64,000 nt of DNA. It comes from Epilithonimonas lactis (GTDB lineage: Bacteria; Bacteroidota; Bacteroidia; Flavobacteriales; Weeksellaceae). The notes under the pieces are model-generated. The model had not been told where the DNA came from. It worked only from the letters and a program-made list of their open reading frames with translations, and searched no databases. A program made the translations under genes and the position numbers. Below, piece by piece: positions 1-64,000 of the stretch (position 1 is its first letter; the number at the start of each line of letters is the position of its first letter). The stretch spans positions 806,001 to 870,000 of the forward strand of contig NZ_FOFI01000002.1 of NCBI RefSeq assembly GCF_900110605.1, given 5' to 3'.

Positions 1-72
1 ACAACCGTAAAACATCATATATAATAGGAAAATAGTGTAGAAGGGAATTAACACTGCATAATATCTTTTCAT
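1..72 (-). CDS. VanZ-like membrane protein, N-terminus only (runs off the left edge)
   Basis: Only the first 24 codons are in the window. The gene starts at an ATG whose first base is position 72 and reads out of the left edge without a stop. An AAAGGAAA ribosome-binding-like stretch lies just upstream of the ATG (near position 80 on the complement). The visible protein opens MKRYYAVLIPFYTIFLLYMM, one strongly hydrophobic segment with a short basic start, as at the N-terminus of small flavobacterial VanZ-family membrane proteins. The family assignment is from memory of that N-terminus and is tentative. That this is a real gene start is well supported by the ribosome-binding site and the membrane-like composition. 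Confidence 0.5.
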   Translation of the reverse strand, partial: MKRYYAVLIPFYTIFLLYMMFYGC

Positions 73-260
73 AGGTTTCCTTTTGAGGGGATTAGTAATT
101 AAAAGAGTTTTATACCAAAAGAAGGCGAAACAATTTTATTTTTCTACACGCATCAAAAATCTTTCCTAAAACAAAAATTAAACAAGCGATTAACCTTTTT
201 TATAAACTTTAACATTTATGTGAGGTCGAAATTAAGGAATTAACAAAATTTTAAGAAAGT

Positions 261-334
261 GGGCAGTACAGGATTCGAACCAGTGACCTCTGCGATGTCA
301 ACGCAACGCTCTAAACCAACTGAGCTAACTGCCC
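261..334 (-). tRNA. tRNA-Val (anticodon GAC)
   Basis: On the complement, 74 bases fold as a cloverleaf. The acceptor arms GGGCAGT and ACTGCCC pair, the D arm carries AGCTCAGTTGG, the T arm carries GGTTCGAATCC, and the anticodon loop TTGACAT gives GAC, which reads GTC valine codons. The CCA end is not encoded. It is the last of three valine tRNA genes in the direction of transcription. Confidence 0.95.
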
Positions 335-352
335 AAAATTTCATCAAAGTAG

Positions 353-386
353 AAAGAAAAAAATCTCCCAGTTTCCTGAGAGATTT
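353..386 (-). terminator. Hairpin plus T-run between two tRNA-Val genes
   Basis: AAATCTC and GAGATTT form the base of a stem that continues with CAG/CTG around a TTTC loop at 361-386. On the minus strand it is followed by a run of Ts (complement of 357-363). It lies after the second tRNA-Val(TAC) and before tRNA-Val(GAC), so it would end or attenuate the transcript before the last tRNA. Confidence 0.7.
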
Positions 387-389
387 TGT

Positions 390-463
390 GGGCCCTGAGG
401 GATTCGAACCCCCGACCCTCTGGGTGTAAACCAGATGCTCTGAACCAACTGAGCTAAGAGCCC
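390..463 (-). tRNA. tRNA-Val (anticodon TAC), copy 2
   Basis: This 74-base cloverleaf has acceptor strands GGGCTCT and AGGGCCC, with a T5-G68 wobble pair. The anticodon stem TCTGG/CCAGA encloses the loop TTTACAC, giving anticodon TAC for GTA and other valine codons. It is identical base for base to the copy at 499-572. Confidence 0.96.
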
Positions 464-498
464 TGAAATTTTTTGAAAGGCTTCAGTATCCTTTTTGT

Positions 499-572
499 GG
501 GCCCTGAGGGATTCGAACCCCCGACCCTCTGGGTGTAAACCAGATGCTCTGAACCAACTGAGCTAAGAGCCC
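499..572 (-). tRNA. tRNA-Val (anticodon TAC), copy 1
   Basis: First tRNA of the cluster in the direction of transcription and identical in all 74 bases to the copy at 390-463. A full TTTG-N19-TATATTTG promoter lies about 30 bases upstream. CCA is not encoded. Confidence 0.96.
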
Positions 573-601
573 CACTGAACGGCTTACCGTTTTGAGTGGT
601 G

Positions 602-632
602 CAAATATACAAATTATTACGAAGTCAGCAAA
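602..632 (-). promoter_or_regulatory. Promoter of the tRNA-Val cluster, TTTG-N19-TATATTTG
   Basis: On the complement the -33 element TTTG (629-632) and the -7 element TATATTTG (602-609) are separated by 19 bases, the known Bacteroidota housekeeping promoter layout. It overlaps the last codons and stop of folC (stop at 617-619), so the tRNA operon is driven from inside the neighbouring coding sequence. Confidence 0.8.
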
Positions 633-1858
633 TTTTTTTCTAAAAAATCTCCCACTACAAAGTTGCTTCCGCCAATAAAAATCATTTCTCCAGCTTTACA
701 ATTCTGTGTTGCAGAAAGATAACCATCCTGAACGTTTTGAAAAATTTTGTAATTAATTTCACTTTTTTTCAGCAGGTCTTCATAAGTTTCGGGATTTCGG
801 CCTCGGTTGACGTTTGGTTTTACAAAATAGTAGTTTTCATTTTTGGGCAAAATTTCCAAAACTTCATCAATTTTTTTATCATTTACAAAACCAAGAACTA
901 TATGTTTGTGCTGAGAATATTCATTCAATTGATTGAAAACTTCTTCCAGTCCAGCTTTGTTATGACCAGTATCACAAATCGTCAAAGGATTTTGTGAGAA
1001 CTCAAACCAGCGTCCGATGAAGTTGGTGTTTTTAGATACATTCGAAAGGCCATAATTTATATTTTCCTCAGTAATTGTCAAATTCTGTCTTCTCAACTCA
1101 TCAATCAAAGCTAAAACGACTCTGATGTTCTTTTTTTGATACTTGCCTTTAAGGTCAGATTCTAACGAAGTTTCAATCGTTGTTGCATCAATGAACTCAG
1201 CATTCATTTCTTTTGCTTTATTAATGATAATGTCGCGAACAGGAATCTTCTCATCTCCAGAAATAATAGGAATGTTTTCTTTGATGATGCCTGCTTTTTC
1301 AAAAGCAATTTCTTCAATCGTCTCACCCAAAAGGTCTTGATGGTCCAATTGAACATTCGTAATTGCAGAAACCAACGGCTTAATGATGTTCGTAGAATCC
1401 AATCTTCCGCCCAAGCCAACTTCGATGATTGCATAATCAACTTTTTGCTGATGAAAATATTCGAAAGCCATTATGGTTGTGAATTCAAAAAAAGAAGGCT
1501 GGATTTCGCTCGGTAATTCTTTTAATTTCTGGATGAAATCGTAAACAAATTCCTTATTGCAATTCTTACCATTCACTTTGATTCGTTCCGTAAAATCTAC
1601 CAAATGTGGCGAATTATAAAGCCCGATTTTATAACCTGATTCCTGAAGCACGGAAGCCAACATATTGCTCGTAGAACCTTTACCGTTGGTCCCGCCGATA
1701 TGAATCGTTTTGATTTTATCCTGAGGATTTCCAAAAAAGTCACAGAGTTTTTTGATGTTTTCAAGTCCAGGTTTGTAGGCTGAAGAACCATCTCTTTGAT
1801 AATTTGGAGCCTGGGCAAAAAGCCAATCAACGGCTTCCTGATATTCGTGTGAATTCAT
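617..1858 (-). CDS. folC: Bifunctional dihydrofolate synthase / folylpolyglutamate synthase
   Basis: FolC uses ATP to join glutamate to dihydropteroate, and later to extend the polyglutamate tail of folates in the cytoplasm. The 413-residue length is normal. The ATP-binding loop GGTNGKGST is at residues 55-63, and the family stretch YNSPHL follows about 20 residues later. A Mur-ligase-like central domain is followed by a C-terminal glutamate-ligase domain with DTGHNKAG. The start is the first ATG in frame, with a TAAATTTG -7 element just upstream. It stands directly before the tRNA-Val cluster. In related flavobacteria folC is often next to exbB-exbD-tonB (recollection), which agrees with the TonB/ExbB genes upstream here. 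Confidence 0.95.
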   Translation of the reverse strand: MNSHEYQEAVDWLFAQAPNYQRDGSSAYKPGLENIKKLCDFFGNPQDKIKTIHIGGTNGKGSTSNMLASVLQESGYKIGLYNSPHLVDFTERIKVNGKNCNKEFVYDFIQKLKELPSEIQPSFFEFTTIMAFEYFHQQKVDYAIIEVGLGGRLDSTNIIKPLVSAITNVQLDHQDLLGETIEEIAFEKAGIIKENIPIISGDEKIPVRDIIINKAKEMNAEFIDATTIETSLESDLKGKYQKKNIRVVLALIDELRRQNLTITEENINYGLSNVSKNTNFIGRWFEFSQNPLTICDTGHNKAGLEEVFNQLNEYSQHKHIVLGFVNDKKIDEVLEILPKNENYYFVKPNVNRGRNPETYEDLLKKSEINYKIFQNVQDGYLSATQNCKAGEMIFIGGSNFVVGDFLEKNLLTS

Positions 1859-1874
1859 ATTTCAAAATGAATTA

Positions 1875-1882
1875 CAAATTTA
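1875..1882 (-). promoter_or_regulatory. Candidate -7 element TAAATTTG upstream of folC
   Basis: Exact TAnnTTTG match on the complement, 17 bases before the folC ATG. No convincing TTTG at the -33 position. Confidence 0.45.
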
Positions 1883-1991
1883 AAAATAAGAAGAATGTAA
1901 GGGAATTAAATCTGAAAAATTTTGACAATGAATAAAATGAAAATGAGTGAAAGCTTAAAATCTACATTTCCGATGCTCAAATTTTAGGAGA

Positions 1992-2723
1992 TTACAAGTT
2001 AGAGTCAAGTCCTACTATTGTCAAATTAAATTCTATTTTTCTATTGTCAATAGTAGTAAAAAGCATTCTTACAAAGCCATAATCGCTATTATAATAAAAG
2101 ATAGATTTGGTGTTTCCTAAATCTGGAATTATTGTATCAATATGGATTTCAATGCATTCAATATAATTACTTCCAAGTTTATAAAGTTTTTTTGTGTCAA
2201 TCACTTTATAGTTGCTTTTGGAAGTTCGCCGTCCTTCCCATTCAATCCATTTTTTATCTCCCCAATGATTTCCGAAATTAAGCTCGTAATCCCAAGTATT
2301 TGATGTGAATTCAATATATGGAAAAGCATTCATTTCCAATATTCTAAAATTATCACTTCGCGGCGGATGCATCCAAAACTTATCATTTTTAATAATAACT
2401 CCGGTCATTTCGTAATGTGTAAAATTATTTGCGGATTTATTCTTTATAATGATTTCTTCACATTTTTCAACAGAATTACAGTAGTCGTAAGCAATAGTTG
2501 ATTGCCCAGGATTGAATGATTCAAAATCATAGTATTTCAACATTAAAATTTTATCTTTTGAAATGATGCTGTCGGCAACGATCTTGTAAAAATAGGCCTT
2601 GTTTACAAAGTTTTTGACATCATTTGAATTATCATTTTTCACTTGACTGAAACAAAACGTGCCTAGAAAAAGCACAAAAAGAAAAAAGTTGTGTTTGTTT
2701 GTATTATTTAAATTTTTGAACAT
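1992..2723 (-). CDS. Secreted hypothetical protein
   Basis: I do not recognise this 243-residue protein. I start it at the ATG at 2723: the frame stays open a little further upstream only through a TTG, and the ATG gives a clean signal peptide (FFLFVLFLGTFCFS followed by Q). Downstream it is a mixed alpha/beta sequence rich in aromatic residues, with WGDKKWIEWEGRR near residue 155. It sits between the TonB-like gene and folC on the same strand. No lipobox cysteine is seen, so it is probably periplasmic or exported. No function can be assigned. Confidence 0.75.
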   Translation of the reverse strand: MFKNLNNTNKHNFFLFVLFLGTFCFSQVKNDNSNDVKNFVNKAYFYKIVADSIISKDKILMLKYYDFESFNPGQSTIAYDYCNSVEKCEEIIIKNKSANNFTHYEMTGVIIKNDKFWMHPPRSDNFRILEMNAFPYIEFTSNTWDYELNFGNHWGDKKWIEWEGRRTSKSNYKVIDTKKLYKLGSNYIECIEIHIDTIIPDLGNTKSIFYYNSDYGFVRMLFTTIDNRKIEFNLTIVGLDSNL

Positions 2724-2813
2724 ATTGCTTTTATAAATCAAGTAGAAAATTATTACTACTAATTTATAAATATTACCAATGTAAAATGATAAATAATTAA
2801 GAAAGAATTATAT

Positions 2814-3455
2814 CTAAAAAACAATCGTGTAAGTCCCCTGAGAAACATTCTGAGATTTCTTCGCCTTCACATATTTTTTTGTCCAAATCACAGCCGCAGT
2901 CACATTGCAAACGTCTTTGATGCCACTGCTTCGTCCGGCAGAAGTTACATTCCCTGCTTTGTCAACCGTGATGAACATTACCAACTGACCTTTGGCTTTG
3001 CAATTATGAGAAGGTAATTTCCCGGCTTTTCCCATCGTTCCGGGAATGAAAGCGGTCAAGATTCTGTCTTTACCAATTTTGGTGATTTTTTCCTCCTTGG
3101 AATCCGTTTTAGAATCATCCTTTTTCTCGTCTGTTTTAGCGAGTTTTTTATCCTCGGTTTCAGATTTTGGAGTTTCCTTTTTTTCCTCTTTTATAGGGGT
3201 GATTTCTTGAGCAATAGAAACGGTGTCTGCAGGTAAAATTTCAACATCTGGAATATAGATTTCCGGTTCTGAAATAGAGTCTGCGTCTGGTTCAATTTCC
3301 GCCTTTGGAATTTCTGCTACCACAGGTTTTGGTTGTTCAGAAGCTTTGTAATAAAGTGAATTAAATGAAAACAAAAGCACAAAAAAAACCAGCGCAACCA
3401 CATAAAATGCAATTGGCAAACCTGATAGTTTCTTCGTTCGTCTTCGGAATTCCAT
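2814..3455 (-). CDS. Membrane-anchored protein with TonB-like C-terminal domain, in the usual ExbD position
   Basis: 213 residues. A basic start (MEFRRRTKK) leads into one membrane helix at about 14-32, then a long Pro/Glu/Lys/Asp-rich periplasmic linker (about 40-135), then a compact domain at about 136-213. That last domain is clearly paralogous to the end of the TonB-like protein at 4313-5242: both have FIPGTMG, TVDK.G.VTSA, W.K.YVKA, GTY.IVF and two cysteines 31 residues apart (C152 and C183 here). It is not an ExbD, because the helix lacks the conserved aspartate. It follows the ExbB gene by 116 bases and probably works with it in coupling the proton gradient to an outer-membrane or periplasmic task. 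Confidence 0.75.
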   Translation of the reverse strand: MEFRRRTKKLSGLPIAFYVVALVFFVLLFSFNSLYYKASEQPKPVVAEIPKAEIEPDADSISEPEIYIPDVEILPADTVSIAQEITPIKEEKKETPKSETEDKKLAKTDEKKDDSKTDSKEEKITKIGKDRILTAFIPGTMGKAGKLPSHNCKAKGQLVMFITVDKAGNVTSAGRSSGIKDVCNVTAAVIWTKKYVKAKKSQNVSQGTYTIVF

Positions 3456-3571
3456 TTATAAATTTTTAATTGATGAAAACAAGTAAGCAAAATTGAGCGT
3501 CTCACTCTGAGTGATGATGAAATCTTGAGTGATTTATGTGTTTAAATATTCATTTTAATTTCCAAACTTTT

Positions 3572-4210
3572 CTAAGCCGGCTTATTAATAATATCCAAAA
3601 ACTCATTCGTGTGAAACTGGATTTTCATTAATAGATAATCAACCTTCGCCACCAAGATGTTATGAAAAATATAAGATAAAAATCCTACAATCAGGCCAAC
3701 TACAGTCGGAGCTAAAGCCTTGTAAAAGTCTGCCGCCAAAAGATTTTGAGAAATCACCGTATCAGTTTTTGACAAGCCTCCAAAAGTGGAAGCCAAAATC
3801 ATAACGCCACCAAGGAGTCCAAGCATCGGTGCTGCACCAGAAAGTGTAGCGAGAAATCCGATGTTTTTTTCTGCCTTATTGAGTTCAATTTGTGCGTGGG
3901 TTTCCATTGCGCTGGCAATTTCGCCAACTGGTCTTCCCAATCGGGAAAGGCCTTTTTCCACGCTTCTGGATTCTGGCGAATTATCTCTTCTGCAAAAGTC
4001 GACAGCGGATTGAACGCGTCCGTCGTTCAATAGGTCGTTCACATTTTTCAACAAGTAAGGGTCAACCTGATTTTCGCGGTTGAGTGCAAAAAACTTCTGT
4101 CCAAAAAAAACTACAGCCGCAATTCCTAATAATATCAGGATAATGACCAGCGTAACGCTGAGTAAGCCTCCGCCAAATAAGAATTCCCAAATAGAAGGTT
4201 GATTTGCCAT
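3572..4210 (-). CDS. MotA/TolQ/ExbB proton channel family protein, divergent
   Basis: ExbB/TolQ proteins form the inner-membrane proton channel that energises TonB or Tol partners. This 212-residue protein has three membrane segments, at about 16-36, 120-142 and 165-185. The family pore motif is present as APMLGLLGGV (128-136), but the threonine that follows the second glycine in E. coli ExbB (GLFGTV, T148) is G135 here. The second pore threonine is kept (ALAPTVVGL, T169). It lies between two TonB-like genes and no canonical ExbD is nearby. A TAAATTTG -7 element 27 bases upstream suggests its own promoter. Confidence 0.88.
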   Translation of the reverse strand: MANQPSIWEFLFGGGLLSVTLVIILILLGIAAVVFFGQKFFALNRENQVDPYLLKNVNDLLNDGRVQSAVDFCRRDNSPESRSVEKGLSRLGRPVGEIASAMETHAQIELNKAEKNIGFLATLSGAAPMLGLLGGVMILASTFGGLSKTDTVISQNLLAADFYKALAPTVVGLIVGFLSYIFHNILVAKVDYLLMKIQFHTNEFLDIINKPA

Positions 4211-4236
4211 AGTTCAAATATTGTTTTTTACAGTTT

Positions 4237-4244
4237 CAAATTTA
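4237..4244 (-). promoter_or_regulatory. Candidate -7 element TAAATTTG upstream of the exbB-like gene
   Basis: Exact TAnnTTTG match on the complement in the 102-base gap between the TonB-like and ExbB-like genes. No clear -33 element. Confidence 0.45.
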
Positions 4245-4312
4245 TGAATAACTTAAAGATTAATCCCGATAGATTGTTGAAAATTTTAAGTAAAGATGAT
4301 TACCAAAAGTCC

Positions 4313-5242
4313 TTAGAAAACAATTTTGTAAGTTCCTTTGGATGATACCGATGAAGCTTCTGCTTTCACATATTGCTTCACCCAACTTACCGCCGTGCTC
4401 GCAACACAAGGGTCAGAAACCCCGCTGAGCCGTTTTGCAGAAGTGACTTTCCCAGATTTGTCCACCGTATAGGAAATGCTGATGCTTCCGCTGGCCTGGC
4501 AATCGTGGTTTGGTTGCGCACCACCTCTACCCATTGTTCCTGGGATGAATCCGACTAATTTTCTATCAACGCCGACCAGACTCGTTCCGTCGCCATCGCC
4601 GCCAAGTGGGTCGCCATAGTTTCCAGGACCGGTTCCGTTGCCTTGTGAGCCGGATTTTGTGCCTCTTCCTTTCAGAAGATTACCGATGGCTGCGTTTCCA
4701 CGGCCGTCTCCGGTTGCATTTTCTTTTTTGATATCACCTTTGGAGCTGGTTTTTCCAGGCGTTGTTTTTGTAGAATTGGCAACTGCGGTAGAATTGGTTT
4801 TCTCGTTTGATTTCTTGTTCGCGACTGGTGGATTTTTGGTTCTGGTCGGAATTGGAACTGTATTTTCTGGAATGTCTTTGTCGACTTTTTCTTTAGAAAC
4901 TTTTGCAACTTCCGCTACCACTTCTTTTTCCTCTTTCTTTTCTACGATGGGCGCAGGACTTCCTTCTTCCTCTTTTGGCTCTTCCACACCTTTGCCGTTT
5001 CTGTTGTCACCATAGTTAATGCGCATTTCGGTCAAGTCTACAGGAATGATGGTTTCACTATTGACCGCCGTTTTTTTATCTGATTTGATGAAAGAAGCCG
5101 GAAGAAAAAATAAAACCGAGAAAATGAAAACGCCGACCACCAAAGCTTTGGTAAGCGTAAACTCATAGTGCTTGCGGTACTCGTAGGCGCCATAAGCCTT
5201 ATGTCGGTCTTCGAAAATAATATCATCCAGGTCCTGATACAT
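4313..5242 (-). CDS. Energy transducer TonB-like protein
   Basis: 309 residues. The N-terminal HKAYGAYEYRKHY is the typical cytoplasmic start of Bacteroidota TonB proteins. A membrane helix follows (about 31-52), then an acidic and lysine-rich linker to about 170, a glycine-rich stretch (GNGTGPGNYGDPLGGDGDG region), and a C-terminal domain from about 225. The C-terminus has GSISISYTVDKSGKV and ends GTYKIVF, like TonB_C, but has two cysteines (C248, C279) and lacks the usual W.P pattern. TonB proteins carry proton-motive energy from ExbB/ExbD to outer-membrane receptors. A perfect inverted repeat stands 17 bases before the start. Confidence 0.8.
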   Translation of the reverse strand: MYQDLDDIIFEDRHKAYGAYEYRKHYEFTLTKALVVGVFIFSVLFFLPASFIKSDKKTAVNSETIIPVDLTEMRINYGDNRNGKGVEEPKEEEGSPAPIVEKKEEKEVVAEVAKVSKEKVDKDIPENTVPIPTRTKNPPVANKKSNEKTNSTAVANSTKTTPGKTSSKGDIKKENATGDGRGNAAIGNLLKGRGTKSGSQGNGTGPGNYGDPLGGDGDGTSLVGVDRKLVGFIPGTMGRGGAQPNHDCQASGSISISYTVDKSGKVTSAKRLSGVSDPCVASTAVSWVKQYVKAEASSVSSKGTYKIVF

Positions 5243-5258
5243 AGGAAAAGCTTGTTTG

Positions 5259-5281
5259 CGTTATAAATTAATTTTATAACG
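5259..5281. promoter_or_regulatory. Perfect 9-bp inverted repeat upstream of the TonB-like gene
   Basis: CGTTATAAA and TTTATAACG are exact reverse complements separated by TTAAT. The site lies between a near-consensus -7 element (TATATTTA, complement of 5287-5294) and the ATG at 5242. An operator bound by a dimeric repressor, or a leader hairpin, are both possible. Confidence 0.5.
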
Positions 5282-5314
5282 ATTCGTAAATATAAATATT
5301 ATTTCCTGAAAAAA

Positions 5315-5773
5315 TTAGTCGTCAACTTCTATCTCGTCCGGACGGAAGTGGCATTTCAATTTGAAAGGGATTGGATTTTCGGAGCCTGTGTAGAAATCGG
5401 TGATGTTTCCAGTCCAGCAAAGTTGGAGGTCACCCGTTTCGTTTTTATCAAATTTGAGTTCGTTCTCGAATAGGAAAGCATCCTCGTCATCAAAAAGATC
5501 AACTTCAGTAAAGATCTCATCTTCGGTGTCTTCTACAATAAAAGTTTGTCCTTCCAATTCAGAAGTTGTTATCGGGAACTCTATGATATCTAATGACAGT
5601 TGAGGGAAATTGTACTGCAAAGAGTCGTCGTCAACGTGATCCAAAGCGTCATCTGTGATGATCTCTACTTCAAGAAAATTTTGAGCATTAATATAAACAG
5701 ACTTGCAATAAGTATTCTTGATAAAATACTTCAGAGTTTCCTCTGGGTGGTAGATCTTTAGTATTCCTTTCAT
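5315..5773 (-). CDS. Conserved-looking acidic hypothetical protein
   Basis: 152 residues with no signal peptide or membrane segment, so probably cytoplasmic. It is strongly acidic in the middle (EDTEDEIFTEVDLFDDEDAF). The protein starts MKGILKIYHPEET and ends in DEIEVDD. No family is recognised. It is the first gene of a same-strand series (this gene, TonB-like, ExbB-like, TonB-like) with a 72-base gap to the next, and a TATCTTTG -7 element lies upstream. Its neighbours are the only hint to its role. Confidence 0.75.
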   Translation of the reverse strand: MKGILKIYHPEETLKYFIKNTYCKSVYINAQNFLEVEIITDDALDHVDDDSLQYNFPQLSLDIIEFPITTSELEGQTFIVEDTEDEIFTEVDLFDDEDAFLFENELKFDKNETGDLQLCWTGNITDFYTGSENPIPFKLKCHFRPDEIEVDD

Positions 5774-5819
5774 TATAAGGATAATAAATTATGAAATGAT
5801 TTTTTTTAATAGTGTTGAA

Positions 5820-5827
5820 CAAAGATA
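5820..5827 (-). promoter_or_regulatory. Candidate -7 element TATCTTTG upstream of the acidic hypothetical gene
   Basis: Exact TAnnTTTG match on the complement, 47 bases before the ATG at 5773, in the divergent gap before the DUF885 gene. Confidence 0.45.
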
Positions 5828-5994
5828 AAAAATAGAATGAATGTGAAAAATTTTTGTCACTTATTTTTAGTAATAATCATTGAAATTAATAAAAATTTTG
5901 ATATTGTATTAATATGGATCTTCGACCCTCAAAATAAACAGGGTGAAATTTTCTGATCATAAAATATTATCTTTACAAGGCTTAAAAATTTATA

Positions 5995-7794
5995 ATGAGA
6001 CTTATTTATAAGATATTAGCTTTTTCTGTGCTTGCCTTCTCTGTGATTTCCTGCAAAAAGGAAGACTCGCCGATGGTAAAAAATTCAGGATTCGAATCCA
6101 ACCTGGATACGATTGCTGCCAACTATTACGAGGAATATCTTAAACTTTATCCTCTGGAAGCGACTTCGCAAGGCGACGAAAGATACAATGACCTTTTGCC
6201 AAACAATCTGAGTCAGGAATTTATCAAAAACGAGATTGCTTTTTACGACTCGATTCAAAATCAATTGAAGTCTGTGGATTACAACAATTTGGACAATGAC
6301 CAAAAAGTGGTTTTCGATGTTTTGGAATACACGCTGATTGATAAACAGGAGCGCTACGCTTATCATCCGGAATATATTCCTTTCACCCAGTTTGGCGGAT
6401 TGCCTTTGGATTTTCCGATGTTGGGAAGTGGAAGTGGGATTCAACCTTTTAAAACTGAAAAAGATTATGATAATTGGCTCAAGAGAATCGAACTTTTTCC
6501 AGTCTGGATGGATTCTGCTATTGAAAACTTCCGAGCTGGGATGAAGAGTGGTATCGTCCTACCAAAATCATTGGTCATCAAAATGGTTCCTCAAATGAAA
6601 GCCGAGGAAATCACAACTTTCGACATCGAGAAAAATATCTTCTACGGCCCCATCAAAAATATGCCGAAGGATTTCAAACCTGTAACTTCAAATAAGTATG
6701 CTAAGCTTTATCAGGACGCCATTAAAAATAAACTAATTCCGACTTACCTCAAAATGGCGACATTTCTCGAAAAAGAATATCTGCCAAAAGCAAGAATGAC
6801 CGATGGTTACAACGCTTTGCCAAATGGCGCCAATATTTATAATTACTATGTAAAAAGCTGGACGACAACGAATAAAACGCCAGACGAAATCCACAAAACA
6901 GGACTTTCAGAAGTGGAAAGACTTCGTGCTGAGATGGAAAAAGTGAAAAATCAAGTTGGCTTCAAAGGTTCTTTGGAAGAGTTCCTTAATTATGTGAAGA
7001 CCGACCCGAAAGCAATGCCTTACAAAACTTCGAAAGAGGTTCTAGCAGGATTCCAATCCATCCTCGATAAGATCACACCGAAGCTGAAAACGATGTTCAA
7101 TGTCACACCGAAAACGCCTTTCGAAATTCGTCAAACAGAAAAATATAGAGAAGCGAGTGCCAGCGCAGAATATATCCAAGGAAGTCCGGATGGCAAACGT
7201 CCGGGGATTTTTTACACACCGATTCCTGATCCGACAAAATTCAATGTCACTTCCGGGATGGAATCTCTGTTTCTTCACGAAGCCATTCCAGGTCATCATT
7301 ATCAAATTTCCCTTCAACAGGAAAATCTGAAATTGCCTAAATTTTTGAGATTCGGTTGGATTGGTGCATACGGCGAAGGCTGGGCTTTGTATTGCGAATC
7401 GCTCGGACCAGAATTCGGGCTTTATACTGACCCATATCAAAAAATGGGTTCTTTGAGTGACGAAATGTTGCGCGCCGTTCGTCTCGTAATCGATACTGGA
7501 ATTCACACCGGACAAATGTCTCGCGAAGAAGCCATCAAATATTTTCTAAGCAATGTCGCTTACGACGAAGCTGGTGCAACGGCAGAAGTGGAGCGTTATA
7601 TGGCAATGCCTGGACAAGCTTTGAGCTACAAAACCGGCGCAATGAAAATCCGAGAGTTGAGAGAAAAATATAAATCAGAATTAGGAAAGAAATTCAACAT
7701 CGCAGATTTTCACGATGAAGTGTTGAGTCAAGGTTGCCTTCCGCTGCAGGTTTTGGAACGTAAAATGAATCTTTGGGCAAAGGATGTAAAGTAA
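5995..7794 (+). CDS. DUF885 family lipoprotein, putative metallopeptidase
   Basis: 599 residues. A lipoprotein signal peptide ends in SVISC with the cysteine at about residue 20, so the protein is lipid-anchored in the envelope. The DUF885 signature HEAIPGHH (H428, E429, H434-H435) and a downstream GEGWALYCE (E461) look like a gluzincin-type zinc site. Length matches the family. Bacterial DUF885 proteins are often annotated as peptidases, but the substrate is unknown. The gene is followed after 7 bases by the HPP gene and may be cotranscribed with it. Confidence 0.9.
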   Translation: MRLIYKILAFSVLAFSVISCKKEDSPMVKNSGFESNLDTIAANYYEEYLKLYPLEATSQGDERYNDLLPNNLSQEFIKNEIAFYDSIQNQLKSVDYNNLDNDQKVVFDVLEYTLIDKQERYAYHPEYIPFTQFGGLPLDFPMLGSGSGIQPFKTEKDYDNWLKRIELFPVWMDSAIENFRAGMKSGIVLPKSLVIKMVPQMKAEEITTFDIEKNIFYGPIKNMPKDFKPVTSNKYAKLYQDAIKNKLIPTYLKMATFLEKEYLPKARMTDGYNALPNGANIYNYYVKSWTTTNKTPDEIHKTGLSEVERLRAEMEKVKNQVGFKGSLEEFLNYVKTDPKAMPYKTSKEVLAGFQSILDKITPKLKTMFNVTPKTPFEIRQTEKYREASASAEYIQGSPDGKRPGIFYTPIPDPTKFNVTSGMESLFLHEAIPGHHYQISLQQENLKLPKFLRFGWIGAYGEGWALYCESLGPEFGLYTDPYQKMGSLSDEMLRAVRLVIDTGIHTGQMSREEAIKYFLSNVAYDEAGATAEVERYMAMPGQALSYKTGAMKIRELREKYKSELGKKFNIADFHDEVLSQGCLPLQVLERKMNLWAKDVK

Positions 7795-7801
7795 GAATTA
7801 G

Positions 7802-8398
7802 ATGAAGAAACAAATCAGAAAAGGATTTAGGCAAACCAAGTATATTTTTTACCAGGAAACTTTAGTCGATTTCAAAGACCACTTTTGGTCGTTTCTCGGC
7901 GCTTTTTTCGGAATTGGAATTATCGCTTTACTACAGTCACAACAGATTTCTGAAATTGAAAATGTCTTTCTAATAGGTTCTTTCGGCGCATCGAGTGTTT
8001 TGATTTATGGTGCGGTGAATAGTCCATTGGCACAACCAAGAAATTTAATTGGCGGACACGTTTTGTCAGCTTTGGTCGGCGTTACAGTTTTTAAATTTTT
8101 ACCAGAAATTCTCTGGCTGAATGCTTCTATCGCAGTGGCGTTTTCAATCGTCGTAATGCAAATCACAAAAACAATGCATCCACCAGGTGGCGCAACGGCT
8201 TTGATTGCGGTGCTTCCAGCACAGAAGATTCAGGATTTGGGATATTGGTACGCGTTGTCGCCGGTTTTGAGTGGCGCTGTTATCTTGCTGATTGTCGCTT
8301 TGATTTTCAATAATATTCCAAAAGGGAGAAAATATCCGCATCACGTTCGGCAATCCAAATATGTTCATATGAGACGAATGCTGAAAAAGAAAAACTAA
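7802..8398 (+). CDS. HPP family integral membrane protein
   Basis: 198 residues with about four membrane helices after a cytoplasmic start of some 25 residues. The family motif HPPGGAT is present around residues 122-128, preceded by MQITKTM. A role in nitrite transport has been shown for some HPP proteins of phototrophs; here the substrate is unknown. It sits 7 bases behind the DUF885 gene and 6 bases ahead of the DUF1572 gene, so the three probably form one transcript. Confidence 0.9.
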   Translation: MKKQIRKGFRQTKYIFYQETLVDFKDHFWSFLGAFFGIGIIALLQSQQISEIENVFLIGSFGASSVLIYGAVNSPLAQPRNLIGGHVLSALVGVTVFKFLPEILWLNASIAVAFSIVVMQITKTMHPPGGATALIAVLPAQKIQDLGYWYALSPVLSGAVILLIVALIFNNIPKGRKYPHHVRQSKYVHMRRMLKKKN

Positions 8399-8404
8399 AA
8401 GTTT

Positions 8405-8851
8405 ATGACAATCGAAATTTTAAAATCGCTCTACAATCGGGATTTAAACAAACTGAAAGTCGAAATCGAATCTTATCAAAACGAAGAATCACTTTGGAAG
8501 ATTGATAAGAATATTTCCAATTCCGGCGGAAACCTTTGCCTTCATTTGCTCGGAAATCTCAATACTTACATCGGCGCAGAACTTTGTAAAACTGGTTATG
8601 TAAGACAGCGTGATTTGGAATTTTCATTGAAGGACATTCCGAAAACTGAACTTCTGAAAAAGCTTGAGACTCTGATAGAAATCGTCAATTCAACATTGGA
8701 AAAATTTTCCGATGATGATTTGAAAAAGGATTATCCAACGGAACCATTAGGCTACAAAATGACAACCGAATATTTCTTAATCCATTTGCTTTCGCATTTG
8801 AATTATCATCTTGGTCAAATCAATTATCACCGAAGATTACTGGATATTTAA
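8405..8851 (+). CDS. DinB-like / DUF1572 family protein
   Basis: 148 residues, all-helical. Histidines are placed as in the DinB/YfiT metal-binding four-helix bundle: one in LCLHLLGNL in the second helix and two in SHLNYHLGQINYH in the last helix. DinB-superfamily members are often thiol or metal-dependent transferases, but no activity can be assigned. The stop codon abuts the stop of the convergent endonuclease III gene with no gap. Confidence 0.82.
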   Translation: MTIEILKSLYNRDLNKLKVEIESYQNEESLWKIDKNISNSGGNLCLHLLGNLNTYIGAELCKTGYVRQRDLEFSLKDIPKTELLKKLETLIEIVNSTLEKFSDDDLKKDYPTEPLGYKMTTEYFLIHLLSHLNYHLGQINYHRRLLDI

Positions 8852-9472
8852 TTATTTCTCAAACAGCATTTTCGTGATAAAATCCTTCTCCTGATTTCCT
8901 CTCGCCTGAGAATATTCCCGTCCGTAGAAGATGATTTGAAGGTGCAATTTGTTCCAAACATTTTCCTTCCAAAGGCTTTTCGCGTCGCGTTCCGTTTCGA
9001 CCACATTTTTTCCTTCGGTCAGTTTCCATTGCTTCATCAACCGGTGAATGTGCGTATCAACGGGAAAAGCCGGGAATCCAAACGCCTGACTCATCACCAC
9101 AGAAGCCGTTTTGTGACCAACGCCAGCCAATTCTTCCAACGCTTCGAAAGTTTGAGGAACGACTGAATTGTGTTTTTCAACCAAAACTTCCGCCATCTTT
9201 TTCAGGTTCTTCGCTTTGGAATTTGAAAGTCCGATTTCCTTGATGAGTTCTTTAATTTCTTCGACACTCAGTTGTGCCATTTTCTCCGGCGTATCGGCCA
9301 CCGCAAAAAGCCGAGGCGTGACCTGATTCACTTTTTTGTCGGTCGTTTGAGCAGAAAGAGCGACCGCAACCATCAGCGTGTAAGCGTCTTTGTGGTCCAG
9401 CGGAATCGGAACTTCTGGATATAACTTTTCTAATTCTTCCTGAACAATCTTCGCCCTTTGTTTTTTCGTCAT
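8852..9472 (-). CDS. nth: Endonuclease III-type DNA glycosylase lacking the Fe-S cluster cysteines
   Basis: 206 residues. Endonuclease III removes oxidised pyrimidines and nicks the abasic site. The helix-hairpin-helix LAGVGHKTA carries the catalytic lysine (K121), and FPVDTHIHR carries the catalytic aspartate (D139), both at the E. coli positions plus one. The C-terminal region that in E. coli holds the C-X6-C-X2-C-X5-C [4Fe-4S] loop is here GREYSQARGNQEKDF, and the whole protein has no cysteine at all. Catalytic residues are intact, so it is probably an active cluster-free form. Confidence 0.92.
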   Translation of the reverse strand: MTKKQRAKIVQEELEKLYPEVPIPLDHKDAYTLMVAVALSAQTTDKKVNQVTPRLFAVADTPEKMAQLSVEEIKELIKEIGLSNSKAKNLKKMAEVLVEKHNSVVPQTFEALEELAGVGHKTASVVMSQAFGFPAFPVDTHIHRLMKQWKLTEGKNVVETERDAKSLWKENVWNKLHLQIIFYGREYSQARGNQEKDFITKMLFEK

Positions 9473-9492
9473 TTTTCTTTAGTAATTTTTAT

Positions 9493-9578
9493 GGCAGCTT
9501 TATCCGCCTTCCACTCCCAATCTTTTTGCCCAATCTTTTCCAGCCGCAAAAAGGATTTCCGTTCAAGTCGGGCTGCGG
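9493..9578 (+). repeat. Dispersed foldback repeat R1, copy A (GCAGC/GCTGC ends)
   Basis: One of four copies in the window (others at 28784, 40919 on the minus strand, and 46423). The shared core reads CCGCCTTCC, then CCCAATCTTTTTGCC, then CTTTTCCAGCC, then AAAAAGGATTTCC and CAAGTCGGG. Terminal GCAGC (9494-9498) pairs with GCTGC (9572-9576), and inner CTTTTTGC pairs with GCAAAAAG. It lies between the divergent nth and bcp genes. An open frame through it is incidental. Confidence 0.85.
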
Positions 9579-9661
9579 ATTTCGACATTTATTCAACATT
9601 TCACATCAAATCCACGATGCAAAATCTAAGAATGAATTATTTTTGTGTAAAAATAGAAATT

Positions 9662-10108
9662 ATGTTGAAGCTTGGCGATTCTTTACCAGAATTTATCGGA
9701 ACAAATCAAAATGGAGAACAAATCGATTCTCAGAATTTCAAAGGCAAAAAACTCGTGGTCTTCTTTTATCCAAAAGCCAGCACGCCAGGTTGTACTTCGG
9801 AAGCTTGCAATCTACGAGACAATTATTCGGTTTTGAAACAGAAAGGTTTTCAGTTGATTGGCGTAAGTGCAGATTCTGAAAAACGTCAGAAAAATTTCTC
9901 TGATAAATATGAATTACCATTTGACATCATTGCCGATGAAAACCACGATGTCATCAACAAATTCGGAGTTTGGCAGTTGAAGAAGTTTATGGGTAGGGAA
10001 TTTATGGGAATCGTGCGAACGACTTTTGTTTTTGATGAAAATGGAATTTGCATCCAAGTCATTGATAAAGTCAAAACGAAAGACCACGCAGCGCAGATTT
10101 TGGAATAA
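9662..10108 (+). CDS. bcp: Thioredoxin-dependent thiol peroxidase, Bcp/PrxQ type
   Basis: 148 residues starting at the ATG at 9662 (MLKLGDSLPEF). The same frame is open upstream to 9458, but that part runs through repeat R1 and is not coding. Bcp reduces hydroperoxides with electrons from thioredoxin. The peroxidatic C44 and resolving C49 are in TPGCTSEAC, the five-residue spacing of atypical 2-Cys PrxQ enzymes. Cytoplasmic. Length is normal for the family. Confidence 0.94.
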   Translation: MLKLGDSLPEFIGTNQNGEQIDSQNFKGKKLVVFFYPKASTPGCTSEACNLRDNYSVLKQKGFQLIGVSADSEKRQKNFSDKYELPFDIIADENHDVINKFGVWQLKKFMGREFMGIVRTTFVFDENGICIQVIDKVKTKDHAAQILE

Positions 10109-10118
10109 GTTTAATTTT

Positions 10119-10391
10119 ATGGATAATGTTTCATTAATAATTGAGAGCTTTAATGATTGGGGAAAACCTTGGACTTTCTATGAATTTGTAATGACTAATT
10201 CCCAAATCTCTGAAAAAGAGAAAGATGAATTTTCGAATATTTATAAAGATGCTTCGGAATTCGAATTGTGGAATTTTTCAAATTTATCTGAAGGCATAAA
10301 AAACTCAACTTTTTTTTTAAAGACAAATACTCAACTTAGTAATGAAGCCATAAAGCGAATTGTAAATGCAATAGCTTATGAGTGGAAATAA
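10119..10391 (+). CDS. Small hypothetical protein
   Basis: 90 residues from the ATG at 10119, 10 bases after the bcp stop. The frame also runs back into bcp, but that overlap is a shadow. The protein is soluble and mostly helical, opening MDNVSLIIESFNDWGKPW and ending NAIAYEWK. No motif or family is recognised. Same strand as bcp and possibly read through from it. Composition is like the neighbours, which supports a real gene. Confidence 0.6.
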   Translation: MDNVSLIIESFNDWGKPWTFYEFVMTNSQISEKEKDEFSNIYKDASEFELWNFSNLSEGIKNSTFFLKTNTQLSNEAIKRIVNAIAYEWK

Positions 10392-10396
10392 AAGAT

Positions 10397-10864
10397 TTAT
10401 TTTATCGGAATCCAAATTTCCTCTTCGGCGAATTCACTTGAAGGATTATAATCATCTCCAAAAATCTCAAAATGTGGTCTGTCATCAACCTCAAATTGAT
10501 TTTCTGGAATGAAAGTCTGGAAAATATAACTGAAAATTTCCTGTCCGTTTTCAGACTTTCCTGTGTAATTAAAAACGAGATATTTTCCTTTTTCTAATTC
10601 AAAAGTTTCGAAAGCATTAGGAATATTATCAAAATCAGAAACTTCGGCAAGTGCGTATTTTGTGAATGTTTGATTCGGCGTAAAATTCTCGGGATAGATT
10701 TGAAGCGAAAATAATCTGTCAGAAATCCGATTGGCAATTTCATTCCTTCGCATCATAAATTGTCTCCAGACCATCGGCGTTTTGTCTTCCTGAAAAGAAG
10801 TGATGATGCTGAAACCAATCAATTTTTTAGCTTCGATGATTTCGATTCTGTGATTTCGATTCAT
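10397..10864 (-). CDS. GyrI-like / AraC effector-binding domain protein
   Basis: 155 residues made of a single GyrI-like small-molecule-binding domain. It opens with RIEIIEAKKLIGFS and has the family features of a WRQFMMRR helix, a Y.LVFNYTGK strand, a YIFQTFIPENQFEVDDRPHFE region, and an ending EEEIWIPIK. Such stand-alone domains bind hydrophobic ligands or inhibit gyrase in some bacteria; the ligand here is unknown. Its ATG overlaps the stop of the upstream acetyltransferase gene (TAATG), so the two are translationally coupled. Confidence 0.82.
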   Translation of the reverse strand: MNRNHRIEIIEAKKLIGFSIITSFQEDKTPMVWRQFMMRRNEIANRISDRLFSLQIYPENFTPNQTFTKYALAEVSDFDNIPNAFETFELEKGKYLVFNYTGKSENGQEIFSYIFQTFIPENQFEVDDRPHFEIFGDDYNPSSEFAEEEIWIPIK

Positions 10865-11376
10865 TACATAGTCAATTCATAAAGATTCAAATCCTCAGTG
10901 TCATTAGGAATTCTCACGACTTCTTTGAATTTTAAACCTAATTTTTCAATTAATTTGATTGATGAAAAATTCTCCGGCAAAGTAATTGCGCTGACTTTTT
11001 TAATGTCAAATTCATTGATTCCAATGTCCATTATTTTTTTTGCGGCTTCATAAGCGTAACCTTTTCCTTCGTATTCTTCCAAAAAGGCAAAACCAATATC
11101 AACGCCATCGATTCCTTCACGGTCGTACAAACCAACGGTTCCGATTTTTTCATTGTTGGATTTCAGAATCACCACTGCATTTCCAAAACCTAATCTTTCG
11201 ATTTGAGGAAGATTCTTTTCGCGCACATATCTCTGTGCATCTTCCAGATTGTGGACATTTCGGTCGCCGATATTTTTCAGCCATTTTTCCGTGTTGAGTA
11301 ATTTCAAAAGGAATTCGGCATCGTCGATATCAACAAGTTTGATGATGAGGCGTTCGGTTTCGTAAGTTTTTGACAT
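10864..11376 (-). CDS. GNAT family N-acetyltransferase (RimJ/RimL-like), paralogue 1
   Basis: 170 residues of the Acetyltransf_3 type. It opens with TYETERLIIKLVDIDDAEFLLKL, and the acetyl-CoA loop is in EEYEGKGYAYEA. Such enzymes move an acetyl group from acetyl-CoA to amines, often the N-termini of ribosomal proteins or a small molecule; the acceptor is unknown. It is closely related to the next upstream gene (11415-11918), suggesting tandem duplication. It is coupled to the GyrI-like gene by TAATG. Confidence 0.88.
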   Translation of the reverse strand: MSKTYETERLIIKLVDIDDAEFLLKLLNTEKWLKNIGDRNVHNLEDAQRYVREKNLPQIERLGFGNAVVILKSNNEKIGTVGLYDREGIDGVDIGFAFLEEYEGKGYAYEAAKKIMDIGINEFDIKKVSAITLPENFSSIKLIEKLGLKFKEVVRIPNDTEDLNLYELTM

Positions 11377-11414
11377 TAGTTTAAATCTTATTTAATTAAA
11401 ATTTAATCAGTAAA

Positions 11415-11918
11415 TTAATTTTCATAATATCTCAATTCCTCATTGTCATCAGGAAAAATCACATATTTTTTGAATTGAAGTCCGAGTCTTTCTATTAATC
11501 TTTGGGAAGAAATATTCTCGTCAGAAGTCATTGCCGAAAGTTTTTCTATTCCGAATTCCGTCTTGACAATTTCCATCAGATTGATAGCGGATTCATAAGC
11601 GTAACCTTTGCCTTCGAAATCTGGGAAGAAAGAAAAACCAATGTCTGGAACATCAATTCCTTCTCGTACGAAAACGCCGACTGCACCGATTTTTTCATTC
11701 AGTTCTTTGTGAATGACGACGTAATTTCCAAAACCTAATTTTTCGATTTGGGGAAGAAATCTGTTTGAGATATAATTTTCTGCATCTTCTTTTGTTCGAA
11801 GATTTCTGTCGCCAATATGTTTAATGAAAGAAGGTAGATTGTATAATTCCAAAAAGAAGTCTGCGTCTTCTAAATCTGCAGGTTTAAGAATTAATCTTTC
11901 TGTTTCGTAATTTTTCAT
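11415..11918 (-). CDS. GNAT family N-acetyltransferase (RimJ/RimL-like), paralogue 2
   Basis: 167 residues from the ATG at 11918 (MKNYETERLILKPADLEDAD). An in-frame ATG at 11996 would add 26 residues. I prefer the shorter start because it aligns with the paralogue, and because a TATTTTTG -7 element at 12001-12008 would place the transcript start at or inside the longer ATG. The acetyl-CoA loop is in PDFEGKGYAYES. The sequence matches the gene at 10864-11376 along most of its length (ETERLI, GDRN, YAYE, NISSQRLIERLGL versus NFSSIKLIEKLGL). Substrate unknown. Confidence 0.86.
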   Translation of the reverse strand: MKNYETERLILKPADLEDADFFLELYNLPSFIKHIGDRNLRTKEDAENYISNRFLPQIEKLGFGNYVVIHKELNEKIGAVGVFVREGIDVPDIGFSFFPDFEGKGYAYESAINLMEIVKTEFGIEKLSAMTSDENISSQRLIERLGLQFKKYVIFPDDNEELRYYEN

Positions 11919-12000
11919 TTGAGGTAGCAATGTTTTTGTCAGATGCAATCGCGGAATTCTAAACGAAATTACCTTCTCGATTCTTTGCGATTTCATTAAT

Positions 12001-12008
12001 CAAAAATA
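12001..12008 (-). promoter_or_regulatory. Candidate -7 element TATTTTTG upstream of GNAT paralogue 2
   Basis: Exact TAnnTTTG match on the complement, just after the stop of the antiporter gene. Used to choose the GNAT start at 11918. Confidence 0.4.
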
Positions 12009-12014
12009 AAAAAA

Positions 12015-13085
12015 TTATGGAACGATAACAGTAAATATGTACGCCAAAAGATTCACCAATAGCACAACGCCGTAAAGAATGTTCGTTTTTCCACGGCTTA
12101 ATGACAGCATCACAGTGTAAAGTGACAAGGCCAAAAGAACCATCGATTTGATATCCAATCCTAAGAGCAACGGCATTTCATAAATAATTGAAACTACGGC
12201 AACACAAGGAATCGTCAATCCGATACTCGCAATTGCGGAACCTAGAGCTAAATTCAAACTTGTCTGGAATTGGTTTCTTCTTGCGGCTTTTATTGCGGCC
12301 ATTCCTTCTGGTAAAAGCACGACTGCTGCGATGATGACACCAACTAAGGCTTGTGGCGCGCCTAGATTGTGAACTACGCTTTCAATGGTAGGAGACAAGG
12401 CTTTTGCCATTACCACAACGACACCTAGACAAATAAGTAGGAAGACCAAACTCATCGTGCTTTCTGTATTGGTTGGTGGTTCGGCGTGTGGCTCGTCGTC
12501 GTTTTCGGGAAGGAAGTAATTCCTGTGTCGCACGGTTTGTACCATTAAAAATGTACTGTAAATCACCAACGAGGCCACAGAAAAGAAAATCAATTGCGCT
12601 TGGCTGAAGGTTGCTGATAGTTCTGTTGTGGTGTAATTTGGTAAAATCAAAGTCATTACGACAATGGCTACCAAACTTATCAAGGCCATATTTCCGGATG
12701 TTCTGGCGAAAAATTGTTCTTTGAATTTGAGTCCGCCAACTAAGAGACAAGCGCCGAGAATCCCGTTCAGAATTAACATTACGGCTGCGAAAACGGTGTC
12801 TCTGGCCAATGTGCTGGTTTCTTTCCCGCCAGCAACCATTAATGAAACTATCAATCCAACTTCCAGAACTGTAATAGCAATTGCCAGGATAATCGTTCCG
12901 AAAGGTTCGCCCACTTTATGCGCTACAACTTCGGCGTGATGTACGGCGGCCAGAACGGAACTTATCAGAAGCAAGCTTCCTAAAGTTGCGAGCCACGCAT
13001 TGTCATCAACAATACCAAAAAAATAGTAGGCGAGGGATAATAAGGGGAAAATGAAGGACCAGTGAAGTAAAGTCTTTAAACTCAT
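12015..13085 (-). CDS. Calcium/proton antiporter, ChaA-like (CaCA superfamily)
   Basis: 356 residues with about eleven membrane helices in two related halves. Each half has the acidic alpha-repeat motif of cation/H+ exchangers: GEPFGTIILAIAITVLEVGL in the first (about 58-77), and LLPEGMAAIKAA with SLNLALGSAIASIG in the second. The two halves are joined by a short acidic histidine-containing loop (ENDDEPHAEPP). It exports Ca2+ (and often Na+ or K+) from the cytoplasm in exchange for protons. Length is normal for ChaA-type proteins. Confidence 0.93.
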   Translation of the reverse strand: MSLKTLLHWSFIFPLLSLAYYFFGIVDDNAWLATLGSLLLISSVLAAVHHAEVVAHKVGEPFGTIILAIAITVLEVGLIVSLMVAGGKETSTLARDTVFAAVMLILNGILGACLLVGGLKFKEQFFARTSGNMALISLVAIVVMTLILPNYTTTELSATFSQAQLIFFSVASLVIYSTFLMVQTVRHRNYFLPENDDEPHAEPPTNTESTMSLVFLLICLGVVVVMAKALSPTIESVVHNLGAPQALVGVIIAAVVLLPEGMAAIKAARRNQFQTSLNLALGSAIASIGLTIPCVAVVSIIYEMPLLLGLDIKSMVLLALSLYTVMLSLSRGKTNILYGVVLLVNLLAYIFTVIVP

Positions 13086-13144
13086 AAAAAATGATTTCTC
13101 TAATTTACAAAAAAATAATTTAGTGATTATTCATTTTACCCAAC

Positions 13145-13170
13145 AAAAAAGCCACCAAAATTGGTGGCTT
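13145..13170 (-). terminator. Terminator of the S46 peptidase gene
   Basis: A 10-bp perfect stem, AAGCCACCAA/TTGGTGGCTT, with a 2-base loop, followed on the minus strand by six Ts, 20 bases past the peptidase stop. Confidence 0.9.
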
Positions 13171-13189
13171 GTGAATATTTGATGTAAAA

Positions 13190-15322
13190 TTATTTTACCA
13201 AAGTCAGCTCGCTAATCAATCGAGTTGCGCCAGCATATTTGTCGATTACCCAAAGTACGTAACGAACATCCACGTTGATTGTTCTTTGTAAATTTGGTTC
13301 GAAAACGATGTCGCCACTCAAAGCTTCACTGTTTCCATCGAAGGCAAGACCTAGCAAATTCCCGTTTCCGTCGATGATTGGAGAACCAGAGTTTCCACCT
13401 GTAATATCATTGTTTGACAAGAAATTGATTGGCATAAATCCTTGTTTGTCTGCATACTGACCGTAGTCTTTTTTCTTAGCAAGGTCAAGGACTTTTTTCG
13501 GAAGGTCAAATTCCTCATCGCCTTTTTTATATTTGGCAACCATTCCGTTGATGTCGGTGTAGTAGTTTTCTTTGATGCCTTTGTAGTTTCTGTCAGACCT
13601 TGTAGGAAGCGTTTGTACAGTTCCGTAAGTCAGTCTCATTGTAGAGTTGGCGTCTGGATAGAATACTTTTTCCGGCTGTGCTTTTCTAAGTCCGTCTAAG
13701 AAAAGTCTGCTGTTTTTAGCAAAGTTCTCATCGATTTTAGCATATTTTTCAGTGCCTAATTTTTGGTCTTCAACCACGCCGTTTACGAATTGTCTTAATT
13801 TATCTGCGTCAATTTTCAGTCTGTCTGGATTCGCAATGAAAGCCAAAGCTGATTTTTTATTAGCAAAAACAGATTCGTAAGCCAAAGTTGAAAGGTTGTT
13901 CACATCCGCAGCCAAAATAGTTGGAGAAGCAAATTCCTTAGACACTTTCGCTTTGTAAAGAGAAGTCAGTTTCACCAACATATCACCTTCCACATTGTCG
14001 TGGAAACCATCGTAAGCTTTTTCTACTGCCTCAAGAACTTTTGCCTTCATTGCTGTTTTCCCAGCTTCGTCCTGGTCAGCATAAGTTTTGAAAAGACTAC
14101 CCAACTGATAAGTCGTTGCGATGTAGTGTGCGTTTCTCTGTAAAATAGAAGCGTAGTTACGCTCTACATTTCTCCCTGAAATCTGCTGATAATAAGCCTT
14201 GATTTCTGGTAAAACGGCATAATAAGTTTGCTCGTTCGGAGATTGAGCGGCCCATTGCGTGTAGATTTGTTCTGTCTTTTGTTTTTCAGAGATTGTTCCG
14301 TTTTTGATGACAGCGTCAATCGTTCCCTGTCTATTTTTCCAATAATTGGCAACACTGGCGTACTGGGAAGCATAATCCAACTGAGTCGTTTTATCCTTGT
14401 CCATATACTTCTTCATCACATCCATCGCCACTTTGGAGGCTTCTACCCAAGCTGGATAATCTTTATTCACCATTTGCTCGATTCCGAAAGAGGTCAAGTA
14501 ACGGTTTGTTCTTCCAGGATATCCAAGAATCATTGTGAAATCTCCAGGTTTATAACCTTTAAGAGAAACTGGCAAGAAGTGTTTTGGTTTCAATGGAACG
14601 TTAGCTTCAGAATATTCTGCTGGATTTCCATTGGCATCACCGTAAGCACGGAAAACTGTGAAATCAGCTGTGTGTCTTGGCCATTCCCAGTTGTCGGTAT
14701 CGCCACCAAATTTCCCAAGAGAGGACGGTGGTGCACCAACTAATCTGATATCTTTATAATCTTGATACACGAAATAATAAAATTCATTCCCGTTGAAGAA
14801 ATCTCTTACGACAACGGTGTATTTTCCGTTCTCAGAGTTTTCTGTCTGGATAGCTTTTGATTCTGCATCGATTACTGCTTTTCTGTCAGCAGCAGACATA
14901 TTGTTGTTCAGTTTTGCATTGATTCTTGCAGAAACGTCATCCATTCTCACAAGAAATCTCACGTAAAGACCTTTCGCATTGAATTCTTCATTCGGTTTCA
15001 TTGCCCAGAATCCATTTTTCAAATAATCTTTTTCAGGCGTAGAAGCTGCAGCAACAGCATCGTAACCACAGTGGTGATTGGTAAAAATCAAACCTTGGCT
15101 GGAAACCATCTCGCCTGTACAGAAACCGCCGAAACTGACGATGGCATCTTTAAGACTGGAGTTATTCACAGAATAGATTTCTTCCGGAGTCAGGTGCAGA
15201 CCTTCTTTCTGCATATCCACGCCGTTCAGACGTTTCACAAGCATCAGAAGCCACATTCCTTCATCTGCTCTCATTTGCGCAAAGCTCAATAAAAAAGTCA
15301 GCGCCAAAAATATTTTTTTCAT
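13190..15322 (-). CDS. S46 family dipeptidyl-peptidase (DPP7/DPP11 type)
   Basis: 710 residues with a signal peptide (cleavage near QMRA-DEG), so periplasmic. S46 enzymes release dipeptides from oligopeptides and supply amino acids in asaccharolytic Bacteroidota. The chymotrypsin-like triad is visible: His in TNHHCGYD (H84) and Ser in GGNSGSP (S645), near the C-terminus as in the family, where a helical domain interrupts the fold. Whether it prefers hydrophobic (DPP7) or acidic (DPP11) residues depends on one S1-pocket residue that I cannot place with certainty. The gene is monocistronic with its own terminator. Confidence 0.95.
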   Translation of the reverse strand: MKKIFLALTFLLSFAQMRADEGMWLLMLVKRLNGVDMQKEGLHLTPEEIYSVNNSSLKDAIVSFGGFCTGEMVSSQGLIFTNHHCGYDAVAAASTPEKDYLKNGFWAMKPNEEFNAKGLYVRFLVRMDDVSARINAKLNNNMSAADRKAVIDAESKAIQTENSENGKYTVVVRDFFNGNEFYYFVYQDYKDIRLVGAPPSSLGKFGGDTDNWEWPRHTADFTVFRAYGDANGNPAEYSEANVPLKPKHFLPVSLKGYKPGDFTMILGYPGRTNRYLTSFGIEQMVNKDYPAWVEASKVAMDVMKKYMDKDKTTQLDYASQYASVANYWKNRQGTIDAVIKNGTISEKQKTEQIYTQWAAQSPNEQTYYAVLPEIKAYYQQISGRNVERNYASILQRNAHYIATTYQLGSLFKTYADQDEAGKTAMKAKVLEAVEKAYDGFHDNVEGDMLVKLTSLYKAKVSKEFASPTILAADVNNLSTLAYESVFANKKSALAFIANPDRLKIDADKLRQFVNGVVEDQKLGTEKYAKIDENFAKNSRLFLDGLRKAQPEKVFYPDANSTMRLTYGTVQTLPTRSDRNYKGIKENYYTDINGMVAKYKKGDEEFDLPKKVLDLAKKKDYGQYADKQGFMPINFLSNNDITGGNSGSPIIDGNGNLLGLAFDGNSEALSGDIVFEPNLQRTINVDVRYVLWVIDKYAGATRLISELTLVK

Positions 15323-15412
15323 AATAGAAATTTATTTTAATGGGGCTAATTTACTCATTATTTTAAATCTAATGGTATGAATTTGGATAAGAGATTAGGC
15401 AAAGTTCAAAGT

Positions 15413-15853
15413 ATGAAATTTCTACAGTCAATCGGTATTTTATCTTTAATATTACTTCTTACAGTTTCTTGTAAATCATCAAAAAATTCGATGTCAGGAA
15501 TGCAAAATCTTCACAAAAAATGGATGCTCGTTGAGTATAAAGATTTTACTAAGGAGGAATTGGTAAAACTGGAAGCCAATATTGATTTGACCAAAAATGA
15601 AGAATCGCCGAATCGTTACACCGCAAAAATGGGTTGCAACGGATTGTTTTTCACGGCAGATTTCAACAACGGAAAAGCGAAATTCTCAGGCGTTGGTTCT
15701 ACAATGATGTATTGTGACGGGCGAATGAAATTGGAAGAAGCATTTGGAAAAGCCTTACCAAATATGACAGAGTACAAAATCGAAGGACATTTCTTAACTT
15801 TATCCAATGCAAACGGTGATACAATGAAATTTGTTGAGCAGGATTGGGATTAA
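15413..15853 (+). CDS. META/HslJ domain lipoprotein
   Basis: 146 residues from the ATG at 15413. An upstream in-frame ATG at 15377 would put 12 polar residues ahead of the signal peptide, so the inner start is chosen. The lipobox LTVSC has its cysteine at about residue 20. The remainder is one META domain, with MGCNG, STMMYCDGRMKLEEAF and a YKIEGHFLTLSN strand near the end. In E. coli HslJ this domain is linked to heat-shock and novobiocin resistance. Likely an envelope stress lipoprotein; precise role unknown. Confidence 0.9.
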   Translation: MKFLQSIGILSLILLLTVSCKSSKNSMSGMQNLHKKWMLVEYKDFTKEELVKLEANIDLTKNEESPNRYTAKMGCNGLFFTADFNNGKAKFSGVGSTMMYCDGRMKLEEAFGKALPNMTEYKIEGHFLTLSNANGDTMKFVEQDWD

Positions 15854-15923
15854 GCAATAATTGATGAATGATAATTGATGAATGATTTCATTTGCGACTT
15901 AAAACATTGAATCTTAAAAAAAG

Positions 15924-15939
15924 TAACGCCTTTGCGTTA
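15924..15939. promoter_or_regulatory. Short inverted repeat TAACGC-N4-GCGTTA upstream of osmC-like gene
   Basis: A perfect 6-bp inverted repeat spaced by four bases, about 86 bases before the OsmC-family ATG. It could be a regulator site or a remnant of a dispersed repeat; the sequence alone does not decide. Confidence 0.3.
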
Positions 15940-16024
15940 ATATATTAATACAATCAAACCAAAATAAAAAATTATGAAATCTTAGATTCCATATGACCAT
16001 TAAAAACAATTAAAAAATTTACAT

Positions 16025-16435
16025 ATGAAAAGAAGTGCAAAAGCAGTCTGGAAAGGCACAGTTAAAGAAGGTAGCGGAGTTTTAACCACTCAAAGTACAA
16101 CACTTAATGAAACTCAGTATTCATTCAAAAGCAGATTTGAAGACGGCGTTGGAACCAATCCGGAAGAATTATTGGCAGCAGCTCACGCAGGTTGTTTCAC
16201 GATGAAAACTTCAGCATTGTTGTCAGAAGCTGGTTACAATCCGGAAACATTGGAAACCGATTGCAAAATCAGTTTGGTGGATGGAAAAGTGACTTTGTCT
16301 GAATTAACACTCAACGCAAAAATCCCTGGAATTTCTGAAGAAGATTTCCAAAAAATTGCAGCGGAAGCGAAAGAAACTTGCCCTATCAGCGTCGCATTCA
16401 GTTTCGAAAAAACATTGACTGCAACTTTAGCTTAA
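16025..16435 (+). CDS. OsmC family peroxiredoxin
   Basis: 136 residues, the usual length for OsmC. OsmC reduces organic hydroperoxides through two cysteines. Both are present, the peroxidatic one in AHAGCF and the second in KETCPIS about 69 residues later. The N-terminal AVWKGTVKEGSG is the typical beta strand pair. Cytoplasmic. Stand-alone gene ending in a clear terminator, with an inverted repeat in the upstream region that might serve stress control. Confidence 0.94.
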   Translation: MKRSAKAVWKGTVKEGSGVLTTQSTTLNETQYSFKSRFEDGVGTNPEELLAAAHAGCFTMKTSALLSEAGYNPETLETDCKISLVDGKVTLSELTLNAKIPGISEEDFQKIAAEAKETCPISVAFSFEKTLTATLA

Positions 16436-16471
16436 TTTGAAAAATCAACTTTCAAATTTGAAATAGAAAAT

Positions 16472-16501
16472 AAAAAACCAAAGTTCATCTTTGGTTTTTT
16501 T
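16472..16501 (+). terminator. Terminator after the OsmC-family gene
   Basis: Stem AAAACCAAAG/CTTTGGTTTT with a 5-base loop, followed by a T-run. Confidence 0.9.
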
Positions 16502-16546
16502 GTCGAAAAATAGTATCTTGTCAGAATCAGAAATTTAATTTTATAA

Positions 16547-17767
16547 ATGATAGAAAATAAAGAACATCAGTATGAAAAAGCGGTTTTGGTTGGTCTAATA
16601 ACCCAAAATCAAAGCGAAGATAAACTGATAGAATATATGGACGAACTGGAGTTTCTGGCTTTTACAGCTGGCGCTACTGTTGATAAACGTTTTACCCAAA
16701 GACTGACTCAGCCAGATTCTAAAACCTTCGTTGGTAAAGGGAAAATGGAGGAAATCCGTGATTATATAAAAGAGCAAAAAATTGGAACGGTCATTTTTGA
16801 TGACGAATTGTCGCCTTCCCAATTGAAGAATCTGGAGCGTGAGATGGAAGTCAAAGTTCTGGACAGAACCAATCTGATTCTCGATATTTTTGCCCAAAGA
16901 GCTCAGACTTCATACGCAAGAACGCAGGTGGAATTGGCTCAATATCAATATCTTTTGCCAAGATTGAGCAGGATGTGGTCTCACTTAGATAAGCAAAAAG
17001 GGGGAATCGGAATGCGTGGACCTGGAGAAACGGAAATCGAAACCGATAGAAGGATTATCCGTGACCGAATCACATTGTTGAAAGACAAATTGAAGGTCAT
17101 TGACAAGCAAATGGGAACGCAACGAAACAACCGTGGAAAAATGGTTCGTACAGCGCTCGTTGGTTACACGAATGTTGGAAAATCGACTTTGATGAACGCC
17201 TTGTCAAAATCTGATGTTTTCGCGGAGAATAAATTGTTTGCAACGCTTGACACAACGGTTCGAAAAGTCGTAATTGGAAATCTTCCTTTCCTTTTGACGG
17301 ACACGGTTGGATTCATCAGAAAGTTGCCGACACAGTTGGTAGAAAGTTTTAAATCGACCTTGGATGAGGTTCGTGAAGCGGATTTGCTGATTCACGTTGT
17401 TGATATTTCTCACGAAAGTTTCGAAGACCATATCAATTCTGTGAACGAAATTCTTCAGGAAATCGATGCGCATCAGAAACCGATGATTATGGTTTTCAAC
17501 AAAATCGATGATTTCAGTTATGAGAAAAAGGACGAAGATGATTTGATGCCTGGTTCTCACAAAAATATCTCGTTGGAAGAATGGAAAAAAACCTGGATGG
17601 CAAAATCCAAATTCCCAACCGTTTTCATTTCAGCTTTGACGAAGGAAAATTTCCCTGAGATGAAAAAAATGATTTACGATGAGGTTCACAGGATTCATAT
17701 TTCCCGTTTTCCTTACAACGATTTGCTGTTCGAATATTTTGAGGACGAAGAAGAAGTCAATGAATAG
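16547..17767 (+). CDS. hflX: Ribosome-associated GTPase HflX
   Basis: 406 residues. An N-terminal HflX nucleotide-binding domain is followed by a coiled linker with the signature GPGETEIETDRR, and then a G domain with the P-loop GYTNVGKST, the G3 motif DTVGF and the G4 motif NKID. HflX splits stalled or hibernating 70S ribosomes, notably in stress. The C-terminus is acidic (FEDEEEVNE). The stop overlaps the start of the DUF4919 gene by 8 bases, so the two are probably cotranscribed. Confidence 0.95.
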   Translation: MIENKEHQYEKAVLVGLITQNQSEDKLIEYMDELEFLAFTAGATVDKRFTQRLTQPDSKTFVGKGKMEEIRDYIKEQKIGTVIFDDELSPSQLKNLEREMEVKVLDRTNLILDIFAQRAQTSYARTQVELAQYQYLLPRLSRMWSHLDKQKGGIGMRGPGETEIETDRRIIRDRITLLKDKLKVIDKQMGTQRNNRGKMVRTALVGYTNVGKSTLMNALSKSDVFAENKLFATLDTTVRKVVIGNLPFLLTDTVGFIRKLPTQLVESFKSTLDEVREADLLIHVVDISHESFEDHINSVNEILQEIDAHQKPMIMVFNKIDDFSYEKKDEDDLMPGSHKNISLEEWKKTWMAKSKFPTVFISALTKENFPEMKKMIYDEVHRIHISRFPYNDLLFEYFEDEEEVNE

Positions 17768-18389
17768 AATCTTTTTATTTTTCTTTTTGATGATGGCGAC
17801 TTTTGGGTTTTCTCAGAAGTCAAAAATCAATTTGGATAATATCAAGAAAGAAATTGCGGACAACGAATCGGAGTTTTACTATCAAAAAATGCTTTTCAAA
17901 TACAAAGGTTTACCAAAATCCATAGACAGCGTGGAAGCTCAGCATTTGTACTACGGCAGGACTTTCTTAGAAAAAACAGTTTCAACAAGCGATGACGAAT
18001 TCAAAAAATTATTGAAGGATTTCAACAAAAAGAATTATCCGGAAGCCATCGCAAAGACCAGAGATTTGCTAGCAAAAGACCCGACCAATCTGGATTTGCT
18101 GATGATAATGCTGCAATGTTATGATAAACTGCAGGATGTGAAAAACTTCAGTTACTATCTCAGTCAGTTCAAATTGCTGACGAGCGCCATCTTAGATTCT
18201 GGCGATGGAAAGTCGGAAGATTCTGCCTTTGTTGTCAATTCAGTTGGCGACGAATATATTTTAATCAATGTCATCCAGATTCCCAGACAAGCCTCCAGGT
18301 CGTCCAAACCTGCAACTGGCGGAATGTTTGACATTTGGGAAAACAACAATACAAAAACCTACATCAAAGTCATTTATAACGACTTCTAA
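17760..18389 (+). CDS. DUF4919-like secreted protein
   Basis: 209 residues from the ATG at 17760, which overlaps the hflX stop. The frame continues back into hflX, but the inner ATG gives a proper signal peptide (IFLFFFLMMATFGFS-Q). The mature part is helical, with YYQKMLFKYKG and a DPTNLDLLMIMLQCYDKL segment reminiscent of tetratricopeptide helices, and resembles the Bacteroidota DUF4919 family. Function unknown. Translation is probably coupled to hflX, although hflX acts in the cytoplasm and this protein is exported. Confidence 0.8.
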   Translation: MNRIFLFFFLMMATFGFSQKSKINLDNIKKEIADNESEFYYQKMLFKYKGLPKSIDSVEAQHLYYGRTFLEKTVSTSDDEFKKLLKDFNKKNYPEAIAKTRDLLAKDPTNLDLLMIMLQCYDKLQDVKNFSYYLSQFKLLTSAILDSGDGKSEDSAFVVNSVGDEYILINVIQIPRQASRSSKPATGGMFDIWENNNTKTYIKVIYNDF

Positions 18390-18422
18390 CGGAGTCTAAA
18401 TTTAGATAAAACAAAAATATTA

Positions 18423-19694
18423 ATGGAGTTATATTACTCATTCTCAGTCCTAATCGTTTTAGCATCTTTATTTGCTTACATCAATCACAGAATTCTAAAA
18501 TTGCCAAGCGCAATTGGAATTATGGTCATCGCTATTGTCGTTTCTGTCACTTTGGTTGCGTCTGGCGATAATTTTTTACCAAAGACCACCAGCCATTTGA
18601 CCGAACTAATCAACAATTTTGATTTCACCGAAGTTCTGATGGGCGCAATGCTTAACTTCCTGCTTTTCGCTGGCGGAATCCACATTAACATCAAAGATTT
18701 AAAAGAACAATTCGGTCCAGTCGTGATATTTTCGACGGTCGGCGTGATTATTTCCACGTTTGCTGTCGCTTTTGGCGCTTATTATCTGTTGCCTTTCGCG
18801 GGCGTTCAGATTCCGTTTATTTACTGTTTGGTTTTCGGTGCATTGATTTCCCCGACCGACCCAGTGGCAGTTCTAAGTATTTTGAAGCAGGCCAATGTTT
18901 CGAAATCTTTGGAGACCAAAGTGGCCGGAGAATCGCTATTTAATGATGGTATGGCGGTCGTGGTTTTCACGGTCGTTCTACAATTGGCCATCGGAAAAGA
19001 AATCGATTTGAATGTCGAAAGCATCGGCTTGCTACTTCTTCGTGAAGCTGGTGGAGGATTGCTTTTAGGTGTTCTTCTTGGATTATCCGCTTCCAGAGCG
19101 ATGCGAATGGTGGATGATTATATTATTTCCGTATTAATCACATTATCAGTGGTTATGGGCGGTTACTTGATTGCTCACGAGATGCATATTTCTGCACCTT
19201 TAGCAATGGTTGCAGCCGGATTATTTATGGGAAATTTCAGCGAGAGTTTCAAAATGAAATCCGAAACGCAGGATTATTTGATTAAATTCTGGGAATTGAT
19301 TGATGAAATTATGAACGCTGTTCTGTTCCTGTTTATTGGTTTTGAATTATTGTTAATCAAGGACTTAAATGAGTATTTGGTTGCTGGTGGAATTTGTATT
19401 TTAATCGTTTTATTGGCGCGTTGGGTTGCAATTTTTGTTCCCACGAAGTTTATGTCATTGAGATATCGTTTCAGTCCGCAAACTGTCAAAGTTCTCGTTT
19501 GGGGCGGAATTCGTGGTGGTGTTTCCATTGCTTTGGCTTTGTCGATTCCTCAGAATGAATACAATAAAATCATCATTAGTATAACTTATTGTGTCGTTGT
19601 GTTTTCAATTGTAGTTCAAGGGCTTACGATTGGTAAAGTAGCCAATCCGAATAAGATTGCAGTAGAGGAAAAAATTTTAGAAGACGTCAAGTAA
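18423..19694 (+). CDS. CPA1 family cation/proton antiporter
   Basis: 423 residues with about twelve membrane helices. CPA1 signatures are seen: ISPTDPVAVLSIL, the ion-binding FNDGMAVVVF (ESLFNDG), and WGGIRGGVSIALALS near the C-terminus. It exchanges Na+ or K+ for H+ across the inner membrane. There is only a very short C-terminal tail, so no cytoplasmic regulatory domain. It is followed after 11 bases by the CAT-like gene on the same strand. Confidence 0.94.
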   Translation: MELYYSFSVLIVLASLFAYINHRILKLPSAIGIMVIAIVVSVTLVASGDNFLPKTTSHLTELINNFDFTEVLMGAMLNFLLFAGGIHINIKDLKEQFGPVVIFSTVGVIISTFAVAFGAYYLLPFAGVQIPFIYCLVFGALISPTDPVAVLSILKQANVSKSLETKVAGESLFNDGMAVVVFTVVLQLAIGKEIDLNVESIGLLLLREAGGGLLLGVLLGLSASRAMRMVDDYIISVLITLSVVMGGYLIAHEMHISAPLAMVAAGLFMGNFSESFKMKSETQDYLIKFWELIDEIMNAVLFLFIGFELLLIKDLNEYLVAGGICILIVLLARWVAIFVPTKFMSLRYRFSPQTVKVLVWGGIRGGVSIALALSIPQNEYNKIIISITYCVVVFSIVVQGLTIGKVANPNKIAVEEKILEDVK

Positions 19695-19705
19695 TTATTT
19701 AAAAA

Positions 19706-20335
19706 ATGAAAGTTATAGACATCGAAAACTGGAAGAGAAAAGAGCACTTTCAATTCTTTTCCGGAATGAAAATTCCCTATTTTGGAATCGTAACCGAAGT
19801 TGATTGTACTGAAACGTTTCAGTTGGCTAAAGATAACAAAGAATCCTTTTTTGCACATTATCTTCACAAATCAATGAAAGCCGTCAACTCAATTGAAGAA
19901 TTTGGTTATCGAATTGTAGATGATGAAGTTATAGCCTTCGATGTTGTACACGTTGGTTCCACGATTGGACGAAATGACGGAACGTTTGGCTTTTCTTATT
20001 TTGAATATTCTGATGATTTTGAAATCTTTAACCAGAATTTGCAAAAGGAAATTGATGAGGTTCAAAATTCAACGGGTTTAAGGATTAAAAACGAATCGCT
20101 TCCGCCCAATCATATCCGACATTCCACGATGCCTTGGACGAATTTTACAGGTTTACTTCATCCGACAGATTTCGACCCAAAAGAATCGATTCCTAAAATT
20201 GTGTTCGGAAAATTCTCTGAGAAAAATGGCCGGAAAATGTTGCCGATTTCTATCGAAGCACATCACGGTTTGATGGATGGTTTTCATCTTGCGAAGTATC
20301 TGGAAGCGTTTCAGAAGGAATTAAATTTAGGATAA
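19706..20335 (+). CDS. Chloramphenicol acetyltransferase-like protein
   Basis: 209 residues, similar in length to trimeric CAT enzymes. The catalytic histidine motif is present as HHGLMDGFH (typical HHxxxDGFH) near the C-terminus, and MPWTNFTGL matches the substrate-side family motif with SMPWxxF. Family members acetylate chloramphenicol or other alcohols with acetyl-CoA. Chromosomal CAT-like genes in flavobacteria need not confer resistance, and the acceptor cannot be read from sequence. Its stop directly abuts the start of the AlkD-like gene. Confidence 0.88.
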   Translation: MKVIDIENWKRKEHFQFFSGMKIPYFGIVTEVDCTETFQLAKDNKESFFAHYLHKSMKAVNSIEEFGYRIVDDEVIAFDVVHVGSTIGRNDGTFGFSYFEYSDDFEIFNQNLQKEIDEVQNSTGLRIKNESLPPNHIRHSTMPWTNFTGLLHPTDFDPKESIPKIVFGKFSEKNGRKMLPISIEAHHGLMDGFHLAKYLEAFQKELNLG

Positions 20336-21052
20336 ATGTCATTGTTAAAAGAAGTTAAACAAGCTTTATCAGATTTATCGATTCCTGAAAATGTAGAAAT
20401 TTTGCAAAAATTCTTCAAAACGGGAAAAGGAGAATATGCTGAAGGTGATTTGTTCATCGGTGTGCGAGTTCCTGACCAACGAAAAGTCGCAAAGGAATTC
20501 TATAACAAAATTTCTCTTGAAGAATTAAGCGAACTTTTGTCATCCAAATATCACGAACATCGTTTGACAGCCTTGCTGATGTTAATTCTGAAATTTGAAA
20601 AGTCAAAAGAAAAATCTCAGCAAAAAGAAATCATCGATTTTTATCTGAATCATCTCGATTTTATTAATAATTGGGATTTGGTGGATACATCTTGTTATAA
20701 GATTTTGGGTCGGTATTGTTTTGAAAATCAAGAAGAAAAGCTGTTAATCGATTTGTCGAATTCTGATAAAATGTGGGAAAAACGAATCGCGATTGTTGGG
20801 ACGATGCATTACATCAAGAAAGGAAATTTCGAACTCACGAAAGAATTTGTTGAGCGAAATCTACATCATCCACACGATTTGATGCACAAAGCCAATGGCT
20901 GGCTTCTCCGCGAAATGGGAAATAAAAATGAACAAGGATTGTTGGATTTCCTCAACCTGCATTACAAAGAAATGCCAAGAACTTGCCTGCGATACGCGAT
21001 TGAAAAACTGGATGAAAGTTTGCGTCAGGATTATTTGAAAGGAAGGATTTGA
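20336..21052 (+). CDS. AlkD-like DNA alkylation repair protein
   Basis: 238 residues made of helical HEAT-like repeats, as in the AlkC/AlkD DNA glycosylases that remove N3- and N7-alkylated purines without flipping the base. Family stretches seen are GVRVPDQRKVAKEF, LWxxxxHExR-like KYHEHRLTALLML, NNWDLVDTSCYKILG with its WD pair, and RYAIEKL near the end. Start ATG directly follows the CAT-like stop (TAAATG), so it is coupled to it. Confidence 0.92.
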   Translation: MSLLKEVKQALSDLSIPENVEILQKFFKTGKGEYAEGDLFIGVRVPDQRKVAKEFYNKISLEELSELLSSKYHEHRLTALLMLILKFEKSKEKSQQKEIIDFYLNHLDFINNWDLVDTSCYKILGRYCFENQEEKLLIDLSNSDKMWEKRIAIVGTMHYIKKGNFELTKEFVERNLHHPHDLMHKANGWLLREMGNKNEQGLLDFLNLHYKEMPRTCLRYAIEKLDESLRQDYLKGRI

Positions 21053-21172
21053 TTAAATATCGGGGAAATTTACAATCACCAGTATTCTTGGCGTAGAAAT
21101 GGATTCGAAAAATCGAATCGAAGATTATGCTGAATTAAAACGGTAAAAATCTCTTTTCTACTTTGAAAAATT

Positions 21173-21180
21173 TACCTTTG
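21173..21180 (+). promoter_or_regulatory. Candidate -7 element TACCTTTG before the 21203 gene
   Basis: Exact TAnnTTTG match, 22 bases before the GTG start at 21203. No convincing -33 TTTG. Confidence 0.45.
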
Positions 21181-21202
21181 TTAAAACTCAATTCCTAATT
21201 CT

Positions 21203-21868
21203 GTGAAGATTATCAAATATTTATTTCTTTTCTGCATTTTCCTTAGCCTGACAAGTTGCTTCGATGTTATTGATAAAATAAATATGAAAGCCGATGGAAG
21301 TGGAGAATATGCTGTGATTCTGAATGCCAGCAAAAGCAAAACGCGCTTGCAATCCATCTCAAAAATGGAAACCATCAACGGTAAGAAAGTTCCTAAAAAG
21401 TCAGAGATTGAAAGTAAAGTGAATCAGGCTTCCAACGTTTTCAAAAGCGTTCCTGGAATCAGCAATGTGAAAACGAGTTTGGACTTTGATAATTTCATTA
21501 TTAAACTGAGTTGTAACTTCAAGAAAATCGAAAATATCAATTCTGGTTTGGAACAATTGAAAGCCAAAAACATCATCGGAAAAACGGTTCCGACACAATT
21601 GTACAAGCAAAATGTTGCTGAGAAAACCTTCATCAGAAACAAAATCGCAAGTTATAAAAACGATTACGACAAGCTGAGCAAAGCTGACAAAGAAGTTTTC
21701 AGTGATGCAACTTACACTTCAATTTTACAATTCGAAAACGTGATAAAATCTCAAAGCAACAATTCTTACACAGTTTCGCCCAACAAAAAAGCGATAAAAC
21801 TGAATGGGAATATTCTGGATTTTATCCTTCAGAAAAAACAAATTCAAAATACCATCTCATTAAATTAA
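21203..21868 (+). CDS. Hypothetical lipoprotein
   Basis: 221 residues starting at GTG. The signal peptide LFLFCIFLSLTSC has a lipobox cysteine at about residue 19. The mature part begins with FDVIDKINMKADGSGEYAVILN, suggesting a beta-rich start, followed by lysine-rich helical stretches. No family is recognised. A TACCTTTG -7 element lies just upstream, and the two following genes (21890, 23927) are close on the same strand, so all three probably form one envelope operon of unknown function. Confidence 0.78.
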   Translation: MKIIKYLFLFCIFLSLTSCFDVIDKINMKADGSGEYAVILNASKSKTRLQSISKMETINGKKVPKKSEIESKVNQASNVFKSVPGISNVKTSLDFDNFIIKLSCNFKKIENINSGLEQLKAKNIIGKTVPTQLYKQNVAEKTFIRNKIASYKNDYDKLSKADKEVFSDATYTSILQFENVIKSQSNNSYTVSPNKKAIKLNGNILDFILQKKQIQNTISLN

Positions 21869-21889
21869 TCCAAGAAAAATATTAAAACT

Positions 21890-23926
21890 ATGAAATCAAT
21901 TTTACTCAAAAAACAACTGGTGTTTTTCTTGATATTTTGTTGCGCTTTTGCGTTTTCTCAAACCAAAATTCAGGTTCCAGCAAACGCCGTTTTCTATATG
22001 GAAGTCAATGGAAAACTGCTGAACAGCAAAACCAACTGGCAAAAACTCAATCCAATTTTACAAAATCTGAATAAGAATGACCAAGAGAAACCAACCTGGA
22101 AGGACTTCTCGGACACAGGAATTAAAAATGATGCGAAACAGTATCATTATATCAATTTCAATGATTCTATTAAGAGTTACACGGCGCATTTGATTTTGGA
22201 AGATGCAACGAAGTTTGTAGAATTCATCAAGGTTTCATCAAAGAAAGAATTGGAAATCACGAAGAAAAACAAATATTCTTACACCAATTTGAATGACGAC
22301 ACTTTTGTAGCTTGGGACGGAAAAAGAGCCGTGATTTCTGGAATTAGTTACACGAAAAAGCTGCCAAAATTCGATTATGATTATGCTGCTGACAGTACAG
22401 TTGTTGTAAGTGTGGAAGAGCCGCCGATGATTGATAGTGCCTATGCAGAAGCAGATTCCACTTACTATGAACCAGAAAAACCTTTCAATTACAAAGATGA
22501 AATCAAGTATTTGAAAGACGAAATCAAATATACAAAAGAGGATATCAAAAGTCATCAGGACGATATTGCACGGATGCAAAAAGATATCAAATATCTGGAG
22601 AAACACCAGAAATATCCGGAAGAGAAAAAATCAACGACGGAATTGGATGAAGTAGCGTCTGCCAAACCGACTGAGGAATATGATGAGGAAGCAGAAGATT
22701 TGGCTTATCAAAAAGAAATGGATTCTATCAAAGCGGAAGATTTTAAAATCGTGAAAGCCTTTGCAGAATTGGATTTTGACAGATATTTTGATTCCAATAT
22801 GGAAGTGGAGGTTCCAAAAGAATTTGTTAAATTCCAGGACGGGAATTCGGATGTTTTCGTTTATTCCAATTATGGAGAGATAGTCAAAAATGGTGCTTAT
22901 AAAGATTTGGCGAAGCTTTACAATTTTGGGGATTTAATTGATAATCTGTACAATTCCAATTCGTCTTACAATTTGTATTTTGATAAAAATAAAGTAAAAG
23001 TAATCAGTAATTATCAACACAAAGACAGCGAAATTCAGAAGCGTTTTTCAGCGCTTTACAATGGTAAGAAGAATAAAAAACTAATGTCCCTGATTTCCGA
23101 CAAAAGTGTTGGTTATTATGCAATAAACGTTGACGGACACAAGTATTTTGATTTGATGTACAGCTTGTTCGAAAGCAAAAATGATACGGGAAAATATCAA
23201 AAAGAACTGGAACTGATGATGGAAACGATTAAGATAGTTCTGGACGAAGAAGCCATCTCAAAAATCGCTCCCGGAAACGGCGTTTTTGTGTTGAATGCGC
23301 TGAATACCAAAAAGGTAGAATACACAGATTATGAATATGATGATAGCTTCAACGACAAAGAAATTAAGAAAACTAAGGATGTTGTTGTTCCAGATTTCAC
23401 CTTTGCTTTTGCGACTGAGAACGAAAATTACTGGAAACGTGTTTTCGAAGTGTTGACAACGAACAAAGAATTGTCACAGAAGTTTTCTAAGAATGGCGAT
23501 ATCTATTATCTGAAAAAAGACCAAAAAAACAGCAATTATATTGACCAAGTTTATTTCACGGTAAAAGATAACATTGTTTATTTGACAACATCTCTGGAGA
23601 ATCTGGTTCCTAAAAAGCAATCTTCAGTTTCGCAAAAATGGGCGAAAGATGCGGCAAAACATCCTTCCTCGGGAACAATCAATATGCAGCGATTGTTGCA
23701 AGGTTTGGAGAAGGAATTCACAACGATTTCTCAGAAAGAAGGATTTAACCTTTTCCGAAAAAATATCGGTGATGTCTATTTTAAAAGTGAGGTGAAAAAA
23801 GAAAGTATTGAAACAGAATTCAACTACACCACGCCAAATTCTTCCGAAAATAGTTTGATGTATTTCTTCGATTTTTGTAACGATTTGATTAAGATTTCTG
23901 AGAAAGAAACGTCAACCGCTTTGTAA
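21890..23926 (+). CDS. Large secreted protein with a regular heptad coiled coil
   Basis: 678 residues with a signal peptide ending near AFAFSQ. The mature protein opens IQVPANAVFYMEVNGKLL. Around residues 203-237 there are five successive heptads of the form DEIKYLK, predicting a short charged coiled coil, followed by an acidic stretch. The remainder alternates beta-rich segments with helices. No family is firmly recognised; the opening recalls Bacteroidota DUF4836-type proteins. Its stop abuts the start of the next gene, which has a similar opening (VPRNADVLVLVDSKKL), so the two may be distant paralogues acting together in the envelope. Confidence 0.75.
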   Translation: MKSILLKKQLVFFLIFCCAFAFSQTKIQVPANAVFYMEVNGKLLNSKTNWQKLNPILQNLNKNDQEKPTWKDFSDTGIKNDAKQYHYINFNDSIKSYTAHLILEDATKFVEFIKVSSKKELEITKKNKYSYTNLNDDTFVAWDGKRAVISGISYTKKLPKFDYDYAADSTVVVSVEEPPMIDSAYAEADSTYYEPEKPFNYKDEIKYLKDEIKYTKEDIKSHQDDIARMQKDIKYLEKHQKYPEEKKSTTELDEVASAKPTEEYDEEAEDLAYQKEMDSIKAEDFKIVKAFAELDFDRYFDSNMEVEVPKEFVKFQDGNSDVFVYSNYGEIVKNGAYKDLAKLYNFGDLIDNLYNSNSSYNLYFDKNKVKVISNYQHKDSEIQKRFSALYNGKKNKKLMSLISDKSVGYYAINVDGHKYFDLMYSLFESKNDTGKYQKELELMMETIKIVLDEEAISKIAPGNGVFVLNALNTKKVEYTDYEYDDSFNDKEIKKTKDVVVPDFTFAFATENENYWKRVFEVLTTNKELSQKFSKNGDIYYLKKDQKNSNYIDQVYFTVKDNIVYLTTSLENLVPKKQSSVSQKWAKDAAKHPSSGTINMQRLLQGLEKEFTTISQKEGFNLFRKNIGDVYFKSEVKKESIETEFNYTTPNSSENSLMYFFDFCNDLIKISEKETSTAL

Positions 23927-25147
23927 ATGAAAAGAGCAATCATCCTTCTTGCAGTCCTTTTTTTTGTCGCGGTTGTCGGCTATTTTTTCTGGTCTCTGAA
24001 GGATAAGGATTTGAAGGCGGTTCCAAGAAATGCAGATGTTTTGGTTTTGGTCGATTCTAAAAAATTGTCAGAAGAATACATTTTGACTTTACTAAAAAAT
24101 CCTTCCAAATGGTTTGAAACTTCAAAAGGTTCTTTTAAAAATAGTGGCGTAGAAGTTCCGGATTATGTTCAGATTTTTCATTTAAAAGGCACGAGTTTCT
24201 CTGAATGGTACAGCATTTTTGAAGTTTCTGATAAAGAAAAACTTGTCAAATTTTTGAACGAGAAAGGTTTTAAATTAATTAAAAACAACCTTTACAAAAA
24301 GGACCAATTTTCTGTAAAAATCGAAGCTTCGAAGTGTGTTGTAGGATTTTCAAATTCAAACTTTGATAAGACGACAGCGGAGATTTTCAATTCAAAATTC
24401 AAAAATTTGTACGCTGATGAATTGATTAATAACTCGATTGCTAGCGTTTCCTACTTTGCCAAATCCAAGATTCAAAAGTTTGCAGTTTATTTGAATGATG
24501 AAAATATCGAAATCAAAACGAAAAGTTTAGACGACCATCTCACATCGATGATTTCAGATTTGGACAAACAAACGTCATTTTTGAAGTTAGAGTTGGATTC
24601 AACCAACGTAAAATTTGCATCCGCATTATTCAATAAAAAACTGAGCGATTCCATTAAAATCAATTCGCTTTCTGCCGTTGCAGAACTGGAAATGGTGAAA
24701 GATAAAATCATCAGTTATAGCTACGACGATGATTTCAATGAAGTGGAAAAGGTGAGTTATCAGCAGATTCTTCAACCTAATTTTTCCATCAATTTGCAAA
24801 GTTGGGAATCGGAAAATCTGTGGTTGTATTTCCAGCAGAAGAATTGGATTAATGCTCAAATTCAGTTCACGCCAATTCCGTTTCAGCCAAATGTCATTAA
24901 GAAAAACGGAAGCGACATTTCAATTAGTTCTACAAAAAAAGCAATAGATTTTGGACAGCGTTTTTCCGGCAATTATGTTTTTATCAAAAATAATCCGTTA
25001 TTAATCAATTCAGTAAAATCGCTTTCTGCTTCGGAAAAGAAAGCCATTTCGAATATCGATTACAGTTTTTATGGCAACAAAGGCGATTATTATTACTTGA
25101 AAATTAACTTTAAAAAAGAAAAATTACCACTTATTTTGAGATGGTAA
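23927..25147 (+). CDS. Membrane-anchored hypothetical protein, partner of the preceding gene
   Basis: 406 residues with one N-terminal membrane helix (IILLAVLFFVAVVGYFFW, about 4-21) and no cleavage site, so the body is probably periplasmic and anchored in the inner membrane. The segment after the helix, AVPRNADVLVLVDSKKL, resembles the start of the mature 21890 protein. No catalytic motif is seen. It starts immediately after the preceding stop (TAAATG) and is likely coupled to it. Function unknown. Confidence 0.75.
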   Translation: MKRAIILLAVLFFVAVVGYFFWSLKDKDLKAVPRNADVLVLVDSKKLSEEYILTLLKNPSKWFETSKGSFKNSGVEVPDYVQIFHLKGTSFSEWYSIFEVSDKEKLVKFLNEKGFKLIKNNLYKKDQFSVKIEASKCVVGFSNSNFDKTTAEIFNSKFKNLYADELINNSIASVSYFAKSKIQKFAVYLNDENIEIKTKSLDDHLTSMISDLDKQTSFLKLELDSTNVKFASALFNKKLSDSIKINSLSAVAELEMVKDKIISYSYDDDFNEVEKVSYQQILQPNFSINLQSWESENLWLYFQQKNWINAQIQFTPIPFQPNVIKKNGSDISISSTKKAIDFGQRFSGNYVFIKNNPLLINSVKSLSASEKKAISNIDYSFYGNKGDYYYLKINFKKEKLPLILRW

Positions 25148-25162
25148 AATGATAGAGATTAG

Positions 25163-25498
25163 ATGGATTATTTAGAGTTTTTCCCTTTACGGACGGCGGT
25201 TCATTACTTTTTACACTTCATTTTCCCCGTCGTGATTGCCTATGTTTTTTTCAGGAAAGATTGGCGAAAAGCTTATCTGATTATGTTGGGAACGATGCTT
25301 GTGGATGCAGACCATCTTCTCAGTACGCCGATTTTTGCACCAGAACGACTCAGTATAAATTTCCATCTATTCCACACGTATTGGGCGATGGGAATTTATG
25401 TTTTGCTTTTGTTTTTCAAAGGTGTTCCAAGAATTATTGGCGTCGGATTACTATTTCATATGTTGACGGATTGGATTGATTTTCAGTTGATAATGTGA
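25163..25498 (+). CDS. DUF6122 family membrane protein
   Basis: 111 residues with about three to four membrane helices. Histidine and aspartate residues are placed on membrane edges (HYFLHFIFP, DADHLLSTP, FHMLTDWIDF), as in small membrane-bound hydrolase-like or LexA/metal-dependent families. It resembles the short Bacteroidota DUF6122 proteins (recollection). No function known. It follows the 23927 gene after 15 bases and ends 3 bases before the convergent haemoglobin gene. Confidence 0.8.
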   Translation: MDYLEFFPLRTAVHYFLHFIFPVVIAYVFFRKDWRKAYLIMLGTMLVDADHLLSTPIFAPERLSINFHLFHTYWAMGIYVLLLFFKGVPRIIGVGLLFHMLTDWIDFQLIM

Positions 25499-25501
25499 TA
25501 A

Positions 25502-25882
25502 TTAATTTCCTCTCGCGTTCGCCATTTTGTGATTCATAATTCTGGCAATGTTCAAAGCTCTCGCAATTGCTGTTTCAGTATTTTCGCCTTCAAAATTTTC
25601 GTGAATCGTTTCTTCCCAAATCTGCAACCAACGGTTAAAATGTCTTTCTTCCAACGCAGAAACTTCGTTGATTGGAAAATGAACCCGCATTGGATTGCCT
25701 TCATAAACTGGATTTCCCAAGAGAATGCTTTCCCAGAAATTGTACATTTTCGGCAGATGTTTACTCAGGTCGATTTTCGCGATGTCTGTAAAGAAAAATC
25801 CAATCAAATCGTCTTTTATCACTTTGTCGTAGAACTTATTGACCAAAATTTCTATGTCTTCACGTGTAGTAATATCTTTCAT
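25502..25882 (-). CDS. Group III truncated haemoglobin
   Basis: 126 residues, the length of group III (P) truncated globins. The proximal haem histidine is H81 in EERHFNRW, and the family pattern FW..LLGNP.Y.GNPM..H is present at about 49-68. Such globins bind oxygen or NO in the cytoplasm and are linked to nitrosative stress or microaerobic life. It is transcribed alone and converges on the DUF6122 gene. The haem pathway genes lie 2-6 kb away. Confidence 0.93.
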   Translation of the reverse strand: MKDITTREDIEILVNKFYDKVIKDDLIGFFFTDIAKIDLSKHLPKMYNFWESILLGNPVYEGNPMRVHFPINEVSALEERHFNRWLQIWEETIHENFEGENTETAIARALNIARIMNHKMANARGN

Positions 25883-25994
25883 TTTGACTTTTTATTATTA
25901 ATGAAATCGCCGTCTGATTTGTGATTAGCAATTTCATTATCACAAAGTTATGGGTTTTGAAAAGACGAAAAATAGGATTAATGTCAGTTTTTTT

Positions 25995-26002
25995 TATATT
26001 TG
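25995..26002 (+). promoter_or_regulatory. Candidate -7 element TATATTTG before a small membrane protein gene
   Basis: Exact TAnnTTTG match, 13 bases before the ATG at 26016. Confidence 0.45.
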
Positions 26003-26015
26003 AAAAAAATTAATA

Positions 26016-26183
26016 ATGTTCACTTTCACTGTTTTACCAACTTTGGTAATCATAACTTTTATTATTGTAGTCCTTTATAAACATTTTGTAAAGAAGGATA
26101 GGCAAGACTTGAAGTCATCTTTTCTATTTGCTTTATTTTTTTCAGCAATCTGGGGCGGATTATATTACTTGGTTTTTTCTTAA
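26016..26183 (+). CDS. Small two-helix membrane protein
   Basis: A 55-residue frame from ATG to TAA. It predicts two membrane helices (about 5-20, VLPTLVIITFIIVVLY; and about 36-54, FLFALFFSAIWGGLYYLVF) joined by a charged loop, KHFVKKDRQDLKSS. An exact -7 element lies just upstream and the YkgJ gene follows 21 bases later. No family is recognised. The amphiphilic layout and the promoter make a real gene more likely than chance. Confidence 0.6.
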   Translation: MFTFTVLPTLVIITFIIVVLYKHFVKKDRQDLKSSFLFALFFSAIWGGLYYLVFS

Positions 26184-26204
26184 TAAAACCATTAGTTTTG
26201 CAAA

Positions 26205-26696
26205 ATGGATGTTGATTTCTATAAAAAGCAAGCCCAACTAAAACAAAAAGACCACAGAAAATTTCTGGACGGACTCAAAAAGAAACCGCCAAAAAATTTG
26301 GATTATTTGGTGGTAGAAAAGCACGAGGAAACTTTTCGCGAAATCGATTGCCTTGGTTGCGCCAATTGTTGCAAAACCACAGGTCCGCTTTACGTAGAAA
26401 AAGACATCGAACGGATTTCCAAACATCTGCGAATGAAGCCCGCAGATTTCGAAGCCAAATTTCTGAGAGTGGATGAAGACCAAGACAAAGTTTTGCAAAA
26501 TTTGCCTTGTTTTTTCCTGAATGATGACAACACTTGTTCCATCTACGACGTTCGCCCAAAAGCCTGTCGAGAATATCCGCACACAGACCGAAAAAAGATT
26601 TACCAAATCAATAATCTCACGATTCAAAACACTTTGATTTGCCCTGCGACATACGTCTTTGTGGAGAAACTAAAGAAGGTCTTGGAGAAGAATTAA
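26205..26696 (+). CDS. YkgJ family cysteine-cluster protein
   Basis: 163 residues. The zinc- or iron-chelating cysteine cluster of the YkgJ family (PF03692) is seen as CLGCANCCKTTGP followed by CFFLNDDNTCSIYDVRPKAC and a last Cys in LICPATY. Soluble and probably metal-binding; no enzymatic role has been proven for the family. Start is the ATG at 26205, shortly after the small membrane protein gene, so the two may be cotranscribed. Confidence 0.9.
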   Translation: MDVDFYKKQAQLKQKDHRKFLDGLKKKPPKNLDYLVVEKHEETFREIDCLGCANCCKTTGPLYVEKDIERISKHLRMKPADFEAKFLRVDEDQDKVLQNLPCFFLNDDNTCSIYDVRPKACREYPHTDRKKIYQINNLTIQNTLICPATYVFVEKLKKVLEKN

Positions 26697-26752
26697 AATT
26701 TCTTAAATAAGTTAAAGTTTGATATTTTTTTCATTTTCATAATTTGTGGTTT

Positions 26753-26760
26753 GATATTTG
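26753..26760 (+). promoter_or_regulatory. -7-like element GATATTTG of duplicated unit 1
   Basis: One mismatch to TAnnTTTG. The surrounding GGTTTGATATTTGGC is repeated exactly before the paralogous gene at 27416, so it is probably the promoter core of both units. Confidence 0.45.
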
Positions 26761-26794
26761 GCATTGATTATCAAATCATTAAAAATAAAGTATT

Positions 26795-27259
26795 ATGAAA
26801 AAGTTAATCACAGCAACAGCTTTTATAATGTTTGGGACAATGTTTATCACCGCTCAAACCACTCAGAAAAGCGATAAGAAAGTAAGAATGGCAGAAAAAC
26901 CAGCCAGCAGTACAGAAATGAAATTGGAAACCCAAGTTCAACCCAATGGAATGAACAGAACGGTGGACACAGCGACTATGAACAACAGGTCGAAAATGCA
27001 GACCAATCCAAACAGACTGCAACAAAATCAAACAACGCCAAACAACGGAACTTTACAAAATCCAAGTACAACGTTGCCAAACAATGGGACTTTACAAAAT
27101 CCAAATACAACGTTACCAAATAATGGGACTCTACAAAATCCTAATACAACCTTACCGAATAACGGAACTTTGCAAAATCCAGGCACAACGACTCCTAACA
27201 ATTCTACCAATCCACAACAGCCATTGAGTCCAACAAACCCGATGACTCCAAGTAGATAA
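26795..27259 (+). CDS. Small secreted repeat protein, duplicated unit 1
   Basis: 154 residues with a signal peptide (MKKLITATAFIMFGTMFITAQ). After a basic, threonine-rich stretch, residues 82-133 are four 13-residue repeats of the type PNNGTLQNPNTTL, rich in Asn, Thr and Pro and without charge; the C-terminus is also low complexity. No enzyme motif. Probably an exported or surface protein of disordered type. The promoter core, signal peptide and terminator are all matched by the next gene (27416-27709), so the two units arose by duplication. Confidence 0.8.
   Translation: MKKLITATAFIMFGTMFITAQTTQKSDKKVRMAEKPASSTEMKLETQVQPNGMNRTVDTATMNNRSKMQTNPNRLQQNQTTPNNGTLQNPSTTLPNNGTLQNPNTTLPNNGTLQNPNTTLPNNGTLQNPGTTTPNNSTNPQQPLSPTNPMTPSR
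27038..27193 (+). repeat. Four 39-bp tandem repeats inside the 26795 gene
   Basis: Four units of 39 bases encode PNNGTLQNP(S/N/G)TT(L/T). The units differ mainly at synonymous positions, so the repeat is kept at the protein level. They are contiguous and coding, without spacers. Confidence 0.9.
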
Positions 27260-27280
27260 TCTTAGGTTTAAGTTCAAAAA

Positions 27281-27311
27281 TAAAACCAGTGCAATTCGCT
27301 CTGGTTTTTTT
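27281..27311 (+). terminator. Terminator of duplicated unit 1
   Basis: ACCAG/CTGGT stem continued by GC/GC around AATTC, flanked by AAAA and followed by seven Ts. Its sequence resembles the terminator of unit 2 at 27709-27738. Confidence 0.85.
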
Positions 27312-27374
27312 ATTTGGTGATTTCAGGTTTTGTCATTTTTAATTGTTCAAATCTTACTTCATATAAGTTGGTTT

Positions 27375-27382
27375 GATATTTG
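27375..27382 (+). promoter_or_regulatory. -7-like element GATATTTG of duplicated unit 2
   Basis: Same element and flanks as at 26753-26760. Both are followed by a matching ATCAAATCATTAAAA leader before the ATG. Confidence 0.45.
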
Positions 27383-27415
27383 GCTTGACTAATCAAATCA
27401 TTAAAATAAATCATT

Positions 27416-27709
27416 ATGAAAAAGATAATAACAACCGCAACATTTCTCGTTTTTGGAACGATGTTGACGATGGCGCAAACTACAAAGAAGAAAGAAACAA
27501 AATCGACCACAACAAGAACAGAAATGAGAGCGAAATCAACAGCTCAGCAAAACAATACGCCAAAAATGGTTGATACTGTTAATATTGAACAAAGACAAAA
27601 AGAGGCAGATGGAAAAATAATCAGTCCTGATGGACCACACGGAGATGGCTTGACAGACGAAGCTACAAAACCTTCACAAATACATCCACGACCAGGACAA
27701 ACGGAATAA
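27416..27709 (+). CDS. Small secreted protein, duplicated unit 2
   Basis: 97 residues. The signal peptide MKKIITTATFLVFGTMLTMAQ is clearly related to that of the 26795 protein, as is the following TTKKK..K stretch and the segment with MVDTVN. It lacks the 13-residue repeats and instead ends with a glycine- and proline-containing tail (ISPDGPHGDG, IHPRPGQTE). Function unknown. Upstream promoter core and downstream hairpin are paralogous to those of the preceding unit. Confidence 0.78.
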   Translation: MKKIITTATFLVFGTMLTMAQTTKKKETKSTTTRTEMRAKSTAQQNNTPKMVDTVNIEQRQKEADGKIISPDGPHGDGLTDEATKPSQIHPRPGQTE

Positions 27710-27738
27710 AAAAACCAGAGCAAATCGCTCTGGTTTTT
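27709..27738. terminator. Bidirectional terminator between unit 2 and hemE
   Basis: AACCAGAGC/GCTCTGGTT stem with a short loop, A-run on the left and T-run on the right, between the convergent 27416 gene and hemE, so it can stop both. Confidence 0.9.
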
Positions 27739-27740
27739 GT

Positions 27741-28766
27741 TTATGCTTTCCAATCTACAACAGCCTTTATAAAAGCTTCTGCATTTTCAACTGGAATATT
27801 GGGTAAAATCCCGTGTCCGAGATTCACAATGTATTTATCTTTTCCAAAACGGTCAATCATCTCGTGAACCATTTTCCGAATCGTCGCCGGCGTCGAGTGC
27901 AATCTCGATGGGTCAAAATTCCCCTGAAGCGTCACCGAATTATTCGTGAATTGTCTCGCCAATTCTGGAGTAATCGTCCAGTCAACGCCCAAAGCAGACG
28001 CTTTAGATTTCGTCATATCTTCCAACGCAAACCAACAGCCTTTCCCGAAAACCACAACGTGCGTCAACGGCGCGAGAGCTTCCACGATTTGATTGATATA
28101 TTGCCAAGAAAACTCCTGATAATCAGCCGGCGAAAGCATTCCGCCCCAACTGTCAAAAACCTGAACTGCAGAAACACCTTTCTCCACTTTTCGTTTCAAA
28201 TAAGCAATCGTCGTGTCCGTAATTTTCTGCAATAATTTGTGTGCCGCTTCCGTTTGCAGGAAGCAAAAAGACTTCGCAATATTGAAATCCTTAGAACCTC
28301 TTCCTTCAATACAATAGCAGAAAATCGTCCAAGGACTTCCGGCAAAACCAATCAACGGAATCTCATTGTCCAGCTTTTCCAACGTCATTTCTATCGCATC
28401 GAAAACATAACCCAAAGTTTCATTCACGTCCGGAACTATCACATCGTCAACTTGTTGAGCGGTTCTGATAGGTTCGTCCAACCAAGGTCCTACGGATTCC
28501 TTCATTTTGAAATCAATGCCCATCGCTTGCGGAACCACCAAGATGTCCGAGAACAAAATCGCCGCGTCCAAAGGAAATCTTCTAATCGGCTGAACCGTAA
28601 TTTCCGAGGCCAATTCCGGCGTCTGGCATCTGGTGAAAAAGTCGTATTTGTCGCGCAACGCAATGAATTCCGGCAAGTATCTTCCGGCTTGTCTCATCAT
28701 CCACACAGGCGGTCTTTCCACGGTTTCGCCTCGCAAGGCCTTCAGGTATAGGTCGTTCTTTATCAT
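27741..28766 (-). CDS. hemE: Uroporphyrinogen decarboxylase
   Basis: 341 residues. HemE removes four acetate carboxyl groups from uroporphyrinogen III to give coproporphyrinogen III in haem synthesis. The N-terminal family signature [16 protein letters not shown] is at about 20-35, and the second signature [15 protein letters not shown] is near 140. Active-site residues RQAGRY, FSDI and the late NLGHGI are present. It lies downstream of hemA-hemC-hemD on the same strand but is separated from hemD by about 600 bases filled with repeats, so it may have its own promoter. Confidence 0.96.
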
Positions 28767-28783
28767 TTTCTTAAATTATTTTT

Positions 28784-28870
28784 GGGCGCCTTTTTCCGCC
28801 TTCCGTTCCCAATCTTTTTGCCCGGGCTTTTCCAGCCACAAAAAAGGATTTCCACTCAAGTCGGGGCGCG
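28784..28870 (+). repeat. Dispersed foldback repeat R1, copy B (GGCGCC-type ends)
   Basis: Same core as the copies at 9493 and 46423, but its ends are GGGCGCC (28784-28790) and GGGGCGC (28863-28869), which still pair with one another (GCGCC with GGCGC). It lies 18 bases upstream of the hemE ATG, in opposite orientation to hemE. Confidence 0.88.
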
Positions 28871-28966
28871 CTTCGCAAAGTTTAGCGTTTAGTCTTCCAA
28901 ATCAGCTTTCCCAAAAGTTGAACTTTCCTTAGAAATCAGTTTTAAATTATTTATTTTTTTTGAACT

Positions 28967-29029
28967 GTTGTAAAATATGCAACACTTCAAAACTTCTTCA
29001 ATTCAAGTTATTGCAAAATATGCAACAAC
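28967..29029. repeat. Two spaced TTGyA-N5-TGCAA boxes
   Basis: GTTGTAAAATATGCAACA (from 28967) and TTGCAAAATATGCAACA (from 29011) are near-identical direct repeats 43 bases apart. Each is itself an inverted repeat TTGyA/TGCAA around AAATA. They could be a two-site operator upstream of hemE or part of the repeat cluster. Confidence 0.5.
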
Positions 29030-29032
29030 TTA

Positions 29033-29182
29033 GAGCCTGTTTAAAAATGATTAAAAAATAAAATTTTCAAAGCATTTTTCTTTTCCCCAACCCTAAAGGG
29101 TGGAAAAACGCCTTGAAAATTTCATCAAAATTACTCCCTTTAGGGTCAGGGAAAATAATTTTGATGAAATTTAAACAGGCTC
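29033..29182. mobile_element. 150-bp MITE-like foldback element with TTA target duplication
   Basis: The ends GAGCCTGTTTAAA and TTTAAACAGGCTC are perfect 13-bp terminal inverted repeats. The element is bounded on both sides by TTA (29030-29032 and 29183-29185), consistent with a 3-bp target duplication. Internal CCCTAAAGGG and CCCTTTAGGG blocks, with TTTTCCC flanks, extend the foldback. No coding frame. Non-autonomous element; its transposase is not in the window. Confidence 0.8.
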
Positions 29183-29212
29183 TTATAATGCACTATCAAT
29201 TATCAATTGCGT

Positions 29213-29327
29213 CGGGCTTCAGCCCGATGTCGAAAATTGACAGCTATTGGGCTTTAGCCAAATTTAAAATAGGTTTGGGCTAAAGCCATTTTTTATTCTA
29301 ACCTTTTAAAAAACGGGCTAAAGCCCA
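29213..29327. repeat. Cluster of four GGGCTnnAGCCC palindromes
   Basis: Four palindromic boxes: CGGGCTTCAGCCCG (29213-29226), TTGGGCTTTAGCCAAA (29247-29262), TTTGGGCTAAAGCCA (29274-29288) and CGGGCTAAAGCCCA (29314-29327). Spacing is irregular. Boxes 2 and 3 can also pair with each other. Together with the MITE and copy B of R1, this fills the 597-base hemD-hemE gap (28767-29363), where no gene is seen. Confidence 0.8.
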
Positions 29328-29363
29328 TTCCTATTGATTTTTTTTAAAATAATTATTACAAGC

Positions 29364-30041
29364 TTAGATTGTTAGATTTAGCGAAATCAAATTCAACAAA
29401 TCCGACAAGGTGTTTTTATGACTTGTAATTATTTTATTTTCAGTGAGTTTTTTCAATTCTGAAGTCGTCGTTTTTCCAATCGAAAAAATCTTCAAATCCT
29501 CAAAACCGTTGAACTTCGCAAAACTACGAACTCCACTCGGACTGAAGAAAACCACAACCTGATATTTCTCATTGATTTTCGGAAATAGCAATTCGGTCTT
29601 ATAAACAGGGATTTTCTTGTAAGAAATATTTTGCAACGGCAATTTCTCATCCAAAACATCCAAAGCCAAATCGCCACAAAAATGCAAGAACTTTTCATTC
29701 ACAGAATTTTCTGTTATGAATTGTGACAGTTCGCTCGCATTCTTACAAAGCTTGAAAGTCCCAAAATTATGTTTCCTCAATTCCTTTTTAGTCTGCGAAC
29801 CAACGGCGTAGATTTTATTATAATTCTTCTCAGCTAAATTTTCATTTGCATCAAAACCATTTTCAAAGAAAGCTTTCACGCCATTCACACTTGTGAAAAT
29901 CAAGGAATAATTCTTCAAACCGAAAGTTTTCGTTTTAATGAATTCCGTTTTGATGACCTCCACAAAATCAACCAACACTTCCGTTCCCAATTTGTCAGCA
30001 ACTTCTTTTTTGTCCAATGATTTTGTAAAAAGGATTTTCAT
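29364..30041 (-). CDS. hemD: Uroporphyrinogen-III synthase
   Basis: 225 residues, a normal length for this poorly conserved enzyme, which closes hydroxymethylbilane with inversion of ring D. Two similar alpha/beta halves are visible, with SLIFTSVNGVKAFFENG in the first and VVFFSPSGVRSF and IGKTTTSEL in the second; these are the typical HemD motifs (S.nav..f and GxxTa..l). Context, between hemC and hemE, supports the assignment. ATG start at 30041. A 209-base gap with two repeats separates it from hemC. Confidence 0.93.
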   Translation of the reverse strand: MKILFTKSLDKKEVADKLGTEVLVDFVEVIKTEFIKTKTFGLKNYSLIFTSVNGVKAFFENGFDANENLAEKNYNKIYAVGSQTKKELRKHNFGTFKLCKNASELSQFITENSVNEKFLHFCGDLALDVLDEKLPLQNISYKKIPVYKTELLFPKINEKYQVVVFFSPSGVRSFAKFNGFEDLKIFSIGKTTTSELKKLTENKIITSHKNTLSDLLNLISLNLTI

Positions 30042-30093
30042 ATTTAAAAAGTCTTCGAGAACCTCAGACTGACATTGCTAAAACATTATTTTG

Positions 30094-30113
30094 CCATTCC
30101 GTAGGAATCTCGA
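30094..30113. repeat. Half copy of the CATTCCGTAGGAATCT hairpin repeat
   Basis: Carries CCATTCCGTAGGAATCTCGA, which matches the left arm of the perfect hairpin at 46547-46597. Only one arm is present here. It is in the hemC-hemD gap. Confidence 0.6.
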
Positions 30114-30155
30114 CAGCACTTGATTTCTAATCTCTGTATTCTTTGTGAAATTTTT

Positions 30156-30242
30156 ACCACAAGGTTCACTAAGTTTTTTCACGAGGACCACAAGGCTTAT
30201 TTAATTTGTGCACTTTGTGAAATCCTTTGTGCCTATTGTGGT
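30156..30242. repeat. Imperfect foldback repeat in the hemC-hemD gap
   Basis: ACCACAAGGTTCAC at the left is the imperfect reverse complement of the right end (CTTTGTGCCTATTGTGGT), and inner CAC.AAG/CTTTGTG blocks continue the pairing over about 87 bases. Similar CACAAGG-type sequences are common between genes in this bacterial group (recollection). No coding frame. Confidence 0.55.
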
Positions 30243-30250
30243 TGAATATT

Positions 30251-31159
30251 TTACAAACTTTTTCGAATTTCGTCCATCAATTCCTTCCCGCCGTTTTCCA
30301 AAACCTTCAAAGCCAATTTCGCTCCAAAATTCTCAGAATCATTCCAGTCAAAAATCTCGTCTGTTTCGATGCAATCTTTTCCATCAAGCGAACAAAGTCT
30401 TCCAACAAAGCGGATTTGATTTCCAATCAATTCGGCTTTTGCACCAATCGGCGCTGTACAGCCACCTTCCAAAGTTTTCAGGAATTCTCTTTCTATCGTA
30501 ATGCAAATCTCAGTTTCCTTATGAGAAATCGATTTTAAAATAGCACTCAATTCAGGATTATCAATTTTGTTGGCGATTGCAACCACACCTTGCGATGGCG
30601 CTTGCAACAAAAATGGGATTTGTTCATATTCTACATCCAGATTCATTCTTTTGATTCCGGCTAATGAAAAAATCGTCGCATCTGCAACGCCGTCATCCAG
30701 TTTTTTCAATCGTGTCTGAACATTTCCTCTGATGTCTGTGAATTCAGTTTCCGGAAATTCCTTCAACCAAAAAGCGCGTCTTCTTAAACTACTGGTTGCA
30801 ATTTTCAAAGTATTCAAATCCAAAGCTTCCGCATCTTTATTTCTCACCAAAACATCTTCCGGAAAATCTCTTTCCAAAACCGCAGAAATCTGAACATTTT
30901 CAGGCAAAAGCGTCGGAACATCTTTCAAAGAATGAACGGCAATATCAATCTCATCATTAAGCAAAGCAATGTCCAAATCTTTCGTGAAAATTCCTGTGAT
31001 TCCCAATGCGTAAAGCGGTTGGTTCAGGTTTTTGTCGCCAGAACTGATGATTGGAACGATTTCAGTTTGTAATCCAAGATTCTGAAGTTTAGCTTCAACT
31101 TCGTGAGCCTGCCAAAGTGCAAGCGGACTATTTCTGGTTCCTATTCTTATGATTTTCAT
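30251..31159 (-). CDS. hemC: Hydroxymethylbilane synthase (porphobilinogen deaminase)
   Basis: 302 residues. HemC polymerises four porphobilinogens to hydroxymethylbilane. The start IRIGTRNSPLALWQA is typical, KDVPT and the arginine-rich SSLRRRA are in place, and the dipyrromethane cofactor is carried by C234 in EGGCTAPIG. It starts 4 bases after the hemA stop, so the two are cotranscribed. Confidence 0.97.
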   Translation of the reverse strand: MKIIRIGTRNSPLALWQAHEVEAKLQNLGLQTEIVPIISSGDKNLNQPLYALGITGIFTKDLDIALLNDEIDIAVHSLKDVPTLLPENVQISAVLERDFPEDVLVRNKDAEALDLNTLKIATSSLRRRAFWLKEFPETEFTDIRGNVQTRLKKLDDGVADATIFSLAGIKRMNLDVEYEQIPFLLQAPSQGVVAIANKIDNPELSAILKSISHKETEICITIEREFLKTLEGGCTAPIGAKAELIGNQIRFVGRLCSLDGKDCIETDEIFDWNDSENFGAKLALKVLENGGKELMDEIRKSL

Positions 31160-31163
31160 TGTC

Positions 31164-32417
31164 TTACTGTTTGTGGATGTCGAGGATTTCCTCCATCAAT
31201 TTTGTGATTTCGTCGGCGCGGGAAGGGTTTTCCATAATATATTTCGCAAATCGATTCGTGATTTTCTGAACCAGATTGTTGGACAGTTCCATATCCTCGA
31301 TTTTGGCGTAATGGAATTTCTTATGAATATTGTGCATTTCGTTTTCCTCGATTTTCTTCAAAGAATTTTTGAAATGGTTGATTTGTGGTGCAAGTTTTCT
31401 TTTCTTTTCCCAATCTGCAAACTCCTTCGCCATTTCCTTGATGATGCCTTCCGCTTTCGGGATTTCCTTCTTGCGTTGTTCCATCGTTTCCTGGATGGTT
31501 TGCGAAAGTTGGTCCACGTCTATCAACGTCACGTTTTCCAATTTCCCGATTTCTTTCTGAACGTTGTTCGGCATAGAAAGGTCGATGACAACCATTTCCT
31601 TGTTTTTAGGGAAATTAGTTTCATCAATAATATATTTCTGAGCGCCAGTTGCAACGATTAGAACATCGGTTTGTTTCAATTCTTCTGGGAACGTTTCAAA
31701 ATCGATTTGAGGAATATTGTATTTGTCGGCAATTTTCTCCGCTTTTTCGAAAGAGCGGTTGGCGATTTTTATTTTGGGCTGATAAATGTGCTTTACAAGA
31801 TTTTCAATCGTGTTCTGGCCAATTTCTCCAACACCGAGAAGCAAAATATTCTTCTCGTGAATGTGTTTTGTATTATTTAAAATATAATGAACCGCCGCGT
31901 AAGAAACCGAAGCTGAACCTGTGCTGATTCCCGTTTCATTCTTGATTCTCTTCGAAATTTGAATCGAGGAATTGATGGCGCGTTCCAAATAGGGATTAGA
32001 AAAATCTTTATATTTTTTGAATCGATGATAAGCATTCTTGATTTGAGAAACAATCTCGAAATCACCAATAATTTGGCTTTCCAATCCAGCTGCGACGCGG
32101 AAAAGATGGAACAATGCATCTTCTCTTTGAAGGACATTCACATAGTTCAAAAACTCGGAAAGAGAGACTCCAACTGTGTTGCAATAGAGTTCTGCGATGT
32201 GAAGATAATTCTTTGTAGTAGAGTAGATTTCGGTCCTGTTGCAAGTGGAAACAACGAACGCGTCACCGTAATCCTGCTCGTGGATTTGATTCACAAAAGC
32301 TTTGATATGGTCATCAAAAAACGCAAATCTTCCCCGTGTTTCTGCATCGGCTTTTTCATAACTGATGCTAAGAACGGCGAAATCTGATGTCTGGTGAAAT
32401 TTATTTTTTGTGCTCAT
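31164..32417 (-). CDS. hemA: Glutamyl-tRNA reductase
   Basis: 417 residues. HemA reduces glutamyl-tRNA(Glu) to glutamate-1-semialdehyde, the committed step of C5-pathway haem synthesis. The catalytic cysteine is C59 in VVSTCNRTEIY. The NADPH-binding domain has LLGVGEIGQNTIENL, and a long helical dimerisation domain follows. First gene of the hem series. A TAAATTTG -7 element lies only 11 bases before the ATG, which would leave an extremely short leader. Confidence 0.96.
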   Translation of the reverse strand: MSTKNKFHQTSDFAVLSISYEKADAETRGRFAFFDDHIKAFVNQIHEQDYGDAFVVSTCNRTEIYSTTKNYLHIAELYCNTVGVSLSEFLNYVNVLQREDALFHLFRVAAGLESQIIGDFEIVSQIKNAYHRFKKYKDFSNPYLERAINSSIQISKRIKNETGISTGSASVSYAAVHYILNNTKHIHEKNILLLGVGEIGQNTIENLVKHIYQPKIKIANRSFEKAEKIADKYNIPQIDFETFPEELKQTDVLIVATGAQKYIIDETNFPKNKEMVVIDLSMPNNVQKEIGKLENVTLIDVDQLSQTIQETMEQRKKEIPKAEGIIKEMAKEFADWEKKRKLAPQINHFKNSLKKIEENEMHNIHKKFHYAKIEDMELSNNLVQKITNRFAKYIMENPSRADEITKLMEEILDIHKQ

Positions 32418-32427
32418 TTTCAGCTTG

Positions 32428-32435
32428 CAAATTTA
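32428..32435 (-). promoter_or_regulatory. Candidate -7 element TAAATTTG of hemA
   Basis: Exact TAnnTTTG match on the complement, with 10 bases between it and the hemA ATG. If used, transcription would start about 5 bases before the ATG. Confidence 0.45.
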
Positions 32436-32671
32436 CAATATTTAATACAAAGACTCTTTCCGAATATCATTTTCGGGAATTGATAAAATCTATATCATTT
32501 CAATCATATGATATAAAGAATAATAAAGTATGTGTGGATTTGATGAGAGAGTAATAATTTTTGATTTTGCAATTGATATTCAGATTTCTTAGACAAGATA
32601 AATTATTGAAATTTTAAGGAAATTTTAACCAAATTATTTTTAATTCAAGATAGAGAATGCTTCGAAATTTA

Positions 32672-32679
32672 TATCTTTG
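32672..32679 (+). promoter_or_regulatory. Candidate -7 element TATCTTTG of the mre operon
   Basis: Exact TAnnTTTG match, 25 bases before the mreB ATG. The -33 position is a poor match. Confidence 0.5.
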
Positions 32680-32704
32680 TAAACTTAATAATTACTGAAC
32701 GAAA

Positions 32705-33730
32705 ATGGGTATAATGGATATGTTTACGCAAGAGATTGCGATCGACTTGGGAACTGCGAACACACTTATCATACACAACAACAAAATAGTTGTGGATCAG
32801 CCATCTATCGTAGCGATAGAGCGCTCTTCTGGCAAGCCGATTGCCGTAGGTGAGCAAGCAAAACATATGCAAGGAAAGACCCATGAGGATATCAAAACCA
32901 TCCGTCCATTGAAAGATGGTGTGATTGCCGATTTCCACGCGTCAGAACATATGATCAAGGAATTCATCAAACAAATTCCGGGCATCAAAGGAAAGTTTTT
33001 TCAGCCAGCGCTTAGGATTGTGATCTGTATCCCTTCAGGAATTACAGAGGTTGAGAAAAGAGCGGTAAGAGATTCAGCACAAAAAGTAAACGCCAAAGAA
33101 GTTCGCTTGATCTATGAGCCAATGGCGGCTGCAATAGGAGTTGGAATCGATGTTCAGAAACCAGAAGGTAATATGATCATCGACATAGGTGGTGGAACTA
33201 CGGAAATTGCCGTGGTTGCATTAGGAGGAATCGTTTGTGATAAATCTGTGAAAATTGCAGGTGACGTTTTCACGAATGATATTGCTTATTATTTAAGAAC
33301 ACATCATAATTTATACATCGGAGAAAGAACGGCGGAAAGAATCAAAATTGAAGTTGGTTCTGCGGTTGAAGAGTTGGATGTTCCAATCGATGATATCCCT
33401 GTACAAGGTCGTGATCTGATTACTGGGAAGCCAAAGGAAATCATGGTGAACTATAAAGAAATTGCAAAAGCACTTGATAAATCTATCATCAGAATCGAGG
33501 ATGCGGTAATGGAAACATTGTCATTGACGCCTCCGGAATTGGCGGCTGATATCTACAAAACTGGGATTTATCTTGCTGGTGGTGGAGCGCTTCTAAGAGG
33601 TTTGGCAGACAGACTTCACAGAAAAACGGGACTTCCTGTTTTCGTGGCAGAAGATCCTTTGAGAGCGGTGGTTAGAGGAACCGGTATCGCTCTTAAGAAT
33701 ATGAACAAATTCAATTTCCTTATCAAGTAA
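32705..33730 (+). CDS. mreB: Rod shape-determining protein MreB
   Basis: 341 residues of the bacterial actin family. MreB forms membrane-bound filaments that guide lateral cell-wall synthesis. Visible are the phosphate-1 loop in IDLGTANTLI (about 14-23), the phosphate-2 loop MIIDIGGGTTEIAV, the E-P-M-A-A-A-I-G segment, and the adenosine motif GIYLAGGGALLRGL. It begins the five-gene elongasome operon mreB-mreC-mreD-mrdA-rodA. Confidence 0.98.
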   Translation: MGIMDMFTQEIAIDLGTANTLIIHNNKIVVDQPSIVAIERSSGKPIAVGEQAKHMQGKTHEDIKTIRPLKDGVIADFHASEHMIKEFIKQIPGIKGKFFQPALRIVICIPSGITEVEKRAVRDSAQKVNAKEVRLIYEPMAAAIGVGIDVQKPEGNMIIDIGGGTTEIAVVALGGIVCDKSVKIAGDVFTNDIAYYLRTHHNLYIGERTAERIKIEVGSAVEELDVPIDDIPVQGRDLITGKPKEIMVNYKEIAKALDKSIIRIEDAVMETLSLTPPELAADIYKTGIYLAGGGALLRGLADRLHRKTGLPVFVAEDPLRAVVRGTGIALKNMNKFNFLIK

Positions 33731-33753
33731 TTAAGATTTTCTCAAGTTTTTAG

Positions 33754-34608
33754 ATGGGTGCTTTGCTGAGATTTTTTTCTAAGAATGCTTTGTTTGCGTT
33801 CTTTGTATTCTTGCAATTGGTTGCAATTGTACTTATTTTCAGCAAAAATTCTATGCAGCAAAGTTTCATTGCGGCTAGGACTGCGGCGTTCAATTCTTGG
33901 GTTTCTGGATATATCGATGAGGGAACTTCTTATCTGAAATTGAAACAAATCAATGAAGATCTTGTGACCCAGAACAAAGCTTTGATGTTGGAACTTTACG
34001 GCAAAGATAAAGTGGCCAAACCCAATTTTCGAAAAGTTTACGATACAATCGGCGGCGGACAGATCTACACTTTTGTAGATGGAGAAGTGGTTTTCAACAG
34101 CATCAATAGAAGAGATAATTATTACACGATTAACCGCGGACGTCTGCAAGGCGTGAGTTCCAATATGGGCGTTATAGCTCCGAAAGGAATTGCCGGGATT
34201 GTCATCAATACTACAGATAATTATTCATTGGTCAAATCGATTCTGAGTGTCAATAAGATCAAGATAAGTGCTTCGCTCAAGAAGTCTGGTTACTTCGGAA
34301 CACTGTCCTGGAAAGGCGATGACACGAGAACAATGACACTTTCCGACATTCCAAAATATGTTCCTTTAAAAGTGGGTGACACCGTTGTAACTGATGGTAA
34401 ATCCTCAATTTTCCCAGCCGGAATTTTGGTTGGAACCATAGCAGGTTACGAGGTTGACAGCAAAACGGGATTCTGGGATATCTCTGTAGAACTTAGCGAG
34501 AAGATCGGGAAATTAAGCAAAGTTTTTGTCGTCCGAAATCTGAAAAAATCCGAAGTTCAAAAAATTGATGATTCATTAAAAGTTCAAATTAAGAAAGATG
34601 ATCAGTAG
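33754..34608 (+). CDS. mreC: Rod shape-determining protein MreC
   Basis: 284 residues. One N-terminal membrane helix (about 12-30), a periplasmic coiled coil, then the two-barrel MreC domain with YYTINRGRLQGVSSNMGV, GIAGIVI and VTDGKSSIFPAGILVG. MreC links the MreB filaments to PBP2 and RodA in the periplasm. It overlaps mreD by 11 bases. Confidence 0.96.
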   Translation: MGALLRFFSKNALFAFFVFLQLVAIVLIFSKNSMQQSFIAARTAAFNSWVSGYIDEGTSYLKLKQINEDLVTQNKALMLELYGKDKVAKPNFRKVYDTIGGGQIYTFVDGEVVFNSINRRDNYYTINRGRLQGVSSNMGVIAPKGIAGIVINTTDNYSLVKSILSVNKIKISASLKKSGYFGTLSWKGDDTRTMTLSDIPKYVPLKVGDTVVTDGKSSIFPAGILVGTIAGYEVDSKTGFWDISVELSEKIGKLSKVFVVRNLKKSEVQKIDDSLKVQIKKDDQ

Positions 34609-35104
34609 AAACGTTGTATCAGATCTGGTTTTGATCGCATTGTTGACGGCTTTTCAGATCTTCATTCTGAACAGAATTGCCTTGTTCGGACAATATATTC
34701 CCGTACTTTATCCTGTTTTTGTGATGTTCTATCCGTTCTTCAGAAACAGATTTCATTTTTTAGCTTTAAGTTTTATCTTGGGATTATGCGTGGATGCATT
34801 TTTAGGAACCTGGGGAATCAATGCGTTCGCAACTACCGTTGTGGCGTACTTCAGAACGATCATCTTCCGAACTTCTACAGACACGACCACAGATTTTTTC
34901 TCTTTCCAAGGGATACAATGGACACAATTCATCTTTTTTATTGTGACCAGTATTTTCATCCATCAACTTTTGGTGCAGTACATCGAGTTCTTTAAGTTCG
35001 ACAGATTTTTTGAAATTTTATTTAATGTAATAGTTACCAGTATAATTTCGTTTGTATTTATATTAGCCTATGCATTAGCTTTTAAGATCAAGCAAAAAGT
35101 CTGA
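34598..35104 (+). CDS. mreD: Rod shape-determining protein MreD
   Basis: 168 residues with about five membrane helices. Low conservation is usual for MreD; the pattern VLYPVFVMFYPF and FILGLCVDAFLGTWGINAF (G..D...G..G.na) fits. It is an integral membrane component of the elongasome. Identification rests on that pattern plus its place between mreC and mrdA. Confidence 0.93.
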   Translation: MISRNVVSDLVLIALLTAFQIFILNRIALFGQYIPVLYPVFVMFYPFFRNRFHFLALSFILGLCVDAFLGTWGINAFATTVVAYFRTIIFRTSTDTTTDFFSFQGIQWTQFIFFIVTSIFIHQLLVQYIEFFKFDRFFEILFNVIVTSIISFVFILAYALAFKIKQKV

Positions 35105-35181
35105 AACTAGAATGTACATAACCAAACAAAAGCTTTCACATTGAGGTTGCATATGTCCTCAGGAATAATTTTAAAGCACAT

Positions 35182-37206
35182 ATGAAATCACAATACCTCA
35201 AGATCACACTCGCCCTTTCTATCATTGCATTGATTTTCATTGCAAGACTTTCTTATTTGCAACTATTCACCGACCGCTATGCGTTGAATGCTGCGAATAC
35301 TTCCATCAAAATAGAATATGTCATCCCACCACGAGGTGTCATTTTTGATAGAAACGGAAAAATATTGGTAGGAAATCAGCCTTCTTTTGAGATCTCTTAC
35401 ACGGCGGCACTTCTAAAACCAGATTTCGATACGATAGGATTTTGTAAATTATTGGGAATCACAGAACCAGAATTTGTCAAAACATTGAGGAATATTGAGA
35501 AGGAGAAATACTATTCCAAGCTGACGCCGATGACTTTTATGAAGAATCTAAGTCGAGAGGAAATGGCAAGGATCCAAGAATTGATCTTCAAATATCCAGC
35601 TTTCAGCATCGTTCCACGTCCACAAAGGCAATATGAGGTTAACACTTCCGGAAACCTTTTGGGATACACGAATCAGGTAAATGATGCGGACATCAAAAAA
35701 GATTCAACATACTATTTACCGGGTGATTTTGTCGGCAAAAGTGGTGTGGAAAAATCTTACGAAAAAGAACTTCGTGGTGAGAAGGGAATGAAATACATCC
35801 AAAAAGACATTCGCCAAAGAAGCATCGGTTCTTATAAAAACGGAGAGCTTGATAAAGAAGTGGTTACAGGAAAAGACCTTACCTTGACCATCGATTACGA
35901 CCTACAAAGAATGGCGGAAGAGATGCTCGTGAACAAACACGGCGCAGTCGTCGCTCTAGACCCAAATAATGGAGAGATCCTGACGATGGCGACTGGTCCG
36001 GACATCGACCCAAATCTTTTCACAGGACCGCAAAAATCCAGAAATCTTTACAAATTAGCCAACGATACAATCTTCGAAAACAAACCAACTTTTGACAGAT
36101 CGATACAAGCGGCCTATCCTCCGGGATCGACATTCAAATTGCTAACTGCTTTGGCAGCTATGGAAATGGGCGTGATGACAGACAAAACGATCTTCCCGTG
36201 TGGAAGAGGATTTTTCTACCGTGGAAAAAGTATTAAAGGTCACGGTGGTGCAGATCCGTTGATTCCTTCTATTCAGGTTTCCAGTAACTGTTACTTTACT
36301 TATGCTTATTTGGCCATCATCAAAAAGTATCCGGGAAATCCTTCCAAAGGCGTGGACGAGTGGAAAAAGATCATCAACAGTTTTGGCGTTGGAGAATTTC
36401 TTAACAATGATCTGGCCGTTGGGGCAAAAGGAAGAATCCCTTCTGGAGAATTCTATGAAAAAAGGATGAAATCGATCTATAAAGCAAGCGGCTCAAAAAG
36501 GACAGATTTCAAAAACTGGGACGAGATGCCGACAGGTGCTTTGTACAATGGAATGGGACAGGGTGATGTTCTCTTAACACCACTTCAAATGGCAAACTTC
36601 GTAGGCGCGATTGCTAACAAAGGTTGGTACTACACACCTCACATTGTGAAAAGCATCGACGGAAAACCAAATCCAGATCCAAGGTTCAAGAAGAAACATA
36701 TGACGATGATTCAGAATCCTCAATATTATAATGTCGTTCTTCAAGGAATGGAGGCTGTTATGATCAAAGGAACAGGAAGAAGTCTTAGGTCAAAAGATTT
36801 TACGCAACTCGCAAAAACGGGTACTGCGCAAGTGCCTCAAGGAAAAGATAATTCTATTTTTGTATTGATCGCGCCTGCAGACAAACCGAAAATTGTGGTT
36901 GTAGCCGTAATGGAGCACGCAGGATTTGGTGCCACCTGGGCTGGACCAGCTTGTACTGTGATTGCAGAGAAATACATCACTGGAGAACTGAAACGGGAAA
37001 ATCTCTACAAGAAGATGATCACGTCCAGCTTTATGCCAGAATATAAAAGACAGTATATTTCTGAGATGAAACGAAAAGGCTGGTACAAAGAACCACCTAA
37101 AGATACCGTGAAACTCAAAAAGATCAAAGACAGCCTCCAAGCTATTGAAAATAAAAAAAAGAAGGATAGTTCCAAAGTTAAAACTCTAAAAAACAATTCA
37201 AAATGA
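35182..37206 (+). CDS. mrdA: Penicillin-binding protein 2 (peptidoglycan DD-transpeptidase)
   Basis: 674 residues. An N-terminal membrane anchor (about 9-28) is followed by the PBP dimerisation domain (RGVIFDRNGKIL) and the transpeptidase domain. The active-site serine is S316 in PPGSTFK, followed by SSN (VSSNCY) and KTGTA. PBP2 cross-links lateral wall peptidoglycan together with RodA. The last ~50 residues are lysine-rich and probably disordered. It overlaps rodA by the ATGA arrangement. Confidence 0.97.
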   Translation: MKSQYLKITLALSIIALIFIARLSYLQLFTDRYALNAANTSIKIEYVIPPRGVIFDRNGKILVGNQPSFEISYTAALLKPDFDTIGFCKLLGITEPEFVKTLRNIEKEKYYSKLTPMTFMKNLSREEMARIQELIFKYPAFSIVPRPQRQYEVNTSGNLLGYTNQVNDADIKKDSTYYLPGDFVGKSGVEKSYEKELRGEKGMKYIQKDIRQRSIGSYKNGELDKEVVTGKDLTLTIDYDLQRMAEEMLVNKHGAVVALDPNNGEILTMATGPDIDPNLFTGPQKSRNLYKLANDTIFENKPTFDRSIQAAYPPGSTFKLLTALAAMEMGVMTDKTIFPCGRGFFYRGKSIKGHGGADPLIPSIQVSSNCYFTYAYLAIIKKYPGNPSKGVDEWKKIINSFGVGEFLNNDLAVGAKGRIPSGEFYEKRMKSIYKASGSKRTDFKNWDEMPTGALYNGMGQGDVLLTPLQMANFVGAIANKGWYYTPHIVKSIDGKPNPDPRFKKKHMTMIQNPQYYNVVLQGMEAVMIKGTGRSLRSKDFTQLAKTGTAQVPQGKDNSIFVLIAPADKPKIVVVAVMEHAGFGATWAGPACTVIAEKYITGELKRENLYKKMITSSFMPEYKRQYISEMKRKGWYKEPPKDTVKLKKIKDSLQAIENKKKKDSSKVKTLKNNSK

Positions 37207-38432
37207 AGTGGGCAGAAGGGATAGATAAATTAGGAATTACACTTTACTTGATGCTTTGCATTTTCGCTATTTTTAATATTTATAGTGTGAAAGCAGATCT
37301 CGGACAAAAACAACTGATCTTCTTCGGGATTTCTTTGTTTGTCGGGATGATGATATTCTTTATGAGAACCAAGTTTTTCGAGAACATGTCTCCAATCATC
37401 TATGTTGGCGGTGTGCTGCTTCTGATCGGTTTGTTTCCTTTCGGGACGGAGATCCTTGGTCAGAAAAACTGGTACAAGTTCGGTGGATTTACAATGCAAC
37501 CCGTTGAGTTTGCCAAAATTGGAACTACACTGATGTTGGCAAATTACGCATCAAATCAGGATTTTGATATCAAGAAAAAGCGCTCATTATATACATCCAT
37601 TGCAATCGTTGCCATTCCCGGAATTGTTGTTCTAATGATTCCCGATGTCGGTTCATTGCTGGTGTTTTTTGCTTTTGTAATGGCACTTTACAGAGAAGGA
37701 CTTTCCGGCTGGTTGTTCGGTGTTATCTTTATCTTCGCGGCTACATTTTTGATCTCAATTGCAGTCAATCCATTATATGTGGTGATTGCAATCCTCATTA
37801 TTGCTGCCATTTTTGTCTTTTTCAATTTTTATAAGATCCAAGGAAACGTGATGTATATCGTTGCAATTGTTTTGACAGTTGGCGTTCTAAGTGGGTTGTC
37901 ATATTCTTCCAGTTACATTCTTACCAAGCTTCCAAAACACCAGAGAGAAAGAATTGAAGTTTTATACAAAGGTGAAAAAGCATTCCGAGATACATCTGGA
38001 TATAACTTGCTCTATTCCAAGACTGCAATTGGTTCGGGTGGATTCACTGGGAAAGGCTACAAGCAAGGTTCTGTGACGCAAGGTAAATTCGTTCCCGAGC
38101 AAGAGACCGATTATATTTTCTGTACCGTAGGCGAAGAGTGGGGTTTTCTGGGAAGCACGCTTCTAATCATTTGCTATTCTATATTTATTGGCAGGATCTA
38201 TTATCTCGCTGAAAATCAGAAATCTACTTTCAATAGGGTTTTTGGATATAGTTTTGCCTCCGTTTTATTAATTCACTTTGCCATCAACCTTGGGATGGTC
38301 ATGGGACTTTTCCCTACGGTTGGGATTCCACTGCCGTTTTTCAGTTATGGAGGAAGTTCGCTACTGGCTTTTTCAATAATGACATTTATTTTCTTTAAAC
38401 TTAATTATGCTGATAAGAATAGTTTAGTATAA
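37203..38432 (+). CDS. rodA: Rod shape-determining protein RodA (SEDS glycosyltransferase)
   Basis: 409 residues with about ten membrane helices. SEDS features are seen: MQPVEFAKIG, MIPDVGS with the catalytic-type aspartate nearby, QGSVTQGKFVPEQETDYIFC, and the C-terminal GLFPTVGIPLPFFSYGGSS. RodA polymerises glycan strands and pairs with the PBP2 encoded just upstream (4-base overlap). Last gene of the operon. Confidence 0.97.
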   Translation: MKWAEGIDKLGITLYLMLCIFAIFNIYSVKADLGQKQLIFFGISLFVGMMIFFMRTKFFENMSPIIYVGGVLLLIGLFPFGTEILGQKNWYKFGGFTMQPVEFAKIGTTLMLANYASNQDFDIKKKRSLYTSIAIVAIPGIVVLMIPDVGSLLVFFAFVMALYREGLSGWLFGVIFIFAATFLISIAVNPLYVVIAILIIAAIFVFFNFYKIQGNVMYIVAIVLTVGVLSGLSYSSSYILTKLPKHQRERIEVLYKGEKAFRDTSGYNLLYSKTAIGSGGFTGKGYKQGSVTQGKFVPEQETDYIFCTVGEEWGFLGSTLLIICYSIFIGRIYYLAENQKSTFNRVFGYSFASVLLIHFAINLGMVMGLFPTVGIPLPFFSYGGSSLLAFSIMTFIFFKLNYADKNSLV

Positions 38433-38495
38433 TTTGTTTTAATTTCTCGATGGTATGTTAATTGTTGCGGAATTCTAAACAAATAAATAAAACTT

Positions 38496-39311
38496 ATGAA
38501 AAAAATTATCTTCTGTGCAATCATCTTAGGTGGTTTCTGCACGACAAATGCGCAAAAAATAAGTCTTGGAAAAGCGACGGACATTGCTGGAAAAGGTTTG
38601 AAAGCTATGACTTTTACCAATGCTGACGCTGCCAAATTAGCCAAAGAATCTGTAGATTGGATGGATAATAACAATCAAGTGGCTGGTCCCAAAGATCCAT
38701 ACACAGTAAGATTGAACAAGCTTTTTGCAAAACACAAATCCCAAGACGGTCTTAGTCTCAATTACAAAGTTTACAAAGTAAAGGATATCAACGCATTTGC
38801 TTGCGCAGATGGCAGTGTTCGTGTCTTTTCTTCATTGATGGATATCATGACAGATGATGAGCTTCTGGCCGTAATCGGTCACGAAATTGGTCACGTAAAG
38901 AATGAAGATACCAAAGATGCCATCAAGTCTGCTTATCTCAAAGCTGCAGCATTGGACGCAGCATCTGCTTCGTCAAATACAGTGGCAACACTAAACAACA
39001 GTCAAATTGGAGAAATGGCGAACGCAATGTTAGATGCTACACACAGCAAAAAACAAGAATCACAAGCTGATACTTATTCTTACGACTTTATGAAAGCGAA
39101 TGGTTACAACGTTGTTGGGGCTTATACAGCATTCAAAAAGTTAGCTTTGTTATCGGAAGGAGGAACAGCGCAATCTGGTTTCCAGAAGATGTTCAACTCG
39201 CATCCTGATAGCAACAAGAGGGCAGAAGCAATCAAAAAAAGAGCTGAGAAAGATGGTCTTTGGAAAGACCCAGGAACGGTTTCTTTACCAACTACAAAAC
39301 TTACGAAATAG
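38496..39311 (+). CDS. Secreted M48 family metallopeptidase
   Basis: 271 residues with a signal peptide (IIFCAIILGGFCTTNAQ). The zinc-binding motif HEIGH is in AVIGHEIGHVKNED, with the third ligand region ESQADTYSYDF about 55 residues later, and HPDSNKR near the end, all typical of M48B periplasmic proteases such as LoiP/BepA. Probably acts in envelope quality control. Stand-alone gene with its own terminator. Confidence 0.94.
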   Translation: MKKIIFCAIILGGFCTTNAQKISLGKATDIAGKGLKAMTFTNADAAKLAKESVDWMDNNNQVAGPKDPYTVRLNKLFAKHKSQDGLSLNYKVYKVKDINAFACADGSVRVFSSLMDIMTDDELLAVIGHEIGHVKNEDTKDAIKSAYLKAAALDAASASSNTVATLNNSQIGEMANAMLDATHSKKQESQADTYSYDFMKANGYNVVGAYTAFKKLALLSEGGTAQSGFQKMFNSHPDSNKRAEAIKKRAEKDGLWKDPGTVSLPTTKLTK

Positions 39312-39318
39312 AAAAACG

Positions 39319-39345
39319 AAAGCAGCCAATTGGCTGCTTTTTTTT
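39319..39345 (+). terminator. Terminator of the M48 peptidase gene
   Basis: AAAGCAGCCAA/TTGGCTGCTTT hairpin with almost no loop, followed by a T-run that reaches the stop codon of the convergent amylase gene. Confidence 0.9.
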
Positions 39346-40717
39346 AGTTCTTTACCAAAACCAAATATTCCCAAGGTTTCAAATTAAGATTGGTCTTTTC
39401 AGAATTGATGTTGTAGATTTTGCCAGTAAACAATTCTCGGTATTGTCCATTGTAATATTTAGTATCAACGGAAGTTGGCAAACTTTTGTCGGAGAAATTA
39501 TAGATGGATAAAACCGCATCGTTATTTTTTTCTCGGTAGATGGATAGGACGTCATTCATTTGATTGTTCGTCACTCTTATCATTTCTCCGCCACATTTTC
39601 CATTCCAAAGTGCTTGATTTTTATGTTTAAGTTCAAACAATTTTTGATATAATCCATAGAATTTGTGGTCTTTCCAGATGATTTCATCTTTCTCGAAGAA
39701 CTCAAGGCTTCTGTCCAATCCAGCTTCCTGTCCGCTGTAGACCAAAGGCATTCCGTTGGCCGTTCCGCAAAGTACCATCGCGGTTTCCAATCCTTTTCCG
39801 AAGTTTGAAAACTGATTGCCTTCCCAAGAATTCTTGTCGTGATTGTCTGTGAACAGCATTCGATATGAATCCAATGGGAAACTGCCGACATCGTGCGCCA
39901 TATATTCGTAAAGTGCGTTGGCGCCTTTTCCGCCGGTTGTAGCAAGTTTCAATTTATCCCAAAGCGTCCAGGAATAGGTCGCATCAAATGACTTTTTGTA
40001 CAAATCTCTGGATTCCCATTCAGCCAGCATAAAAACTGGTTTTATCGCATCCATTTCTTCTCTCGCATTATCCCAGAAATCGACTGGAATGAAGCCTGCA
40101 ACATCGCATCTGTAACCATCGATATTGGCTTCTTTTACCCAATATTTAAGTGCGCCGGTCATATATTCTCGGAAGTCGGGATTGTTGTAATCAAAGTCGA
40201 TAACGTCGTCCCAATCGTACCAAGGTGTTGGCTGGAAGTTGCCTTCTCTGGATTTGGTGTACCAGTCCGGATGTTCTTTGGTCAATGGATTGTCCCAAGC
40301 GGAATGATTGCCGACCCAATCGATTATAACGTACATTCCCATTGCATGGATTTTGTCAACCAAGCTCTTGAAATCCTTCAAAGTTCCAAAGTCAGGATTC
40401 ACGCCTTTGAAATCTTTTACGGAATAATAACTTCCCAATTTTCCTTTCCGATGCTCTTCTCCGATGGGATGGATTGGCATCAACCAAAGGATATCAATGC
40501 CCATTTTTTTAAGTCTTGGCAAATGCTTTTCGAACGCTTTGAAAGTGCCTTCTTTTGTGTATTGTCGGATGTTGACCTCGTAGATAGTCGCATTTTTGCT
40601 CCATTCTGGATGTTTGAGTTCTACGTAAGGTTTTGGCTGATAGCGTGGGTCTTTGGTCTGAGCAAATCCCAAAAATGGAATCATCAGAATGAGGAGTAAG
40701 TATTTTAATGAATTCAT
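39344..40717 (-). CDS. Secreted alpha-amylase family glycoside hydrolase (GH13)
   Basis: 457 residues with a signal peptide (YLLLILMIPFLGFA-Q). The four GH13 regions are visible in order: DWVGNHS, GYRCDVAGF with the nucleophile D205, MLAEWE with the acid/base E233, and FTDNHDKNS with the transition-state D294. It is short, with a small C-terminal beta domain. Hydrolyses or transfers alpha-glucans in the periplasm or outside the cell; exact specificity not readable. No other starch-utilisation (sus-like) genes surround it. Confidence 0.95.
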   Translation of the reverse strand: MNSLKYLLLILMIPFLGFAQTKDPRYQPKPYVELKHPEWSKNATIYEVNIRQYTKEGTFKAFEKHLPRLKKMGIDILWLMPIHPIGEEHRKGKLGSYYSVKDFKGVNPDFGTLKDFKSLVDKIHAMGMYVIIDWVGNHSAWDNPLTKEHPDWYTKSREGNFQPTPWYDWDDVIDFDYNNPDFREYMTGALKYWVKEANIDGYRCDVAGFIPVDFWDNAREEMDAIKPVFMLAEWESRDLYKKSFDATYSWTLWDKLKLATTGGKGANALYEYMAHDVGSFPLDSYRMLFTDNHDKNSWEGNQFSNFGKGLETAMVLCGTANGMPLVYSGQEAGLDRSLEFFEKDEIIWKDHKFYGLYQKLFELKHKNQALWNGKCGGEMIRVTNNQMNDVLSIYREKNNDAVLSIYNFSDKSLPTSVDTKYYNGQYRELFTGKIYNINSEKTNLNLKPWEYLVLVKN

Positions 40718-40830
40718 AAGGTTTATATATTTCTCTAAATTAATAAGAGTTTTTGATTTTCATTAATTTTAATTGAAAAAATATTCTGACTGAAAAACTA
40801 TAATTGTGATTTGAAACTTCTACAAAATGA

Positions 40831-40868
40831 AAAACCCTTTCAAAGTATTGAAACTCTGAAAGGGTTTT
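40831..40868 (-). terminator. Hairpin terminator between the ABC-F gene and the amylase gene
   Basis: A perfect 12-bp stem, AAAACCCTTTCA/TGAAAGGGTTTT, with a 14-base loop and T-rich tail in either direction. It lies in the 319-base gap (40718-41036), which otherwise contains copy C of R1 and no gene. Confidence 0.8.
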
Positions 40869-40918
40869 TATTTGAATCGTTGTCGTTAATGACAAACGTT
40901 GATTTTATGTAGAAACCC

Positions 40919-41027
40919 GCGCCCCGACTTGAGCGGAAATCCTTTTTTGTAGCTGGTAAAGCTTTGGCAAAAAGATTGGGAGCCCTTCGACAAGCTCAGG
41001 ATAAACTACAGGCGGATATAGGCGCCC
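40919..41027 (-). repeat. Dispersed foldback repeat R1, copy C (GGCGCC-type ends, with an insertion)
   Basis: The R1 core on the minus strand, ends GCGCCCC (40919-40925) and GGCGCCC (41021-41027). Compared with the other copies, it is longer, because the stretch GCCCTTCGACAAGCTCAGG with flanks (40982-41010) sits where the others have a short GGAAC-type link. Ten bases past the ABC-F stop. Confidence 0.82.
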
Positions 41028-41036
41028 AAATAATTT

Positions 41037-42659
41037 TTAAGAATACATTTGCTCCTGTAATTCTTTGATTTTCTTGTCAGATAGATATTCGTCGTAAGTC
41101 ATATCTCTGTCGATGATTCCTTTCGGCGTCAACTCGATGATTCTGTTACAAACCGTTCCAAGCAACTCGTGATCGTGGGAAGACAACAGGATGTTTCCTT
41201 TGAAGTTGTTCAATGAGTTGTTCAAGGTTGTGATACTTTCCAAATCCAGGTGATTGATAGGCTCATCCAAAAGAAGAACGTTCGCTTTCTGAAGCATCAT
41301 TCTACTGAACATACATCTCATTTTTTCACCTCCAGAAAGGACTTTACAAGATTTTAGAGCCTCGTCGCCAGAGAAAAGCATTCTTCCCAAGAAACCTCTC
41401 ATAAATTCCTCGTGACGCTCCTCGTCATTCTTCGTGAATTGTCTCAGCCAGTCTACCAAGTTGATGTCATCTTGGAAGAAGTTGGTGTTGTCCAAAGGCA
41501 TATGCGATTGGTTCGTCGTAACACCCCAAGCCACATTTCCTTTGTCTGCAGGAAGATTTCCGGCAAGGATTTCGAAAAATTCTGTGATTGCCAAAGAGTT
41601 TCTGGAGATTACAGCCACTTTATCACCTTTTTTAAGATTAAGGTCGATGTTTGTGAAGAGTAATTCGCCATCTTTGGTTTTTTGAAGACCTTTCACGTCT
41701 AGAATCTGGTCTCCAACTTCTCTTTCGGTGTCGAAAATGATGGCTGGATATCTTCTGGAGGAAGGTTTGATATCGTCGATGTTCAATTTGTCAATCATCT
41801 TTTTACGAGCAGTAGCCTGTTTTGCTTTCGCTACGTTGGAACTGAATCGCGCGATGAAATCCTGTAATTCTTTTTTCTTGTCCTCAGCTTTTTTGTTGGC
41901 CTGAGCTCTTTGTCTCGTTGCCAACTGTGAAGCTTGATACCAGAAAGAGTAGTTACCAGTGTAAAGATTCAACTTCGCATAATCCAAATCGCCGATGTGC
42001 GTACAAACGGTGTCCAAGAAGTGACGGTCGTGAGAAACAACGATCACGGTGTTCTCATAATCTGCCAAGAAATCCTCTAACCAAGCGATTGTAGCGATAT
42101 CCAGGTCATTGGTAGGCTCATCCAGAATCAGTACGTCTGGATTACCGAACAATGCCTGAGCAAGCAAAACTCTTACTTTGTCTTTGTTCTCAAGTTCGCC
42201 CATCAATTGGTAATGCATATCTTCTGAAATACCAACATTTGAAAGCAAGGTCTGCGCATCAGCTTCGGAGTTCCATCCGCCCATTTCGTCGTACACTACG
42301 CCAAGTTCTCCAGCTTTGATTCCATCATCGTCTGAGAAGTCTTCTTTTGCATACAAAGCGTCCATTTCTTCTTTGATGTCGAAAAGCATTTTGTTACCTC
42401 TAAGGATGGTTTCCAATACCGTGAAGTTGTCGTAAGCAAAGTGGTCCTGCTCCAATACGGACATTCTTTTTCCGTTTTCCAAAGATACGTGGCCAGATGT
42501 TGGGTCTTGTTTTCCGCTTAATATTTTAAGGAAAGTCGATTTTCCTGCACCGTTGGCACCAATGATACCGTAGCAATTCCCTTTTGTAAATTTTATATTG
42601 ACTTCATCAAAAAGAACTCTTTTCCCGAACTGTAATGATAAATTAGATACTGTTAACAT
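41037..42659 (-). CDS. ABC-F family ATP-binding protein (YbiT-like)
   Basis: 540 residues with two ATP-binding domains and no membrane part. The first Walker A is GANGAGKST (about 35-43) with Walker B VLILDEPTNDLD. The second domain has LSGGEKMR and VLLLDEPINHLD. In the first domain the signature position reads GELENKDKVR instead of LSGGQ. ABC-F proteins bind the ribosome and rescue or protect translation. The start MLTVSNLSLQFGKRVLF and the length match E. coli YbiT. Function in this organism not known. Confidence 0.92.
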   Translation of the reverse strand: MLTVSNLSLQFGKRVLFDEVNIKFTKGNCYGIIGANGAGKSTFLKILSGKQDPTSGHVSLENGKRMSVLEQDHFAYDNFTVLETILRGNKMLFDIKEEMDALYAKEDFSDDDGIKAGELGVVYDEMGGWNSEADAQTLLSNVGISEDMHYQLMGELENKDKVRVLLAQALFGNPDVLILDEPTNDLDIATIAWLEDFLADYENTVIVVSHDRHFLDTVCTHIGDLDYAKLNLYTGNYSFWYQASQLATRQRAQANKKAEDKKKELQDFIARFSSNVAKAKQATARKKMIDKLNIDDIKPSSRRYPAIIFDTEREVGDQILDVKGLQKTKDGELLFTNIDLNLKKGDKVAVISRNSLAITEFFEILAGNLPADKGNVAWGVTTNQSHMPLDNTNFFQDDINLVDWLRQFTKNDEERHEEFMRGFLGRMLFSGDEALKSCKVLSGGEKMRCMFSRMMLQKANVLLLDEPINHLDLESITTLNNSLNNFKGNILLSSHDHELLGTVCNRIIELTPKGIIDRDMTYDEYLSDKKIKELQEQMYS

Positions 42660-42678
42660 ATTGTTTTGTAAGTTTGTG

Positions 42679-42686
42679 CAAAATTA
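42679..42686 (-). promoter_or_regulatory. Candidate -7 element TAATTTTG of the ABC-F gene
   Basis: Exact TAnnTTTG match on the complement, 19 bases before the ATG at 42659. Confidence 0.45.
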
Positions 42687-42737
42687 CGAAAATTAGTTGG
42701 GATGAGGAAAGCCCTATAGTTATAATAATTTAACACT

Positions 42738-43196
42738 ATGAAAATAGAAAAAACTGTTAATATCTTCAACAAAAGAGCGCGCTTCGAATACGAAATCCTG
42801 GACGAGTATGAGGCAGGTCTGGTTTTGACAGGAACCGAAATAAAATCTCTCCGATCTTCCAAAGCATCAATAACAGAAAGCTTTTGCCAGTTTATTGATG
42901 ATGAACTTTATGTCATTAATATGATGATTGATGAATATAAGTTGGGAACTTTTTACAATCATAAAACAAAAAGGGAACGGAAATTGTTACTGCATAGTTA
43001 CGAATTGCAAAAACTTAAAAAAAAGTTAAAGGATGTTGGCAATACGATAATCCCACTCAAGCTATATATTAATGATAAAGGGAAAGCGAAATTGCTTATA
43101 TCATTAGCCAGAGGGAAAAAGTTGTTTGACAAAAGGGAGGCTATCAAGGATAGAGAGAATAAGGTTAACATTCAGCGGTTATTAAAGAAAAGTTAA
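42738..43196 (+). CDS. smpB: SsrA-binding protein SmpB
   Basis: 152 residues. SmpB binds tmRNA and brings it to stalled ribosomes for trans-translation. Typical features are FNKRARFEYEILDEYEAGLVLTGTEIKS at the start, the KRERKLLLH segment and the KGKAKLLISLARGKKLFDKR end with a basic tail. Divergent from the ABC-F gene. The tmRNA gene itself is not in the window. Confidence 0.97.
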   Translation: MKIEKTVNIFNKRARFEYEILDEYEAGLVLTGTEIKSLRSSKASITESFCQFIDDELYVINMMIDEYKLGTFYNHKTKRERKLLLHSYELQKLKKKLKDVGNTIIPLKLYINDKGKAKLLISLARGKKLFDKREAIKDRENKVNIQRLLKKS

Positions 43197-43202
43197 AAAA
43201 AC

Positions 43203-43234
43203 TTTGTTTATAAAGAAAAATTATATTTATTTTG
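43203..43234 (+). promoter_or_regulatory. Promoter of the OmpA-family gene, TTTG-N20-TTATTTTG
   Basis: A -33 TTTG at 43203-43206 and a near-consensus -7 element TTATTTTG at 43227-43234 with a 20-base spacer, 29 bases before the ATG. Confidence 0.6.
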
Positions 43235-43263
43235 CATTATCAATTATTTAATCATTTAATTCT

Positions 43264-44736
43264 ATGAAAAATCTAAAATTAGGAATTACAGCTTTGGCAC
43301 TTACTGTTGCCTCTTCTGTTTTTGCGCAAACTACTACTAACCCTTGGGTTATAGGTGTAGGTGCTCATGGAGTGAATCACGTTGCTCAAAGAAACAATTT
43401 CAGCAATACGTTCTCATTCAACAATTTTAAAGAAAACTTATTCGGTGTATCTAAGTATTCAATTACACCACCGCTTTCCAAATTGACAGTTGCAAGAAGC
43501 CTTGGAAAAGGTTTGGTTTTAGACTGGCAAACTACTGTTGGTAACGTTGACAACAAGAGATTTGGAATGGAGAAAGAGTTTTTCTTGATGACAGGTCTTG
43601 GTGTTCAATTCAAAGCTGCAGGTCTAATTTGGGACGAAGAGTCTTGGTTTGACCCGTACTTGAGAGTTGGTGCTAACTATTTAAGACATGACTATACAGG
43701 TATGACTTTCCCTCAAACGGATACTAAGTCAGGTGATGTATATGCTGCTTACAACGAGGATGGAGACATCAACGGTAAAGCTAATCACTTCACTGTAAGT
43801 ACAGGTGCTGGTATTAATTTCTGGGTAACTAAAAACTTCGGTTTAGGTGTTCAAGGAGATTATGTTACTACTCCAGTTGATAAATCAAACGTTGCTAACT
43901 TCTGGCAAGCTTCTGCATCTATCTTATTTAGATTCGGAAACACTGACAGAGATAAAGACGGAATTCCAGACAAAGAAGATGCTTGTCCAGATGTTCCAGG
44001 TTTACCAGAATTCCAAGGATGTCCTGACACAGATGGAGATGGTATTCCAGATAAAGACGATCAATGTCCAGATGTAGCAGGTCCTAAAGAAAACAACGGT
44101 TGTCCTTGGCCAGATACAGACGGAGACGGAGTATTAGACAAAGATGATGCTTGTGTTGACGTTCCTGGTCCAGCTGAAAACAAAGGTTGTCCTTGGCCAG
44201 ATACAGACGGAGACGGTGTACTAGACAAAGATGATGCTTGTCCTACTGTATTCGGTCTTGCTCAATATCAAGGTTGTCCTAAACCAGCTTCAGCTTACGC
44301 TGACGAGGCTACAGGAGCACTTACAAACATCTTGTTTGACTTCAACAAAGCAACTGTAAGAGCAGAATCTGCAGGTAAAATCGAACAAGCTGCTACTATC
44401 CTTAACGGAGCGAAAGATGCTACTTTCTTGGTAACTGGTCACACAGATGCTAAAGGTGCTGAAGCTTATAACTTGAAACTTTCTAGACAAAGAGCTGCTG
44501 CTGTAGTTGCTGCTTTAGAAGCTAAAGGTGTAAGTAAAACACAATTGAAATCAGTAGGAGTTGGTGAAAGAGACGCTAAAGTTTCTGAAAAAGCTTCTGA
44601 TGCTGAAAGACAAGCTGATAGAAAAGTTGTAGTAGAGGCTGTAAACGGCGCTGCTTGGGATGCTCTTCAAAAATCAGATCTTCCAGTAGTAGAGAAAAAA
44701 GTAGTTAAGAAAAAAGCTACTAAAAAAAGAAAATAA
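43264..44736 (+). CDS. OmpA family outer-membrane protein with thrombospondin type 3 repeats
   Basis: 490 residues. A signal peptide (ALALTVASSVFAQ), an eight-stranded-barrel-like N-terminal half to about 225, four calcium-binding TSP3 repeats (DTDGDGIPDKDDQCPD type, about 235-345), and a C-terminal peptidoglycan-binding OmpA domain with ILFDFNKATVR and GHTDAKG. The tail is lysine-rich (VVKKKATKKRK). It anchors the outer membrane to the wall. Codon choice differs from the neighbours (many GGT, GCT and AGA), as expected for a very highly expressed gene, and it has a good promoter and terminator. Confidence 0.96.
   Translation: MKNLKLGITALALTVASSVFAQTTTNPWVIGVGAHGVNHVAQRNNFSNTFSFNNFKENLFGVSKYSITPPLSKLTVARSLGKGLVLDWQTTVGNVDNKRFGMEKEFFLMTGLGVQFKAAGLIWDEESWFDPYLRVGANYLRHDYTGMTFPQTDTKSGDVYAAYNEDGDINGKANHFTVSTGAGINFWVTKNFGLGVQGDYVTTPVDKSNVANFWQASASILFRFGNTDRDKDGIPDKEDACPDVPGLPEFQGCPDTDGDGIPDKDDQCPDVAGPKENNGCPWPDTDGDGVLDKDDACVDVPGPAENKGCPWPDTDGDGVLDKDDACPTVFGLAQYQGCPKPASAYADEATGALTNILFDFNKATVRAESAGKIEQAATILNGAKDATFLVTGHTDAKGAEAYNLKLSRQRAAAVVAALEAKGVSKTQLKSVGVGERDAKVSEKASDAERQADRKVVVEAVNGAAWDALQKSDLPVVEKKVVKKKATKKRK
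44101..44241 (+). repeat. 87-bp-spaced near-identical DNA repeat in the TSP3 region
   Basis: 44101-44154 and 44188-44241 (54 bases each) differ at only two positions by eye, encoding two successive TSP3 units that start CPWPDTDGDGVLDKDDAC. This suggests a recent duplication of a repeat unit. Confidence 0.75.
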
Positions 44737-44758
44737 TTAGTAATTAATTTCTAAATAT

Positions 44759-44793
44759 AAATACCTCCAATTTTAATTGGAGGTATTTTTTTT
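44759..44793 (+). terminator. Terminator of the OmpA-family gene
   Basis: A 13-bp stem, AATACCTCCAATT pairing with AATTGGAGGTATT, followed by a T-run. Confidence 0.92.
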
Positions 44794-44808
44794 GTTTCTA
44801 TATTTCAG

Positions 44809-44816
44809 TACTTTTG
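44809..44816 (+). promoter_or_regulatory. Candidate -7 element TACTTTTG of the YebC gene
   Basis: Exact TAnnTTTG match, 21 bases before the ATG. A T-run ending in TTTG (44791-44794) lies upstream but is closer than the usual spacing. Confidence 0.45.
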
Positions 44817-44837
44817 TAATATAAAATAAAACTTGTA

Positions 44838-45578
44838 ATGGGAAGAGCATTCGAATATAGAAAAGCCTCAAAAATGGCCAGATGGGACAAGATGGCCAAA
44901 ACGTTTTCCAAGATAGGAAAAGATATAGCCTTGGCGGTTAAAGCCGGTGGAACAGATCCAGAAGCCAATCCAGCACTTAGACGATGCATCCAGAATGCAA
45001 AAGGTGCTAATATGCCAAAGGACAATGTCGAGAGAGCAATCAAAAAAGCAAGTGGCGCAGATGCCGAGAACTACGAAGAAGTAACTTATGAAGGTTACGG
45101 ACAAGGCGGCGTGGCGTTCTTTGTAGAATGTACGACGAACAACACAACAAGAACCGTTGCGAACGTAAGAGCAATTTTCAACAAGTTTGACGGCAATCTC
45201 GGGAAGAATGGAGAATTAGCTTTCATCTTCGATAGAAAAGGAATTTTCACTATCGAGAAGGCGCAAATCAAAACTGAATGGGATGATTTCGAAATGGAAA
45301 TGATCGACGGTGGTGCGGAAGAAATTGACCAAGACGAAACAGAAGTTTTGATTACAACCGCATTCGAAGATTTCGGCGCAATGTCTCACAAACTGGATGA
45401 CTTAAAGATCGAAGTAAAAAGTGCAGAACTACAAAGAATTCCGAATAACACAAAAGAAATGACGGATGACCAGTTTAAAGCCAATATGAAGATGCTAGAA
45501 CGTTTCGAAGAAGACGATGACGTTCAGAACGTTTTCCATAATATGGAATTCACAGAAGCGCAATTAGAAACGCTTTAG
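44838..45578 (+). CDS. YebC/PmpR family DNA- and ribosome-associated regulator
   Basis: 246 residues, the family length. It opens MGRAFEYRKASKMARWDKMAKTF and has the family signature NAKGANMPKDNVERAIKKA, the YEGYGQGGVAFFVECTTNN strand region, and GGAEEID. YebC proteins were described as transcription regulators; more recent work links them to translation of proline-rich stretches. Cytoplasmic. Monocistronic, ending at a bidirectional terminator shared with rpmA. Confidence 0.95.
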   Translation: MGRAFEYRKASKMARWDKMAKTFSKIGKDIALAVKAGGTDPEANPALRRCIQNAKGANMPKDNVERAIKKASGADAENYEEVTYEGYGQGGVAFFVECTTNNTTRTVANVRAIFNKFDGNLGKNGELAFIFDRKGIFTIEKAQIKTEWDDFEMEMIDGGAEEIDQDETEVLITTAFEDFGAMSHKLDDLKIEVKSAELQRIPNNTKEMTDDQFKANMKMLERFEEDDDVQNVFHNMEFTEAQLETL

Positions 45579-45594
45579 CAAACAGATAGCAAAT

Positions 45595-45628
45595 AAAAAA
45601 TCCTGATACATAAGTCTCAGGATTTTTT
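45595..45628. terminator. Bidirectional terminator between the YebC gene and rpmA
   Basis: AAAATCCTGA/TCAGGATTTT stem with a 10-base loop, A-run on the left and T-run on the right, between convergent genes. Confidence 0.9.
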
Positions 45629-45649
45629 ATTTTTATAAAACGCCTTTAA

Positions 45650-45907
45650 TTATGCGTTTGGTTCAATAGATACAAATGATCTGTTGTTAGCTTTCTTTCT
45701 GAAAACAACTTTACCGTCAACAAGAGCGTGCAAAGTGTGATCTTTACCCATCCCAACATTTTCACCTGGGTGATGCTGAGTACCTCTTTGTCTGATGATG
45801 ATGTTACCAGCAATAGCGTCTTGTCCTCCGAAAATCTTCACGCCCAATCTTTTAGAATGAGATTCTCTACCGTTTTTGGAACTACCAACTCCTTTCTTAT
45901 GTGCCAT
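45650..45907 (-). CDS. rpmA: 50S ribosomal protein L27
   Basis: 85 residues. It begins [20 protein letters not shown], so it needs no N-terminal processing, and contains [19 protein letters not shown]27 reaches the peptidyl-transferase centre of the ribosome. It follows rplU by 25 bases, the usual rplU-rpmA pair. Confidence 0.98.
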
Positions 45908-45932
45908 TTTATTTAAACTTTGTGGTTAAAAA

Positions 45933-46328
45933 TTATTCAGCAGATTCGCTGGTTTCTGTTACTTCAGCTTTAGCCGCTTTCTTAGGTGCCGCTTTTTTAG
46001 CTTCTTTTTTCTCAGAATCAAAACCAGTGATACCAGTTACGATGATTTGAGTAAGAGATTGTCTGTGACCATTTTTCTTAGCATAACCTTTTCTTCTCTT
46101 CTTTTTGAAGATGATTACTTTGTCAGCTTGAACGTGGTCAAGAATTTCTACATCTACGGTAATACCGCTTACAGCCGGGGCACCAATTGTGATTGCGCCG
46201 TTTACAGTAAGAAGAACTTTATCAAAAGAAACTTTCGTCCCTTTGTCTCCTTTCAAACGGTTCACAAACAACTTTTGGTTTTGCTCAACTTTGTATTGAA
46301 GCCCTGCTATTTCTACAATTGCAAACAT
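45933..46328 (-). CDS. rplU: 50S ribosomal protein L21 with C-terminal extension
   Basis: 131 residues. Residues 1-103 are a typical L21 (MFAIVEIAGLQYKVEQNQ, KKRRKGYAKKNGHRQ). The last ~25 residues form an Ala/Lys- and then Glu/Ser-rich extension (KKAAPKKAAKAEVTETSESAE), common in this bacterial group. First gene of the rplU-rpmA operon, with a full consensus promoter upstream. Confidence 0.98.
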   Translation of the reverse strand: MFAIVEIAGLQYKVEQNQKLFVNRLKGDKGTKVSFDKVLLTVNGAITIGAPAVSGITVDVEILDHVQADKVIIFKKKRRKGYAKKNGHRQSLTQIIVTGITGFDSEKKEAKKAAPKKAAKAEVTETSESAE

Positions 46329-46357
46329 TGTTTATAAATTTTATATTATTCGAGGTG

Positions 46358-46389
46358 CAAAAGTACACTATTTCTTTCTAAAACACAAA
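46358..46389 (-). promoter_or_regulatory. Promoter of rplU-rpmA, TTTG-N20-TACTTTTG
   Basis: On the complement, TTTG (46386-46389) and TACTTTTG (46358-46365) are 20 bases apart; the -7 element lies 29 bases before the rplU ATG. One of the best promoters in the window. Confidence 0.8.
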
Positions 46390-46422
46390 TACTTATCACA
46401 ACTTTTCAATAATAATTATTAT

Positions 46423-46509
46423 GGCAGCTTTATCCGCCTTCCGTTCCCAATCTTTTTGCCATCGCTTTTCCAGCCACAAAAAAGGATTTCCACTCAAGTC
46501 GGGCTGCGG
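46423..46509 (+). repeat. Dispersed foldback repeat R1, copy D (GCAGC/GCTGC ends)
   Basis: Same type as copy A: ATGGCAGCTTTATCCGCC at the left, GCTGC at 46503-46507 on the right, and nearly the same core as copy B. It lies in the 331-base divergent gap between rplU and the GH3 gene (46329-46659), which also holds the perfect hairpin at 46547 and no gene. Confidence 0.88.
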
Positions 46510-46546
46510 ATTCAACATACAAACAGGTTTAGTACTGAATAAGAAG

Positions 46547-46597
46547 TTTGTCATTCCGTAGGAATCTAGACTGCTGAGATTCCTACGGAATGACAAA
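46547..46597. repeat. Perfect 21-bp hairpin, CATTCCGTAGGAATCT family
   Basis: Bases 46547-46567 (TTTGTCATTCCGTAGGAATC plus T) are the exact reverse complement of 46577-46597, with a 9-base loop. No T-run follows on either side, so it does not look like a terminator. A half copy is found at 30094-30113. Confidence 0.8.
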
Positions 46598-46634
46598 GAT
46601 TGTATATATATAATTATACATAAAGAATTGTTCA

Positions 46635-46642
46635 TAAATTTG
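46635..46642 (+). promoter_or_regulatory. Candidate -7 element TAAATTTG of the GH3 gene
   Basis: Exact TAnnTTTG match, 17 bases before the ATG at 46660. No clear -33 element. Confidence 0.45.
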
Positions 46643-46659
46643 ACAACCGAAAATTCTTA

Positions 46660-48165
46660 ATGATGTTGGATTTTATCAAGAAAAATATCGCGCTCATCTG
46701 GGCCAAAAAACATATCGCCAAAACAAAAGATTTCAAAACCAATGCGGTAAAGAATCAGGAAGAGCTCTTGCTTTCACTTGTCAAAACGGCGGAAAAAACC
46801 TTGTTCGGAAGAGAACATCAATTCGAAGGGATAAAGACTATTGATGATTTCCGAAATAACGTTCCGATTGCAGATTACGAAGATTTGAAACCTTACATCG
46901 AGAAAGTCAAAAAAGGACAATCCAAAATCCTTTGGCCAGATTTGCCAGAATATTTCGCGAAAACCTCAGGAACAACTTCCGGTGCCAAATACATTCCGAT
47001 TTCCAAAGAAGCAATGCCTTACCAAATTGGTGGGGCGCAAAGTGCACTTTTCCATTATATTGCCAAGAAAAACAACGCAGATTTCGTTGGTGGAAAAATG
47101 ATTTTCCTGCAAGGTTCACCAGAATTGCAAGAAATCAATGGCATCAAAAACGGACGATTGTCTGGAATCGTGGCGCATCACATTCCAAATTACCTTCAGA
47201 AAAACAGATTGCCAAGCTGGGAAACCAACTGCATCGAAGATTGGGAAACCAAAATCGATAAAATCGTAGAGGAAACCGAGAAAGAAAATATGACCTTGAT
47301 TTCCGGGATTCCGCCTTGGTTGATAATGTACTTTGAAAAACTGATTGACCGTCACGGAAAGAAAATCACAGAGATTTTTCCTAACCTTCAATTAATCATA
47401 ACTGGTGGCGTGAATTACGAACCTTACCGAGATAAGATGAACGAATTGCTGGGAAAACCTGTCGATATCGTTCAGACTTTTCCAGCGTCGGAGGGATTTT
47501 TTGCGTTTCAGGATGATTATACGAAAGAAGGCTTGTTGCTATTGACGAATCACGGGATTTTTTATGAGTTTGTTCCTTTAGAAGAATTCGGGAAAGCAAA
47601 TGCCAAAAGATTGACGCTGAAAGATGTGGAACTCAATAAAGATTACGCCTTGATTTTGACAACCAATTCCGGGCTTTGGGCATATTCCATTGGCGATGTG
47701 GTGAGATTCATTGATAAAAATCCGCACAGAATTTTGGTTTCTGGTAGGACGAAACATTTCACTTCCGCTTTTGGTGAACACGTGATTGCATTTGAAGTCG
47801 AGGAGGCATTGAAAGTAACGGTTGAGAAATTTCCGGCACAAATCACCGAATTCCATCTTGCACCACAAGTAAATCCTGCGCAAGGTTTGCCTTACCACGA
47901 ATGGTTTATCGAGTTTGAAAAAGAGCCGGAAAGTTTTGAAGCGTTCAAATCTGAATTGGATTTGCAACTCAGAAAACGAAATACGTATTATGATGATTTG
48001 ATTTCCGGAAGTATTCTGCAACCTTTGGTCATCACAAAATTGAAGAAAAATGCCTTCCAGGATTATGCCAAATCTGAAGGGAAATTGGGCGGACAAAACA
48101 AGATTCCAAGGCTTGCAAATGATAGAAAAATTGCTTTATATTTGGAAAAACTAAATTTACAATGA
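46660..48165 (+). CDS. GH3 family (auxin-responsive promoter type) acyl-adenylate-forming protein
   Basis: 501 residues. Plant GH3 enzymes adenylate carboxylic acids such as indole acetate and transfer them to amino acids; bacterial members are uncharacterised. Family motifs are seen: KTSGTTSGAKYIPIS (ATP-binding loop), FPASEGFFAFQ, YSIGDVVRF and GRTKHFTSAFGEHV. Two ATGs are adjacent (46660 and 46663), so the start may be either. The next gene, a small lipoprotein, overlaps by ATGA. Confidence 0.92.
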   Translation: MMLDFIKKNIALIWAKKHIAKTKDFKTNAVKNQEELLLSLVKTAEKTLFGREHQFEGIKTIDDFRNNVPIADYEDLKPYIEKVKKGQSKILWPDLPEYFAKTSGTTSGAKYIPISKEAMPYQIGGAQSALFHYIAKKNNADFVGGKMIFLQGSPELQEINGIKNGRLSGIVAHHIPNYLQKNRLPSWETNCIEDWETKIDKIVEETEKENMTLISGIPPWLIMYFEKLIDRHGKKITEIFPNLQLIITGGVNYEPYRDKMNELLGKPVDIVQTFPASEGFFAFQDDYTKEGLLLLTNHGIFYEFVPLEEFGKANAKRLTLKDVELNKDYALILTTNSGLWAYSIGDVVRFIDKNPHRILVSGRTKHFTSAFGEHVIAFEVEEALKVTVEKFPAQITEFHLAPQVNPAQGLPYHEWFIEFEKEPESFEAFKSELDLQLRKRNTYYDDLISGSILQPLVITKLKKNAFQDYAKSEGKLGGQNKIPRLANDRKIALYLEKLNLQ

Positions 48166-48527
48166 GAACTTTTTCTTTTCTGATTGCTTTGCTCATCCTT
48201 TTGCAATCTTGTACCACAACCATCTACAGAAGTACTTTGAACAAAGACAATTTTTCCGCAGTACAGACGGGAAAGAAATACACTTTTTACGAAAACGGTA
48301 AACCTAAATACAAAGCCAGAGTTTCATCTATGGATGAGAACAAGATTGTCGCAGTGGCAAACAGTCAGGAAGTGACGATTGCGAAGAATGATATTCGTGT
48401 GATTAAAAAGAATAATCCTGGTGGCACAACGGCGATTGTTGTAGGTTCAGTGGCTGGAATGACAGCGTTTGTTGCTTTGCTTGTTTCGCTCGTTAACAAC
48501 AGTTCTCCCGAATATTACTATTACTAA
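48162..48527 (+). CDS. Small lipoprotein with C-terminal hydrophobic segment
   Basis: 121 residues. The lipobox LILLQSC puts the cysteine at about residue 17. A basic beta-rich middle (TGKKYTFYENGKPKYKARV) is followed by a glycine/alanine-rich hydrophobic segment (TAIVVGSVAGMTAFVALLVSLV) and a tyrosine tail (EYYYY). No family recognised. Its ATG overlaps the GH3 stop (ATGA), so translation is coupled to GH3. Confidence 0.78.
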   Translation: MRTFSFLIALLILLQSCTTTIYRSTLNKDNFSAVQTGKKYTFYENGKPKYKARVSSMDENKIVAVANSQEVTIAKNDIRVIKKNNPGGTTAIVVGSVAGMTAFVALLVSLVNNSSPEYYYY

Positions 48528-48596
48528 GAATCTGAATATTAGAATTTGGAAATGTCAGTAGATGTTACCGAATCTTCAATAGACCGACCAATACCA

Positions 48597-48713
48597 TAGC
48601 CCCGATAGGAACGGCATCCTTTTTTGTCATTGCGATTGTTGAAACGTTCAATGCTGTATTAATGTCGTTCGCAATGGCAAAAAAGATATAGTGGATAGCG
48701 GGATCAAGCTCCT
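48597..48713. repeat. Foldback repeat with CCTTTTTT/AAAAAAG arms
   Basis: The left part (TAGCCCCGATAGGAACGGCATCC then TTTTTTGTCATTGCGA) is the imperfect reverse complement of the right part (TCGCAATGGCAAAAAA, then GGATAGCGGGATCAAGCTCC). It lies between the small lipoprotein gene and the MFS gene and is non-coding. Confidence 0.65.
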
Positions 48714-48752
48714 AAAAATCCATCTTTCCAAATTATTTCCCGAAAATCGAAT

Positions 48753-48760
48753 GCCAGTTG
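48753..48760 (+). promoter_or_regulatory. Candidate -7 element TATTTTTG of the MFS gene
   Basis: Exact TAnnTTTG match, 24 bases before the ATG at 48785. It supports that start over a TTG at 48758, which would lie inside the promoter. Confidence 0.5.
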
Positions 48761-48784
48761 CGAGCTATCAACTATTTTTGCATA

Positions 48785-50020
48785 ATGGTTTCATTCACAC
48801 CGCTTCGGGTTTTAAAAAATATAGAATTTCGTCATCTTCTCACAGGTAGATTTTTCCTAATCATCGCATTCCGGATGCTGGCGACTTTGCTCGGCTGGTG
48901 GGTTTATCAATTGACGAAAGACCCGTTTTCAATTGGCCTGATTGGACTTTCGGAGGTGATTCCTGCTGTTTCTTGTGCGCTTTACGCTGGTCACGTCATC
49001 GATATGAATGAGAAAAAACGACTGCTTTTGATTTGCAATTATGCGTATGTGGTCCTCATCAGTTTGCTCTTGATTCCGGCTTTTCTTGGTCATAAATTAC
49101 ATTTTACCGGACACGAAATCACTCATTTTATTTATGCCGTTATTTTCTTTACTGGGATTTGTCGTTCGTTTTTGGGACCGCTGGTTCCGAGTATGATTCC
49201 GAGAATTGTGAAGCAGGAAAATCTGCCTTATGCGGTGACGCTAAATCAAGCGACATTTTTGATTGCATCGGTCTCTGGTCACGCTTTGGGAGGATTTTTG
49301 ATTGCGTTGATTACGATAAAATGGACTCTGGTGGTGATTGTGAGTTGTATGGTTTTGTCGTCGCTGTTTTTCTGGACGATAAATAAACAATTTTCTGAGA
49401 ATACGAAAAAGGACGTGAAGGTTTTTGAAAGTATGAAGGAAGGTTTGGCGTACATTTATAAGACGAAGGAAATCTTGGGCGCGCAAATGTTGGATATGTT
49501 TGCAGTGCTTTTTGGTGGTGCGGTGGCGATGATTCCGGTTTTTGCGAGTGATATTCTAAAAGTTGGCTCCGAAGGGTTTGGATTGCTGAACGCGGCGTCG
49601 GATATTGGCTCGATGATTATTATCATTACGCTTTCTTTGGTTCCGCTTCGTAAAAATCAAGGGAAAATATTGCTTTTTGTGGCGACTGGTTTTGGCCTTT
49701 GTATCATTGGATTTGGATTGTCGAAAATGTATTGGTTGTCGTTTGCGTTTCTTGTTTTAAGCGGAATGTTGGACGGAATAAGTGTTGTCATCCGTGGAAC
49801 GATTGTTCAGTTGAAAACGCCTGAGGAAATCCGTGGTCGGGTTTTGAGTGTGAATTCGATTTTCATAATGTCGAGTAATGAACTTGGGCAATTTGAAAGT
49901 GGCTTGACGGCAAAACTGATGGGCGTTGTGCGTTCTGTGGTTTTCGGCGGAACGATGACGGTTTTGACGGCATTGTTTATTGGCGCGACTTCTAAGAAGT
50001 TGAGGAAGATGCAGTATTAG
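48785..50020 (+). CDS. Major facilitator superfamily transporter
   Basis: 411 residues from the ATG at 48785. About twelve membrane helices. The start FRHLLTGRFFLIIAFRMLATLLGWWVY and the loop DMNEKKRLLLI, GRVLSVNSIF and FESGLTAKLMG are like the EntS/MFS_3 exporters. Substrate unknown. The last cytoplasmic helix ends KKLRKMQY. Alone between a repeat element and the YdcF gene. Confidence 0.9.
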   Translation: MVSFTPLRVLKNIEFRHLLTGRFFLIIAFRMLATLLGWWVYQLTKDPFSIGLIGLSEVIPAVSCALYAGHVIDMNEKKRLLLICNYAYVVLISLLLIPAFLGHKLHFTGHEITHFIYAVIFFTGICRSFLGPLVPSMIPRIVKQENLPYAVTLNQATFLIASVSGHALGGFLIALITIKWTLVVIVSCMVLSSLFFWTINKQFSENTKKDVKVFESMKEGLAYIYKTKEILGAQMLDMFAVLFGGAVAMIPVFASDILKVGSEGFGLLNAASDIGSMIIIITLSLVPLRKNQGKILLFVATGFGLCIIGFGLSKMYWLSFAFLVLSGMLDGISVVIRGTIVQLKTPEEIRGRVLSVNSIFIMSSNELGQFESGLTAKLMGVVRSVVFGGTMTVLTALFIGATSKKLRKMQY

Positions 50021-50079
50021 ATTGCTTTTGGCAAATGGCTGATTGCTTTTGGCTCTAAATGCTTTAAATTGGATTTCTA

Positions 50080-50646
50080 ATGAAGAGATTTTTCATTGTT
50101 ATTAAATCGATTTTTGTCATTCTGATTGTTTGGTTTTTGGCTCACTCAATTTATATTACGATTGATGGATTGAATGATAAAAAGACAAACGCAGATGTTG
50201 CCATCGTTCTTGGAAATAAAGTGAATAAGGATGGAACTTTGTCCGAAAGATTAAAAGCCCGGCTTGATAAAAGCTTGGAACTTTACAATCAAAATAGAAT
50301 TAAAATAATTATCGTTAGCGGTGGTTTGGGAAAAGAAGGCTTTTGGGAAGGAAAAAAGATGAAAGAATATTTGATTGAAAATAAAATTCCGACCGAGAAA
50401 ATTTTAGTTGATAATTTCGGAAATGATACGGAGAAGACGGTTGAGAATTCGATTAGAATGATGGATAGTTTGAATTTCAAAAGTGCGATTTCTGTTTCGC
50501 AATATTTTCATCAGACCAGAACCAAGAAATTATTCAGAAAGAAAGGATTTGAGAATATTGAAAGTGCAAGCCCGGATTATTTTGAGTTGAGGGATTTCTA
50601 CTCCATTTTTCGGGAGTTTGTGGCTTATTATAAAGAAGCGATTTAA
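50080..50646 (+). CDS. YdcF/SanA family protein (DUF218)
   Basis: 188 residues. One N-terminal membrane helix (about 7-26) anchors a DUF218 domain with AIVLGNKVNKDGTLSERLKARLD, IIIVSGGLG and NDTEKTVENS, and a HQTRTKKLF helix. SanA and YdcF-type proteins are linked to envelope permeability, but no reaction is proven. Stand-alone gene ending in a hairpin terminator shared with glmM. Confidence 0.9.
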   Translation: MKRFFIVIKSIFVILIVWFLAHSIYITIDGLNDKKTNADVAIVLGNKVNKDGTLSERLKARLDKSLELYNQNRIKIIIVSGGLGKEGFWEGKKMKEYLIENKIPTEKILVDNFGNDTEKTVENSIRMMDSLNFKSAISVSQYFHQTRTKKLFRKKGFENIESASPDYFELRDFYSIFREFVAYYKEAI

Positions 50647-50654
50647 TTGAAATA

Positions 50655-50683
50655 AAAAAGGAAGCAAATTTTGCTTCCTTTAA
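50655..50683. terminator. Bidirectional terminator between ydcF-like gene and glmM
   Basis: AAAGGAAGCAAA/TTTGCTTCCTTT-type stem with A-run on the left, giving a T-run for the minus-strand glmM. Confidence 0.85.
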
Positions 50684-50685
50684 TT

Positions 50686-52068
50686 TTATATCAAACTTCT
50701 AATTTTCGCAATCATATCATCGCCCAATTTATCCGCTTCTTCCTGAGAAAACGCCTCAGTGTAAATTCTGATAATCGGTTCTGTATTTGACTTTCTGAGG
50801 TGAACCCAGTTTTCAGGGAAATCGATTTTTACACCGTCAACGGTTGAGATTTCTTCGTTTTTATATTCTTCCTGAACTTTGATTAATAAAGCATCAACGT
50901 CGATATCCGGCGTCAATTCGATTTTCTTTTTACCCATAAAATAACTTGGGTAAGTTGCTCTCAATTCAGAAACCGTTTTGTTTTCTTTCGCTAAATGAGT
51001 CAAAAATAAAGCAACACCAACCAAAGAATCTCTTCCGTAATGAAGCTCTGGATAGATGATTCCACCGTTTCCTTCACCACCGATGATAGCATTTTTTTCT
51101 TTCATTAAGGTCACCACATTCACCTCGCCAACAGCACTCGCAAAATATTCTGAATCAAGTCCTTTCGCCACATCTCTCAATGCTCGGCTGGAAGAAAGGT
51201 TGGAAATTGCCACGCCTTTTTTATCTTTCAAAAGGTAATCTGCCACGGCAACCAACGTGTATTCTTCGCCGAACATTTCTCCTTTTTCGTCCACCAAAGC
51301 CAGTCTGTCAACGTCTGGGTCAACCACGATTCCCATATCCGCTTTTTCCTTGATGACCAATTCGCAGATGTCGCCAAGATGCTCTTTCAAAGGTTCTGGA
51401 TTGTGGGGAAATTGTCCGTTTGGTTCACAATAAAGCTTGATAACTTCAACGCCCAATTTCTCTAAAAGTGGTGGAATAGAAATTCCTCCGGTAGAATTAA
51501 CAGCGTCAAGCACAACTTTGAATTTCTTAGCTTTTATCGCCTCAACATCAACTGTTGGTAAATCTAAAATTTGTTTGATGTGAATATCGAAAGCGTCGTC
51601 TCTGGTTTCATATTTTCCCAAATCATCCACTTCCGCATAATTGAAATCTTCGTTTTCCGCCAAAGCCAAAACTTCTGCACCATTTTCACCACTGATGAAT
51701 TCGCCTTTCTCATTAAGCAATTTCAGAGCGTTCCATTGTTTTGGATTGTGAGAAGCGGTCAGGATGATTCCGCCGTCAGCTTTCAATTCAGGAACCATAA
51801 TTTCCACGGTTGGCGTTGTGGAAAGTCCCAAATCCACCACATTGATTCCCAAACCTTGCAAAGTCGATGCAACAAGCGAAGAAACCATTTGACCGGAAAT
51901 TCTCGCGTCGCGACCGATGACAAGCGTTAAATCTTTTTTATTTTTATTGTTCTGAAGCCAAGTTCCGAAGGCAGAAGCAAATTTCACCACGTCAAGAGGC
52001 GTCAGGTTATCGTTTACTTTTCCGCCGATGGTTCCCCGGATTCCGGAGATTGATTTTATTAATGACAT
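50686..52068 (-). CDS. glmM: Phosphoglucosamine mutase
   Basis: 460 residues of the alpha-D-phosphohexomutase family. The phosphoserine loop TASHNP has S106, the metal loop DPDVDRL is present, the sugar-binding loop has GEGNGG, and the C-terminal phosphate loop has RKSNTEPIIRIY. GlmM turns glucosamine-6-phosphate into glucosamine-1-phosphate for peptidoglycan and lipid A. The family also contains phosphomannomutases, so a dual role is possible. Confidence 0.92.
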   Translation of the reverse strand: MSLIKSISGIRGTIGGKVNDNLTPLDVVKFASAFGTWLQNNKNKKDLTLVIGRDARISGQMVSSLVASTLQGLGINVVDLGLSTTPTVEIMVPELKADGGIILTASHNPKQWNALKLLNEKGEFISGENGAEVLALAENEDFNYAEVDDLGKYETRDDAFDIHIKQILDLPTVDVEAIKAKKFKVVLDAVNSTGGISIPPLLEKLGVEVIKLYCEPNGQFPHNPEPLKEHLGDICELVIKEKADMGIVVDPDVDRLALVDEKGEMFGEEYTLVAVADYLLKDKKGVAISNLSSSRALRDVAKGLDSEYFASAVGEVNVVTLMKEKNAIIGGEGNGGIIYPELHYGRDSLVGVALFLTHLAKENKTVSELRATYPSYFMGKKKIELTPDIDVDALLIKVQEEYKNEEISTVDGVKIDFPENWVHLRKSNTEPIIRIYTEAFSQEEADKLGDDMIAKIRSLI

Positions 52069-52100
52069 TTTTTGATTTTAAGGTTTTTGTATTTTGAGTG

Positions 52101-52108
52101 CAAATGTA
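52101..52108 (-). promoter_or_regulatory. Candidate -7 element TACATTTG of glmM
   Basis: Exact TAnnTTTG match on the complement, 32 bases before the glmM ATG. Confidence 0.5.
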
Positions 52109-52141
52109 TTAAAAAGAAGTGATTTTAAATTTAACCAAAGA

Positions 52142-53143
52142 TTACAACGCAGGAATTTTGTCTTGAATTTTATCATAAATCTTCTTCACTTTTGCCGGCG
52201 CATTTAGTCGATAACCAATGAAAAAGAGAACGTAAAAATCATTTTCGGTCACATTTGAGTCGTTGTCTTTGTAATGATTTCCGGAATAATTGAACTTAGA
52301 ACCGAAAAAAAACTTCTCAGAATTGTAACCCAAATGCAATCCCGCACCAAAGTTTTGAGTGAAATAATTGTCCTTGTCTCTTTCATTTAAACTCACATCA
52401 TTTTTATAATTGCTCCATCTTTTCCCCAATCCGCCGTAGATAAAAGGGGCAACGTTAATATTTTTGGTAAGAAGATAATTGTAATGATAACCAAGGTCGA
52501 GACTCAAATCCAAGCGTCTCTCACGGGATTTTGTTCCATCCTGAATGTCGGAAAATATCACGTACTCATAATTGAAAGCCGGAACAAAACTGCCACTACT
52601 CGTCGTTTGCCATTCTTTTTGATAGTAAATTCCCTGGAGCGAAAAATCTTTATTAATGATATAAGACGTGGAACCACCGAAACTTTGAAACCTCAAATTC
52701 GGAAAAGTCAAATACGGGTCTTTGTTTTTTCTCCAATCGGCAACGTAGTCGTGGGTGTTTTTTAGATAGTAACCTTTGCTGTTTTTATAGGAAAGCGTCT
52801 GAATGAAATTTTTCGGGAAAAATCTAAAATTGTAACTCGTAAAACTGCTTTTTCCCTTTAAATCGTTGTTGTTACCGGGAATAAATTTTGGGGCAAAAGA
52901 GATACTCGCACTGATAAATTTATAATCAATCCCAAAGGTCGTATTAATCTGATTGTTGAGCGCCAATCTTGGTTCTACGAGAAGGTCTCGGGAGGAAATG
53001 ACGAGTTCGTTCGTATTCGTATCGATATTCAATCGAAGCATAATCTTGTCGTCATAGGAAATCACTTGACTATTGATGCTGTCGTTTTGTGCAGATGTGA
53101 AAATGCAGAAAGTGAGCAGGATAAAAGTGAAAGATTGTTTCAA
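52142..53143 (-). CDS. Outer-membrane beta-barrel-like protein following the feo genes
   Basis: 333 residues starting at TTG (53143), with AAGG just upstream; there is no ATG before the signal peptide (SFTFILLTFCIFTSAQ), so TTG is needed. The mature part alternates hydrophobic and aromatic residues in strand-like blocks (FGIDYKFISASISFAP, YHYNYLLTKNINVAPFIYGG, HLGYNSEKFFFGSKFNYSG), which predicts a barrel. Ends KIQDKIPAL rather than the usual aromatic. It lies 39 bases behind the FeoB-associated gene, so it may be the last gene of the ferrous-iron operon. Function inferred from context only. Confidence 0.75.
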   Translation of the reverse strand: MKQSFTFILLTFCIFTSAQNDSINSQVISYDDKIMLRLNIDTNTNELVISSRDLLVEPRLALNNQINTTFGIDYKFISASISFAPKFIPGNNNDLKGKSSFTSYNFRFFPKNFIQTLSYKNSKGYYLKNTHDYVADWRKNKDPYLTFPNLRFQSFGGSTSYIINKDFSLQGIYYQKEWQTTSSGSFVPAFNYEYVIFSDIQDGTKSRERRLDLSLDLGYHYNYLLTKNINVAPFIYGGLGKRWSNYKNDVSLNERDKDNYFTQNFGAGLHLGYNSEKFFFGSKFNYSGNHYKDNDSNVTENDFYVLFFIGYRLNAPAKVKKIYDKIQDKIPAL

Positions 53144-53182
53144 CAGCCTTAATTCTTGAAGCTAAAATTAAGCTTTTTTCAA

Positions 53183-53323
53183 TTAAGAACACCCACAATC
53201 AGGACCACAGTTTTTGCTGTCTTTCTTGGAAAATGTCTTGGCAAATTTCTTAAAAATGAAATACAATGCTCCCAAAACCAATAATCCGATGATTGCGTAC
53301 TGTATGATGATTGAGTTTTCCAT
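53183..53323 (-). CDS. FeoB-associated Cys-rich membrane protein
   Basis: 46 residues from ATG to TAA. One membrane helix (about 6-24, IIQYAIIGLLVLGALYFIF) is followed by a lysine-rich stretch and a cysteine cluster CGPDCGC at the very end. This matches the small proteins often found after feoB, which are thought to help FeoB function (FeoC-like role unproven). Directly downstream of feoB (34 bases). Confidence 0.88.
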   Translation of the reverse strand: MENSIIIQYAIIGLLVLGALYFIFKKFAKTFSKKDSKNCGPDCGCS

Positions 53324-53357
53324 TTTTTAAATTTTCCTTAATGATTTTTCTTGAAAA

Positions 53358-55394
53358 TTATTTCAGAATCTGATAGGCAACAAGTGCCGAAAAGTATGCC
53401 AAAATTGTCATTGCAAAAGTCTGCAACATTGTCCATTTCAAACTTCTGGTTTCTTTGTAAACTACCGCTATTGTGGAAATACATTGCATTGCAAAAGCAT
53501 AGAAAAGCAAAATCGAAACGCCTGTCGCAAAGCTGAAAACCTTCTCACCATTTGGATGAACGTCCAATCGCATTTTCTCAATCAATCGGCCTTCCGGCGC
53601 TTCCTCGTCCAAACTGTAGAGCGTTGACAAAGTTCCTACGAAAACTTCCCGCGCCGCGAAGCTTGTCAAAATTGAGATGCCCATTTTCCAATCGTAGCCC
53701 AAAGGTGCAATCGCTGGTTCCATAGAGCGACCGATTTTTCCCAGATAAGATTGTTCCAACTTCACATCAGAAGCAATCGTTTGATTTGTCTTTTCTGATG
53801 GTCCAAAATAACTCAAAGTCCACAAAATAATGCTGACTGCAAAAATCACTTTTCCCGCACCTGTGATGAATTCCCAAACTTTACCTAAAACCAATTTGAA
53901 ATCATAGCCAAACAAAGGCATTTTGTAAGTCGGTAAATCCATTACCAGGAAACTTTTGACTTTGGTTTTGATTAAATTTTTAAGAATCAATGAAGAAAAT
54001 AATGACATTCCGAAACCTAGAAGATACATTGCCAAAAGTGCCAAAGCTCTGTATTTTATCCCATAAAAATTCTCGTCAGGAATAATCAATCCAATAATGA
54101 TGCTGTAAACAGGCAACCGCGCAGAGCAAGTCATAAAAGGCGTTACGAGAATGGTAATCAATCTTTCCTTGATATTTTCGATGTTTCTCGTGGACATAAT
54201 TGCCGGAATGGCACAAGCTGTTCCGGAAACCAATGGAACAATACTTTTTCCATTAAGTCCAAAAGGTCTTAAGAATCTGTCCATTAGAAAGATAACTCTC
54301 GCCATATAGCCGGAATCTTCGAGGAGATAAAGGAAATAAAGCAAAATCCCAATCTGTGGCGCAAAAATCACGATGCCTCCGATTCCTGGCACAATTCCAT
54401 TTGAAATCAATGAATTGATTGGACCTTCGGGAAGATTCTCTCCAGAGAAATCGGAAAGCCAACTGAACGCGCCTTCTATCCAATTCATCGGATATTCTGC
54501 CAAAAAGAAAACACTTTGAAATATGATTAATAAAATCAAAAGAAAAACCAAATAACCCCAAATTGGATGAACCAAAATCCGGTCGAGTTTCTCCGTCAGC
54601 AATTGTTTTTTCTGAGGTGTTTTTTCTGTAGTTTCAGAGATTATTTTGTCGATATTCTGATAACGTCGAACCGTTTCCTGAATTTGAAGACGTTTTGGAA
54701 CATTACATTTTGCATCTTCTTGGCTGATGATTTCGTTGATTCTTTCAATCTTTCCGAGATAAGTGTCGGCCGCGAGAAGTGTCCAGATTTTGTAAAGATT
54801 GTGGTCTTTTGTATTTTCAGCAATCTTGTGCACCAAGCCTCTTTGTTCAATCGGAATTTCAAAAGTGCTTTGGGAAGATTTTTTGAATTGATTATTAAAA
54901 ATAGCCTCACGCACTTCTTCAATCCCCAAATGTTCTTTCGCATTCGTTCTTAGAATATCGACATTCAGTTTCTTGGAAAGCGCACCAGTGTTGATTTTAA
55001 TACCACGTTTTTCCGCTTCATCAATTTGATTCACGACCATCAAGATTGGAATTCCCAAATCCTGAATCTGCTGAAACAAAAGCAAACTTCGCTTCATATT
55101 GATGGCATCTGCGATGTACAAAACGCCAGCATAATTCTCCTGCTCCTGAATCAAATATCTGGAAAATATCGCTTCATCCTCGGAAGTCGGGTAGATGCTG
55201 TAAGAGCCGGGAAGGTCGGTGATTTCTACTTCCTCATTTTTGTAAGTGTAGTTTCCGGAAAGGCTCGCAACGGTAACGCCAGCGTAGTTTCCGGTTTTTT
55301 GTTTTCTGTTGCAAAGACTATTGAAAAGTGTGGATTTCCCCACATTCGGGTTTCCGACCAATAGAATTTGTTTCTTGTTTTTCTGATTCTGCAT
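53358..55394 (-). CDS. feoB: Ferrous iron transporter FeoB
   Basis: 678 residues. An N-terminal GTPase domain (G1 GNPNVGKST at 14-22, G3 DLPGSYS, G4 NQID) is followed by a membrane domain with two Gate motifs, including SGTACAIPAIMSTR, and MTCSARLPVY. It imports Fe2+ across the inner membrane. It overlaps feoA by TAATG and precedes the Cys-rich small gene. Confidence 0.97.
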   Translation of the reverse strand: MQNQKNKKQILLVGNPNVGKSTLFNSLCNRKQKTGNYAGVTVASLSGNYTYKNEEVEITDLPGSYSIYPTSEDEAIFSRYLIQEQENYAGVLYIADAINMKRSLLLFQQIQDLGIPILMVVNQIDEAEKRGIKINTGALSKKLNVDILRTNAKEHLGIEEVREAIFNNQFKKSSQSTFEIPIEQRGLVHKIAENTKDHNLYKIWTLLAADTYLGKIERINEIISQEDAKCNVPKRLQIQETVRRYQNIDKIISETTEKTPQKKQLLTEKLDRILVHPIWGYLVFLLILLIIFQSVFFLAEYPMNWIEGAFSWLSDFSGENLPEGPINSLISNGIVPGIGGIVIFAPQIGILLYFLYLLEDSGYMARVIFLMDRFLRPFGLNGKSIVPLVSGTACAIPAIMSTRNIENIKERLITILVTPFMTCSARLPVYSIIIGLIIPDENFYGIKYRALALLAMYLLGFGMSLFSSLILKNLIKTKVKSFLVMDLPTYKMPLFGYDFKLVLGKVWEFITGAGKVIFAVSIILWTLSYFGPSEKTNQTIASDVKLEQSYLGKIGRSMEPAIAPLGYDWKMGISILTSFAAREVFVGTLSTLYSLDEEAPEGRLIEKMRLDVHPNGEKVFSFATGVSILLFYAFAMQCISTIAVVYKETRSLKWTMLQTFAMTILAYFSALVAYQILK

Positions 55395-55648
55395 TATCCC
55401 AACACTTCTACTTTGATGAATTTTGCTTCCTGTTCTCTCAGTGCAACTCTTGTTTTCTCAGAGCCATATTCGATATAAAGCGGACCGTTGAATGGCGCTT
55501 GATAGAGAATTTGAAATGAGGTTTCCGGCAGAAGTCCCATTTCCATTATTTTTGTAGGCATCTGCAGGTCATCATTGTCGTAGCCTGTGATCTTTCCCAA
55601 TTTGTTTTTGGGGAAGCAGCACAATTTATCAGGATGTTTGTTTTGCAA
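55394..55648 (-). CDS. feoA: Ferrous iron transport protein FeoA
   Basis: 84 residues of SH3-like FeoA fold, with GKITGYDN, the family motif MEMGLLPET (GxxxG region) and VALREQEAKFIKVEV at the end. The start is a TTG at 55648: no ATG precedes the domain, and a TATATTTG -7 element at 55670-55677 puts the transcript start about 15 bases upstream of it. FeoA supports FeoB. First gene of the feo operon. Confidence 0.92.
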   Translation of the reverse strand: MQNKHPDKLCCFPKNKLGKITGYDNDDLQMPTKIMEMGLLPETSFQILYQAPFNGPLYIEYGSEKTRVALREQEAKFIKVEVLG

Positions 55649-55669
55649 AACTTATCGATTTTAGAACTG

Positions 55670-55677
55670 CAAATATA
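55670..55677 (-). promoter_or_regulatory. Candidate -7 element TATATTTG of the feo operon
   Basis: Exact TAnnTTTG match on the complement, 21 bases before the feoA TTG. No TTTG at the right distance upstream. Confidence 0.5.
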
Positions 55678-55714
55678 GCTTGTTTTAAATAAATCTAAAT
55701 AAGGATATTAATCA

Positions 55715-55745
55715 TAAAAAAACCGGGAAGTTAATTTCCCGGTTT
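55715..55745 (-). terminator. Terminator of the GLPGLI gene
   Basis: AACCGGGAA/TTTCCCGGTT stem with a GTTAA loop, followed on the minus strand by a T-run. Confidence 0.88.
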
Positions 55746-55751
55746 GTGATT

Positions 55752-56648
55752 TTATTTTTTCTTTTTGTCTGTCGTGGTTTGAACCTCTATTGGATTGTCG
55801 TTGCTGTTGAAGAAATCTTTCAACATCTTTTCCTGTGTTTTCAAAGCTTCACCAATGGTGACATCGCTGCCCGGCATTTTCATACTAAGCATATTTTGTG
55901 GAACCTGAGTTCTTGCTTCTGCCATCGGATCTTGTTTGAAAGCTGCATAGGACTTCTCGAATTTATCTTTTGGAATGATCTTCAATTCATTGCTCATTCC
56001 GAATTTTGCATTCAGTTCTTCGGCATAGGTCAATTCTTTCCAGTCTTTTATCGATTTGTTTCCAGATAGCAACCAAGAGTAATTTTTACCTTCGTCCTCC
56101 ACTTTTACGATAAGTCCTGGCAATCCGTAGAATTTATATGGTCCATCTTGGAAAGGAATTTCCGTTGCGAACCAAGCGGTCCATTTTCTGCCTCCAAATT
56201 CCGTAGTTGCTTTCTGAGTATTGTATTCTCCGATTTTTTCTTTGTCTGTTGTGATTTTCCAATCAAACTTAATGTTTTCTTCATATCCAAAAAGATTTCT
56301 GCTGATTCTATCGCTGTAAGTCTCAAGCATGGAAGGATAAGCTTTGGTGATCTTGTACGAGAATTTTGGCATTTTGATCATTTTGGAAATGTCTTTCCAA
56401 GTTTTCGTTTTTTCCATTTCTTCCACGGCTACTTTTATGATAGAATCCTGGGCTGGAAAAGTAAAGTCTTGGTAGATCGATTTATCTTTAACGATATCAA
56501 GCGTCGTCATCACTTTATCAATTTTCGCAGAATCTTTTTTTGGTTTGAAACTTAATTCATAAAAAAAGCGATTCGCAGTTTGCTGTGCCGAAGCTATAAA
56601 TCCAAATAAAAGTATTGGAATGATGAACAATTTTTTGAGAGATTTCAT
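55752..56648 (-). CDS. GLPGLI family protein
   Basis: 298 residues with a signal peptide (FIIPILLFGFIASAQ). The name-giving GLPGLI motif is in YKFYGLPGLIVKVED, preceded by WTAWFATEIPFQDGP, both typical of the family (TIGR01200), known only from Bacteroidota and of unknown function. The C-terminus is polar and ends KKKK. Own terminator; probably a single-gene unit. Exported. Confidence 0.93.
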   Translation of the reverse strand: MKSLKKLFIIPILLFGFIASAQQTANRFFYELSFKPKKDSAKIDKVMTTLDIVKDKSIYQDFTFPAQDSIIKVAVEEMEKTKTWKDISKMIKMPKFSYKITKAYPSMLETYSDRISRNLFGYEENIKFDWKITTDKEKIGEYNTQKATTEFGGRKWTAWFATEIPFQDGPYKFYGLPGLIVKVEDEGKNYSWLLSGNKSIKDWKELTYAEELNAKFGMSNELKIIPKDKFEKSYAAFKQDPMAEARTQVPQNMLSMKMPGSDVTIGEALKTQEKMLKDFFNSNDNPIEVQTTTDKKKK

Positions 56649-56705
56649 ATTTTATATTTTTTGTTTCTGAATAATTAGTGCAGGATTTTTTAAAATGTTA
56701 CAGAA

Positions 56706-57455
56706 CTATTGATACATTTTTTTAATCGATTCATTCAGCGTTTTATAAATATGGAGTTGCTCGTCGTTTTTAATCAATTCTTCGTGGAGTTTCAAAACTC
56801 TTTCGTCGCCTCTCACAGCCGGTCCGGTTTGCGCAAATTTTGGGTCGAGATGATGAATCTTTTCAACGGTTTCATTAATTAAAGGAATGAAATAATTAAA
56901 ATCTAAATCCTGAGAATCCGAAATTTCCTTAGCTCTTGCAAACAGATGATTCACAAAGTTGCAAGCGAAAACGGCGGTCAGATGAATGTATTTTCGCTTT
57001 TCGTAAGTTGAAACTTCCACATTATCAGAAATGATGGAAGCCAATTCAAACAGAGATTTTTCATCAATTTGATTATCAGCTTCAATGAAAAACGGGATTT
57101 TGGAATAATCCAGATCTTTGGTTTTTGAGAAAGTCTGCAAAGGATAGAAACTTGCCTTTCGGTAATGGCCTTTCAAAATTTCTTTAGGCAGAGAACCCGA
57201 AGTATGAGCAACGAGCGCATTTTCATTTTCAATTAATTCAGAAATATTTTCAACCGCGGAATCCGAAACAGCGATGATGTAAAGTTCCGCATCCTCAAGA
57301 TTTTCATTCGAATAAGGAATATTAAACTCATTTGAAATTTTCGAAAGTTCAATTTCGTTTCGTCCATAGATTTGATGAACCTTAATATTATTCTGAGTGA
57401 AAGCTTTTGCCAAATGATAGGCCACATTTCCCGAGCCGATGATTACTGTCTTCAT
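56706..57455 (-). CDS. Rossmann-like / DUF2520 domain protein
   Basis: 249 residues. The N-terminal nucleotide-binding fold opens TVIIGSGNVAYHLAKAF with the GxGNVA loop, then AVSDSAV and LVAHTSGSLP. The C-terminal half is the helical DUF2520 domain (HLTAVFACNFVNHLFARA, TGPAVRGD). Looks like a NADP-dependent oxidoreductase related to ketopantoate or pyrroline-carboxylate reductases; substrate unknown. A TATCTTTG -7 element ends only 6 bases before the ATG. Confidence 0.9.
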   Translation of the reverse strand: MKTVIIGSGNVAYHLAKAFTQNNIKVHQIYGRNEIELSKISNEFNIPYSNENLEDAELYIIAVSDSAVENISELIENENALVAHTSGSLPKEILKGHYRKASFYPLQTFSKTKDLDYSKIPFFIEADNQIDEKSLFELASIISDNVEVSTYEKRKYIHLTAVFACNFVNHLFARAKEISDSQDLDFNYFIPLINETVEKIHHLDPKFAQTGPAVRGDERVLKLHEELIKNDEQLHIYKTLNESIKKMYQ

Positions 57456-57460
57456 AAGAA

Positions 57461-57468
57461 CAAAGATA
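57461..57468 (-). promoter_or_regulatory. Candidate -7 element TATCTTTG of the DUF2520 gene
   Basis: Exact TAnnTTTG match on the complement. Only five bases lie between it and the ATG at 57455, so the transcript would be close to leaderless. Confidence 0.45.
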
Positions 57469-57553
57469 AGGATTTGAAGATTTGGATTTGATCAATAATA
57501 TTTGAGGCTCGATTTTAGATTTAGCTATATCCAAAGAAATTGAAAAAATAATT

Positions 57554-57561
57554 TAACTTTG
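57554..57561 (+). promoter_or_regulatory. Candidate -7 element TAACTTTG of the sigma-factor operon
   Basis: Exact TAnnTTTG match, 35 bases before the ATG of the ECF sigma factor. Confidence 0.45.
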
Positions 57562-57596
57562 GTCTTATTTTTTAATCAAAACTACGAAACATCTGA

Positions 57597-58154
57597 ATGA
57601 AGCTCAAAGATGAGGAAATTGTAAACCTGCTAACTGCACCTCAAACGGTAGAGAAAGGTTTGCGTGCGATGATGGATGCTTATCAGAGTCGTCTCTATTG
57701 GCATATCCGTAGGTTGATTGTCGACCACGACGGTGCTCAGGATGTTTTGCAGGATGCATTTATCAAGGCGTATCAGAATATTCATCAGTTCAAAAGTGAT
57801 AGCAAATTGTACACTTGGTTGTACAGAATTGCTACCAATGAGGCTTTGCAAGCGCTCAACAAAATGAACCGAATGAAAAAGACAGATGAAGATGCGGAAT
57901 ATCATATGCAGAATCTTGTAGCGGATAATGCGGGACAAGATGCTGAGGAGATTCAGGTTTTTTTGCAAAAGGCGATTCAGACATTGCCAGAGAAACAGAA
58001 ATTGGTGTTCAATATGAGGTATTATGATGATTTGCCTTATGAGGAGATTTCGAAGATTCTGGATATGTCAGTCGGAACCTGTAAAACGAATTATCACTAC
58101 GCCAAGGACAAAGTAGAAAGTTATATTAAGGACAATTACTCGCAAGAGTTTTAA
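57597..58154 (+). CDS. RNA polymerase ECF sigma factor (sigma-70 family)
   Basis: 185 residues with region 2 (RLYWHIRRLIVDHDGAQDVLQDAFIKAY, about 30-60, and FKSDSKLYTWLYRIATNEA) and region 4 (LPEKQKLVFNMRYYDDLPYEEIS...GTCKTNYHYAKDKV). No region 1 or 3, so an extracytoplasmic-function type. It is followed 14 bases later by a single-helix membrane protein that is a likely anti-sigma partner. Target genes are unknown. Confidence 0.95.
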   Translation: MKLKDEEIVNLLTAPQTVEKGLRAMMDAYQSRLYWHIRRLIVDHDGAQDVLQDAFIKAYQNIHQFKSDSKLYTWLYRIATNEALQALNKMNRMKKTDEDAEYHMQNLVADNAGQDAEEIQVFLQKAIQTLPEKQKLVFNMRYYDDLPYEEISKILDMSVGTCKTNYHYAKDKVESYIKDNYSQEF

Positions 58155-58168
58155 AAAAATAAAAGGAA

Positions 58169-58747
58169 ATGAAAATCGATATAGAAAAACTAAACAGAAA
58201 AACGCCGTATCCGGAACCTTCCGAGGATTTTTTCAAACAGATGCAGGCGAATGTCATTTCACAAACTATGGGGAAAAATCCCGTGGTCGTGAAAAAAGAA
58301 ACAAAAGTTTTCGCTCTTGATTTCAAATGGATGGCCGCCGCAGCAGTCGTTTTGATCGCTGGTCTAACTGCTTTTTTCGGATTCAATCATGATCCAGAAG
58401 TGACGATGGCCCAACAGGCACCAATTGTGGATAGTGTTTATAAAATAGAACAACCAGCAAACGAGACTTCAGCTGATTTGATTGCAAAAAATGATGTTCC
58501 AACGGAAGTGCAACATGAAACTTCAAAATCAAAACAGTTGAAGACAACATCTGCTATAGCTTCATCTAACACGAAAACGGTAACATCCTCAGATAGAATC
58601 ATTACGGACAGACAAGATTACGCTGTCGGGACAAACAAAAAATCTGAGCTTGATGTAGAAAAAGTTTTAGCGGCCTTCACGCCGGACCAGTTGAAAGACA
58701 TTGATAGAAATAGCGAACAGGACGTGTATCTTGATCTTTATAATTAA
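58169..58747 (+). CDS. Single-helix membrane protein, possible anti-sigma factor
   Basis: 192 residues. An N-terminal cytoplasmic part of about 50 residues (NRKTPYPEPSEDFFKQMQ) is followed by one membrane helix (WMAAAAVVLIAGLTAFFGF, about 52-70) and a Ser/Thr-rich periplasmic part ending with FTPDQLKDID. This layout and the place behind an ECF sigma gene fit an anti-sigma factor, although no zinc-binding ASD motif (HxxxCxxC) is seen. AAAGGAA ribosome site before the ATG. Confidence 0.7.
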   Translation: MKIDIEKLNRKTPYPEPSEDFFKQMQANVISQTMGKNPVVVKKETKVFALDFKWMAAAAVVLIAGLTAFFGFNHDPEVTMAQQAPIVDSVYKIEQPANETSADLIAKNDVPTEVQHETSKSKQLKTTSAIASSNTKTVTSSDRIITDRQDYAVGTNKKSELDVEKVLAAFTPDQLKDIDRNSEQDVYLDLYN

Positions 58748-58762
58748 TTAAAAATCAGAAAA

Positions 58763-59359
58763 ATGAATAAATTCTTATTAATTGTTTTGATTGCCGGATT
58801 TTCCTCAGCGCACACCATCAAAGGTCAACGTCGGAATTCTGGAAACACTTCTGGAAGAGCCACTACAACCAGTCCATCGTATAGAAGTGCGCCATCTAGT
58901 TCATTGTCGCCTTCAGGCTCTACACAGAGACAGACGATTCCTAGGACATCTGAATGGAAATCCATGAACATGCAGGAGAAAAAGGAAGCCGTAAGCAGCA
59001 TGTCGGTAAAAGATAGAGGTGTTTTCCTTCAGAATATGAAAGAAAATATTGTGATCGACGATCTTGATATCTCTAAGGAAAAACAAGATGAGTTCAAAAC
59101 ACTGTACGCAGAATATCAGAATAATCAGAAACAGATCAAGGAGAAGTTCCACGTAGATAAAAATCTTGATAATCTTTCTGATGAAGAGGCCACAAAAAGG
59201 CTGAATCAAAGCTTTGACGTTGGGCAACAACTCCTCAATAACAGAAAAACTTATGCGGATAAATTTCTGAAGATTCTCACGCCGCAACAAGTACTGACGC
59301 TTTTCCAAACAGAAGGAAAAATGCGCGATAAAATGCTCGATAAAAAGAATGACAAATAA
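58763..59359 (+). CDS. Secreted helical protein with an LTxxQ motif (CpxP/Spy-like, tentative)
   Basis: 198 residues. A signal peptide (FLLIVLIAGFSSA) is followed by a Ser/Thr-rich disordered stretch to about 65 and a charged helical region from about 70 with LDISKEKQDEFKTLYAEYQNNQKQ-type helices and LTPQQVLTLF near the end. LTxxQ motifs are typical of periplasmic stress sensors of the CpxP/Spy/CnrX type. Third gene of the sigma operon, ending at a terminator, so it may sense envelope stress for the pair upstream. Confidence 0.7.
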   Translation: MNKFLLIVLIAGFSSAHTIKGQRRNSGNTSGRATTTSPSYRSAPSSSLSPSGSTQRQTIPRTSEWKSMNMQEKKEAVSSMSVKDRGVFLQNMKENIVIDDLDISKEKQDEFKTLYAEYQNNQKQIKEKFHVDKNLDNLSDEEATKRLNQSFDVGQQLLNNRKTYADKFLKILTPQQVLTLFQTEGKMRDKMLDKKNDK

Positions 59360-59364
59360 CTCAG

Positions 59365-59392
59365 AAACCTCTAATTTTTAGAGGTTTTTTTT
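59365..59392 (+). terminator. Terminator of the sigma-factor operon
   Basis: AACCTCTAA/TTAGAGGTT stem followed by eight Ts. Confidence 0.92.
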
Positions 59393-59487
59393 ATTTTATC
59401 TTACACATTTGCAATTGTCTGTAAATAATTTTCCTATTCTGTTAAAAATATGTATTTTCGCACACTATTATAAATACATACTATAAA

Positions 59488-61632
59488 ATGGCAATTTTAG
59501 GCGAAATTAGAAAAAGATCATGGCTTCTGTTAGGCGTAATAGCTTTGGGATTGTTTGCATTTCTTTTCAACGCAGATACCTTTGACAAATTATTTTCAAA
59601 GAATCCAAATGTTTTTGGACAGGTCAATGGCGAAGATATCACAAGAGACGAGTACAATGACCAGTTGTTCATCATGCAGCAACAGGCTCAGCAGCAAGGC
59701 CAGCCGACAAAAGGTTTGGAAGAGCAGGCTTGGCAGATCCTTGTGCAGTCAAAACTGATCAAACAACAATTTGAAAAAACAGGATTGACGCTTTCAGATG
59801 ATACTTTTTGGAGTCAAATTCAGTATGATCCTATTTTCGCTCAGAATCAACAATATTTTGATGAAAAAGGAAATTTCAAAGTTCAACAACTTAAAACGGA
59901 TATAGAAAAATCTCAAGCTGCACAGCCAGAGGCTTACTCATTTTGGTTGAAAAACAAAAAGGCTATCGAATACAGAATGATGGCTAGAATGCTTTTCGGA
60001 AATGTGACTTCGGGAATCACAACCAGCAAAAAAGAAGCTGAGTTGATGGTGAAGTTCCGTGATGAGATGGCAAATATTGATTTCGTGAAAGTTGATTACC
60101 TAGAATTCTCTAAGAAGAACAACGTAAAAGTAACGACTCAGGATCTTGCAGATTACATCAAACTACATCCAACAAGATTCAAAGCTACGGCTAGCAGAAA
60201 TATTGCTTATGCTTATTTCCCAGCAGCACCAAGTGCTCAGGATGATGCTGCAACTCTTAATGAGATCAACAAACTTTTCCTTAAAGGAACAGATGCTTCC
60301 AACGGTGCAGAAAACTTCCAGAATACGACGAATGATTCTATGTTTGTAGAGCTTAATTCTGATGTGCCTTTCATTCCTCAATACGTGAGCCCAACTCAAT
60401 TGCCAACTGAGTTGAAAGATAAAATTGCAACGGCTGCGATTGGACAAACTTTTGGACCTTACAAAGAGCAAACGCTTTACGTTGTTTCAAAATTATTGGA
60501 TAAAAAAGCGTCAGACTCTACATTATCAAAACATATCTTGATTTCTTACAAAGGTGCAGAGAGATCGACAGCTACTAGAACGAAAGAAGCAGCTAAGAAA
60601 ACAGCAGATAGTTTGATGGCAGTGATCAAAGCTGACCCAGCGAAATTTGCCGAAGGACTTAAATTGTCTGATGAGCCAAATGCAGTAGAAAGAAACGGAA
60701 GCGTGGGTTGGACAACTCCAGAAAGCCAGTTTGCTCCAGGATATCTAAGTTTCTTGGCAAACAATGCTAAAGGTTCTACAGGATTGCAAGAAACCGCTTT
60801 CGGATACCACATTATCAATGTTGAAGACAAGAAAAGTGGGGCAATGACCTATAAGATTGCTCACTTGGCTAAAAATATCAAAGCGTCTGACAAAACTGAA
60901 AATCAAGTTCTGACTCAAGCAACAAGATTCATTCAGCAAACGCAAGGCAAAAGCTTTAACCAATTCAAAAACTTAGCAGAGAAAAACAAATACAGATTTG
61001 ATAATCCTAAAGCTGTAGGAAGATTCCAAGGAACGCTTCCAGGTATTGGATCGGACAAAGATGCTGAGGTGATTGCTTGGGCTTTTGATAAGAAGAGAGA
61101 AATCGGAGACACAGATATCTTCACTGTAGAAGGAACTGGCGACAGAATCGTAGCTTACGTGGTTGGAAAACAGGATGAAGGTCTTGCAGATCCAGAAACG
61201 GTAAGAGATCAAATCGAACCGATTGTAAAAAATAAAGTTCTTGCTAAGAAGATCCTTGAGAAGATCAACGCTGGAAAATATGCTTCTCTAGACCAAGCTG
61301 CAAAAGCATTGGGAACAACCAAAGCTAGTGCTACGATCAATGTCTTCAATCCTTCTGTAAATGGAGCGATGGAGCCAAAAGTTGCTGGAGCAGCGTTCGG
61401 AGTTGCGGCAAACAAATTATCTCAGCCGATCGAAGGGATGACTGGTGTTTATTTGGTGGTTAAAAAATCTGTGACAACCAACAAGTTGCCAGGAGATATC
61501 AAGCAGATCACAGAATCTATCACGCAGCAGAATTCTCAGCAATTCACTGGTGCACTCTTGAAGAGTCTTCAGGATAATGCGAAGATCGAAGATTACAGAA
61601 TTGACGTTTGGGACAGGAATCCTCAACAATAA
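59488..61632 (+). CDS. ppiD: Peptidyl-prolyl isomerase / periplasmic chaperone PpiD-like
   Basis: 714 residues. One N-terminal membrane helix (about 11-28, SWLLLGVIALGLFAFLF), a SurA/PpiD-type chaperone part opening FGQVNGEDITRDEYNDQL, and two parvulin-like domains, one around 345-460 with KHILISYKGAERS and GSVGWTTPESQFAPGY, the other less clear. Anchored in the inner membrane and facing the periplasm, it helps newly exported outer-membrane proteins to fold. Monocistronic, with a terminator hairpin. Confidence 0.92.
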   Translation: MAILGEIRKRSWLLLGVIALGLFAFLFNADTFDKLFSKNPNVFGQVNGEDITRDEYNDQLFIMQQQAQQQGQPTKGLEEQAWQILVQSKLIKQQFEKTGLTLSDDTFWSQIQYDPIFAQNQQYFDEKGNFKVQQLKTDIEKSQAAQPEAYSFWLKNKKAIEYRMMARMLFGNVTSGITTSKKEAELMVKFRDEMANIDFVKVDYLEFSKKNNVKVTTQDLADYIKLHPTRFKATASRNIAYAYFPAAPSAQDDAATLNEINKLFLKGTDASNGAENFQNTTNDSMFVELNSDVPFIPQYVSPTQLPTELKDKIATAAIGQTFGPYKEQTLYVVSKLLDKKASDSTLSKHILISYKGAERSTATRTKEAAKKTADSLMAVIKADPAKFAEGLKLSDEPNAVERNGSVGWTTPESQFAPGYLSFLANNAKGSTGLQETAFGYHIINVEDKKSGAMTYKIAHLAKNIKASDKTENQVLTQATRFIQQTQGKSFNQFKNLAEKNKYRFDNPKAVGRFQGTLPGIGSDKDAEVIAWAFDKKREIGDTDIFTVEGTGDRIVAYVVGKQDEGLADPETVRDQIEPIVKNKVLAKKILEKINAGKYASLDQAAKALGTTKASATINVFNPSVNGAMEPKVAGAAFGVAANKLSQPIEGMTGVYLVVKKSVTTNKLPGDIKQITESITQQNSQQFTGALLKSLQDNAKIEDYRIDVWDRNPQQ

Positions 61633-61650
61633 TTTCAAAATATATTACAA

Positions 61651-61690
61651 CAAGCAAAAGCGGCATAATTGTCGCTTTTGTTGTTTTTTA
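61651..61690 (+). terminator. Terminator of the ppiD-like gene
   Basis: CAAAAGCG/CGCTTTTG stem with a 10-base loop, then TTGTTTTTT. Confidence 0.85.
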
Positions 61691-61719
61691 TTTATATCCA
61701 TTATAAAATCAATATTCAT

Positions 61720-61727
61720 TATATTTG
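61720..61727 (+). promoter_or_regulatory. Candidate -7 element TATATTTG of the mlaD-like gene
   Basis: Exact TAnnTTTG match, 22 bases before the GTG start. Confidence 0.5.
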
Positions 61728-61749
61728 CTAATTAGTAAAATCTACAAAC

Positions 61750-62703
61750 GTGAAGTTAAGTAAAGAATTAAAAACAGGGCTCATCGCCATTTTTGCCATT
61801 ATAGGTTTCGTTGTATTGTATCAATTTATGAAAGGGAAAAACCTTTTCACGACAGACAATGTCTTCTACGCAAAATATGATAACGTTGAAGGGCTTTCTG
61901 TTTCCAATCCAGTTTCTATCAATGGATTGAAGGTCGGTCAGGTCGATGAGATCAAACCTTTGACCACCAAAGACGGCAAATTACATTTCGTGGTAAAACT
62001 TACAATCGATGATACATTCGAGTTTTCAAGGAATTCAACCGTGGAGATCTTTGAACCAGGATTGATGTCCGGAAAAGAGTTGAAGATTAATCTTTTCTAT
62101 GGTGGAAATACTGCCAAAGATGGTGATACTTTGAAAGGAAATTATCAATTGTCAATGCTTAACTCTTTATCTTCTCAGGTAAAACCAGTGAAAGATCAAT
62201 TGTCAAACGTTCTATTGAAGTTGGATTCAACGCTTGCAAGTACAAACAAGATCGTTGATGAGCAGAACAGAAGAGAGATCAAATTGTTGCTTTCAAATCT
62301 TAATAGAACCATCGAATCTTTTAAAGGTGCGTCAGATAGAACGAACTCTATTCTCGCAAACAACGAAAAAGGTTTGCATGAGGTAGTTGCCAATGCGAAT
62401 GCAGCAATGTTGACGGCCAACAAAACTTTGGACAAATATGGCTCTGTTGCAGAACGTGTGGACATTGATAAATTGAATGGAACGATCGATCAGTTCAACC
62501 AAACGGCTGGCAAACTGAATAACGTTATTTCCGGCATACAAAACGGCGAAGGTTCGCTTGGTAAATTGGCGAAAGATGAAGAGCTTTACAACAATCTTAC
62601 GAAGACCTCCAAGAACCTGAATGAGTTGGTGGAAGACTTCAAAGTTAATCCTAAGAGATATGTCAACTTCTCTGTTTTTGGTAAAAACGCAGACAAAAAA
62701 TAA
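61750..62703 (+). CDS. MlaD/MCE domain lipid-transport protein
   Basis: 317 residues starting at GTG. One N-terminal membrane helix (about 10-26) and then an MCE domain with YDNVEGLSVSNPVSINGLKVGQV and GLMSGKELKINLFYG. The remainder is helical (about 135-300) and ends KYVNFSVFGKNADKK-like, typical of Bacteroidota MCE proteins. MCE proteins form hexameric rings that carry phospholipids between the two membranes; the ABC components are not in the window. Followed after 3 bases by the Fe-S gene. Confidence 0.93.
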   Translation: MKLSKELKTGLIAIFAIIGFVVLYQFMKGKNLFTTDNVFYAKYDNVEGLSVSNPVSINGLKVGQVDEIKPLTTKDGKLHFVVKLTIDDTFEFSRNSTVEIFEPGLMSGKELKINLFYGGNTAKDGDTLKGNYQLSMLNSLSSQVKPVKDQLSNVLLKLDSTLASTNKIVDEQNRREIKLLLSNLNRTIESFKGASDRTNSILANNEKGLHEVVANANAAMLTANKTLDKYGSVAERVDIDKLNGTIDQFNQTAGKLNNVISGIQNGEGSLGKLAKDEELYNNLTKTSKNLNELVEDFKVNPKRYVNFSVFGKNADKK

Positions 62704-62706
62704 GCT

Positions 62707-64000
62707 ATGCAATATATTGATAATGCTATTTTCCTGATTCTTTTAATTGCTGGTTTCGGACTGTTCTTTAAAAGTCTGAAAGAGATCTATCGCAATATCA
62801 AATTAGGAAGAGAAATCAACAGAACCGATAGAAGAGCAGAACGATGGGCGATCATGTCCAGAGTCGCGCTTGGACAAAGTAAGATGGTGAAACGCCCGAT
62901 TGCAGGGATTTTACACATTTTTGTCTATGTTGGATTTGTGATTATCAATATCGAAGTATTAGAGATCATCATTGATGGTATTTTCGGAACGCATCGGTTT
63001 TTACAAGGTATTTTAGGTGATTCATTCTATGGTTTTTTCACATCCACTTTGGAAGTTTTAGCATTGTTGGTAGTGATTGCAGTCGTGGTATTTTTCATTA
63101 GAAGAAATTTCTACGGCGTGAAAAGACTGACGATGAAAGAGCTTTTTGGTTGGCCAAAGAATGATGCGAATTGGATTTTGATCATCGAGTTTGCTTTGAT
63201 GGTTGCTTTCTTCACGATGAATGGTGCAGATTATTATGCTGATACCAATCGCTTCGGAGGCAATTTTCCTATTTCGAAATACATATTTCCATTCTTTCAG
63301 AATTTTAGTGTAGAAACTCTTCATATCATTGAGAAATCCGCTTGGTGGTTTCACTTTGTCGGGATTTTGTTCTTCATGAATTATCTCTATTATTCAAAAC
63401 ACCTTCATATCATTTTGGCTTTCCCGAATACTTGGTTTGCCAATCTTGAGAAAAAGGGAAAATTCAATAATCTCGATTCTGTTACCAAGGAAATCAGATT
63501 AATGATGGATCCAAATGCAGATCCATACGCTGCTCCGGCAGAAGGCGCAACAGAAGTTCCGTCAAAATTTGGAGCTGAGGATATTTTCGACCTCGATCAA
63601 CATCAATTGATGAGTGCCTATTCTTGTACAGAATGTGGTCGTTGTACTTCCGTTTGTCCGGCCAATATCACAGGGAAGAAATTATCACCAAGGTTGATCA
63701 TGATGAAAACCAGAGATCGCCTGGAGGAAGTCGGAAAGAACATCAACAAAAACGGTGGAAAATTCGTTGAAGACGGAAAAAAACTGGTCAATGATTATAT
63801 TACCAAAGAAGAACTTTGGGCTTGTACCACTTGTAATGCTTGCGTAGAAGCTTGTCCGGTACTTATCGATCCATTATCCATTATTTTCGAAATGAGAAGA
63901 TTCCTGGTGATGGAACAATCTGCCGCGCCACAAGAATTAAACCTAATGATGACAAACGTGGAAAATAATGCCGCCCCTTGGCAATACAATCAGGCCGATC
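62707..64000 (+). CDS. Membrane-bound (4Fe-4S) oxidoreductase, HdrD/GlpC-like, truncated by the window end
   Basis: 431 codons are visible before the right edge and the frame is open. The N-terminal half has about five membrane helices (a NarI-like haem- or quinone-side part, with FFLFFK-type segments and histidine pairs near SKHLHIILAFP). The second half carries two [4Fe-4S] motifs, CTECGRCTSVCP (from C307) and CTTCNACVEACP (from C373), as in heterodisulfide reductase D and GlpC. The CCG domains that should follow are outside the window. It may pass electrons between quinol and a soluble partner. Start 3 bases after the mlaD-like stop. Confidence 0.88.
   Translation, partial: MQYIDNAIFLILLIAGFGLFFKSLKEIYRNIKLGREINRTDRRAERWAIMSRVALGQSKMVKRPIAGILHIFVYVGFVIINIEVLEIIIDGIFGTHRFLQGILGDSFYGFFTSTLEVLALLVVIAVVVFFIRRNFYGVKRLTMKELFGWPKNDANWILIIEFALMVAFFTMNGADYYADTNRFGGNFPISKYIFPFFQNFSVETLHIIEKSAWWFHFVGILFFMNYLYYSKHLHIILAFPNTWFANLEKKGKFNNLDSVTKEIRLMMDPNADPYAAPAEGATEVPSKFGAEDIFDLDQHQLMSAYSCTECGRCTSVCPANITGKKLSPRLIMMKTRDRLEEVGKNINKNGGKFVEDGKKLVNDYITKEELWACTTCNACVEACPVLIDPLSIIFEMRRFLVMEQSAAPQELNLMMTNVENNAAPWQYNQAD

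Follow-up and report, generated by a model that had tools for sequence, protein, structure and literature searches.

The R1 repeat of Epilithonimonas lactis appears to be a divergent branch of the Flavo-1 family (Rfam RF01705), mostly uncalled at the curated cut-off, an assignment that is well supported by sequence comparison. The best view of the Flavo-1 family is as non-coding, hairpin-forming DNA repeats that occur in high copy number in Flavobacteriales, and we consider it probable that R1/Flavo-1 works as a DNA hairpin whose copies exchange tips rather than as an element that functions as RNA; the mechanism that we infer for it is set out below. We think that the behaviour of R1, namely persistence at sites, conserved outer arms, replacement of the tip as a block and orientation in chromosomal arcs, is new, and our literature search on the repeat found nothing beyond papers that mention Flavo-1. 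The analysed window of 64,000 nucleotides corresponds to C6:806001-870000 of the genome designated G000, and window coordinates equal contig coordinates minus 806000.

The first-pass annotation of the window knew of no named family for the repeat. This view is superseded by the homology of R1 to Flavo-1 over the full length of the model, on the strand opposite to the one that had been read. At the Rfam gathering threshold, Flavo-1 is called in the window only at 48594-48709, a fifth related hairpin that was missing from the earlier list. At a relaxed threshold, three R1 copies match the model in full length on the minus strand (from 9497, 28788 and 46427; scores in Table 1), and the copy at 40919, which carries an insert, had no Flavo-1 match up to an E value of 0.5. 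Among 20 R1 stretches compared with the model, including three copies from the window, 18 matched its positions 1-76 at the R1 site and on one strand, with 29.7-48.5 bits; the two stretches without a match (L002 and L016) both have inserts. Four stretches reached at least 42 bits and 16 fell below, counting the two without a match. It is these full-length matches, mostly below the gathering score of 42, that lead us to regard R1 as a mostly uncalled branch of the family.

R1 and Flavo-1 have in common the CCG-A-.. order, the purine loops, the GGAAAUCCUUUU/AAAAGAUU stem and an unpaired A facing G in P2, and R1 has the same stems as the Rfam consensus and occurs in overlapping taxa. In contrast to the Flavo-1 model, in which this region is unpaired, R1 possesses an outer stem P1 and a 5-nt bulge; it also differs by variant pairs in P2-P4 and by its mostly sub-threshold scores. 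A minority class in the same genome, GGAGCT...CAATCGGGGCT, resembles classic Flavo-1 as judged by eye, and the Flavo-1 model has matches in 57 of the 98 genomes surveyed.

Table 1. R1 copies, hairpin parts of the focal copy and a related hairpin in the window (strand of each copy is that of the Flavo-1-like strand, opposite to the strand in which R1 had been read earlier)
Feature	Position	Strand	Remarks
R1 copy	9490..9579	-	Model match; Flavo-1 35.2 bits; upstream of HhH-GPD gene 8852-9472(-) (Pfam)
R1 copy	28782..28872	-	Model match; Flavo-1 40.4 bits; upstream of URO-D gene 27741-28766(-) (Pfam)
R1 copy with extra insert	40916..41029	+	Model match; just past stop of ABC-ATPase gene 41037-42659(-) (Pfam)
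R1 copy (focal)	46420..46510	-	Model match 111.2 bits; Flavo-1 34.0 bits, full length
P1 5' arm GCAGC	46424..46428		Pairs with 46503-46507; covariation at 2/5 P1 pairs, pairing in 100% of cells
P2 5' arm CCG-C-CTT	46434..46440		C 46437 opposite T 46499 (A.G on other strand)
Inner block P3-P4-tip	46443..46493		P3 = GT 46443-46444 / AC 46492-46493
P2 3' arm AAG-T-CGG	46496..46502		Covariation alignment
P1 3' arm GCTGC	46503..46507		Sequence and covariation
Clear Flavo-1 hairpin, same superfamily	48594..48709	+	65.3 bits vs gathering score 42

All four copies that had been proposed (9493-9578, 28784-28870, 40919-41027 on the minus strand, and 46423-46509) were recovered as covariance-model matches. 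The copy at 40916..41029 is opposite in orientation to the other three, and its extra insert is missing from its orthologue in G014, a complete genome of the same genus. The 3' core, with up to three mismatches, has four matches in the window, where shuffles predict 0.00; the 5' core CCCAATCTTTTTGCC has four exact matches, and seven with up to three mismatches against 4.26 expected. The copies had been described as strictly intergenic, which holds for all four with respect to the larger ORFs. An incidental frame (9458-10108) runs through the copy at 9493; that such incidental frames cross R1 had been pointed out correctly. We parsed 97 R1 copies from the window and 75 stretches around 3'-core matches. 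Judged by simple longest-ORF calls, 80 of them are free of ORFs, eight are partly overlapped and nine, including the copy at 9493, lie inside an ORF. Their gene contexts were tandem in the same direction for 40 copies, tandem in the opposite direction for 16, divergent for 21 and convergent for ten. As a separate observation, made with no control comparison, several R1 copies in the loci L032-L106 start a few bases from the stop of a co-oriented gene, often at equal spacing.

The genome as a whole (4,089,033 bases in 14 contigs) contains 144 matches to a covariance model that was built on 47 of 54 short-tip copies, the other seven, mostly atypical, being excluded by hand. A search for the 3' core with up to three mismatches gave 96 matches (58 + 38; none for the reversed control), and one for the 5' arm gave 142 (four for the reversed control). 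The core is thus not confined to the four places first listed. Model matches number 128 in G014, 106 in G022 and 66 in G003. In the survey, where high per-genome counts are lower bounds because at most 44 candidates were scored per genome, 43 of 98 genomes carry R1. The search across Weeksellaceae that the first-pass annotation had proposed thereby located the repeat in all 23 genomes of the genus and in 18 of 36 other members of the family; outside the family, two of 39 genomes had matches, with weak scores. The exact core occurs in at least 112 stretches of named genomes, and the 80 matches listed all belong to Flavobacteriales by title, the genera named among them being Epilithonimonas, Chryseobacterium, Kaistella, Halpernia and Frigoriflavimonas. 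One 83-nt R1 query had no match in the plasmid or phage collections.

Many R1 sites are common to several species. Presence at orthologous sites was scored by eye, and R1 was found in 11 of 23 genomes downstream of the gene 41037-42659. It lies upstream of the gene at 46660 in 18 of 23, including one partial sighting, and upstream of the URO-D gene in nine of 12. Ahead of the HhH-GPD gene it is present in four of the nine genomes where this gene was found, with three more stretches lacking the gene. Between G000 and G014, R1 is present at 33 of 38 comparable sites and absent at five (one with a possible remnant); 31 of these sites had both arms identified by script and the other seven were read by eye, and the 38 sites come partly from stretches placed on G014 matches. 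In stretches that were contiguous or sampled every 200 kb, R1 is present at 14 of 18 sites. The outer arms of G000/G014 pairs differ by about 0.3%, compared with a mean of 6.0% in the flanks (30 of 31 pairs parsed). Of 13 differing letters in 1,110, six represent the base beside the stem and four a parsing shift, which leaves three; two further pairs have single changes in P3. At one site (L033), the relative has a clean empty site, and the additional DNA exceeds the R1 core in length; no clear target-site duplication was seen at this single site, at which the limits of the element are uncertain.

These distributions bear on the possibility that R1 is an ordinary non-autonomous transposon of the REP or MITE type that is mobilised by a transposase and conserved through recent spread. 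Such an origin would fit the more than 100 dispersed copies, the presence/absence differences between species and the clean empty site, but we consider it improbable given the sites common to species (14/18; 18/23), which indicate that the spread was not recent, and given the following search for mobility genes. The linked transposase, such as a RAYT, that had been suggested was not found: none of 30 Y1 loci has R1 within roughly 1.5 kb on each side, and the single PF01797 gene found in G000 is flanked by a different palindrome, GTCGCRGAGCGAC, as judged by eye. A PF01797 match is absent in three of the 43 R1-bearing genomes (G004, G016 and G035). Among 100 listed left arms of the 142, 99 have a paired model match and the exception, C8:550483, is followed by other repeat pieces and no gene, so that no gene-bearing R1 was seen in this set; likewise, no transposase-bearing copy was seen in the search for Y1/PF01797. 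The Y1/IS200-like gene itself (155 aa; L031, about 1300-2100) lies between copies of its own palindrome, GTCGCRGAGCGAC...TATTGGT, which likely constitutes a separate REP family.

The description of R1 as a REP/MITE-like, structure-forming element therefore stands in part: the repeat is interspersed, structured and mostly intergenic, but it has no RAYT link and the MITE reading was not established. REP sequences are likewise high-copy, intergenic, imperfect palindromes (PMC2817692, PMC3733652) and carry a GTAG- or CGTC-type tag (PMC3733652). R1 differs from them in its length (~90-110 nt versus 20-40), in the absence of a nearby RAYT and in that the Y1 gene of the genome has its own palindrome. 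Elements of the ERIC/RUP/BOX type are intergenic palindromes of ~100 nt, BOX having modular parts. R1 resembles them by description in this respect, and we know of no tip exchange at fixed sites in these elements. The RU elements (PMC2759123) are intergenic elements of the same kind.

R1 folds as one long imperfect hairpin of ~90-110 nt, in which the base is conserved and the tip can be exchanged. On the Flavo-1-like strand, the outer stem P1 (GCAGC/GCTGC) is followed by a 5-nt bulge on the 3' side, then by P2 (CCG-A-CTT/AAG-G-CGG), whose A.G mismatch is fixed. Two purine loops, the first of them 2x2, flank the two base pairs of P3; beyond them come P4 (AATC-C-TTTTTT/AAAAAA-GATT), which has a spare C, and a variable tip. 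The terminal inverted repeats noted at first sight do exist, but as the P1 base of this single hairpin. The P2 mismatch (C 46437/T 46499 in the focal copy) swaps between C.T and T.C among copies. In the 47-copy alignment, from which the structure was also drawn by hand, 99.3% of 1,076 cells are standard pairs, and slid structures pair 40-54% of cells. Double changes affect eight of 23 pairs (96 cells), and neither one-sided standard changes nor G-U pairs occurred among the 1,076 counted cells. None of 500 shuffles reached the observed values for paired cells, double-changed cells or covariation score. The number of covarying pairs was not above shuffles (68/500 reached it), and every shuffle (500/500) had at least as many further pair types as the alignment.

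We also tallied 242 distinct copies, which were picked by a pattern that fixes the remaining positions, partly from searches fixed on one P4 type, and whose counts are not independent events because the copies are related and some are orthologous. On the top strand, the mismatch is C.T in 171, T.C in 66 and other in five. P3 is GT/AC in 98, GC/GC in 76, AC/GT in 61, AT/AT in two and other in five, and P4 is AATC/GGATT in 165, GCTT/AGAGC in 30, GCTA/TGAGC in 27, AAAC/GGATT in 11 and other in nine. The three layers (P2 mismatch, P3 and P4) appear in many combinations, with the P3 and P4 states coupled. Wobbles at pairs 6, 10 and 11 (one on the top strand and three on the other in the 242 copies) were too few to indicate the strand. 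The free energies of single copies were no better than those of shuffles (z from 0.24 to -1.14 in four folds), and an intrinsic terminator was ruled out, as no T-run stands beside the outer stem.

For the 30 G000/G014 pairs, the inner parts were identical in eight and had small changes in 18; the remaining four kept their outer arms but had the tip, alone or together with P4 and P3, replaced as one block. Such swaps affect the window copies at 9493 and 28784 and other sites; the tip of the focal copy at 46423 differs between species, and some sites also show block changes in their 3' tails. At the URO-D site, nine genomes keep a GGCGCC-type P1 and the CCGCCTT arm (with one 3'-arm change in G020) but vary in the tip, with five types, and in P3, with three states. 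At the HhH-GPD site, GT/AC and a GCTTT tip are common to G014, G020 and G021, and G000 combines AC/GT with an AATC tip; the agreement of the former three places the change most simply on the G000 branch. No exact donor for a swapped tip was found in the part of G014 compared, where the nearest was one letter off for one tip and two to 15 letters off for the remaining ones.

Since both arms of the inner stem lie inside one central block, exchange of the whole block keeps them paired and explains the rarity of unpaired intermediates. Template switching, by which replication slips in the hairpin alone would keep the arms complementary with no selection on structure, accounts for this rarity as well. 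However, it would erase fixed mismatches and cannot convert C.T into T.C, and the swapped tips differ in sequence and length; we regard it as very improbable. Inversion of the core as a source of arm changes was rejected by reasoning, as it would yield the wrong letters. The restriction of the mismatch to C.T or T.C goes beyond block exchange, and we attribute it to selection.

The strand of R1 copies splits the chromosome into two arcs. Agreement with the arcs was 93/128 in G014, 71/95 in G022 (best 95 of 106 copies) and 42/55 in G003 (best 55 of 66), values that were reached by 0, 0 and 18 of 2,000 shuffles, respectively; the best arc in shuffled strands agrees on average at 64-65%. Each arc was fitted on the copies that then served to test it. 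Measured from dnaA, the edges of the arcs fall at about -1.2 and +0.95 Mb in G014 and G022 and at -0.93 and +0.18 Mb in G003, and thus the R1 strand does not flip at dnaA. GC skew is flat, the fourfold-site skew in G014 shows no arcs, and local skew around copies has no bias (44/97). Among 45 copies in G014 stretches, which were part of the data used for fitting the arc, it is followed by 14 of 15 between divergent genes and two of three between convergent genes; of the 25 tandem copies, 18 follow the arc and 19 follow the genes, and the 11 conflicts split 5 to 6. In G000, the top strand of tandem copies is co-oriented with the genes by 40 to 16.

We consider it rather unlikely that Flavo-1/R1 instead acts as RNA, that is, as a structure carried by leaders, 3' ends or transcripts of its own, with a part in stability, processing or regulation. 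Flavo-1 is typed as sRNA in Rfam, support for which was not found in this analysis, and its 2010 listing for Bacteroidetes describes it as a likely RNA that is not cis-regulatory (PMC2864571). In a review it ranks with the bacterial sRNA families of greatest abundance, and no function is entered for it (PMC9029176). An RNA role would also suit the purine-rich loops and the swapping of A.G and G.A on the Flavo-1 strand, the strong conservation at single loci and one site between a stop codon and a terminator. In a transcriptome paper on F. psychrophilum, several 5' transcribed regions coincide with Flavo-1 matches, but the matches are indistinctly sense or antisense and many lie outside transcribed regions (PMC9723704). 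Further arguments against RNA are the occurrence of the 97 copies in all gene contexts, the absence of G-U pairs among counted cells, and the orientation of copies between divergent genes, which follows the chromosome arc.

The DNA-level reading is favoured by covariation without one-sided changes, the A.G/G.A swap and the coupled P3/P4 states; by the one-strand homology to Flavo-1 at 18 of 20 R1 stretches; by outer-arm conservation, block swaps of the tip, the orientation arcs and the divergent-gene copies that follow them; and by the same sense/antisense indifference, reported independently for F. psychrophilum (PMC9723704). It is weakened by the purine-rich loops and one-strand A.G/G.A exchange, which suit RNA too, and by copies between stop codon and terminator, which would be transcribed. 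The fit of each arc to the very copies that test it, the 64-65% agreement that the best arc has even in shuffled strands, arc edges relative to dnaA that agree in G014 and G022 and not in G003, the flat skew, a tandem-context orientation that follows genes as well as the arc, the lack of an exact tip donor, single copies that fold no better than shuffles and a covarying-pair count within shuffles weaken it as well. We also know of no protein that cuts or binds R1, which counts against a DNA element.

In the mechanism that we envisage for the DNA-level repeat, one R1 strand would adopt the hairpin form while it is single-stranded, for which replication is the simplest occasion, and its conserved base with the mismatches would be recognised by a putative host factor. 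The nuclease SbcCD cuts hairpins, and in a similar way the tip may be cut now and then and repaired from another copy, which would exchange both arms of the inner stem at once and preserve pairing. New sites would arise rarely, by a route independent of any Y1/RAYT gene in the genome concerned. A more specific version, in which Flavo-1 is a DNA hairpin system with fixed sites under purifying selection, a two-arc direction and tip-centred gene conversion between copies, is put forward only tentatively. If the family is a DNA element, many flavobacterial sRNA annotations carry the wrong label. Covariation usually signals RNA structure; in that case it would instead stem here from pairing at the DNA level and from the exchange of blocks.

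Other repeats adjoin R1. A second near-perfect palindrome, TTTGTCATTCCGTAGGAATCT..., occupies 46539-46606 on the 3' side of the focal copy and follows many other copies; weak Rfam matches to miRNA families at this palindrome were dismissed as chance. A repeat of ~28 bp, ACCTAACGAAGTGGTTCGACGAAGTCAA, is inserted at AA^TCT within R1 and the adjoining palindrome (L033, L065, L069, L079 and others), as if it were a tiny element with a fixed target. In L039, and in L070 near 12478, copies with the 5' end TTTTTATGGCAGC are preceded by a piece in which ATTTGGGCAGCT is repeated, which looks like an insertion into R1 accompanied by a duplication.
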